Below, in pieces: positions 1 through 32,022 of a stretch of DNA of 32,022 nucleotides (position 1 is the stretch's first letter; every line of letters starts with the position of its first letter). The translations under genes and the position numbers were made by a program. Below the pieces are notes generated by a model. It was not told the origin of the DNA. It worked only from the letters and a program-made list of their open reading frames with translations, and did no database searches. Origin of the DNA: a virus. The stretch is from positions 1 through 32,022 of the IMG/VR virus record IMGVR_UViG_3300042397_000050; one strand, given 5' to 3'.

Positions 1-1064
1 GCAAGTCCTTGATTAGCCAAACGATAAGCATAGATACCGCAGTTAATAAAAAGCGTGTAGCTTACATTACCCCTACTTACCAATTAGGAAAGATATTTTT
101 TAAGGAAATAGTTGATCTATTACCATTAGAGATATACTCTAAGAACGAAAGCGACCTGGTTATTACTTTCATAACGGGTGGCTCAATTCGTTTCTTTACT
201 GGCGAAAGGTTAGACAATCTTCGTGGTTTAAAGTTTCACTTAGCCGTAATAGACGAGGCTTCCTTTATACCTAACTTAGAAGACGGGTGGCTAAACTCAA
301 TAAGACCTACTCTGACTGACTACAAGGGAAAAGCTATATTCTTAAGCACCCCTAAAGGTAAAAACTACTTCTTTAGTTTGTTTAGCAAAGCAGAACCCGA
401 TTGGCAAAGCTTTAAGTTTACGACATACGATAACCCTTACATAGACCCCAACGAAATAGACGATGCCCGTAAGCAACTCCCAGAGGTTGTATTTGAGCAA
501 GAGTATATGGCAAACCCGGCTGAGAACGCAGCAAACCCATTTGGTAGCCAACAAATACGCAAGTGCTTACACCCAGTAACAACAATGCCGGTAGTAGCTT
601 ATGGAATTGATCTGGCGAAGTCGGTCGATTGGACTGTTATAGTAGGATTAGACGAAGACGGAAATGTGGCTTATTTTGACCGCTTTCAAATGGATTGGCA
701 CAATACCAAGCAAACTATACTTAGGCTGCCTAAATGCCCTATCCTTGTCGATTCTACGGGGGTTGGCGACCCTATCCTCGAGGACTTGCAACGTGAAGGG
801 GTAATGATACAAGGCTTAAAGTTCACAAGTTCAAGTAAGCAACAACTAATGGAAGGCTTACAGGCTGCCATACATCAAGGTAAGATAGGCTACCCTGAGG
901 GGATAATAAGCCAGGAACTTGAAGTATTTGAGTATATGTATACGGCAACGGGGGTTAAGTACTCCGCACCTTCAGGCTTTCACGATGACGCAGTAATGGC
1001 TTTGGCTTTGGCTTGGCAGAACTTTAGCCTTAAACGTGGCACAGGTAGATACGCCTTCCTTTAA
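1..1064 (+). CDS. terL: Terminase large subunit, 5'-truncated by the window edge
   Basis: DNA-packaging motor: an N-terminal ATPase drives DNA into the prohead and a C-terminal RNase H-like nuclease cuts the concatemer. The first in-frame codons (from base 3) read K-S-L-I-S-Q-T, the end of a Walker A motif (GKS), so the true start lies upstream and the TTG at base 9 is not a real start. Counting from that TTG, Walker B is LAVIDEAS (D82, E83) and the coupling motif is FLSTPKG (111-117). Likely nuclease acidic residues are D201 (GIDLAKS), D248 (LVDSTG) and D326/D327 (FHDDAV). About 50 N-terminal residues are probably missing. Family identity is firm from motif order; the packaging type (cos, pac) cannot be read from this. 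Confidence 0.95.
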   Translation, partial: KSLISQTISIDTAVNKKRVAYITPTYQLGKIFFKEIVDLLPLEIYSKNESDLVITFITGGSIRFFTGERLDNLRGLKFHLAVIDEASFIPNLEDGWLNSIRPTLTDYKGKAIFLSTPKGKNYFFSLFSKAEPDWQSFKFTTYDNPYIDPNEIDDARKQLPEVVFEQEYMANPAENAANPFGSQQIRKCLHPVTTMPVVAYGIDLAKSVDWTVIVGLDEDGNVAYFDRFQMDWHNTKQTILRLPKCPILVDSTGVGDPILEDLQREGVMIQGLKFTSSSKQQLMEGLQAAIHQGKIGYPEGIISQELEVFEYMYTATGVKYSAPSGFHDDAVMALALAWQNFSLKRGTGRYAFL

Positions 1065-1123
1065 CCGCTTATCCTTAATATTTACCGCTCATCACAATTT
1101 TAAAAAAAAGTTTGCTCATTTGA

Positions 1124-1152
1124 TTGTGCAATGTGTAAAGGTTGTATATTTG
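1124..1152 (+). promoter_or_regulatory. Candidate Bacteroidota promoter for the small-gene cluster
   Basis: TATATTTG at 1145-1152 matches the Bacteroidota -7 box TAnnTTTG exactly. A TTG at 1124-1126 lies 18 bases upstream, within the usual -33 spacing. It sits in the gap after the terminase gene and 31 bases before the first small gene. The upstream element overlaps a 14-base word (1123-1136) that recurs before the promoter at 23117. The -7 match could arise by chance in AT-rich DNA, but the intergenic position supports it. Confidence 0.5.
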
Positions 1153-1183
1153 ATATATCAATTAACCACAAACACAAAACACA

Positions 1184-1270
1184 ATGAAAAAAGAAACCGC
1201 ACAACTTTTAGCCGTATTTTTAGTAGCTTGTTACCTTATTGGACAACTTCAAGACATCTACTCAAAATGA
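1184..1270 (+). CDS. 28-residue putative membrane peptide
   Basis: A very short frame starting ATG after an A-rich leader, reading MKKETAQLLAVF and then LVACYLIG, ending in SK. The middle is hydrophobic enough for one membrane span. Its stop overlaps the next start as ATGA, the coupling seen throughout this genome and the main reason to believe it is translated. It is the first gene after the candidate promoter at 1145. Function unknown; a holin-like or superinfection-related role would be guesswork. Confidence 0.45.
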   Translation: MKKETAQLLAVFLVACYLIGQLQDIYSK

Positions 1271-1392
1271 TTTACGCTATCTGCCTTCTGCTAATTGCAA
1301 CAGGTTTTGTAATGGCAGCATTAACTGACTACACAATTAAAAACTATGACCCAAAGCACAAAAGAATACATAGACAAATATTACGCAAGTGA
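1267..1392 (+). CDS. 41-residue putative membrane peptide
   Basis: Starts at the ATG overlapping the previous stop (ATGA). The N-terminal half, IYAICLLLIATGFVMAAL, is a clear hydrophobic segment and the C-terminal half is basic (KHKRIHRQILRK), suggesting a single-span protein with a cytoplasmic basic tail. The same frame is open further upstream to 1036, but that part overlaps the terminase end and the promoter and does not look like protein, so the 1267 start is preferred. No recognised family. Confidence 0.45.
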   Translation: MIYAICLLLIATGFVMAALTDYTIKNYDPKHKRIHRQILRK

Positions 1393-1558
1393 GCCTATTA
1401 GTATAATGATGACTAACATCGATGCTACCTACTTAGAGATACTAACTTACTGCAAAGAAAAAGGCTACGAACCTGCCAAGCGCAGATTAAGACGTGAGCC
1501 GAGTAGCTTTAAGATAGGCTACTTTGATATTGATAACTACAAACCAGAAACAATATAA
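1346..1558 (+). CDS. Hypothetical protein, 70 aa
   Basis: Small soluble protein of mixed charge. The segment around residues 22-50 (MTNIDATYLEILTYCKEKGY then basic residues) is plausible globular sequence. It overlaps the preceding membrane peptide gene by 47 bases in another frame. An alternative ATG at 1406 (MMTNID) would remove the overlap and give a 50-residue product. No recognised family; its position suggests an accessory function read from the promoter at 1145. Confidence 0.5.
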   Translation: MTQSTKEYIDKYYASEPISIMMTNIDATYLEILTYCKEKGYEPAKRRLRREPSSFKIGYFDIDNYKPETI

Positions 1559-1578
1559 TTAGAACTATAATTCTAATT
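1557..1578. repeat. 8-bp inverted repeat after a small gene
   Basis: AATTAGAA, six bases, then TTCTAATT: a perfect 8-bp inverted repeat starting at the stop codon of the preceding gene. It is wholly A/T apart from one G-C pair per arm and lacks a strong T tract, so it could be a weak terminator or an operator-like site. The gap from 1559 to 1649 holds nothing else I can name. Confidence 0.4.
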
Positions 1579-1649
1579 CTTATAAAAAAAGCTATTTAAA
1601 AACAATTATTTAATTAAATTAGAAACATATTTCCAAAAACAAATAACCT

Positions 1650-1805
1650 ATGAAAAAAGTTTACGCAGTAACAGGAACATTTAATGGCTCCATTGTGTTT
1701 GCCTCAAGTGAAGGTGAAGCAAGGAGAGTATTTCACAAAAGATACAATGGTGAAAGTATTACCCACATAAAAGATATTACAGACTATAATTTATCAAACA
1801 TATAA
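1650..1805 (+). CDS. Hypothetical protein, 51 aa
   Basis: Complete short frame starting MKKVYAVTGTFNGSIVFASS and ending in LSNI, preceded by an A-rich leader typical of starts here. The N-terminal beta-rich pattern followed by a helix with the EGEARRVF motif looks like a small folded domain: a short strand pair, then a helix that commonly reads 'A...EA...F'. It lies 15 bases before the next gene. No function assigned; small size leaves some doubt. Confidence 0.55.
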   Translation: MKKVYAVTGTFNGSIVFASSEGEARRVFHKRYNGESITHIKDITDYNLSNI

Positions 1806-1820
1806 CCAAAAAAAATAACT

Positions 1821-2060
1821 ATGGCACAGCAAACAGCAGTAGAATGGTTGGTAGAACAAATTAAAGATTATGATTTTACTGACCCAAAAACCAATGAGTA
1901 TTTGATTTTTAAAATACCTATTTATTCCTTTATAGAAAAAATAGAACAAGCTAAAGAAAAAGAAAAAGAGCAGATAGTACAAGCATTTAAGACCGGTTAT
2001 AATGTGACCGAGTATGATGCAGATGACTATTTTGATTTACTCTATAACCAAAACAAATAA
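1821..2060 (+). CDS. Conserved small phage protein, 79 aa, unknown function
   Basis: Soluble, largely helical. It begins MAQQTAVEWLVEQI, and residues 39-59 are rich in E and K (IEQAKEKEKEQIVQAF) before an acidic tail. The pattern 'TAVEWL.EQ...I..A...EK.QI..A...G' is, from memory, common in small proteins of Bacteroidota phages, usually in accessory or early regions, and none I know has an assigned function. Start chosen at the ATG following the A-run at 1808-1820. Confidence 0.75.
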   Translation: MAQQTAVEWLVEQIKDYDFTDPKTNEYLIFKIPIYSFIEKIEQAKEKEKEQIVQAFKTGYNVTEYDADDYFDLLYNQNK

Positions 2061-2065
2061 ACACA

Positions 2066-2530
2066 ATGGAACTGCAACAAATCTTCGAAACAACAAAAGA
2101 ACAAAGGGTAGAGTTTACCTACCAAGTAATTGAACGCTTAAACGCAGGGGAACTTGACCCGTTAAAAACACATCTACAGGTTAAAGCCTTAGAGGATATG
2201 CTTGAAACATTAAAGAGCAATAAAGACTACAAAGACGCAGTATTACAAGCAGCCGTACTGAATGGTAAGGACTTCGAGTATATGAGCGCAAAGTTTAACA
2301 TCAGAGAAGTAGGGGTTAAGTACGACTTTAGCAAATGTGAAAGTCCGGCTTACGACGAGATTATGACTGACTTTAACGATGCGACTAAGCGCAAAAAAGA
2401 TATGGAAGACTTTTTAAAGAAAGTTCCGCATCAAGGTCTTGACATTATTAATGGAGTTACTGGCGAGGTTACAAAAGTTTACCCTCCTGCCAAGAGTAGC
2501 ACAACAAGTGTAGCCGTATCATTAAAGTAA
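2066..2530 (+). CDS. Hypothetical phage protein, 154 aa
   Basis: Soluble protein with a helical N-terminal half (residues 1-70, leucine and charge rich) and a C-terminal tail ending YPPAKSSTTSVAVSLK. The mid region 'KCESPAYDEI...KKDMEDFLK' resembles proteins I have seen in Bacteroidota phage genomes without known function. The gene lies 5 bases after the previous one, so the two are co-transcribed. It could be DNA-metabolism associated or a minor virion protein; the sequence does not decide. Confidence 0.75.
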   Translation: MELQQIFETTKEQRVEFTYQVIERLNAGELDPLKTHLQVKALEDMLETLKSNKDYKDAVLQAAVLNGKDFEYMSAKFNIREVGVKYDFSKCESPAYDEIMTDFNDATKRKKDMEDFLKKVPHQGLDIINGVTGEVTKVYPPAKSSTTSVAVSLK

Positions 2531-2538
2531 TAAAAATA

Positions 2539-2631
2539 TTGTACTTCTTTGCAATTTGCTTACCTTTGGCAGCGTTATGCTACATAGGTGGGCATCTTGC
2601 TTATGAGATAATGCTAAAACTAAGAAAATGA
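2539..2631 (+). CDS. 30-residue putative membrane peptide (TTG start)
   Basis: Open frame in the 97-base gap between two larger genes, reading YFFAICLPLAALCYIGGHL then a short basic end LKLRK. It is strongly hydrophobic over about 20 residues. There is no ATG, so the best start is TTG at 2539. Its stop overlaps the next ATG as ATGA, the arrangement used by real gene pairs nearby. The lack of a standard start and the tiny size keep confidence low. Confidence 0.35.
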   Translation: MYFFAICLPLAALCYIGGHLAYEIMLKLRK

Positions 2632-2834
2632 CACCCAAAGAAAAAGCACAGGAATTATTAGATAAGTTTAAAAAAATTAATGAGGATTATATTGATAATT
2701 ACCAATCTATACCTTGCGCCTTAATAGCAGTAGACGAAATAATAGCTTCTAACCCTATTGCGTTTGACGAAGATGATAACTGCATAGCAAAACATTGGTG
2801 GCAAGAAGTTAAAACAGAAATAGAAAAATTATGA
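2628..2834 (+). CDS. Conserved small phage protein, 68 aa, unknown function
   Basis: Starts MTPKEKAQELLDKF, with further helices and the segment CALIAVDEIIASNP, then a C-terminal helix with HWWQEVKTEIEKL. The combination 'PKEKA.EL..KF ... C..I.VDEII...' and a C-terminal 'WW..VK.EI' is a pattern I recognise from many small uncharacterised Bacteroidota phage proteins. It overlaps the next gene by 4 bases (ATGA-type), so translation is probably coupled. No enzymatic motif visible. Confidence 0.75.
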   Translation: MTPKEKAQELLDKFKKINEDYIDNYQSIPCALIAVDEIIASNPIAFDEDDNCIAKHWWQEVKTEIEKL

Positions 2835-3487
2835 CTTGGAACGAATTAACAGTTTGGCAGTACCAACAAATATATCCAATAGTTACTAAGCCGCATAGCG
2901 ATTGGACTAAGCTTGATATACAAACTAAGCTTGTAGGCATTGTTTACAATCTTACAGACGCACAAGTAGACAATCTAAGCGTTATGCAGTTTAACAACTT
3001 ACGTAATACATTAGATTTTGTTAGTACAGAACCTAAGGGAGAGCCTATTAAATTTGCTGAAATAAACGGCAAACGTTACAGATTTATCTATGATGTCTTT
3101 AAGATTAACGCAGCAAGATATATCGAAAGCAAAGTATTTAGTAGCGACTTGATAGGCAATTTACATAAGATTGCAGCTTCAATGGTAGTTCCTCAAAAGA
3201 GAAACTGGTACGGCAAATGGGTAGATGACAAGTACGATGCTGCGAAGCATAGCGAATATGCAGAAGATATGTTAGAAGCTAAATTTGTTCATATTTACTA
3301 TTCCATTGTTTTTTTTTATCAAGTATACAGAAATTGGATCGAAATTTCGAAGGATTATTTGGCAAAGGAAATGATGGAGAGCGGACTGACGAAGGAGATA
3401 GCAGACCAGGCGGTTCAAACTTTATGCGTGATTTTGGATGGCAGTATTGCGCCAAAACTGTTGCAGACCACGAAAACATTAGAGTAG
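2831..3487 (+). CDS. Probable tail assembly chaperone (zero-frame product)
   Basis: 218 residues beginning MTWNELTVWQYQQIYPI. Tail assembly chaperones bind the tape measure before tail tube polymerisation. The call rests on context, not on a sequence motif: the gene precedes three tail proteins and the tape measure, and it carries the hallmark of the family, a slippery run (T9 at 3309-3317, read GTT TTT TTT TAT) followed by a -1 frame open for another 270 bases. The zero-frame product continues 56 residues past the slip site with credible sequence, helical and ending LLQTTKTLE. Had the frameshift not been present I would have called it hypothetical. An alternative is a head-proximal virion protein. 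Confidence 0.6.
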   Translation: MTWNELTVWQYQQIYPIVTKPHSDWTKLDIQTKLVGIVYNLTDAQVDNLSVMQFNNLRNTLDFVSTEPKGEPIKFAEINGKRYRFIYDVFKINAARYIESKVFSSDLIGNLHKIAASMVVPQKRNWYGKWVDDKYDAAKHSEYAEDMLEAKFVHIYYSIVFFYQVYRNWIEISKDYLAKEMMESGLTKEIADQAVQTLCVILDGSIAPKLLQTTKTLE

Positions 3488-3588
3488 AAGAAGCATACGA
3501 TCTAAGTACGATTGAGTTTTTAAATACGCTATCTTATCTAAAAGCTAAAACTGATTACGACAAAGAGCAGCATAGAAAATTAAAATAG
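3316..3588 (+). CDS. Tail chaperone C-terminal extension reached by -1 frameshift
   Basis: The -1 frame is open from 3283 to 3588 and has no ATG that would make a sensible separate gene. A ribosome slipping back one base on U-UUU-UUU (3310-3316) would make a 252-residue fusion: 162 zero-frame residues plus 90 from this frame. The last 55 residues (GWQYCAKTVADHENIRVEEA, then LSTIEFLNTLSYLKAK) look like a genuine folded segment and lie mostly beyond the zero-frame stop, so they would otherwise be untranslated. GT-type chaperone products in lambda and many siphoviruses are made this way. A homopolymer sequencing error is the main alternative. Confidence 0.6.
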   Translation, partial: LSSIQKLDRNFEGLFGKGNDGERTDEGDSRPGGSNFMRDFGWQYCAKTVADHENIRVEEAYDLSTIEFLNTLSYLKAKTDYDKEQHRKLK

Positions 3589-3603
3589 CCCCTCAAATAG
3601 ACA

Positions 3604-3637
3604 AGCCCTGCCAATTTTGGTGGGGTTAGTTATTTTT
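3604..3637 (+). terminator. Possible intrinsic terminator after the tail chaperone
   Basis: AGCCCTGCCA (3604-3613), loop ATTT, TGGTGGGGTT (3618-3627) forms a 10-bp stem including several G-U pairs, followed by an interrupted T-rich stretch (TTATTTTTA). The tract is weaker than those at 12317 and 25172, so termination may be partial. Confidence 0.4.
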
Positions 3638-3660
3638 AGAACTATCTTATATTTATTATC

Positions 3661-4332
3661 GTGAGAATAGATAAAGCACAAATGCAGGCACTAAGGGATA
3701 TGTATATCCAAAAGCTTGGTTTAAAGCCATTAGCAGTTGGTGACGAAGTAGACCTGCCTATTTTAGAAGAAACACTTGCTTTATATGGTTTAGCTTTTAA
3801 CGATGCTATTGTAGCCAATTTAAAGAAAACGAACTCAATATCTTCTGGTGCTTTAGCAACTCCTGACATTCCCGTAGTCGTGAAGTTTGGCACTAAGTAC
3901 ACTTTAGAAGTAGGCTACAAAAGAGAAAGCGAACAAGTTAAATACTTTGAATATGTAGACCAAGGGGTTAAGGGAACTGATAATGAAAAAGCAAGTGCAA
4001 GTAGTCCTTTTAGCTATAAAACAAGCAAGAAGTCAGTTCCTATTAAAAACATTAAGCTTTGGATAGAACAAAACAACTTAAAAGCAGTAGCAGTTAAGAA
4101 GTACACAAAGCTTGGATTAGAGCAGAAAGCTATGACAGATAGCAAAAGCCTTGCTTTCTTGATAGCTCGAAGCATACATAGAAAAGGTTTAAAAACTACA
4201 AATTACTTTACAAACGCCGTAAAGCAAGTATTTGAAAACGAAACATTTAGAAACGATGTTTCAGCTGCTTTAGGTTCTGACTTTGAATTAAAAATAATTA
4301 GAATAGCAAATGGCAATAACAATAACAAGTAG
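3661..4332 (+). CDS. Virion-associated hypothetical protein, 223 aa (GTG start)
   Basis: Opens with GTG at 3661, preceded by TTATATTTAT. An N-terminal helical region (residues 1-60) is followed by a beta-rich middle, a Ser/Lys-rich linker near 105-125 and a C-terminal helical part with 'LAFLIARSIHRKGLKTTNYF ... AVKQVFEN'. The 'IARSI..KG.K.T.FF' pattern occurs in structural proteins of Bacteroidota phages, as far as I recall, near head-tail or tail genes. It lies between the tail chaperone and tail proteins and overlaps the next gene by 23 bases. A tail or neck component is likely; exact role unknown. Confidence 0.65.
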   Translation: MRIDKAQMQALRDMYIQKLGLKPLAVGDEVDLPILEETLALYGLAFNDAIVANLKKTNSISSGALATPDIPVVVKFGTKYTLEVGYKRESEQVKYFEYVDQGVKGTDNEKASASSPFSYKTSKKSVPIKNIKLWIEQNNLKAVAVKKYTKLGLEQKAMTDSKSLAFLIARSIHRKGLKTTNYFTNAVKQVFENETFRNDVSAALGSDFELKIIRIANGNNNNK

Positions 4333-5524
4333 CCCTGCACCTTATTCGTCAATGCACGACAATCTGTGGTTTGTATCAAGCTCTACTAATAGTGGAACTA
4401 CTAACTTTAAGTTTGTTTATGACGTATACATAAACGGAAGTCAAGTAATTAGATCTAAAGTATTCCCTTCGCCGAGTGCAGAAGGTAGCTACGGAGTATT
4501 CAACGCATCACCAATGGTGCGTAGTTTTGTTACTAACTACTTCGAGCCTTCAGGTAACTCAATACTTGTAGCATCAAATGATAAAATTAAAGTAGATTAT
4601 GATTTACGAATAGGAGAAGAAGTAAGCGGTGTTACAACTACCAACTTAGTATCTGGCAGCTACTCAGCTTATAACTTCGTGCCGCCATTGTTTGCAGACG
4701 TATTCTTAACTAAGAATAACACGCCTTTAGTATTATCTGACTATTACGATAATTTACTATTAGAAAACTTTACCGATGACTTCTTGACGGAGCGTGATAC
4801 AGATGACATTACGCTTGAATATGGCGATAACTTTTACATTACGTTCTTACGCATAGCAACGGGCGGTTATTCTGCTTGGGTTGAAGTATTAGCTCCTGGA
4901 GATGTTGTAACAAACACAGTATCGGGTAACATTACTTTGAACGGTCAATTTAATATGTTTAACCTACAAGCAGGACACATAAACGATTGGGCATCTGGCA
5001 CGATTATAGACGAAGATACTTACGGCTATAACTTCTATTTAAAAAGAGGTGGCGCACAAACAAGGGTAATAAAACTAAGACATAAGTGCTATCCTAAATA
5101 CCAACAATTTAACTTAGAGTTCCTAAATAGATTGGGAGGTTGGGACACAAAGAAGTTTGCCCTTGTTAATAGAAGGTCAAGCGAATATCAAAGAGCATCA
5201 TACAGGCGAAGCGATTGGCAGCTTGTAGGTGGGCAAATGACAAATATTGATGGATATAACAGATATAACGAAACGACTTTCAACTATGCTATTCAGCATA
5301 AAGATAAATATAGGCTTACTTCTGATTGGGTTAGCGAACAAGACTATTCGTGGTTGGCTCAGCTTGTATCAAGTCCTATTGTATATATGGAAGTACTTGG
5401 TGCTTATTTTCCTGTTACGATAAGTACAAGCAACTATGAGTACAAGTTAGAAAGCGCAGATAAACTATTTAACTTTGAGATTGAAATCGAAGTAGGTAAG
5501 TATTTAACAAGCCAATTCAGATAA
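4310..5524 (+). CDS. Putative tail protein, 404 aa
   Basis: Almost wholly beta-rich with many Ser/Thr/Asn/Tyr residues, as in tail and baseplate proteins. The N-terminus is MAITITSSPAPYSSMHDNLW. The C-terminal 100 residues (YRLTSDWVSEQDYSWLAQLV, then VYME) follow a pattern I associate with a tail protein of Bacteroidota phages and prophages in which 'W.....W...L..SP.VY' recurs. It overlaps the preceding gene by 23 bases and meets the next as TAATG. Position upstream of the tape measure fits a distal tail or tip component; this is inference. Confidence 0.65.
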   Translation: MAITITSSPAPYSSMHDNLWFVSSSTNSGTTNFKFVYDVYINGSQVIRSKVFPSPSAEGSYGVFNASPMVRSFVTNYFEPSGNSILVASNDKIKVDYDLRIGEEVSGVTTTNLVSGSYSAYNFVPPLFADVFLTKNNTPLVLSDYYDNLLLENFTDDFLTERDTDDITLEYGDNFYITFLRIATGGYSAWVEVLAPGDVVTNTVSGNITLNGQFNMFNLQAGHINDWASGTIIDEDTYGYNFYLKRGGAQTRVIKLRHKCYPKYQQFNLEFLNRLGGWDTKKFALVNRRSSEYQRASYRRSDWQLVGGQMTNIDGYNRYNETTFNYAIQHKDKYRLTSDWVSEQDYSWLAQLVSSPIVYMEVLGAYFPVTISTSNYEYKLESADKLFNFEIEIEVGKYLTSQFR

Positions 5525-7599
5525 TGATAAGCACAGAAATATACATCGAGGAGCAGAAGATTGATCTATTGCAAGATATATCTACTGAGTTTACTTATGC
5601 GATTGATGACGTAAGCGAGTTCGGTAGTCGCAATACTTCTTATAGCAAAACAATTAGCATACCAGGAACAGCAAATAATAACCTAATCTTTGGTTATATT
5701 TTTGAACTAAATAACGCAAATGTTACAGTAGACACGCTACCAAACGTAGGGTATAACTACAATGTAACTAAACAAGCTAACTGCAAAATCTTTATCGACA
5801 AAGTTCAGATATTTAAAGGCACTTTACGAATATTAGAGATAGTAATTGACAAAGAAACTATTGAGTATCAGTGCAGCGTGTTTGGTGAACTTGGTGGATT
5901 TATCAATCAGTTAGGAAATAGGCGTTTAGAAGATTTAGACTTTAGTGCTTACGACCATACTTATAGCGTAGCTAATATTAGCAATAGTTGGGATAACGCA
6001 GGTGGATCGGGTTATTATTACCCATTGATTGATTACGGAAGTGTTAGCACTGGCACAGGTTCAACAGGACCAGGAGCATACGGAGTAGCTAAAAAGGACT
6101 TTCAGTATACAACGTTTAGACCTGCTTTGTATGTTAAAGAGTACATAGATAAGATATTTGCAGGTACTGATTACAGCTTCGATTGTTCTTTCTTTGATAC
6201 TCCTTTATTTAAAAGGCTTATCATACCTAACAATCAAACAAATATTACTGCGTTAAATAATACGAGTATGAGCGCAAGTGCTATTAATAGAAATATGCTA
6301 TTAACGAGCGACCCTTACGTTCAATACACTTTAACAACCGCAGGTAGCTTTACTATTGACGGAACTAATACTTTGTTTACTTACACGGGCGCAACGCTAA
6401 CTACAAACATACAAATAACATTAACGGGGTTTGTAAACATATTTACTGCTCCTCAACCTAACTATACTGTAATACTTAGAAAGAACGGAGTGCAAATAGG
6501 CTCACAGGATTTTGATGCAAGTGTTACAAGAATGTTTAATTGTGATTTCACAGTGCAAGGAGTTACGTTTAATAGCGGAGATACTATGCAAGTAGAAATA
6601 CTTGGCACATTTATAGAGTTAGAAATATTTAATGGTAATGTAGGCGTTACTACAAGCACACCTACACAAGTACAAATTAACTTAGGCGAAACAATCAAAG
6701 TAAGCGAAACAATCCCTAAAGGTATATTTCAAAGAGATTTCTTTTTAAGCATTGTTAAGATGTTTAATCTTTACGTCTACGAGAATAAGTTTAATGATAA
6801 AGAACTTGTTATCAGCCCGTATGTTACTTTTTATCCTGAGAAGTCAGCTAATGCAGAAGATTGGACTAACAAGATAGATCGTGCAAAACCTTTAAGCATT
6901 AAGCCAATGAGTGAAGTAAACGCTCGTTACTATAACTACAAGTTTAAGCAAGACAATGACTTTTATAACGAAAACTATCGTAAGAAGTACACAGAAGGTT
7001 ATGGCGATTTTATATATGACACAGAATTTGACTTTGTAAAAGAAACAGACGTTTTAGAAGTAATATTTGCTTCTTCTGTACTTTATCAAGCAACAGGACA
7101 AGACAAAGTATTCCCTGCTATTTACAAGAAGTCAAACACAAATAGCGCAGAAGATAGAATGGATAGCATCATACGTATAATGCAATCTAAGAAGATTACT
7201 GGCGTAACAAGTTGGGATATTATGAATACTACGACTGTGTTAGGTAGCTTTACAAGTTATGGTTACGCAGGACATTTGAATGACCCTATTAACTCTACAA
7301 GCGACATTAACTTTGGCGCACCTAAAGAGATACAGTTTGCACCTGCTAACTTCACTGAGTTTAATGTATTTAACGACTATCATAGTCCTTATCTTGCTGA
7401 GATAACAAACAAAGATAGTAAGCTATTAAGTTGTTTTGGTTTACTTGATATAGTAGACATTTTTAACTTAGATTTTAGTAAGTATGTATTCATAGACGGA
7501 GTATTGTTTAGACTTAATAAAGTAGAAAACTTCAACCCAATGGAATATAACACGACAAAACTATCATTTTTAAAAGTAATAAGAACTTCATATCCTTAA
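5524..7599 (+). CDS. Putative large tail protein, 691 aa
   Basis: Begins MISTEIYIEEQKIDLLQDI, then 'DDVSEFGSRNTSYSKTISIP', an opening I know from Bacteroidota phage tail proteins that start with a strand-rich domain. Residues about 240-390 are Thr/Asn-rich beta structure and the C-terminal third is mixed with many aromatic residues. The start overlaps the previous stop by one base (TAATG). Together with the preceding gene it forms a pair next to the tape measure, consistent with a tail-tip, hub or baseplate-like assembly. No enzymatic motif seen. Confidence 0.65.
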   Translation: MISTEIYIEEQKIDLLQDISTEFTYAIDDVSEFGSRNTSYSKTISIPGTANNNLIFGYIFELNNANVTVDTLPNVGYNYNVTKQANCKIFIDKVQIFKGTLRILEIVIDKETIEYQCSVFGELGGFINQLGNRRLEDLDFSAYDHTYSVANISNSWDNAGGSGYYYPLIDYGSVSTGTGSTGPGAYGVAKKDFQYTTFRPALYVKEYIDKIFAGTDYSFDCSFFDTPLFKRLIIPNNQTNITALNNTSMSASAINRNMLLTSDPYVQYTLTTAGSFTIDGTNTLFTYTGATLTTNIQITLTGFVNIFTAPQPNYTVILRKNGVQIGSQDFDASVTRMFNCDFTVQGVTFNSGDTMQVEILGTFIELEIFNGNVGVTTSTPTQVQINLGETIKVSETIPKGIFQRDFFLSIVKMFNLYVYENKFNDKELVISPYVTFYPEKSANAEDWTNKIDRAKPLSIKPMSEVNARYYNYKFKQDNDFYNENYRKKYTEGYGDFIYDTEFDFVKETDVLEVIFASSVLYQATGQDKVFPAIYKKSNTNSAEDRMDSIIRIMQSKKITGVTSWDIMNTTTVLGSFTSYGYAGHLNDPINSTSDINFGAPKEIQFAPANFTEFNVFNDYHSPYLAEITNKDSKLLSCFGLLDIVDIFNLDFSKYVFIDGVLFRLNKVENFNPMEYNTTKLSFLKVIRTSYP

Positions 7600-7608
7600 A
7601 GATAAATA

Positions 7609-9471
7609 ATGGCAACAACTAACGTAGGTTTTAGCGTATCCGTCGAGTCGAATGACGCTTCAAAATCAATAAAAGAACTAAGGTCGGAGATAGAGAAAAC
7701 TACCAAAGCAGTAGAAGACTTAGGTACACAGTATGGTGAGAATAGTAAAGAAGTAGAAGCAGCTCAAAAAAGATTAGCAAATCTACAAGACTTAACAAAT
7801 CAAAAGCAAGAAGAAAGTAATCAAAGAATAGATAATGCAGCTAAGACAGTATCAGCTTTGTCGGCTGCTTATGGTGGTGTTCAAGGGGCTTTAGAACTTA
7901 CAGGACTTGCAGGAGAAGACACGATTAAGCAATTAGCAAAGATACAATCTGCACTTGCTATTGGTGATGCAGTTCAAAACTTAGCTGAGTTTAGAGGTGC
8001 TATTGTTTCTACTTTTACATCATTTAAAGACGGAGCAGTCAAAGCCTTTCAAGCCGTAAAAGCTGGTATCGGTGCAACAGGCATTGGTGCTTTGTTATTA
8101 GCTTTAGGTGGCATTGTCGCATATTGGGACGAGATTAAAGCTGCGGTAGGTGGTGTAAGCGAAGAACAAAAGAAACTTTTAGAAGACACACAAGCAGACG
8201 CTAAAGCGCAACAAGACAAGTTATCTACAATAGATAGTCAAGATAATATTTTAAAACTTCAGGGCAAGTCAGAAAAAGAGATATTAGACTTAAAGATTAA
8301 ACAAACAGGCGAAGTAATTGCTGCAACTGAAAAACAAGTAGCACAACAGAAGATTGTATTACAAGCCCAATTAGCAGCTGAGAAGCGCAATAAAGAAATA
8401 CTTAAAGGTATATTAACTTTTGTAACTGCACCGCTTCAATTAGTAATAGACGGGGTTAATAAAGTTGCACAAGTATTTGGCAAAGGATTTGATTTTAATG
8501 TAGCAGAAAAACTATCAGGATTAGTATTCGACCCTAAAGAAACAGAAAAGAAAGGGCAAGAAGAAATTGCAGCTTTAGATAAGACATTAGCTGACTTAAA
8601 GAACAAACAAGCAGGGTATCGGTTATCAGTACAAAGCTTAAACAAGCAAACGGCTGATGCCGCAAAAGCCAATGCTGATAAATTAGCAGAAGAACAGTCA
8701 GCAAGACTTGATAAGCAACTTCAAGACGAAAAGAAACTTACAGAAGACTTATTAGCTGAATACGATAAAAGAAAGAAGTCTACAAGTAGTGCAAAGATTT
8801 TAACACAAAAAGAGTTAAACGCATTAGATGCCGCTGAAGCAAAAGAGAAGAAAGAGAAGCAAGATAAAATAGATAACGATAGAGTTGAAAGCCAAAAAGC
8901 AGTTATGTCTAAAATGACAAACTATACTTTATTAGGTATTCAAAAACAAGAAGAAGCTACAAAGGCACAAGCTGAAATAGACAAAGCTGCTACCGAAAAC
9001 AAATTAAAAGAACTTGAACTACAAAAGCAAGGAGCTATGGCTGCCCTTGATGCAGTTGCAGGTATTATAGATCAAAATAGCGTAGCAGGTAAGGCTATTG
9101 CAGTTGCTAAAGCTATTATGTCTACTTACGAAGGCGCAACAAAAGCCTTAGGAGCTTATCCTCCACCATTCGGAGCAATAGCAGCCGCGGCGACAGTTGC
9201 AGCTGGATTGGTAAACGTTAAGAAGATAATTAGCACAAACATACCTTCTGCAAAGGGTACAGGTAGCGTAGGTGGTGGAGCAAGTGCGCCAAGCATATCT
9301 GCAGGAGCACCAATAGCCCCACCGCAACCACAAGCGCAAACGACTACTTTAGACAGTCAATCTATTAATGCAATAGGTAATCAAACATCAAGAGCGTATG
9401 TTGTAGAAAGCGATGTAACAAGTAGCCAACAACGTATTGCAGCTATTCAGCAAAGAGCAAGGTTCGGTTAA
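7609..9471 (+). CDS. Tape measure protein, 620 aa
   Basis: Sets tail length and is ejected through the tail tube. Visible: an N-terminal coiled coil (residues about 15-80, heptads rich in K/E/A), a Gly/Ala/Leu hydrophobic stretch at about 153-173 (IGATGIGALLLALGGIVAYW), a long charged helical middle (190-470), and a second Ala/Gly-rich hydrophobic region at about 494-545 with 'KAIAVAKAIMSTYEGATKAL' and 'AAGLVNVKKI', a typical tape-measure tail. At roughly 1.5 angstrom per residue, 620 residues would fit a tail near 90 nm; this is an estimate from family practice. The C-terminus is Pro/Gln/Ala-rich. Confidence 0.9.
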   Translation: MATTNVGFSVSVESNDASKSIKELRSEIEKTTKAVEDLGTQYGENSKEVEAAQKRLANLQDLTNQKQEESNQRIDNAAKTVSALSAAYGGVQGALELTGLAGEDTIKQLAKIQSALAIGDAVQNLAEFRGAIVSTFTSFKDGAVKAFQAVKAGIGATGIGALLLALGGIVAYWDEIKAAVGGVSEEQKKLLEDTQADAKAQQDKLSTIDSQDNILKLQGKSEKEILDLKIKQTGEVIAATEKQVAQQKIVLQAQLAAEKRNKEILKGILTFVTAPLQLVIDGVNKVAQVFGKGFDFNVAEKLSGLVFDPKETEKKGQEEIAALDKTLADLKNKQAGYRLSVQSLNKQTADAAKANADKLAEEQSARLDKQLQDEKKLTEDLLAEYDKRKKSTSSAKILTQKELNALDAAEAKEKKEKQDKIDNDRVESQKAVMSKMTNYTLLGIQKQEEATKAQAEIDKAATENKLKELELQKQGAMAALDAVAGIIDQNSVAGKAIAVAKAIMSTYEGATKALGAYPPPFGAIAAAATVAAGLVNVKKIISTNIPSAKGTGSVGGGASAPSISAGAPIAPPQPQAQTTTLDSQSINAIGNQTSRAYVVESDVTSSQQRIAAIQQRARFG

Positions 9472-9506
9472 ATGATAACAATTTAAAACACTTAATATTT
9501 AGAGAT

Positions 9507-10091
9507 ATGGACTTACCTGTTTATTTATTAGACATTAGCGAGGATATGAATGACGATGCCGAGGTGGATTACGTCGCATTGGTTGATAGACCCGCAATAC
9601 AAAAGAATTGGAATGCCTTTAAAAACCAACAACGCTTTGAAGTCGTTAGTGAAGATAAGCGTATTATTTCGGGACCTCTTATGCTGGCTGATGTACCTAT
9701 TTTTCGCAGCGATGCTACTTACGGCGATTACTATGTGGTCTTTAGTAAAGATACTATTTTTAAGATTGCGCAAAAGTTCTTCAAAAGAGGCTATCAGTCA
9801 AACGTAAACTTAATGCACTCTCCTGACGCACAAGTAGAAGGAGTTACTATGTTTGAAAGCTTTATTACAGACAAGAGTCGTGGCATACAACCTATGAAAG
9901 GTTTTGAAGATGCACCTGACGGGTCTTGGTTTGGTTCTTTCAAAGTAGATAATGAAGGCGTTTGGAACGATGTTAAAGAGGGTAAATTTAAAGGCTTTAG
10001 CGTAGAGGGGTTATTTACATACAAGACAAAGCCAAACAAAGAACAAGAGCTTATGAATGCAATTAAAGAAATATTGCAACGAGTTAAATGA
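9507..10091 (+). CDS. Prohead serine protease, XkdF-like
   Basis: 194 residues. The family cleaves scaffold and capsid during head maturation. Residues 18-40 carry 'DAEVDYVALVDRPAIQKNW', the typical entry of XkdF-like proteases. The probable catalytic histidine is H104 in NLMHSPD and the nucleophile S165 in FKGFSVEG, preceded by 'GSWFGSFKV'. The next gene is scaffold-like and then major capsid, the usual maturation set. The unusual part is what lies before it: the tape measure, 35 bases upstream. Confidence 0.88.
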   Translation: MDLPVYLLDISEDMNDDAEVDYVALVDRPAIQKNWNAFKNQQRFEVVSEDKRIISGPLMLADVPIFRSDATYGDYYVVFSKDTIFKIAQKFFKRGYQSNVNLMHSPDAQVEGVTMFESFITDKSRGIQPMKGFEDAPDGSWFGSFKVDNEGVWNDVKEGKFKGFSVEGLFTYKTKPNKEQELMNAIKEILQRVK

Positions 10092-10127
10092 TAAACAAAA
10101 TCTTTTATTAATATTTAAACAAAAAGA

Positions 10128-10718
10128 ATGATGAACGCAAAAGATGCCATTATGCAAATTAGGGCTTTATTCGAAGATATGCCACAAGTAGAAGCGCCTG
10201 CTCCTGCTCCTGCACCTATCGAAGAAGTACCTGTTACATTTGCTGAGTATAGCCTTTTAGACGGAACAAAGGTTATGATTAGCGAACTTGCTATCGGTGG
10301 TCAAGTTACATTAGCAGACGGAAGTCCTGCACCAATGGGCGAACACCAATTAGCAGACGGAACTAAAATTGAATTAGACGAAACTTCTAAAATCGTTTCT
10401 ATTGAAACTCCAGAAGCAGAAGCGGAAATCGCTGAAGAAACACCTGCAGAAATGGGTAACAAGATCGACGAAAAAATGGCAGACGAAATCGCTGCTTTAG
10501 TTTCTGAAAATCAAAATCTTAAAACACAAGTAGCACAATTAGAGGCAAAAGTTAAGAATGGCTTTAGTCAAGTAGCTGAACTTATAGAAGCACTTACTAA
10601 GACACCTAACGCTGAACCTATTGCGCAACCAAAACAAAACTTTAGTTCTAACGTAACAACTCACTCAATGAAGTACGATAGGATTGAAAAATTTAGAAAC
10701 GCTTTATTAAACAAATAA
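10128..10718 (+). CDS. Probable capsid scaffold protein, 196 aa
   Basis: Acidic, low-complexity protein with an Ala/Pro run (residues 23-30) and three copies of an L-x-D-G-[T/S] strand motif (near 44, 62 and 75), then a predicted coiled coil (about 117-157) and a C-terminal basic end (KYDRIEKFRNALLNK), the layout expected of a scaffold whose C-terminus contacts the capsid protein. It lies between protease and major capsid protein. Two ATGs in a row (10128, 10131) make the start uncertain by one residue. Confidence 0.8.
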   Translation: MMNAKDAIMQIRALFEDMPQVEAPAPAPAPIEEVPVTFAEYSLLDGTKVMISELAIGGQVTLADGSPAPMGEHQLADGTKIELDETSKIVSIETPEAEAEIAEETPAEMGNKIDEKMADEIAALVSENQNLKTQVAQLEAKVKNGFSQVAELIEALTKTPNAEPIAQPKQNFSSNVTTHSMKYDRIEKFRNALLNK

Positions 10719-10730
10719 AAATAAAATAAA

Positions 10731-11684
10731 ATGGGATTTGATGTATCTGCATTGGCAAACTATACAAAAGAAAACGAAGCTCTACTTGTAACTTCGTCTG
10801 TATTAGGTGCAAAAACTGCCGCTCTTATTAAGAGTGCTGGTAACGTTATGGTTGGAGTTAAAAGTTCTGAGAAAATCAACATTATGGAAACTGACGCTAT
10901 CTTCCAAGATGGTGCTTCTTGTGGCTTTAATGCTTCTGGTTCCACAACTTTTACTCAGCGCACAGTAACTCCTGGAAAGGTAAAAATTAACGAAGCTCTT
11001 TGTCCTAAAGATTTGGAAGCTAAGTATCTTCAAAAAGCTTTACCTACAGGTTCTATGTACGATAGCGTACCTTTTGAGCAAGAGTATTCTGAAAAGAAAG
11101 CTAAAACAATCGCTGCTCAATTAGAAACTTCATTATGGCAAGGCGACACTTCAAGTGTAAACGTAAACTTAAACAAGTTTGACGGTCTTGTAAAATTAAT
11201 CGGTGCTGCTTCAGGTGTTGTGGCTGCAAATGCTTCTACTTACATTAGTGGTGCTCCTTTAAGCTCTATCACTTCTGCAAACGTAATCTCTATCTTTGAT
11301 GGTGTTTATCAGGCTATTCCTGCTAAAGTTGTTGCAGCTGACGATATGACTATCTTCTGTGGTCAAGATTTATTTAGAACTTACACTATTGCTCTTAAAA
11401 ATAGCGGTTCTTTCAATTATCAAATTGATGTAAAAGCTGATAGCGAATTTGTATTACCTGGTACTACAATTAAAGTGGTAGCTGTTGCAGGTCTTAACGG
11501 AACTAACAAAGTTTACGCTATGCGTTTAAGCAATATGTTCTTAGGTACAGATTTACTTAACGAAGAGGAGAAATTCGAAATCTTTTACGCTAAGGAAGCG
11601 GACCAAGTTCGCTATGTATGTGAGTTCAAAATGGGTGTAAACATTGCATTCCCTGACGAGGTAGTTAAGTTTATTCTTGCATAA
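10731..11684 (+). CDS. Major capsid protein, 317 aa
   Basis: Expected HK97-fold shell subunit. It starts MGFDVSALANYTKENEALLV, a form I recognise from Bacteroidota phage capsid proteins, and its length suits the family. It follows protease and scaffold, lies 12 bases after the scaffold and is followed by a strong terminator 6 bases past its stop, as often for the most heavily expressed virion gene. Codons near the start include more Gly/Ala codons ending in T than neighbours, in keeping with high expression, but I did not quantify this. Confidence 0.88.
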   Translation: MGFDVSALANYTKENEALLVTSSVLGAKTAALIKSAGNVMVGVKSSEKINIMETDAIFQDGASCGFNASGSTTFTQRTVTPGKVKINEALCPKDLEAKYLQKALPTGSMYDSVPFEQEYSEKKAKTIAAQLETSLWQGDTSSVNVNLNKFDGLVKLIGAASGVVAANASTYISGAPLSSITSANVISIFDGVYQAIPAKVVAADDMTIFCGQDLFRTYTIALKNSGSFNYQIDVKADSEFVLPGTTIKVVAVAGLNGTNKVYAMRLSNMFLGTDLLNEEEKFEIFYAKEADQVRYVCEFKMGVNIAFPDEVVKFILA

Positions 11685-11690
11685 TTTATA

Positions 11691-11722
11691 GGGTAGGTTG
11701 AAATATACCTACCCACTTTTTT
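11691..11722 (+). terminator. Intrinsic terminator after the major capsid gene
   Basis: GGGTAGGT (11691-11698), 8-base loop, ACCTACCC (11707-11714), then AC and six T. A perfect 8-bp stem six bases after the capsid stop. Readthrough must occur or a further promoter must exist for the tail tube gene that follows. Confidence 0.85.
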
Positions 11723-11745
11723 AAAAATAATTAATTTTAATAACC

Positions 11746-12267
11746 ATGGCTTGTGCTTTAACCCAAAATTATACCCTTGACTGTAAAGACAGTTTAGGCG
11801 GTATAACAGAAGTTTATTTCATGGCAGCCGCAGATGTAACTTCTACAACAGAAGCAAGTGGTGTTATCACTGCTTTAGTAAAAGCATCTGGCAAGAAATT
11901 CTATAAGTACGAACTTGTGAAAGGCACTTCTCAATTAGTTGAGAATGTTAATGCAAACGTACAGAATGGAACTATCTTTTACGCTCCTGAATTAACTATC
12001 GTATTAAACAAATTACAAGCGAACACAAGAAATGAAATCTTGTTATTAGCTCAAAACACATTAGTAGCAGTTGCTAAAGATAACAATAACAAATATTGGT
12101 ATTTAGGCAAACAAAGAGGCTTAGACCTTACAGGCGGTAGCGCAGGTACAGGAACAGCGGAAGGTGACAGAAGCGGTTATACTCTTACCTTTACAGGTGC
12201 AGAGCCAGCCCTTGCTCCAGAAGTTAATTCTGTTGTAGCGGCTGCACTTACAACCGCAGGTTCTTAG
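11746..12267 (+). CDS. Major tail tube protein, 173 aa
   Basis: Begins MACALTQNYTLDCKDSLGGI, the characteristic opening of a tail tube family in Bacteroidota phages. Also present are 'GKKFYKYEL', 'NVNANVQNGTIFYAPELTIV' and 'GYTLTFTGAEP', all of which fit this family. Beta-rich, Thr/Ala/Gly-rich and of the usual length for a tail tube subunit. It forms its own transcription block between two strong terminators, a sign of a separately dosed, abundant product. Confidence 0.82.
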   Translation: MACALTQNYTLDCKDSLGGITEVYFMAAADVTSTTEASGVITALVKASGKKFYKYELVKGTSQLVENVNANVQNGTIFYAPELTIVLNKLQANTRNEILLLAQNTLVAVAKDNNNKYWYLGKQRGLDLTGGSAGTGTAEGDRSGYTLTFTGAEPALAPEVNSVVAAALTTAGS

Positions 12268-12292
12268 GTTGTTTTGGTTTTGTATATAGATG

Positions 12293-12322
12293 CCCTCGGA
12301 CTTAATTGTTCGGGGGTTTTTT
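12293..12322 (+). terminator. Intrinsic terminator after the tail tube gene
   Basis: CCCTCGGAC (12293-12301), loop TTAATT, GTTCGGGGG (12308-12316), then six T. Nine pairs including two G-U. The flanks resemble the terminator at 25141-25176: both begin GCCCTCG and end in T6-A-T4, so the two may share ancestry. Confidence 0.9.
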
Positions 12323-12324
12323 AT

Positions 12325-12354
12325 TTTGCAAACATTCTTGATAGTTTATATTTA
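12325..12354 (+). promoter_or_regulatory. Candidate promoter directly before the GTG-start gene
   Basis: TTTG at 12325-12328, 18 bases, then TATATTTA at 12347-12354 (one mismatch from TAnnTTTG). It lies just behind a terminator, where a promoter for the portal-fibre block would be expected. The start codon GTG begins at 12360, so the transcript would have almost no leader. Confidence 0.4.
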
Positions 12355-12359
12355 TAGTT

Positions 12360-12734
12360 GTGATAAGACTTACTAAGGGTGAAACCCAAAACATAATACT
12401 TACATTGACTGAGAAGCAGCTTTTAACAAGTCCCAACTATCTATTTATTTTTGAGAATAGATCTACAAATACGGACATTAAATTCGTAAAGCTTAACAAT
12501 ACTGACATAAGCGCATACAAAGAAAGATACAACGAGTTTAGCATCGTAGTTAATAGCTACTTTAATACGTCTTTAAACGGGCAATACAGCTACTCAATCT
12601 ACGAGCAAACAAGTACTACAAACACAGACCCGACGGGCTTAAACTTGCTTGAAAGTGGCATTATGGAGCTTACAGGAACAACTATATCATTCACAGAATA
12701 CGAAACAACAAGCACATTCACAATTAGACAATAA
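12360..12734 (+). CDS. Small virion-associated protein, 124 aa (GTG start)
   Basis: Start GTG at 12360 followed by IRLTKGETQNIILTLTEKQL. Wholly beta-rich, with 'YSYSIYEQTSTTN' and 'LLESGIMEL', a pattern I know from small proteins next to portal or head-tail genes in Bacteroidota phages. It overlaps the portal start by one base (TAATG). Its beta-sandwich look and location suggest a decoration or neck component; not proven. Confidence 0.65.
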   Translation: MIRLTKGETQNIILTLTEKQLLTSPNYLFIFENRSTNTDIKFVKLNNTDISAYKERYNEFSIVVNSYFNTSLNGQYSYSIYEQTSTTNTDPTGLNLLESGIMELTGTTISFTEYETTSTFTIRQ

Positions 12735-14710
12735 TGGAAATACAAGTATTGACATTTGCGGAAGCAAAGCAACCGGAATATAAAGAGAAAAAAGGCGAAG
12801 GGTATATGCAATATGGTCAAAACAATGACTATCCGCAATACTTATTAGATCTATTTAACAAATCTGCAAAGCACAACGCTATCATTAGAGGCAAAGTTAA
12901 TTACATTGTCGGCAATGGTTGGGCAGGAGAACAAGCGATTGTTCAAAAAGTTAATAGAGAAGAAACTCTTAACGATCTAACTAAAAAGGTTGCTTTAGAT
13001 TTAGAACTATTTGGCGGTGCTTATATCCAAGTTATTTGGAGTGTAATTGGTGAACAAGTAGCTGAGTTATGGCATTGTGATTATACAAAGATTAGAACTA
13101 ACAAAGATAACACGCAGTTTTGGTATAAAGACGATTGGAAAGCTACACGCAACCAAGAAAAAGCTGAGATTTACAATGCTTTTAATCCTGCTAATCCATA
13201 CGGTGTGCAGATACTTTACGTTAAAGAGTACAGACCTGGTATGAATGTATATTCTTTGCCTGGTTATTTTGGTGCGCTTAACTACATTGAAAGTGATGTC
13301 GAAGTAAGTAAGCACGTTTTAGGTAATGCACAGACAGGGTTTTCTGCAAGTAAACTTATTACTTTACCAAACGGAGAGCCAAGCCCTGACGAGAAACGAG
13401 CAGTAAGCAGACAATTCGACAATATGTACACGGGTGCAGACGGCAAGAAGTATTTACTTGCTTTTGTAAACGATGCAACAAGAAAGCCTATTGTTGATGA
13501 CTTAGGTGCAAGTGATTTAACTAAAGAAGACTTTGGTCGTGTAGACGAGTTAATACAAACTAACATATTTAGTGGACACCAGATTACAAGTCCTGACTTA
13601 TTTGGTATTGCCGTTCCTGGTCAATTAGGAAACAGACAACAGCTTAGAGATAGTTACGAGATATTTAATAACACTTATGTACGTTATAAGCAAATGCAGA
13701 TTGAGGGTGTATTTAATATGCTTGGACAGTATGCAGGAGTAACCGAGGAGTTAAAGCTTCAGCCAGTAGACCCTATTGGAATTGACTTTAGCGAAAGCGT
13801 AATTAAAGAAGTTGCACCTAAAGAATGGATATTAGAGAAGTTAGGTATCGACCCTACTAAATACGGAATAGTTGCAGAAACTGAGCAGCCAATGGCAGCA
13901 AGTCCTTTAAGTGTGAACGAGCATATTAAAGGCTTAAAAGGTCGTGAGTGGCAAAATATGCAGCGCATTATTAGAGATTTTAATAAGGGCAAGATAACAA
14001 GAGAACAAGCAAGTTCTATGTTAAAGGGTGGTTATGCTTTAAGTGATGACGAAGTAGCTACTTGGTTAGGTACTGAGGAGCTTGAATTTAGCGAAGAGGA
14101 TTTTCAAGTTTTTTATGAGTTCGGAGAAGACGAAGACAAGTACAATGTATGGAGTGAGCGCAGAAAGTTTGAAGATAACCAATTCCAAGCGTTTGCAGAT
14201 GTAACACAATTACAAAGCAATATTTTAGATTTAATTAGTAAGCAAAAGTTAATTACTCCTGAAGTAATAGCAGAAACACTTAATACAGACGTAGGAAGTG
14301 TAAAGCGTGTTATTGACACTTTAATAGAAAAGGGTTTTATTAAAGCAACAGAAGTTAAGATAGGTAAAGGCATTGATAGTAACATACAAATCGAAAGAAC
14401 TTTAACAAGACCATTGAGCGAGATTGTAGAAGCTATGAAGCCTCAGACTACCGAGATTTTAATACGTTATGCGTATAAATGGAAGTCAGGTTTTAGCAAC
14501 ATAGACATCAGAACAAGCAGACCTTTTTGTAGATACTTAGTAGGTGCAAAGAAGGTTTATAGTATGTCTGAAATTCAACAAATGAGCGCACGACTTGGGT
14601 ACGATGTTTTTGAACGAGGTGGCGGTTGGTATACATTACCAGGAACAAATACGCACTCACCAAGTTGCAGACACGAGTGGAAGTCAATGATAGTAACGAG
14701 AAAAAAATAA
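12734..14710 (+). CDS. Portal protein with C-terminal MuF-like extension
   Basis: The dodecameric portal forms the DNA entry vertex. Residues 1-370 form the portal-type region: 'QYGQNNDYPQYLLDL', 'HNAIIRGKVNYIVGNGW', 'ELFGGAYIQVIW', then 'NIFSGHQITSPDLFGI' near 285-300. From about 370 the sequence leaves the portal pattern: a winged-helix-like segment (about 498-541, 'LITPEVIAETLNTDVGSVKR') and a C-terminal block (about 585-650) with 'RTSRPFCRYLVG', 'YSMSEIQQMSARLG' and 'GGGWYTLPG ... SPSCRHEW', as in MuF/SPP1 gp7-type minor head proteins. Usually these are two genes. Length 658 residues fits a fusion. Confidence 0.85.
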   Translation: MEIQVLTFAEAKQPEYKEKKGEGYMQYGQNNDYPQYLLDLFNKSAKHNAIIRGKVNYIVGNGWAGEQAIVQKVNREETLNDLTKKVALDLELFGGAYIQVIWSVIGEQVAELWHCDYTKIRTNKDNTQFWYKDDWKATRNQEKAEIYNAFNPANPYGVQILYVKEYRPGMNVYSLPGYFGALNYIESDVEVSKHVLGNAQTGFSASKLITLPNGEPSPDEKRAVSRQFDNMYTGADGKKYLLAFVNDATRKPIVDDLGASDLTKEDFGRVDELIQTNIFSGHQITSPDLFGIAVPGQLGNRQQLRDSYEIFNNTYVRYKQMQIEGVFNMLGQYAGVTEELKLQPVDPIGIDFSESVIKEVAPKEWILEKLGIDPTKYGIVAETEQPMAASPLSVNEHIKGLKGREWQNMQRIIRDFNKGKITREQASSMLKGGYALSDDEVATWLGTEELEFSEEDFQVFYEFGEDEDKYNVWSERRKFEDNQFQAFADVTQLQSNILDLISKQKLITPEVIAETLNTDVGSVKRVIDTLIEKGFIKATEVKIGKGIDSNIQIERTLTRPLSEIVEAMKPQTTEILIRYAYKWKSGFSNIDIRTSRPFCRYLVGAKKVYSMSEIQQMSARLGYDVFERGGGWYTLPGTNTHSPSCRHEWKSMIVTRKK

Positions 14711-14713
14711 CAA

Positions 14714-15295
14714 ATGAGCTTAAACACATTATTCATAAGCGTACAGAATATTAAAGACAGGTCTGGCTTACACGCTAACGTAGACGAGAAACTTGTATTG
14801 CCTGAGATTAAGACCGCACAAGATATGTACATCTTACCTGCGCTTGGAAGTGCTTTATACAATCGCTTACAAGCAGGTATTACTTCGAACAACTTAAACG
14901 CTAACGAGGTAATATTATTAGACCAATACATAGCAGATACTTTAGTGCATTATGTACTTAGTGAATTGCCAATGGGTTTGTCTTATCAATTCTATAACAA
15001 AGGCTTGTTAAGAAAGGGTGGCGAGAATACCGAAAACCCTTCGATGCAGGATATGATTGACGTGGCGAATAGATATAAAGCAAGAGCGGAGTTCTACAAG
15101 CAAAGAATGATTAAATACCTAAAAGAATATTCTACACTCTATCCTGAGTACCTTAATCCTGGAAGTGGCATTGATGCAATACACCCTGAGAACGATGCTT
15201 ATACAACGAGCATTTGGTTAGGCGATTTTGATTGCTGCGCAGGTAAAAGCTTCGAGGAACTTTATCAAGGGAATAGAGGTTGTAGTGATTGCTAA
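14714..15295 (+). CDS. Head-tail connector-like protein, 193 aa
   Basis: Helical protein beginning MSLNTLFISVQNIKDRSGLH, with 'PEIKTAQDMYILPALGSALY' near residues 30-50 and a C-terminal Cys-rich end (DFDCCAGKS ... GCSDC). The order portal, this protein, then small neck proteins and fibre fits a connector/adaptor of the gp6 kind, and the family (DUF6712 type, from memory) is common in Bacteroidota phages. The start is 3 bases after the portal stop. Role assigned by position and family; adaptor function itself is inference. Confidence 0.7.
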   Translation: MSLNTLFISVQNIKDRSGLHANVDEKLVLPEIKTAQDMYILPALGSALYNRLQAGITSNNLNANEVILLDQYIADTLVHYVLSELPMGLSYQFYNKGLLRKGGENTENPSMQDMIDVANRYKARAEFYKQRMIKYLKEYSTLYPEYLNPGSGIDAIHPENDAYTTSIWLGDFDCCAGKSFEELYQGNRGCSDC

Positions 15296-15297
15296 TT

Positions 15298-15429
15298 ATG
15301 AGTAAAGTAACAACAATAAAAAACCAAAATAAGCTTCGTGTTTATTTAGAAAAAATTAAGAATGAGCCTGACATTAAACCAAATCGTCAAACAAATAACG
15401 ACACTCGGAAACGACCACGAACAAATTAA
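15298..15429 (+). CDS. Short basic ORF, 43 aa, overlapping the next gene
   Basis: Starts at ATG two bases after the connector stop, reading MSKVTTIKNQNKLRVYLEKI, then a strongly basic low-complexity end. The first 21 residues lie in an otherwise empty 64-base gap and look credible; the last 22 overlap the next gene in another frame. I cannot tell whether it is a real microprotein. Confidence 0.3.
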   Translation: MSKVTTIKNQNKLRVYLEKIKNEPDIKPNRQTNNDTRKRPRTN

Positions 15430-15808
15430 CTTTGTTTACTTCGGCGATGTGTGGGAACGTTTAAGCAATGGCGAGGTTACTTACCCTGCTATGTTCTACA
15501 CTTTAACGGGTGCTACTATAAACGCTAAAAATATTACTTATAATTTTAGCCTTTATTTTATGGACAGAATGTTAATGGAAGAAACAAACGAAACCGAAGT
15601 ACTTAGCGATATGACTTTAGTAGGTCAAGACATAGTGGCTCAGTTACGTTATCCTAAAGCAATTTGGGAAATAGGCGATACCGCTCCTTTGACTTACTTT
15701 ACCGAGAGCGACCCTGACTATCTTGCCGGAGTTAAGATAGACATTACAATGGAATTACCTTACTTAAACGACAGATGCCAAGTGCCGAGCATCTATAATT
15801 ATTCATAA
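15362..15808 (+). CDS. Neck / tail-completion-like protein, 148 aa
   Basis: Begins MSLTLNQIVKQITTLGNDHE and continues as beta-rich with 'FVYFGDVWERLSNGEVTYPA' and 'YNFSLYFMDRM'. The length and the place between the connector and the fibre fit a tail-terminator or neck protein. The pattern 'F.YGD.WE....E..YP.L' is one I have met in Bacteroidota phage neck regions. It overlaps the next start by one base (TAATG). Identity is by context and memory only. Confidence 0.6.
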   Translation: MSLTLNQIVKQITTLGNDHEQINFVYFGDVWERLSNGEVTYPAMFYTLTGATINAKNITYNFSLYFMDRMLMEETNETEVLSDMTLVGQDIVAQLRYPKAIWEIGDTAPLTYFTESDPDYLAGVKIDITMELPYLNDRCQVPSIYNYS

Positions 15809-18800
15809 TGATAGGAAAAAAGATTAACCAATTAGCGACCGAGTTATCACCAGTTAGTACCGATTTAACTATTATAGGAGACCCGATTAGTGGAGTAAGT
15901 AAGAAGATTACACTTGCACAATTAGGAGCGATATTTAGCGGTGCAGTTAGCTTTTATACTGACTTAGCTTCGTTCCCTGCAACGGGCGATATTAACGTTA
16001 TCTATTGCGCTAAAGACACGCAAAAACTTTATTTGTGGAGTGGTTCGGCTTATACCGAAGTATTCCCTTCACAAGCTTTATTAGATACTTACCAATTAAG
16101 AAGTGAGAAGGGCAACGCTAATGGTTATGCTTCTTTGGATAGTGGCGGTAAAGTTCCTATTAGTCAATTACCAAGTTCTATTATGGAATACAAAGGAACT
16201 TGGAACGCATCTACTAATACTCCTACACTTGCAAACGGAACGGGCGACACGGGCGATGTTTACATTTGTAACGTAGCAGGAACAGTAAACTTTGGCGCAG
16301 GTCCTTTGACTTTTGCGGTGGGCGATTATGTGATTTATAGCGGTACTATCTGGCAGCGTTCAAGCGGTGCGGTAGGTACTGTAACAAGCGTAGCATTAAC
16401 AGTTGGTGGCGATGCGATAAGCGTATCGGGTAGTCCTTTAACTACAAGCGGAACTTTAGGTTTAACTTTTAACGGAACAACGGCTCAGTATATTCGTGGC
16501 AATGGTACTTTAGAAACGTTCCCTACTTCTTTAATAAGCGGAACGGGTAATGTAAATGCTATCCCTAAATTTACTGCTAACACAGTTTTAGGTAATAGCG
16601 TTATGGAAGATGACGGAAACTTTGTTTCAATGCGTGGTTTGAAATTAAACCTAATAGCAGGAACGGGTAACTCAATAAACTTTCAACAAGCTTCGGGTAT
16701 TATTGCGGCAGGTCTTGGTTATAGCAGTATCGGTGCAGCAAGTTCAACAGGTATTAAATTTTACTTAGACCAAAACGTAACCACAAGAAGTTTTGTTTTA
16801 GACACTACAACTATTACAAGCGATACTGAGCGTACTTATAGTATGCCTAATTCAAGCGGTACTTTAGCTCTTACTTCAGATATACCAAGCTTAACGGGAT
16901 ATGTTCCTTATACGGGCGCAACGGCTAACTTAGATTTAGGAAGCTATGATTTAACAACTGACATAATTAACCTTAACCAATTAAAAGCGGTTGGTAGCGG
17001 TGGGTTAAATATTTATTCAAATAGCGGAACGCATATTGCTTTAATGGGCGGTGGCGGTGGTGCAGGTGTTACTTTTTATGGTGGCATTATAGGTACTACT
17101 GGTTCGTTTACATCAAGTGGCAGTAGTGATACATTCGGCATAACACATTCAAGCGGTAGTGGTATTGCTTTAAATATTACTAAAGGTGGTAATGGCGAAG
17201 GCTTATACATAAACAAAACAAGCGGTTCGGGTAACGCTGCAACAATCATAGGTACTTTAAACGCAACTACTTTAGTTAAGTCGGGCGGTACATCAACACA
17301 ATTTTTAAAAGCCGATGGTAGTGTAGATAGCAATACTTATTTAACTACAAGTACGGCATCAAGTACATACGTTCCGTACACGGGGGCAAGTGCTAACGTT
17401 AACTTAGGTGCTAATGATTTATTAAGTAGAAGCGTTTATATTGAAGGAACTGCATCTTTTCAAGCAGGTCTTTTAATGAAGCAGTTAAGCGTTTACAATT
17501 TTGTAACGGGTGCTTATACTCAGATAGCACCAAGCACTGCAACTGAATTAAACATAGTACACAACCAAGCAAACACAACAAGACGCAGATATGCGTTAAG
17601 TGTAGCAGCTTTACAAGACGGAGATAGCTTCCAATATTTAGTACCAAGAAAAGATGGCACGTTTGCTATGACTTCGGACATACCTTCTTTAACGGGTTAT
17701 GTTCAAGGCTCAGGTACAACTAACTACCTACCTAAGTTTACAGGTGCAAGTACAATAGGGAATTCAATAGTTCAAGACGATGGAAGTAGCGTTACAATAG
17801 GTGGAGTTTTGCAAAGTTTTAATGCTTCTCCTATATACTTATTTTCAACTGCAAGTACATCAAATTATGAAGTATTAGCAATAGATAAAAGTTCTACTGA
17901 TGCAAGAATTAGAGTTTACAAAAGTGGAACAGGTAGTTATAGAAACTTAATATTTGAAACAGGTGGCTCAACAAGGCTTACTTTAGATACTTCAGGCAAT
18001 TTAGGATTAGGAGTTACACCGAGTGCGTGGGACACAAGTACAAATGTTAGAGTGTTACAAATGAATGCAGGCTCTTTATGGGGCTTTAGTACAACTGCAT
18101 TTTTAATGGTTCAAAATTCATTTAGCAATACAAGTGGAGTTAGAACTTATGTAAATAATGGTTTTGCATCTGAATATGAACAAGCATCAGGTCAGCATAT
18201 TTGGAAAACCGCTACTTCAGGAACGGCAGGTAACGCTATATCCTTTACCCAAGCAATGACGTTGACAAGTGGCGGGAATTTACTTGTGGGAGATACTACT
18301 AATAGTGGAGATAGGCTTCGTGTTGTAGGAACTGATTACAATAATGCAGCTTATTTATTAGGTGGTTCAACAACCGGTGCATCTTATGGATTGCAAATTA
18401 GAGCAGGTAGTAACTCAAGCGATTATTCATTATTAGTACAAAGTAGAGCAGGAAGCGATTATTTAAAAATTGCAGGTACAGGAGCAGCTACATTCTCAAG
18501 TAGTGTAACGGCAACAATATTTGACTCAACTTCAAATGCTTTTAGATTTAGTGGCAATAACGCTTTATCATTAGTTTCTTTAGGTGGTCAAAGTGTAGTA
18601 AAAATAAACGCAGCAGGATATTGGGGAGTACAATTAGTAGGTGCTAATGACCAAGGAATTTTAATAAATAATGTCGGAAGGGCTTCTATTGGAACAGACC
18701 AAAGTTTAGCTCGTTTGAATGTAAAAAATTCAAGTATTGGAAGTATAACAAGAGGATTAGCATTATATAATAATGGAAGTGATGGAGTTGGAACAGGAGT

Positions 18801-19593
18801 ATCACTTGACTTTTATGTAAATGCTGGAGATGATGATAGATGTGCAAGAATTATATCTACACAATCTACCGCAGGTCTTTATGCAGATTTACAATTTCAT
18901 ACTTCGAATAATGCGTTACCAGTAGAACGTATGCGCATAACCAGTGGGGGGAATGTAGTAATTGGTGCAACTTCATCAAGCCATAAACTTAGAGTTATTG
19001 ATACAAGTGCATCACAAGGTACTGTTATATTTTCAGCCGACAATGCTATATATAATTCAATTCAAGTTTATGCAGCAGGGGCTGATGGATATAATACAGC
19101 AGCAACTGTAATGATTATGGGAAGAAATACATCTACTTCAAGGTCATTAAATGCTGGTGGAACTATCAATGCAAGTGGGGCTGACTATGCTGAATATATG
19201 ACAAAAGCAATTACTGAAAATATTGCTAAAGGGGATATTATAGGTATAGATGCAAATGGTTTATTAACTAACATATATGCTGATGCTATTTCATTTGTAG
19301 TAAAATCTACTGACCCTTCTTATGTGGGTGGAGATAATTGGGGGTCTGGTTTAAAAGGAGAAGATTTAGAAAAAGAAAGACAAAAAGTAGATAGAGTAGC
19401 TTTTAGCGGACAAGTTCCTTGTAATGTTATAAATGCTAAAGTTGGAGATTATATTATACCAATTAACGTAAACGGAAAAATAAAAGGCGAAGCAGTAACA
19501 AACCCAACATTTGAACAATACCAAATTTCAGTAGGTAAAGTTTGGAAGATTATGGAAGACGGCAGAGCTTGGATAGCAATTAAAATAGGATAA
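15808..19593 (+). CDS. Tail fibre protein with self-processing-type C-terminus, 1261 aa
   Basis: N-terminus 'INQLATELSPVSTDLTIIGD' is a virion-attachment type start. The body is Gly/Ser/Thr/Asn-rich with recurring modules: 'TSDIPSLTGYV' near residues 357 and 622, 'YVPYTGA[TS]AN..LG' near 368 and 521, and 'PKFT....GNS' near 250 and 643. From about 1122 the sequence 'SGADYAEYM' (D1126), 'GDIIG', 'DRVAFSGQVPCNV', 'VGDYIIP' and 'VGKVWK' is of the Peptidase_G2 / intramolecular chaperone type, which trimerises the fibre and is then cut off. Receptor binding is probably in the 700-1120 region. GC drops sharply after about 17,800 (see finding). Confidence 0.85.
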   Translation: MIGKKINQLATELSPVSTDLTIIGDPISGVSKKITLAQLGAIFSGAVSFYTDLASFPATGDINVIYCAKDTQKLYLWSGSAYTEVFPSQALLDTYQLRSEKGNANGYASLDSGGKVPISQLPSSIMEYKGTWNASTNTPTLANGTGDTGDVYICNVAGTVNFGAGPLTFAVGDYVIYSGTIWQRSSGAVGTVTSVALTVGGDAISVSGSPLTTSGTLGLTFNGTTAQYIRGNGTLETFPTSLISGTGNVNAIPKFTANTVLGNSVMEDDGNFVSMRGLKLNLIAGTGNSINFQQASGIIAAGLGYSSIGAASSTGIKFYLDQNVTTRSFVLDTTTITSDTERTYSMPNSSGTLALTSDIPSLTGYVPYTGATANLDLGSYDLTTDIINLNQLKAVGSGGLNIYSNSGTHIALMGGGGGAGVTFYGGIIGTTGSFTSSGSSDTFGITHSSGSGIALNITKGGNGEGLYINKTSGSGNAATIIGTLNATTLVKSGGTSTQFLKADGSVDSNTYLTTSTASSTYVPYTGASANVNLGANDLLSRSVYIEGTASFQAGLLMKQLSVYNFVTGAYTQIAPSTATELNIVHNQANTTRRRYALSVAALQDGDSFQYLVPRKDGTFAMTSDIPSLTGYVQGSGTTNYLPKFTGASTIGNSIVQDDGSSVTIGGVLQSFNASPIYLFSTASTSNYEVLAIDKSSTDARIRVYKSGTGSYRNLIFETGGSTRLTLDTSGNLGLGVTPSAWDTSTNVRVLQMNAGSLWGFSTTAFLMVQNSFSNTSGVRTYVNNGFASEYEQASGQHIWKTATSGTAGNAISFTQAMTLTSGGNLLVGDTTNSGDRLRVVGTDYNNAAYLLGGSTTGASYGLQIRAGSNSSDYSLLVQSRAGSDYLKIAGTGAATFSSSVTATIFDSTSNAFRFSGNNALSLVSLGGQSVVKINAAGYWGVQLVGANDQGILINNVGRASIGTDQSLARLNVKNSSIGSITRGLALYNNGSDGVGTGVSLDFYVNAGDDDRCARIISTQSTAGLYADLQFHTSNNALPVERMRITSGGNVVIGATSSSHKLRVIDTSASQGTVIFSADNAIYNSIQVYAAGADGYNTAATVMIMGRNTSTSRSLNAGGTINASGADYAEYMTKAITENIAKGDIIGIDANGLLTNIYADAISFVVKSTDPSYVGGDNWGSGLKGEDLEKERQKVDRVAFSGQVPCNVINAKVGDYIIPINVNGKIKGEAVTNPTFEQYQISVGKVWKIMEDGRAWIAIKIG

Positions 19594-19611
19594 AAAATAA
19601 AAACAAATAAT

Positions 19612-19941
19612 ATGACAACTTTTAAATGGGTAGTATCACAAATGGACACCGCACCGAGCGAAGATGGTTTAACCGATGTAGTTAAAGTAGTGCATTGGCG
19701 TTACCAAGCAGAACAAGTAGACGGAGATAAAACTTACAACGCTGAGGTATACGGAGCGATGGCGTGTGCTACACCTTCGGACACTGACTTTACTGCTTAT
19801 GACGATTTAACCTTCGACAAAGTATGCGAGTGGTTAGTTGCAGGAAACGATGTAGATGCTATGGAATTAAACTTAGATACTCAAATCGAGAACCTTAAGA
19901 ACCCACCTATTATTAACTTGCCATTACCTTGGGAAAAATAA
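19612..19941 (+). CDS. Tail fibre-associated small protein, 109 aa
   Basis: MTTFKWVVSQMDTAPSEDGL followed by VVHWRYQA, 'YGAMACATPSDTDFTAYDDL' and a C-terminal end with LPLPWEK. This 'TFKW.IS.MD....EDGL.DVV..VHWR' protein is widespread near tail fibre genes in unrelated phages (DUF7936 type, from memory). It is compact, acidic and lies 18 bases after the fibre, so it may be a fibre chaperone or virion decoration; function not known. Confidence 0.7.
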   Translation: MTTFKWVVSQMDTAPSEDGLTDVVKVVHWRYQAEQVDGDKTYNAEVYGAMACATPSDTDFTAYDDLTFDKVCEWLVAGNDVDAMELNLDTQIENLKNPPIINLPLPWEK

Positions 19942-19968
19942 TATATCTTTACAAATAAAAAACAACGT

Positions 19969-20355
19969 ATGAAGTACAAACAACTATTACAATTAGTAAG
20001 CAGCATTAATTTCGTTATCGGCAACCAGGACACAAAGACACAAAAGAAGCTTTTTAAAATCTACGAGAAGGTTAAAGCCTATCACGAGGACTATCAAGCC
20101 GAAGTTGAAATCTTGCGTTTAGACAATGCCCAAACCGACGATAAGGACTGCTTACTATTAGATGACAAAGGGAATTACAAATTCTCAAAAGAAGGCATCA
20201 AGAAGCTGACTAAAGATATTGAAGCCTTAAATGATAAAGAATTTGATTTTCAAATAATTAACGTGGCTAACCCCAATGGCTTGGAGAATTTTACCTTCTT
20301 ACAAGATTGGGTTAATGGCGTAGAATTTAACAAACAAGAAGAAGAAGAACTATAA
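19969..20355 (+). CDS. Conserved phage protein, 128 aa, unknown function
   Basis: Helical N-terminal half (residues 1-50) and an acidic C-terminus ending in EEEEL. The central 'DDKGNYKFSKEGIKKLTKDI' and 'DFQIINVANPNGLENFTFLQ' with a following W are typical of a protein found in Bacteroidota phages just ahead of lysis genes. A weak promoter-like TATCTTTA lies at 19944-19951. It meets the holin-like gene as TAATG. No function can be assigned. Confidence 0.7.
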   Translation: MKYKQLLQLVSSINFVIGNQDTKTQKKLFKIYEKVKAYHEDYQAEVEILRLDNAQTDDKDCLLLDDKGNYKFSKEGIKKLTKDIEALNDKEFDFQIINVANPNGLENFTFLQDWVNGVEFNKQEEEEL

Positions 20356-20525
20356 TGGCAAATAACCACCAAGCAGACCAATCAACAATCGTTTCTTTAG
20401 TAAGTGCTACAATTAGCATTACAAATATTCAACCGCTATTCACATTGATTGCAAGTTTGGTGGCTATCGTTTCTGGTCTTATGGCTATTCGATACTATTA
20501 CAAAATGACCAAAAAGCTTAAATGA
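20355..20525 (+). CDS. Holin-like single-span membrane protein, 56 aa
   Basis: MANNHQADQSTIVSLVSATI with a hydrophobic segment at about 26-46 (PLFTLIASLVAIVSGLMAIR) and a basic C-terminus (YKMTKKLK). Start overlaps the previous stop (TAATG) and its own stop overlaps the next start (ATGA). Small size, one span with basic tail, and the place directly before a spanin and lysozyme fit a holin or pinholin, though an accessory membrane protein is equally possible. Confidence 0.65.
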   Translation: MANNHQADQSTIVSLVSATISITNIQPLFTLIASLVAIVSGLMAIRYYYKMTKKLK

Positions 20526-20959
20526 GATTAATACTTTTAGCCTTATTACTTACTTCTTGCGCTTCGGTTAAGAAGTTCGAAAAGCGTTATGATAGCACGG
20601 GGACAACTAAGATTGACTCCGTGCATCTTACTTTTTACGATAGCGTTACTAAGATTATAGAAAAAGAGCAGGTATTTACTAAAGAGGTTACTATCTATGA
20701 CACTATCCGTGTAAAAAAGGATAGCATTATAGTAGTTCCCAAAATCGTAACTAAGTGGGTATACCAGACAAAAGACAAGCAGACCGACAATAGCTTAGTT
20801 AAAAAAGATACAATAGCGTTTAATCGCACAGAAACGGCTCAAATTTCGATTGTAGATAAAAACAAGGTAACTACTCAAAATAACTTTTGGAAGGCTCTAA
20901 TCGGTCTAATAATAGCGATTGTGTTAATTTTAGCATATTGGAATAGATTATGGAAGTAA
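20522..20959 (+). CDS. Probable unimolecular spanin (u-spanin), 145 aa
   Basis: Signal peptide MRLILLALLLTSC with lipobox LLTSC (Cys13 would be lipidated), a periplasmic charged stretch of about 105 residues, then a C-terminal membrane span (about 123-141, LIGLIIAIVLILAYW) ending in basic RLWK. An outer-membrane lipid anchor at one end and an inner-membrane span at the other is the u-spanin topology of T1 gp11, which fuses the membranes in the last step of Gram-negative lysis. The lysozyme gene overlaps its end by 10 bases, which supports the call. Confidence 0.75.
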   Translation: MRLILLALLLTSCASVKKFEKRYDSTGTTKIDSVHLTFYDSVTKIIEKEQVFTKEVTIYDTIRVKKDSIIVVPKIVTKWVYQTKDKQTDNSLVKKDTIAFNRTETAQISIVDKNKVTTQNNFWKALIGLIIAIVLILAYWNRLWK

Positions 20960-21396
20960 ACAAAGCAGGTAGAGATTTAATAAAGCAGTTCGAAGGCTGC
21001 AAGTTAAAGGCGTATCAATGCAGTGCGGGGCATTGGACTATCGGGTTTGGAAATACTTTTTATGAAGACGGGACAAAGGTTAAGCAAGGAGATGTAATTA
21101 CTCAGCAAAGGGCAGACGAATTGTTTGATTACATACTCGAAGATTTTATCAATCAAATAAAACCTTTAATAAAAAGTTTATTGAGCGATAACAATTTTTC
21201 TGCTATTGTTTCGTTTGCTTACAATGTCGGGGTAAATAACTTAAGGAGAAGCACTTTATTAAGGAAGGTAAACGCAAACCCTAAAGACCCTTCTATTCGA
21301 GCAGAATTTATGAAGTGGACAAGAGCCAACAATGTGGTGCTTAAAGGGTTAGTGAGGCGGAGAGAGGCTGAAGCTAAACTATATGAGCAACTTTAG
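20950..21396 (+). CDS. Endolysin, GH24 phage lysozyme
   Basis: Degrades peptidoglycan at lysis. The T4-lysozyme type triad E-x8-[D/C]-x5-T is present: E15 (FEGCKL), C24 and T30 (HWTIGFGN). Downstream 'FSAIVSFAYNVGVNNLRRST' (about 82-101) and 'KWTRANNVVLKGLVRRREAE' match the rest of the fold. No signal peptide or SAR segment, so it needs a holin to reach the wall, in keeping with the two holin-like neighbours. It overlaps the spanin by 10 and the next gene by 14 bases. Confidence 0.93.
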   Translation: MEVNKAGRDLIKQFEGCKLKAYQCSAGHWTIGFGNTFYEDGTKVKQGDVITQQRADELFDYILEDFINQIKPLIKSLLSDNNFSAIVSFAYNVGVNNLRRSTLLRKVNANPKDPSIRAEFMKWTRANNVVLKGLVRRREAEAKLYEQL

Positions 21397-21607
21397 AACT
21401 ATATTAGTAAACTTATTATCAGACGAAAGCAACAGTATTAGCCACAAAAGAGTGGTGGCTATGCTTGGCAGCTTATGTCTTTTTATTTCTTTGTTCTTAA
21501 ACATAATCTTAAAAATTAACCCAAGCGATAAGTTGGTAGATGCGGTATTGTATCTCACGCTCTTTGCTATGGGTTACACCACAATAGATAAATTCAGCAA
21601 AAAATAA
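21383..21607 (+). CDS. Holin-like two-span membrane protein, 74 aa
   Basis: Residues 1-20 are soluble and include SISHKRVV. Two hydrophobic segments follow, about 25-44 (MLGSLCLFISLFLNIILK) and about 51-68 (VDAVLYLTLFAMGYTTID), with a short basic end. The layout 'S.KR....L........IN....P....V..LT....G.TT.DKF' is a common holin-type protein beside lysozyme genes. Overlaps the lysozyme by 14 bases, so coupled translation is likely. It is the better of the two holin candidates, though neither is proven. Confidence 0.65.
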   Translation: MSNFRTILVNLLSDESNSISHKRVVAMLGSLCLFISLFLNIILKINPSDKLVDAVLYLTLFAMGYTTIDKFSKK

Positions 21608-21610
21608 ATA

Positions 21611-22345
21611 ATGCTAAAATCAAAACGCAAACGACTCTTTTTCGATATTGAAGTTTCTGCAAACGTAGGCTTCTTTTGGAGTTCTGGTTACAAACTTAAT
21701 ATTGGTCCTGAAAACATTATTAAAGAACGAGCAGTAATTTGTATCTGCTACAAGTGGGAAGACGAAAAAGAAGTTTATCACTTGCAATGGGATAGTAAAC
21801 AATGCGACAAAAAGATGCTACAAAAATTTGTAGAAGTAGCAAACACGGCATCGGAATTAGTAGGGCATAATGGCGACAAGTTCGACTTAGCTTGGATTAG
21901 GACACGCTGCTTGTTTCACGGGATAGAGATGTTTCCTAAATACGTTACAATCGACACGCTAAAGGTAGCACGTCAAAAGTTTAGATTTAATAGCAACAAG
22001 CTTAATTACATAGCTGACTACTTAGGTATCGGACAGAAGATTAAAACTGAATATAGTTTATGGAAGGACATCGTTCTGCATAAGGACAAAGTAGCTATGG
22101 CTAAAATGATTAAGTACTGCCAAAAAGATGTAGTGTTATTAGAGCAAGTATTTAATGCACTTAAAAACCACATCGAACCTAAAACACATTACGGAGTTAT
22201 CTTCGGACAAGATAGAGGCTCTTGCCCTGAATGTGGAAGCGACGAGATAGTAATACAAATGAGGCGTACAACTGCAACAGGAGTAAAGAAAATATTATAC
22301 AAGTGTAAAACTTGTTTTAAGATACATAGCAAAACCGACAAATAA
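21611..22345 (+). CDS. DEDDy-type 3'-5' exonuclease with zinc ribbon, 244 aa
   Basis: RNase H-like DnaQ/YprB-type fold with the four DEDD metal ligands visible: D12 and E14 (FFDIEVS), D92 in NGDKFD (Exo II N87-x3-F-D) and D173 in YCQKDV (Exo III Y169-x3-D). The tail has a C4 zinc ribbon, C205-x2-C208 and C232-x2-C235, probably for DNA binding. Likely a proofreading or recombination/repair nuclease. No polymerase is encoded in the window, so it may serve host polymerase or recombination with the ERF protein. Confidence 0.85.
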   Translation: MLKSKRKRLFFDIEVSANVGFFWSSGYKLNIGPENIIKERAVICICYKWEDEKEVYHLQWDSKQCDKKMLQKFVEVANTASELVGHNGDKFDLAWIRTRCLFHGIEMFPKYVTIDTLKVARQKFRFNSNKLNYIADYLGIGQKIKTEYSLWKDIVLHKDKVAMAKMIKYCQKDVVLLEQVFNALKNHIEPKTHYGVIFGQDRGSCPECGSDEIVIQMRRTTATGVKKILYKCKTCFKIHSKTDK

Positions 22346-22549
22346 ATGGATAGTAAAATACTTAGCTTAGTAATTGAAGATATGCGTAGCCGTGAGCAAG
22401 TAGGTAAAAAGAAGTACAACTGCACAATGGATAGAAGTGATCTAACAACAGGGCAATGGATAACGCATCTAAAGGAAGAGCTGCAAGATGCAATACTTTA
22501 TTTAACTAAACTTGAACAGATACACAATGCGACTCAAAAAGATATTTAG
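22346..22549 (+). CDS. MazG-like nucleotide pyrophosphohydrolase fragment, 67 aa
   Basis: The run 'REQVGKKKYNCTMDRSDLTT' followed by 'GQWITHLKEELQDAILYLTK' matches short phage proteins with a MazG-type helix: E44-E45-L-Q-D48 would bind Mg2+. The pattern 'R...G..KYG.TM.R.DL....W..HL.EEL.DA..YL..L' is very common in phages. At 67 residues it is a single helical hairpin, much shorter than full MazG; activity would need dimerisation and is not certain. It starts right after the exonuclease stop. Confidence 0.65.
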   Translation: MDSKILSLVIEDMRSREQVGKKKYNCTMDRSDLTTGQWITHLKEELQDAILYLTKLEQIHNATQKDI

Positions 22550-22955
22550 CTTTGGCAACATCTTAGATCGTGATACCTACGAGCAACTAAGGGAATTAGA
22601 TTATACCAACCCAAACTTTAAGGGTTGCGCTGACGAGTTTCAGTTCAACCGGGAGTGGTGGGTTATGTTAGATCAAGGCGAGATAGTAGCTTATTGCGGA
22701 TCAATTTATTCTAAGGGCATTTGCATATTTAACAGGGCGTGGGTTAGAAAAGATTATAGAGGGCAGGGCATACAAAGACGAATGATTAAAACCAGGTTAA
22801 AAGCTGCATCTACTTTTTGCCACATAGCTATTACTTATACAACACTCGACAACTTCCCTTCAGCTAATAACCTAATCTCGTGTGGGTTTAGGCTTTATTT
22901 ACCCGAATATTCATACGGGGGACACGATAAACTTTACTTCCAGAAGCTTTTATAG
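22512..22955 (+). CDS. GNAT-family acetyltransferase, 147 aa
   Basis: Acetyl-CoA binding motif A is visible at 77-88, 'WVRKDYRGQGIQRR' (R83-G-Q-G-I-Q88), followed by a helix (MIKTRLKAAS). The C-terminal 'YTTLDNFPSANNLISCGFRL' completes the fold: the asparagine-rich segment and 'CGF' are the usual GNAT end. The target (protein, aminoglycan or nucleoside) cannot be read. It overlaps the MazG-like gene by 38 bases; an ATG at 22527 would cut this to 23. It is the last gene before the control region. Confidence 0.85.
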   Translation: MNRYTMRLKKIFSFGNILDRDTYEQLRELDYTNPNFKGCADEFQFNREWWVMLDQGEIVAYCGSIYSKGICIFNRAWVRKDYRGQGIQRRMIKTRLKAASTFCHIAITYTTLDNFPSANNLISCGFRLYLPEYSYGGHDKLYFQKLL

Positions 22956-22975
22956 GTAGTATTTTTACTACTTTT
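22956..22975 (+). terminator. Weak terminator-like hairpin after the GNAT gene
   Basis: GTAGTA, loop TTTT, TACTAC, then TTTT: a 6-bp AT-rich stem starting just past the stop codon. GGTAGTA can alternatively pair with a second TACTACC at 22986-22992, and the word TTTTACTAC is duplicated with a 20-base period (22963 and 22983). Possibly regulatory folding rather than simple termination. Confidence 0.4.
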
Positions 22976-22998
22976 GGCTACATTTTACTACCGGCTTT

Positions 22999-23056
22999 GT
23001 CAAGTTATACCTTTACTTTATTACATTTTTAGTCAAGTTTTAGCTTTACTTTGTAC
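22999..23056. repeat. Imperfect direct repeat in the control region
   Basis: Two copies of a 25-base unit starting GTCAAGTT and ending in CTTTACTTT[AG]..AC, at 22999-23024 and 23032-23056, about 33 bases apart. The second copy runs into the 20-bp inverted repeat at 23051-23070. The spacing of close to three helical turns would put both copies on one DNA face. Together with the inverted repeat, this makes 22956-23141 the only rich intergenic control region in the window. Confidence 0.6.
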
Positions 23057-23070
23057 GTATTTGCGTACAA
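23051..23070. promoter_or_regulatory. 20-bp inverted repeat, candidate repressor operator
   Basis: TTGTACG, six bases, then CGTACAA: a perfect 7-bp inverted repeat with the spacing expected for a dimeric helix-turn-helix repressor. It lies 46 bases before the -7 box at 23117, at the head of the early/replication block. No repressor gene is in the window, so the protein that reads it is unknown; the HTH protein at 24230 is one nearby candidate. Confidence 0.5.
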
Positions 23071-23090
23071 TTAAAAATATTTTTTTGACT

Positions 23091-23124
23091 TTTGCACTTT
23101 GTATTGTGTAATGTGTTATCTTTG
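23091..23124 (+). promoter_or_regulatory. Candidate promoter of the replication block
   Basis: TATCTTTG at 23117-23124 is an exact TAnnTTTG -7 box; TTTG at 23091-23094 lies 22 bases upstream. The next start, 23142, follows after 17 bases. The word at 23103-23116 (ATTGTGTAATGTGT) recurs with one change before the promoter at 1145. Upstream DNA contains the inverted and direct repeats, so this is likely the regulated early promoter. Confidence 0.6.
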
Positions 23125-23141
23125 TTGAAACAAAACACAAA

Positions 23142-23348
23142 ATGACACATTTAACCACCTACCAAATGTTCCAATATCAGCGATACGGGAACATATTAAT
23201 TGACGGGGATAGGAGTACATCAAACCCTTATGACCCTGCTTTATTGCCTAAAAACTACGATTACGAAGATGATGATTACACCTTCACTTGTTGGGTAGAA
23301 AACAATGCAGAACTTGAACTTTTAAAAAACGAATTATATGAAGATTGA
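23142..23348 (+). CDS. Hypothetical acidic protein, 68 aa
   Basis: First gene behind the regulated promoter, reading MTHLTTYQMFQYQRYGNILI, then a very acidic C-terminal half (DYEDDDYTFTCWVENNAELE and on to YED). The strong negative charge, tyrosines and early position would suit a small host-takeover protein or DNA mimic, but there is no family match and this is inference only. It overlaps the next gene by 11 bases. Confidence 0.65.
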   Translation: MTHLTTYQMFQYQRYGNILIDGDRSTSNPYDPALLPKNYDYEDDDYTFTCWVENNAELELLKNELYED

Positions 23349-23553
23349 ATTTGTAAAAGAAACTAACCACAGAGGCGATGTTTACTATTATACAACAGTA
23401 GATGGTCGCTACCAAAAAGACACTATATCGTTGGACTACTCACAAGCCTATGAAATATTTATAGGAATGAGAAAAAAACAAGAGCCGACTATCGAAGTAT
23501 TAGAACATTATATTATTAAAGAAACAACACCAGAAACAAATGAGCCTAATTAA
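23338..23553 (+). CDS. Hypothetical protein, 71 aa
   Basis: Starts MKIEFVKETNHRGDVYYYTT with alternating strands up to about residue 30 and a helix 'SQAYEIFIGMRKKQEP'. The C-terminus is acidic and disordered-looking (ETTPETNEPN). The opening 'K.E....TN..G..YY.T..DG.Y' occurs in small early proteins of Bacteroidota phages in my memory, none with known function. It overlaps both neighbours by 11-14 bases, so it is co-translated with the ERF protein. Confidence 0.65.
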   Translation: MKIEFVKETNHRGDVYYYTTVDGRYQKDTISLDYSQAYEIFIGMRKKQEPTIEVLEHYIIKETTPETNEPN

Positions 23554-24073
23554 AATTCAACAGGAACTAAAAGCACCTAAAAACCAATTCAATGCTTTTG
23601 CTAAATACAAGTACAGAAGTGCAGAAGATATAATCGAAGCTGCAAAACCTATCTGCCATAAGTACGGCTACGCTTTAATGTTAAGCGACGAAGTAATAGA
23701 AGTAGGCGGTAGAGTTTATGTAAAAGCTACTGCTTGTCTAAGTAACGGAGAAGACAACATTACTTGCACCGGGTTAGCGCGTGAAGAGGAAAACAAAAAA
23801 GGAATGGACGCTTCGCAGATTACAGGGGCAGCAAGTAGCTATGCCAGGAAGTACGCACTTAACGGATTGTTTGCAATCGACGATACTAAAGATGCAGATG
23901 CTACTAATGAGCATAAAGACGAAGTAAGCGAAGGACAAAAGGCGTTCTTAATTGAAGCACTTGATAAAACAAAGTTCACTCAGGAGCAGAAGTATAAAGC
24001 TATTGAGAAAATCAAAGCTATCAAGACCTTAGAGGAATTTAACAAGATCAAAGAAACAATAAAGAAAAGCTAA
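23540..24073 (+). CDS. erf: ERF-family single-strand annealing protein, 177 aa
   Basis: Promotes annealing of single-stranded DNA in phage recombination. The family signature is clear at 88-120: 'GMDASQITGAASSYARKYAL', then NGLFAIDDTKDAD. The N-terminus 'LKAPKNQFNAFAKYKYRSAE' is the usual ERF entry. The C-terminal third (about 125-177) is helical and Lys/Glu-rich, less conserved, probably for oligomer or host protein contact. It works with the DEDD exonuclease or VRR-NUC nuclease upstream and downstream, by inference. Overlap with the next gene: one base. Confidence 0.93.
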   Translation: MSLIKIQQELKAPKNQFNAFAKYKYRSAEDIIEAAKPICHKYGYALMLSDEVIEVGGRVYVKATACLSNGEDNITCTGLAREEENKKGMDASQITGAASSYARKYALNGLFAIDDTKDADATNEHKDEVSEGQKAFLIEALDKTKFTQEQKYKAIEKIKAIKTLEEFNKIKETIKKS

Positions 24074-24312
24074 TGAGGGAACTATTACCATTTGAAAGGC
24101 AGATGCTCCTGGCAGAAGTTTACCATTACGCTTGGTATAACGAAGAGGCATACGAGGACTTATTAGCCTTTATTAAAAAGTATGAAAACAAATTAGACAA
24201 ACCCGTATTTTTTAACCCAATCAATAACAATGACACAGAAACAACAAATCTTGAACCACTTGCTTTCGGGCAAAACATTGACACCAATTCAGGCTTTAAC
24301 GAAGTACAATAG
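24073..24312 (+). CDS. Hypothetical protein, 79 aa
   Basis: Overlaps the ERF stop by one base. The first 50 residues are helical (LLPFERQMLLAEVYHYAWYN, then EEAYEDLLAFIKKYE) and look folded; the last 30 are Asn/Thr-rich and overlap the next gene in another frame, so they may be the part under the weaker constraint. No known family. It is probably an accessory to recombination or replication because of its position. Confidence 0.6.
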   Translation: MRELLPFERQMLLAEVYHYAWYNEEAYEDLLAFIKKYENKLDKPVFFNPINNNDTETTNLEPLAFGQNIDTNSGFNEVQ

Positions 24313-24439
24313 CCTTCGACTTGCAGCCGTAGTATTTGAATTAAAACGCAAAGGCTACAAAGTAAAAACGGAATTAATTAACGTTGGTACGAAAAAACAA
24401 AGTAAATTAGTAGCTCAATATTCAATTAAAAACAAATAA
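24230..24439 (+). CDS. Small helix-turn-helix protein, 69 aa
   Basis: The whole sequence is one winged-helix domain: 'KQQILNHLLSGKTLTPIQAL', then 'RLAAVVFELKRKGYKVKTEL' with a final beta wing. The pattern 'I...L..GK.LT...AL..Y...RLAA.I..L...GY.I.T' is that of PF14090 (HTH_39), common in phage replication regions. It likely binds DNA, perhaps the operators upstream at 23051 or the origin; neither is shown. It overlaps the preceding gene by 83 bases, more than any other pair here. Confidence 0.8.
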   Translation: MTQKQQILNHLLSGKTLTPIQALTKYNSLRLAAVVFELKRKGYKVKTELINVGTKKQSKLVAQYSIKNK

Positions 24440-24441
24440 AA

Positions 24442-24636
24442 ATGGAACAAAAAAAATGGAGTGCAGGTGCTTGGAAAAAGCAGACCGCTAAAGGAGAAGT
24501 AATTAATTTTACAATCAACGATGTTAAGTATTCAATGTGGGTTAATGCCTACAAGACCGAGGACAAACAACCAGATTACAAGATTTATGTAAATGATTTC
24601 AAACCTAAAGAAGACACGGAAGGATTGCCGTTTTAA
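24442..24636 (+). CDS. Small beta-rich protein, 64 aa, possibly OB-fold
   Basis: MEQKKWSAGAWKKQTAKGEV, then INFTI, 'YSMWVNAYKTEDKQPDYKIY' and an acidic end. The run of short strands with 'NAYKT.DKQPDYKIYV' looks like the DUF736-type small proteins and could be an OB-like single-stranded DNA binder, a role that would suit the place between ERF and DnaA-like genes. The similarity is weak and I would not assign a function on it. Two bases separate it from the previous gene, two from the next. Confidence 0.55.
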   Translation: MEQKKWSAGAWKKQTAKGEVINFTINDVKYSMWVNAYKTEDKQPDYKIYVNDFKPKEDTEGLPF

Positions 24637-24638
24637 TT

Positions 24639-25067
24639 ATGCTAACGAGAAAGAAAGATATATCAATAAGACAGTTAAAGGACTTATACTTTGCGCAACG
24701 TAACACCCATTTGCAGCTACACGAAATGATGCAGCAACTTGGATTGTTAGGCATAGAAGATAACGAGCCTTTAGGGTTAGACATTGGCGCAAGAACGATT
24801 GTCAAATTGGTAGACGAAGAGTTTGAGTGCGATGTATTAATTAAGGATAGATCATTAAAAACAACGTTTGGGCGCAAGGCTGCGGCATATTTACTTAGAA
24901 GGTACACCAAGTTAAGCCTTAAGGAGATAAGCCAATACACAGGAACAAGCGACCATACAACGGCTATCCATAACATTAAACAAGCGAATAACCTAATAGA
25001 AACTGAGGACTGGTTTAAAACAAAGCTAAAAAAACTTTGCTTAAAATTAGAACTTAAAGAGATTTAG
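24639..25067 (+). CDS. DnaA domain IV-like DNA-binding protein, 142 aa
   Basis: Residues about 72-132 are the C-terminal DNA-binding domain of DnaA: 'KTTFGRKAAAYLLRRYTKLS', 'LKEISQYTG', then the signature T-S-D-H-T-T-A-I-H (103-111). In DnaA this helix-turn-helix binds DnaA boxes. There is no AAA+ ATPase domain and the first 70 residues are helical and Leu/Gln-rich without recognised features. It could bind a phage origin, act as a competitor for host DnaA, or regulate transcription. Followed immediately by the structured element at 25091. Confidence 0.87.
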   Translation: MLTRKKDISIRQLKDLYFAQRNTHLQLHEMMQQLGLLGIEDNEPLGLDIGARTIVKLVDEEFECDVLIKDRSLKTTFGRKAAAYLLRRYTKLSLKEISQYTGTSDHTTAIHNIKQANNLIETEDWFKTKLKKLCLKLELKEI

Positions 25068-25090
25068 TGTATATTCGCAACATAAATAAA

Positions 25091-25171
25091 AGACACATTA
25101 GCGAAAGTCCAGCCGATAATGTGTTTAGTGGTTAAATAATAGCCCTCGATAGCTGGACTCTATTGGGGGCT
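25091..25171 (+). promoter_or_regulatory. Two-hairpin RNA element with loop-loop pairing before the HNH gene
   Basis: Hairpin 1: ten pairs (25091-25100 with 25117-25126, one G-U) around a 16-base loop. Hairpin 2: twelve pairs (25141-25152 with 25160-25171, two G-U) around the 7-base loop CTGGACT. AGTCCAG (25106-25112) in loop 1 is the exact reverse complement of the entire loop of hairpin 2, allowing a kissing complex. Hairpin 2 is also a terminator, and the HNH start lies 6 bases past its T tract, so the element could set readthrough into HNH. A weak -7 box, TATATTCG (25070-25077), might start a separate RNA of about 95 bases instead. Confidence 0.6.
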
Positions 25172-25176
25172 TTTTT
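25141..25176 (+). terminator. Intrinsic terminator after the DnaA-like gene
   Basis: Stem AGCCCTCGATAG with CTATTGGGGGCT, loop CTGGACT, then TTTTT-ATTTT. A strong stem-loop; it resembles the tail tube terminator in its GCCCTCG start and its T6-A-T4 end. Translation of the HNH gene begins at 25182, so its ribosome entry zone is in the terminator tail itself. Confidence 0.85.
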
Positions 25177-25181
25177 ATTTT

Positions 25182-25550
25182 ATGACATACGGAGAAAAAC
25201 TAAAAAGTCCTGAATGGCAAAAGAAACGTCTTGAAATTTTACAACGAGACAAGTTTACCTGTACAATGTGCGGTTCAACAGAAAAGCAACTGCACGTACA
25301 TCACAAGGTTTATATCTACAAAAATGACCCTTGGGATTATGAAAATGAATTTTTAACTACATTATGTTTAGAGTGCCACGAAGAAGAGGAGTACTCTAAG
25401 TATTTTGTAAACAGAATTATTAAATTTCATATTTACAAAGGATTAACTTACAAAGAATTAAGACCACAAATTAGTGAGCTTATGCATAAGTATGTTAAAA
25501 TACAAGATGTTACTTTTGATGAACTACAAAAATTTGGAGAATATGTCTAA
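25182..25550 (+). CDS. HNH endonuclease, 122 aa
   Basis: Begins with 'LKSPEWQKKRLEILQRDKFT', the normal entry to small HNH proteins. Zinc ligands C27-x2-C30 and C62-x2-C65; the HNH core is H40/H41 (VHHK), N55 and H66. The C-terminal 50 residues are helical and unfamiliar. Small standalone HNH enzymes in phages are either packaging partners or homing-type mobile genes. Here it sits between replication genes and behind a terminator with a structured leader, which fits an inserted gene. The ATG lies 6 bases after the terminator T tract. Confidence 0.9.
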   Translation: MTYGEKLKSPEWQKKRLEILQRDKFTCTMCGSTEKQLHVHHKVYIYKNDPWDYENEFLTTLCLECHEEEEYSKYFVNRIIKFHIYKGLTYKELRPQISELMHKYVKIQDVTFDELQKFGEYV

Positions 25551-26352
25551 AGATACTTTTTACTTTTCTCACGACTATAATTGCCGTAATGACGAAAAGA
25601 TTAAATTCCTTATTAGGAAACACGGAATGCTCGGTTATGGGGTATTTTGGGCAATTATTGAAGACCTTTACAATAATGCAAACGCATTGCGAACGGATTG
25701 CGATGGCATAGCTTATGACCTGCGAGTGCATAGCGAACTTGTGCATAGCGTATTACACGACTTTGGTTTATTTGTATTTGAAGGCGAAAACTTTGGTAGT
25801 ATGTCTGTACAAAAACGAATAGACGAAAGGGATAGCAAGAGTAAGAAGGCAAGTCAAAACGCCCGTAAACGTTGGGTTTCTAATGTAAATGATGCGACCG
25901 CAATGCCACCGCATAGCGACCGCAATGCTATAAAGGAAAGGAAAGGAAAAGAAATAAAGGAAATAAAAGAAATAATAGAGCTTCCTTTTGTTTCTAAGGA
26001 ATTTGAAAAAATGTGGTTTGATTGGAAGGATTACAAGAAAAAACAATTTAAGTTTACATATAGAACAACACAAAGCGAACTTGCTACCTTACAAGAATTA
26101 ATAAAATTATCAAACGGACAAGAAGACATTGCTATAAAAATTATCAATCAGTCAATGGCAAATGGTTGGAAAGGTCTATTTAACCTAAAAGAAGATGCAA
26201 AAAGAACTTCAGATAATCAACGAAAGCTTGATAAACACGAACTTGAAAACCTTAAAAACTACAACTTTATCCACTCTACTTCCTACGGAGCAAGAGATTA
26301 TGACCGCATTTTCGGGGGAGAGGGTGCGCAATCTGAACTCTACCATATTTAA
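25543..26352 (+). CDS. Replisome organizer / DUF4373-type replication protein, 269 aa
   Basis: Starts at ATG 25543, overlapping the HNH stop by 8 bases; the frame also opens at 25474, but those residues overlap HNH and do not resemble the family. Residues 1-95 are the DUF4373 (Lin1244-like) domain: 'FYFSHDYNCRNDEKIKFLIR', 'GYGVFWAIIEDLY', 'FVFEGE'. It is followed by 'SKKASQNARKRW' and a charged linker (135-145). The C-terminal part (150-220) has 'MWFDWKDYKKKQFKF' and 'AIKIINQSMANGWKGLF', as in phage replication proteins that load helicase. Its own DNA holds the 11-bp repeat array, a lambda O-like arrangement. Confidence 0.85.
   Translation: MSKDTFYFSHDYNCRNDEKIKFLIRKHGMLGYGVFWAIIEDLYNNANALRTDCDGIAYDLRVHSELVHSVLHDFGLFVFEGENFGSMSVQKRIDERDSKSKKASQNARKRWVSNVNDATAMPPHSDRNAIKERKGKEIKEIKEIIELPFVSKEFEKMWFDWKDYKKKQFKFTYRTTQSELATLQELIKLSNGQEDIAIKIINQSMANGWKGLFNLKEDAKRTSDNQRKLDKHELENLKNYNFIHSTSYGARDYDRIFGGEGAQSELYHI
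25674..25739. repeat. Tandem 11-bp iteron-like array (candidate replication origin)
   Basis: Six consecutive 11-mers starting at 25674, 25685, 25696, 25707, 25718 and 25729: TAATGCAAACG, CATTGCGAACG, GATTGCGATGG, CATAGCTTATG, ACCTGCGAGTG, CATAGCGAACT. Consensus about CATTGCGAACG. A further CATAGCGT follows at 25744, CATAGCGA at 25912, and reverse-orientation CGCAATG at 25900 and 25921. The 11-base period is not a multiple of three, so it is not due to a protein repeat. A 50-base stretch without C, mostly A and G (25929-25978), follows downstream and may be an unwinding zone. Confidence 0.55.
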
Positions 26353-26953
26353 ACAAAACCTTGTTTATTTAATGCAGCTTGTAGGAATTAATAACCCTGG
26401 AGATGTTAAGTTAGCAATCTTAGAGGATTGGATAAGAACTGAGTATGGTGGCTTTACAATAAACGAGGTTAAAGTAGCGTTTAAGCAAATGGTAGCTAAT
26501 GACTTTATCGACCACTACCAGAACTTCAGTCCTGCATACTTTAGTCAGGTAATGGATAGGTACAAGAAAAAAGCAAACGAAGTAAGAAAAATGATGCCAC
26601 AAGAACGAGTAGAAGCAATACCACACTTGACCGATTTAGAGATAATTGATTACTCTTACCAAGAATATAAGCTTTTAGAAAACCGAAGTTTTGATAGGTT
26701 GTTTAACCCACTAAGCGTATTTACTAAGCTTAATAGTTCAGGCATTAAGGTATGGACAAAAGAAGATGGTGCACTTGCTAAAAAGAAACTAATGGAGATT
26801 ATTACCTACAAGGCTAATAAAATGGACATCATAAGCGCAAAGCAGTACCGAGACGAATGGACTGATAGTTGGCTTAAGAACCAGGCTCGAGCCGTAGCCG
26901 TAGCATTATTTTTTGAGGAACAAATTAAACAAAACAAAACAACATTCAAATGA
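26300..26953 (+). CDS. Hypothetical replication-region protein, 217 aa
   Basis: Overlaps the preceding gene. I choose ATG 26300 because the open frame upstream to 26195 would overlap by 158 bases and reads low-complexity Leu/Thr/Asn sequence. If the first start is real, the protein has 252 residues. The body is helical ('GDVKLAILEDWIRTEYGGFT', then 'EVKVAFKQM') with a central 'FSPAYFSQVMDRYKKKANEV' and a C-terminal Ala/Val/Phe-rich helix. In Bacteroidota phages such a protein often follows the DUF4373 replisome gene; a helicase-loader-like role is plausible but unsupported. Overlaps the methyltransferase by 4 bases. Confidence 0.65.
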   Translation: MTAFSGERVRNLNSTIFKQNLVYLMQLVGINNPGDVKLAILEDWIRTEYGGFTINEVKVAFKQMVANDFIDHYQNFSPAYFSQVMDRYKKKANEVRKMMPQERVEAIPHLTDLEIIDYSYQEYKLLENRSFDRLFNPLSVFTKLNSSGIKVWTKEDGALAKKKLMEIITYKANKMDIISAKQYRDEWTDSWLKNQARAVAVALFFEEQIKQNKTTFK

Positions 26954-27792
26954 GACACGGCAGTTTATTTAGTGGAATAGGTGGCTTTGATCTGGCAGCC
27001 GAATGGTGCGGTTGGGAAAACGTATTTCATTGCGAATGGAATCCATTTGGACAAAAAGTTTTAAAACATCACTTCCCAAATTCAATATCTTACAATGACA
27101 TTACTAAAACAGATTTCACTATTCACAGAGGAACAATCGACATCATTAGTGGAGGCTTCCCTTGCCAACCCTACTCAAGTGCAGGAAAGCGACTTGGCAA
27201 AGAAGATGAGAGACACCTCTGGCCGGAAATGCTTAGAGCAATTCGGGAAATTCAGCCAAGTTGGGTTGTGGGCGAGAACGTTCGCGGACTTACTAATTGG
27301 AACGGGGGATTGGTATTCGACGAGGTGCAAACTGAGTTGGAAGCTGAAGGCTACGAAGTCCTCCCGTTTTTACTTCCAGCTTGTGCCGTTAACGCACCAC
27401 ATCGAAGAGACCGAATTTGGTTTATTGCCTACACCACTTGCTTCGGAGGGTTACAAAATGAGGGGAGGAGAAAAAGAGAACCAATTAAGCTTGACAAAAT
27501 TAGCGAGACAAGGGTTGCTTCCAACCCCTACAAAATCGGATTACAATCCAAGATGGAAAACGGAGAATTGGAAAGGGGATTCCGATTTGCCGAGTGTAAT
27601 AAACGAAATGCTTGGGACACATTCCCAACTGTCTCCCCTGTTTGTGGAACAGGTGATGGGCTTCCCAAAGAATTGGACAACATTACCTTTTCAAAATGGA
27701 AAAACGAAAGTATCAAAGCCTACGGAAATGCAATAGTTCCTCAGGTAGCTTATCAGATATTTAAAAGTATTTGTCAATATCAAGAACTTTAG
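26950..27792 (+). CDS. dcm: DNA cytosine-5 methyltransferase, 280 aa
   Basis: Transfers methyl from SAM to cytosine C5, protecting phage DNA. Motifs are in order: I 'LFSGIGGFDLAAEW' (7-20), IV 'GGFPCQPYSSAGKR' (catalytic C72), VI 'GENVRGL' (E109), VIII 'PHRRDRIWF' (150-158), IX-X 'KAYGNAIVPQVAYQIF' (256-271). The target recognition region between VIII and IX (about 160-245) is short. The gene starts overlapping the previous stop by 4 bases. It contains, in the +1 frame, another long reading frame, described separately. No partner restriction gene is seen. Confidence 0.95.
   Translation: MRHGSLFSGIGGFDLAAEWCGWENVFHCEWNPFGQKVLKHHFPNSISYNDITKTDFTIHRGTIDIISGGFPCQPYSSAGKRLGKEDERHLWPEMLRAIREIQPSWVVGENVRGLTNWNGGLVFDEVQTELEAEGYEVLPFLLPACAVNAPHRRDRIWFIAYTTCFGGLQNEGRRKREPIKLDKISETRVASNPYKIGLQSKMENGELERGFRFAECNKRNAWDTFPTVSPVCGTGDGLPKELDNITFSKWKNESIKAYGNAIVPQVAYQIFKSICQYQEL
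27095..27736 (+). CDS. 213-residue protein nested out of frame in the methyltransferase gene
   Basis: The frame lies wholly within dcm, in its +1 frame. It begins MTLLKQISLFTEEQSTSLVE. Segments 'SGRKCLEQFGKFSQVGLWAR', 'LLIGTGDWYSTRCKLSWKLK' and 'RFYFQL' look conserved, the repeats 'GLLPTP' occur twice, and the end has 'QLSPLFVEQVMGFPKNWTTL'. These resemble, from memory, proteins encoded beside or over dcm genes in other Bacteroidota phages; 'L.P.FVE..MGFP..WT' is also a motif at the end of some phage methyltransferases. That makes a shadow frame unlikely, and 213 stop-free codons in this AT-rich DNA is long. The function is unknown. Confidence 0.7.
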   Translation: MTLLKQISLFTEEQSTSLVEASLANPTQVQESDLAKKMRDTSGRKCLEQFGKFSQVGLWARTFADLLIGTGDWYSTRCKLSWKLKATKSSRFYFQLVPLTHHIEETEFGLLPTPLASEGYKMRGGEKENQLSLTKLARQGLLPTPTKSDYNPRWKTENWKGDSDLPSVINEMLGTHSQLSPLFVEQVMGFPKNWTTLPFQNGKTKVSKPTEMQ

Positions 27793-27802
27793 TATATTTT
27801 TG
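27770..27802 (+). promoter_or_regulatory. Candidate promoter before the VRR-NUC gene
   Basis: TTTG at 27770-27773, 21 bases, then TATTTTTG at 27795-27802, an exact TAnnTTTG. The ATG follows 4 bases later at 27807, so the transcript would be leaderless or nearly so. The element overlaps the last codons of dcm. Chance occurrence is possible in such AT-rich DNA. Confidence 0.35.
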
Positions 27803-27806
27803 CTTT

Positions 27807-28112
27807 ATGACCGCAAACGAATTAACCAAAGAAGCTATCAAAACCCTAAATAAAAACGGGTGCTTTGTATGGCGCAATAACAATCTTGCGGTTAGGGGTC
27901 GTACGTTCATAGGACTTAAAGGCGTTCCAGATGTTGTAGGCTTTCATACTCAAAGCGGTGTAGCGGTTTATTGCGAAACAAAAGCCATTGGAGATAAACT
28001 TAGTAGCTATCAAATAGCATTCTTAAACTTGGCAAAAACATCAAATTGTTTTTGTTACATAGCAACCGAAGACAACGGCAAACTAACCTTAAAAGAATAT
28101 GAACAAGAATAG
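27807..28112 (+). CDS. VRR-NUC domain nuclease, 101 aa
   Basis: Single PF08774-type domain. Visible: 'NGCFVWRNNNLAVRGRTFIG', then 'GVPDVVGF', '(V)AVYCETKAIGDKLSSYQ' with the PD-(D/E)XK active-site pattern D (of PDVVG), E and K (of ETK), and Q in the following helix. Such small phage enzymes act as Holliday-junction resolvase-like or structure-specific nucleases. The start at 27807 is preferred to 27771, because the latter adds residues overlapping dcm. It overlaps the sigma-like gene by 14 bases. A partner for ERF recombination is likely. Confidence 0.87.
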   Translation: MTANELTKEAIKTLNKNGCFVWRNNNLAVRGRTFIGLKGVPDVVGFHTQSGVAVYCETKAIGDKLSSYQIAFLNLAKTSNCFCYIATEDNGKLTLKEYEQE

Positions 28113-28575
28113 CATCATATTAGAACTTTGGGAAAGCCGAGAACTTAAGGAAGCAATAGATAAAATGCAGCCTGAAGATTTACGAGAAGACTTAAGAAGC
28201 GAACTATTTAAGGTGCTATGCGAAATGGAAGAGGAACGAATAATAGATATGCGTACACGCAACGTATTAAAGTTCTATTTGGTTAGAACTATGATTAATA
28301 TGATGCAAAGTAATACGAGCCAATTTTATAGGACATACCGAAAGCCTTTAGAAGTAGAATTAATAGTACACGATAGAGACGAAGATTTACTTAACAAAGT
28401 AGAAGACGAGCTATCAAAGATGCACTGGTATAAAGCGGAACTATTACGAGTGTATGCTATAAAGCATAACTGCAACGCTAAAGAATTAAGCAGGGTTACA
28501 GGCATACCTTATATGTCAATTCATAGGGAACTTAAACTAACTAAACGAGAACTTAAAAAACAATTACGCAAATAA
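28099..28575 (+). CDS. Sigma factor-like HTH protein, 158 aa
   Basis: N-terminal helical part about 5-82: 'ILELWESRELKEAIDKMQPE', 'LRSELFKVLCEM', 'NVLKFYLVRTMINMMQSNTS', 'FYRTYRK', a form that resembles sigma-70 region 2 in similar phage proteins. C-terminal part about 108-150 'HWYKAELLRVYAIKHNCNAK', then a helix-turn-helix 'ELSRVTGIPYMSIHRELKL', like region 4. This two-part layout recurs in Bacteroidota phages and the protein probably redirects host RNA polymerase or acts as a DNA-binding regulator. Similarity is remote, so the sigma label is tentative. Confidence 0.65.
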   Translation: MNKNSIILELWESRELKEAIDKMQPEDLREDLRSELFKVLCEMEEERIIDMRTRNVLKFYLVRTMINMMQSNTSQFYRTYRKPLEVELIVHDRDEDLLNKVEDELSKMHWYKAELLRVYAIKHNCNAKELSRVTGIPYMSIHRELKLTKRELKKQLRK

Positions 28576-28576
28576 T

Positions 28577-28840
28577 ATGAAACAATATAAAAGTAGATAT
28601 TTTTTAAAATCATTTAGCTTTCCAAAATTAGGTTTATATCCAACATTTGGTTTGATGTTAAATAATTTGCATAGCGGTAATTGTGGTTTTAGTTTATTTT
28701 GTGGATATTTATTTGTATGGCATCAAGCTTGGTTTGGTGGAGAATTAAATGAAGTTCATTGGCAACACGGAAAATTTAACATAAAATTTCCATTTTTAGA
28801 TATACAATACTCACCACTAAAAGGGTGGCATAAATATTAA
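28577..28840 (+). CDS. Hypothetical protein, 87 aa, aromatic-rich
   Basis: Very rich in Phe/Tyr/Trp/Gly: 'SRYFLKSFSFPKLGLYPTFG', then 'GYLFVWHQAWFGGELN' and an end 'DIQYSPLKGWHKY'. It looks like a compact beta protein. There is no clear signal peptide or membrane span, though the middle is moderately hydrophobic. It starts one base after the stop of the sigma-like gene. No known family; the start MKQYKSRY has the usual A-rich leader. Confidence 0.6.
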   Translation: MKQYKSRYFLKSFSFPKLGLYPTFGLMLNNLHSGNCGFSLFCGYLFVWHQAWFGGELNEVHWQHGKFNIKFPFLDIQYSPLKGWHKY

Positions 28841-28844
28841 AATT

Positions 28845-29078
28845 ATGATAATTATAGCAGCGATATGCTTTGCAATATTCTTTGTAGAGATACACCAATT
28901 CCATAGGAAGTGGAAATTAGATTTTAAGCCTTTTAGTTGCACGAGTTGTTTAGCAGCTTGGAGCGGTTTGGCTTTATTTTTACTACCTGCAATATGTACC
29001 GACGTTATTGCGTTTGTATTTATACCAGGAGCAGTTGCTCCAATGATTTCAAAAATAATGTGGAACTTATGGAAATAG
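28845..29078 (+). CDS. Membrane protein, 77 aa, with CxxC
   Basis: Two hydrophobic segments: 1-15 (MIIIAAICFAIFFVE) and about 37-65 (LAAWSGLALFLLPAICTDVI, then AFVF), separated by a basic strip (HRKWKLDFKPF). A CxxC (C32-T-S-C35) follows 'KPFSCTSC', which recurs in small phage membrane proteins ('KPF.C..CLAAW..L'), possibly metal-binding. It overlaps the next gene by 10 bases. Function unknown. Confidence 0.65.
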   Translation: MIIIAAICFAIFFVEIHQFHRKWKLDFKPFSCTSCLAAWSGLALFLLPAICTDVIAFVFIPGAVAPMISKIMWNLWK

Positions 29079-29356
29079 AACACCGAAACTTTTTAGATGA
29101 ACACGTTGGTAATTGGCATACAGTTCAAAATGGTTATGTGCGTAATATCGACTTAGACATCTTAAAAATGTACGAGCATATTTACCGAAAGTATATGAGT
29201 GCAGATTTCATACTAACAGTTTGGTGCGGTAATTGTATCTTCGATATGATTAAACGATTGTATACTTGGTACGAAGCGCAACCTAATGACGATTTAGTAA
29301 TTACATTTATTACAGACGAAGTTAAAAAACCTAAAAATAAAAAAAAGAATGGCTAA
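29069..29356 (+). CDS. Hypothetical protein, 95 aa
   Basis: The frame opens upstream at 28937, but that part overlaps the membrane protein; the ATG at 29069 overlaps by only 10 bases and starts MEIEHRNFLDEH. The sequence is helical: 'ILKMYEHIYRKYMSADFILT', then VWCGNCIFDMI and a basic Lys-rich end (KKPKNKKKNG). 'ADF.LT.WCG.C..DM...LY.WY' is a form I recall from small phage proteins encoded near glycosyltransferases. Function unknown. Confidence 0.6.
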   Translation: MEIEHRNFLDEHVGNWHTVQNGYVRNIDLDILKMYEHIYRKYMSADFILTVWCGNCIFDMIKRLYTWYEAQPNDDLVITFITDEVKKPKNKKKNG

Positions 29357-29828
29357 CTTTATCCACCCTACCGCTATCATTGGCGATAACGTAATTATCG
29401 GAGACGGAAACTACATTGGTGCTTATTGTATAATTGGCGACAAAGCCGAGCATAAAAAGTTTTGGCAAAAAGAAAAAGGCAAAGTATATATAGGAGATAA
29501 TAATGTTATCACAGGACTTGTAACAATAGACGCAGGAACGGAGATTGACACCTTTATTGGTAATAGTTGTTTCATAATGAAACACGCACACATTGGACAC
29601 GATTGTACAATTTTAGACAATGTAACAATAAGTTGCGGAGCAAAAATAGGTGGGCATTCAATTATTGACAAAGGTGCTAACATAGGACTAAACGCAGTAT
29701 TACATCAGTTTGCAAACGTAGGAGAAAATTGTATGATAGGTGCAAGTGCATTTGTAAAAGGAGATGCAAAACCAAATACTAAATACGCAGGAGTTCCTGC
29801 ACGAGAAATCGGCTCAAACATAAGATAA
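29349..29828 (+). CDS. Left-handed beta-helix acyltransferase, LpxA-like, 159 aa
   Basis: Hexapeptide repeats run through most of the protein: 'FIHPTAIIGDNVIIGDGNYI', 'GAYCIIGD', 'GDNNVITGLVTI'. 'HAHIGHDCTI' (H79-H84) corresponds to the AHIAHDC block of LpxA, whose second histidine is the catalytic base; here that is H84. At 159 residues it is far shorter than LpxA (about 262) and lacks its C-terminal helical domain, so the acceptor is probably a nucleotide sugar or glycan rather than lipid A precursor. It precedes two glycosyltransferases, a likely glycan-modifying set. Overlaps the previous gene by 8 bases. Confidence 0.88.
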   Translation: MANFIHPTAIIGDNVIIGDGNYIGAYCIIGDKAEHKKFWQKEKGKVYIGDNNVITGLVTIDAGTEIDTFIGNSCFIMKHAHIGHDCTILDNVTISCGAKIGGHSIIDKGANIGLNAVLHQFANVGENCMIGASAFVKGDAKPNTKYAGVPAREIGSNIR

Positions 29829-30511
29829 TGAAAGTAGCTATTTTATTACTTACACAAAATAGACACGATTTAACGCAGCGTGTAATTAACCAAAACTTTT
29901 ACAATAGCGGTTACAATGCGGACTGCTTCTTAATAGACAATGGCAGCGATACGCACGAAACCTTTAACTACCCGTTTGCAGGTTATGATATATCAAAAGA
30001 AAAACGAGGCATAGCAGCCGGAGTTAATGCAGGACTTAGAATAACCCAGAACTATGATGCGGTTTGTTTATTAGCCAATGACATTTTACTTCCTGAGAAT
30101 TGGTTAGCTAAGTTTGTTTTGTTTGCACAACGAATAGAAAAGACAGGCATAATAGGAATACATTGCGTTGAAGCATTGCCGCCAATAGTAGACGGAGTGC
30201 ATAAAGTACATACACCTTTTGGCGATAACTTTATTACTCGTGAACTTATAGACACAATAGGTGGTTACAATACCGAGTATGACCCATACGGAATGCAAGA
30301 TGCAGATTACGGGGAACGTGCAACTATTACAGGCTTTACTAATTACTACCTTCCAGATATGAGGTCGGAACACATAGGACACGATGTCGGTAACGGAACA
30401 GATTATAGACGAATGAAAGACGAAAGCTTGGCACGGGCGCAAAGCGTGTGGGATAAATACCAAGACATATATCACAACCAAAAGAATATAAGATGCGAAT
30501 ACTTTGTATAA
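29828..30511 (+). CDS. GT2-type glycosyltransferase, 227 aa
   Basis: GT-A fold. Residues 4-10 'AILLLTQ' with NR form the nucleotide-sugar entry; 'LIDNGSD' (35-41); 'KRGIAAGVNAGLR' (59-71) is the usual GT2 block; 'LLANDILLPENWL' (81-93) takes the place of DxD, with N84-D85 and no second Asp, so metal binding may differ. 'DPYGMQDADYGERA' is probably the acceptor-side acidic motif. Starts with TAATG overlap. It overlaps the next gene by 19 bases. Likely modifies a virion protein or host surface glycan. Confidence 0.87.
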   Translation: MKVAILLLTQNRHDLTQRVINQNFYNSGYNADCFLIDNGSDTHETFNYPFAGYDISKEKRGIAAGVNAGLRITQNYDAVCLLANDILLPENWLAKFVLFAQRIEKTGIIGIHCVEALPPIVDGVHKVHTPFGDNFITRELIDTIGGYNTEYDPYGMQDADYGERATITGFTNYYLPDMRSEHIGHDVGNGTDYRRMKDESLARAQSVWDKYQDIYHNQKNIRCEYFV

Positions 30512-31488
30512 CTTCAGCTAATAGCGGAGTTGGGTTACATAGAATAATGATGCCGATAGTACATTTAGAAAAGGAGTACGCACTTATTACCGATGTATTG
30601 AATGACGAACTATTAGAGCAAGGGTGGGATATTGTGTTAATGAATAGAATGCTTAACGAAATAGATGCAAAGCAAATGGACACCTGGCGCACTAAGTACG
30701 GCTTTAAGTTAGTAGTCGATAATGACGATTACTGGGAACTTAGCGAAACGCATCTTTTGTATTACCGATACAAGTACAATAACATAGGTAAACAGATTAC
30801 CGATTACTTAGAGATTGCAGACCTTTGCACTTGCACACACGAAAGGTTAGCAAGTGAGATAAGCCAATACAATAAGAACGTTCACATCTTACCAAACGCT
30901 TTACCTTACGGGCAAGAGCAGTTCCAGGATAACAAGACCGAAGATTACAAAGTAAGATTGTTTTGGAGCGGTAGCGGAACGCACGAAAGAGATTTAGAGA
31001 TACTTAGGCAGCCGTTCAAAAGGCTACAAGGTATGAATATAAGAACTGTTATTGCAGGTTACAATGACGGGGAAAAACCGATATGGGATAAAATGATAGA
31101 TGCGTTTACTTGCGGACTAAAGCTTAACCCTACGATCTATAATTATGCAAAAGTTACGGAATATATGGGTGCTTATACGGACTCAGACATTTCAGTTATT
31201 CCATTGGTAGATAACAAGTTCAATGCTATGAAGTCAAATTTAAAGGTATTAGAAACGGCTGCTAAAAAGAACCCTGCTATTGTTAGCCAAGTCAATCCTT
31301 ACCTTGATATGCCCGTGCATTACGTTAAAAGCCAAAAGGATTGGTACAAACATATACGAGATTTAGTAAGCGATGCGGATATGCGAAAGGAAAGCGGACA
31401 AAAGCTATTTGAGTTCTGCCAAAAGAAGTATAACTTTGACGAGATAAATTTAGACCGAAAGTATATTTATAGTAAACTATGCCAGTAA
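30493..31488 (+). CDS. GT4-type glycosyltransferase, 331 aa
   Basis: GT-B fold. N-terminal domain: 'RILCITSANSGVGLHRIMMP' and 'LVVDNDDYWELS' with the DND element seen in several phage-borne GT4-like enzymes. C-terminal domain: 'VRLFWSGSGTHERDLEILRQ' (glycine loop near 154-174), 'RTVIAGY', and 'SDISVIPLVDNKFNAMKS' then 'LKVLETAA', the GT4 nucleotide-sugar site with the final E. Its start lies in the GT2 gene's last codons. Together with the two genes before it, it could build or modify a sugar on the capsid or on host LPS/capsule. Confidence 0.85.
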   Translation: MRILCITSANSGVGLHRIMMPIVHLEKEYALITDVLNDELLEQGWDIVLMNRMLNEIDAKQMDTWRTKYGFKLVVDNDDYWELSETHLLYYRYKYNNIGKQITDYLEIADLCTCTHERLASEISQYNKNVHILPNALPYGQEQFQDNKTEDYKVRLFWSGSGTHERDLEILRQPFKRLQGMNIRTVIAGYNDGEKPIWDKMIDAFTCGLKLNPTIYNYAKVTEYMGAYTDSDISVIPLVDNKFNAMKSNLKVLETAAKKNPAIVSQVNPYLDMPVHYVKSQKDWYKHIRDLVSDADMRKESGQKLFEFCQKKYNFDEINLDRKYIYSKLCQ

Positions 31489-31901
31489 TAAAATGCTCTA
31501 ACGGGAAATATAGAATAGGCTCAGGCGGTTGTGTTTACGATACCGAGGAAAAGGCTAACAAAGTTTGGAAAGCTATCCTTGCCGGTGGCAAGTTTGCCGA
31601 AAGCTATACCGACTATCCTGAAAGTGCAACTAACAACGCAAAAAGGGCAATAGAATGGGCAGAGAAAAATGGTTGGGGTTCTTGTGGAGAAGCAACTGGG
31701 AAAGCAAGAGCAAATCAATTAGCAAATAGAGAAGGAATAAGTAGAGATACTATTGCTCGTATGGCTTCCTTTAAAAGACACCAACAACATAAAGACGTTC
31801 CTTATAGTGAAGGTTGTGGCGGTTTGATGTGGGATGCTTGGGGCGGTACAAGTGGGGTTGAATGGGCAATTAACAAACTAAAAGAAATAGACAATAAATA
31901 A
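31479..31901 (+). CDS. Phage head-associated-domain protein, 140 aa, unknown function
   Basis: Two parts. N-terminal 1-37: 'PVIKCSNGKYRIGSGGCVYD' with a K/W/A helix, similar to a short beta-hairpin domain that in other phages precedes a portal or head protein. C-terminal 42-140: 'YPESATNNAKRAIEWAEKNG', 'ARANQLANREGISRDTIARM', 'FKRHQQHKDV', 'GLMWDAWGGTSGVEWA', a domain seen in many phages next to protease or capsid genes, from memory. Here it stands alone, after sugar genes and before HNH/terminase. It overlaps the GT4 gene by 10 bases. No catalytic motif evident. Confidence 0.7.
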   Translation: MPVIKCSNGKYRIGSGGCVYDTEEKANKVWKAILAGGKFAESYTDYPESATNNAKRAIEWAEKNGWGSCGEATGKARANQLANREGISRDTIARMASFKRHQQHKDVPYSEGCGGLMWDAWGGTSGVEWAINKLKEIDNK

Positions 31902-31903
31902 TT

Positions 31904-31961
31904 TGCATACTTAAATTTTTTAATTATTAATCAACGGAAAATTTAATGGGGAAAGTATGCA
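31904..31961. repeat. Inverted repeat enclosing the HNH start codon
   Basis: TGCATACTT (31904-31912) is the perfect reverse complement of AAGTATGCA (31953-31961), with a 40-base AT-rich interval. The second arm includes the ATG of the last gene (31957-31959), so in RNA the start codon could be masked. The first arm follows the stop of the preceding gene. The long AT-rich interval makes the stem weak unless a protein or tertiary fold stabilises it. Confidence 0.45.
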
Positions 31962-32022
31962 GAAACACACACAAATTTATTTGCAGGGAATGGGGTATAA
32001 AAAAACGGACTTCATTCCTTGC
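31957..32022 (+). CDS. HNH endonuclease, 3'-truncated by the window edge
   Basis: Only 22 codons are visible: MQKHTQIYLQGMGY, then KKTDFIPC. The form 'KHT.IYL...GY...DFIPC' ending in a Cys is the opening of an HNH endonuclease family common in Bacteroidota phages, in which a second Cys and the HNH core follow. The upstream gap carries an inverted repeat over its ATG. In many phages an HNH gene sits beside the terminase genes and assists packaging cleavage, and this window starts inside terL, so the map may close here. Assignment rests on the N-terminus alone. Confidence 0.6.
   Translation, partial: MQKHTQIYLQGMGYKKTDFIPC

Follow-up and report, generated by a model that had tools for sequence, protein, structure and literature searches.

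The window analysed here, a stretch of 32,022 nucleotides forming positions 1 to 32,022 of IMG/VR virus record IMGVR_UViG_3300042397_000050, contains two closely spaced hairpins in front of an HNH endonuclease gene. This locus raises the question of whether the two loops pair with each other and, if so, what the resulting RNA does. In the first-pass annotation, made from this DNA alone, the second hairpin was described as a strong terminator with a 7-base loop fully complementary to a word in the first loop. The fold was proposed either to control readthrough into the HNH gene or to belong to a small RNA of about 95 bases. The coordinates of the element and of its neighbours are given in the table.

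Table. Features of the kissing-loop element and of the adjacent genes in the window
Feature	Position	Strand	Basis or remark
DnaA C-terminal-domain gene, upstream	24639..25067	+	Pfam PF08299
Promoter-like -7 box TATATTCG, Bacteroidetes type TAnnTTTG	25070..25077	+	motif only
Hairpin 1 (5' hairpin)	25091..25126	+	fold prediction; stem with one mismatch
Hairpin 1, outer stem	25091-25100 / 25117-25126	+	one G.A mismatch
Hairpin 1, inner 2 bp	25102-25103 / 25114-25115	+	enclose the 10-base loop AAAGTCCAGC
Kissing word 1, AGTCCAG, in hairpin 1 loop	25106..25112	+	7 pairs with 25153-25159
Linker AGTGGTTAAATAAT	25127..25140	+	almost invariant across class A (alignment)
Hairpin 2, intrinsic terminator, 12-bp stem and 7-base loop	25141..25171	+	fold; apical stem covaries
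Hairpin 2, stem	25141-25152 / 25160-25171	+	
Kissing word 2, CTGGACT, the entire terminator loop	25153..25159	+	complement of word 1
Terminator T tract, abutting the start codon at 25182	25171..25181	+	sequence
HNH endonuclease gene, insertion between leader and replication gene	25182..25550	+	Pfam HNH
Replication-initiation-type gene (Lin1244_N)	25543..26352	+	Pfam PF14297; phrog_2562, replication initiation protein

The element in the window was predicted to fold at -29 kcal/mol, and none of 200 shuffles folded as well (z = -3.9). The stretch from 25141 to 25181 has the G+C-rich hairpin followed by a T run that is typical of an intrinsic terminator, and its stem covaries among relatives. The word AGTCCAG is complementary to the whole loop CTGGACT, and an eighth pair is gained if the closing G is included. 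The first loop has the 16 bases originally described if the inner two base pairs are ignored, but only 10 when they are counted. A permissive descriptor, consisting of a terminator and a preceding hairpin whose loop holds an 8-base complement, gave about 0.07 chance matches per dinucleotide-shuffled window, so the single window sequence is suggestive only and no proof. The initial argument that such complementarity is unlikely to arise by chance was thus good but short of proof, and it was covariation that settled the matter.

Copies of the element were gathered via HNH relatives and a linker scan, giving more than 100 phage copies of what is here termed class A. In alignment A2, which contains 47 distinct copies, the kissing helix was paired in 99.4% of cells; five of its seven pairs showed changes on both sides, and three Watson-Crick types each were present at three positions. 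When the partners were slid by 1–3 columns, pairing over the whole structure dropped from 99.1% to 26–39%. The stem of hairpin 1 was also paired in 99.4% of cells, with both-sided changes in three of ten counted pairs. The exceptions in the kissing helix of A2 were L071 and L010, with one mismatch each. The L010 copy is located at the edge of an odd, possibly chimeric contig, where a seemingly reversed piece of a DnaA-like gene (1-250) lies upstream of the element.

The words change frequently. On the tree of the upstream DnaA-like gene (117 class A rows) the word changed 62 times, and complementarity was kept in 116 of the 117. Between loci with 97–99% identity in this gene, the words differed in 130 of 164 pairs. 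They are therefore almost unlinked to the DnaA-like gene, which makes the kept complementarity more telling. These near-unlinked words stand only about 75 nt downstream of that gene. The unlinking suggests that recombination is strong here, or that selection favours diversity, and part of the class A word turnover is recombination.

A second group, class B, was found upstream of replication-gene relatives and by a second linker scan. It is unrelated in sequence but has the same architecture. The first hairpin is short and has a 7-base loop, and the A/T-rich linker ends in AACTTATT or a sequence like it. The terminator combines an outer stem and a large internal loop with an apical loop of 9 bases, in which the complement lies. 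In alignment A3 (27 distinct class B rows) all cells were paired (100%), with both-sided changes in 14 of 20 pairs, including five of the seven in the kissing helix. Among 39 class B matches found by linker alone, 36 were complementary; the remaining three did not look like elements. The internal loop of the class B terminator is partly conserved, with UGAA opposite GGA(A)U and covarying flanks (e.g. L337 2935-2996), and could be a protein-binding or bending motif. Further forms were B2 (ATGCGAC), D (ATGGTAC, ATGCAAC) and single types in L055, L375 and L439. The scan over all loci was anchored on the promoter, a looser scan having given hundreds of chance matches.

Counted over all classes there are about 20 different words, all of them complementary to their partners. 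Since both loops have changed together into about 20 matched word pairs, the loop-loop contact must be considered real. In classes A and B alike, the hairpins were kept and the loop changes were compensatory, as in a kissing-loop RNA. It had been stated beforehand that a terminator kept without its loop word, or a lack of compensatory changes, would speak against the structure; compensatory changes were abundant, pointing to strong selection on the kissing. In most class B copies the complementarity ends at the loop edges (A-word-T), which argues for kissing rather than strand exchange and disfavours the view that a strand-exchange antiterminator alone accounts for the covariation. By comparison of sequences, then, the kissing two-hairpin structure is nearly certain, and the two hairpins with their complementary loops, as first described from the window, were confirmed by fold and covariation in both classes.

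The strand of the RNA could be read from the substitutions. Changes from C-G to U-G and from G-C to G-U (e.g. 12 and 18 cells in A2) pair only in RNA of the + strand, indicating that this is the transcribed strand, and such one-strand wobbles are present in class A and class B. A TATATT(T/C)G box was found 7–15 nt before hairpin 1 in all 88 class A copies counted, against a background of 5% per 40 nt; four further rows in this count are chance linker matches and not elements. A transcript start is expected near 25083, and from the box and the terminator we infer the start and end of an RNA of about 95 nt. The product of this size suggested at the outset is plausible, given that a promoter-like box and a terminator belong to the element itself. 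The hosts are apparently Bacteroidetes, as judged by promoter type and gene content and not by an isolate. No conserved leader peptide, as in a leader-peptide attenuator, was found in classes A and B. The candidate ATGTGTTTAGTGGTTAAATAA (MCLVVK) was rejected: its stop is lost in L006 and L043, a TAG interrupts it in L336, and no such frame is present in class B.

The position of the element is highly conserved. A DnaA_C gene lies upstream of the class A RNA in 116 of 116 testable copies. Downstream, the next gene in 120 distinct class A copies was of the replication-initiation type in 96 (grouped by blastp linkage and family matches of representatives), HNH in 19 and GIY-YIG in five. Behind class B lie replication genes from several families, separated from the RNA in a few cases by an HNH or methyltransferase-like gene. 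These counts tie the RNA to the start of the replication gene and make the HNH gene of the window one of several insertions. The endonuclease genes appear to have been inserted downstream of a leader that keeps its place. Insertions of 300–400 bp can separate the RNA from the replication gene, and this tolerance speaks against direct control of translation initiation in that gene. The terminator ends about 10–20 nt before the start codon, and in every class a same-strand start codon lies a few bases past the T tract. A second promoter cannot fit into this space, and the gene must therefore be reached by readthrough, unless transcripts are processed.

Some neighbouring features deserve mention. 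In L026 (6966-7277) and L128 a GIY-YIG endonuclease gene occupies the slot that holds the HNH gene in the window, indicating that the slot behind the RNA is a hot spot for endonuclease insertion. In L055 (9031-9700; also in L502, L503 and L506) a cassette lies behind the terminase gene; it comprises a promoter, a kissing RNA of another kind and an HNH_3/NUMOD1 gene. Different codons are used in L055 for the 3' end of the terminase gene before the insert, and the original 3' end is still present behind the HNH gene, as expected of a homing unit with its own leader. Further downstream in the window, a 213-aa reading frame (27095-27736) lies in another frame inside the cytosine methyltransferase gene 26950-27792. 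It matches phrog_1008 (DNA methyltransferase; E 2.7e-24), and the two possibly overlap as genes.

Searches elsewhere gave no further occurrence. The window and nine related loci had no match in Rfam 15 at or above the gathering threshold, the best sub-threshold match reaching 24 bits where 59 are needed. This bears out the initial impression that the RNA belongs to no known family, and no such family was found in the open part of the literature that was searched. The exact linker is present in 87 stretches of cellular genome contigs, never as the element. In 395 sampled Bacteroidota genomes, model R1 gave one match, an ordinary terminator without kissing, and model R2 gave none, the latter being a weak result obtained without a positive control. 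Loci around Lin1244 genes, available from 21 of the 395 genomes, contained no element by the descriptor. Isolate phages showed neither a DNA match nor a match to the DnaA-like protein. In Porphyromonas phage phage005b and Flavobacterium phage 1/32, the nearest Bacteroidetes-host matches to the replication gene, the descriptor scan over all loci detected no element.

These results suggest that the RNA is the leader of a phage replication-initiation operon and acts as an attenuator that controls readthrough, a reading to which we give about an even chance. Since the gene must be reached by readthrough, a leader that sets the level of readthrough is the simplest reading. The arrangement of an attenuator was found, namely a promoter (by motif only), a leader and a terminator before a same-strand gene. 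Among the 120 distinct class A copies, the leader is retained where an endonuclease gene has been inserted, and in general replication-initiation-type genes of several families lie directly behind it. Transcription would start just before hairpin 1, most transcripts would stop at the terminator to give the RNA of about 95 nt, and some would continue into the replication gene or an inserted endonuclease gene. The loop-loop contact would have to be made while the terminator is emerging, and its effect could be to speed up, lock or delay terminator formation. The leader would work as an attenuator because the contact would tune the speed or firmness of terminator formation. A phage or host protein, the RNA concentration or the speed of transcription might shift the balance. 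Because the terminator stem is already strong in the absence of kissing, one cannot predict from sequence how the contact affects termination.

In class A, the linker may provide the alternative structure. Its GGTTA (25130-25134) can pair with the 5' arm of the terminator (25140-25144), and such pairing is possible in every class A subtype (UAGCC, UAACC, GACC), but it is weak (z -0.9 to -3.6). The linker GGUUA together with this arm may thus be an antiterminator, a candidate with no counterpart in classes B2, C and D. The linker would first hold the 5' arm while the loop of hairpin 1 captures word 2. Step-wise folding of the window with RNAfold, which cannot score pseudoknots, gave the order linker-5' arm hairpin, word-word pairing, terminator. 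As estimated by hand, the stems amount to about 19–25 bp-equivalents plus seven kissing pairs, bridged by about 12–19 nt, and intramolecular kissing with some bend is possible.

The main rival to the attenuator is an independent, stable small RNA of about 95 nt, whose ends would be shielded by the 5' hairpin and the kissing terminator, and whose linker or fold would act in trans, the gene being fed by leaky readthrough or processed transcripts. Its own promoter box, the structure at both ends and a linker more conserved than either loop are in keeping with this. The start codon that follows the T tract on the same strand in every class speaks against it, as do linkers that differ among classes A, B and D and loop words with no enriched second site in phage loci. 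In 71 phage loci, the own words were not enriched over other words as trans targets. We regard this alternative as doubtful, though it deserves serious consideration. It is less easy to believe, and on the whole improbable, that the loops pair between molecules, either forming dimers, chains or rings, as phi29 pRNA does, or allowing the terminated RNA to act back on leaders still being transcribed from the same phage. Since the two loops of a single RNA are complementary to each other, contact in trans would be automatic at high RNA concentration; the words are many, largely orthogonal by predicted duplex energy and often changing, as in incompatibility systems. However, the linker and stem lengths allow pairing within the molecule, and such pairing would be favoured; the locus serves replication and not packaging, and recombination alone can explain the word shuffling.

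The proposal that control is aimed at the HNH gene, as in the leaders of T4 homing endonucleases, can draw on the HNH start 10 nt past the terminator and on two other kissing RNAs (L055, L375) that also precede HNH_3 homing-type endonucleases. In 101 of the 120 distinct class A copies, however, a replication-initiation-type or GIY-YIG gene follows instead, and the leader evidently exists without HNH. As a general role, HNH-specific control is therefore largely refuted, and we consider it very unlikely; within the window phage, control of HNH readthrough is possible as a by-product. An element acting as DNA (an origin, a hairpin signal, or a recombination or homing site) would suit a position in the replication module between the DnaA-like and initiator genes, as well as variants almost unlinked to the upstream gene, as at a recombination hot spot. 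Wobble pairs that form on one strand only, with T tract and promoter box on that same strand, make this highly improbable.

It is conceivable, although we think it rather unlikely, that the element represents a new kind of riboregulator in phages. It would be an attenuator of the replication operon that its own 5' hairpin reads by means of a 7-bp kissing code, and the terminated RNA could also kiss sister transcripts. Each phage type would then have a private word, like plasmid incompatibility groups. Kissing loops and attenuators are each well known, but no described family was found in which the terminator loop is the conserved partner of the first hairpin of the transcript. The approximately 20 natural compensated word pairs in one architecture amount to a mutational series for the effect of loop-loop contact on intrinsic termination, and are candidate parts for orthogonal RNA switches in Bacteroidetes. 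For a large group of uncultured phages, the element also suggests that the replication initiator is controlled at the level of RNA.

Several known systems share parts of this architecture. Like the put RNA of phage HK022, the element has two hairpins at the start of a phage transcript and a proposed link to terminator readthrough. The put hairpins are not the terminator and are not known to kiss. The phi29-type pRNA has a packaging role and pairs between molecules. It is likewise a phage RNA with two covarying, mutually complementary loops, as was found in classes A and B, but the present element lies in the replication module and not among packaging genes, and has no similarity to it in sequence or location and no Rfam match. 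RNA I and RNA II of ColE1 kiss as an intermolecular sense-antisense pair; fully pairable 7-base loops, the replication context and the diversity of words are shared with them, but here both loops lie within one sense RNA.

In the RNA leaders of T4 homing endonucleases, hairpins hide the ribosome binding site (PMC2988022). A structured leader and a local promoter before mobile endonuclease genes are common to both, but here the structure is a terminator, and it mostly precedes replication genes (PMC2988022). In attenuators of the pT181 type, the sensing hairpin, which contains the antiterminator, is kissed by a separate antisense RNA made from the other strand (PMC4878617). The present element resembles these in being the leader of a replication gene, with an intrinsic terminator before the gene and loop-loop kissing (PMC4878617). 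Unlike in the pT181 type, it is the loop of the terminator itself that is bound, and the partner that binds it is part of the same RNA.
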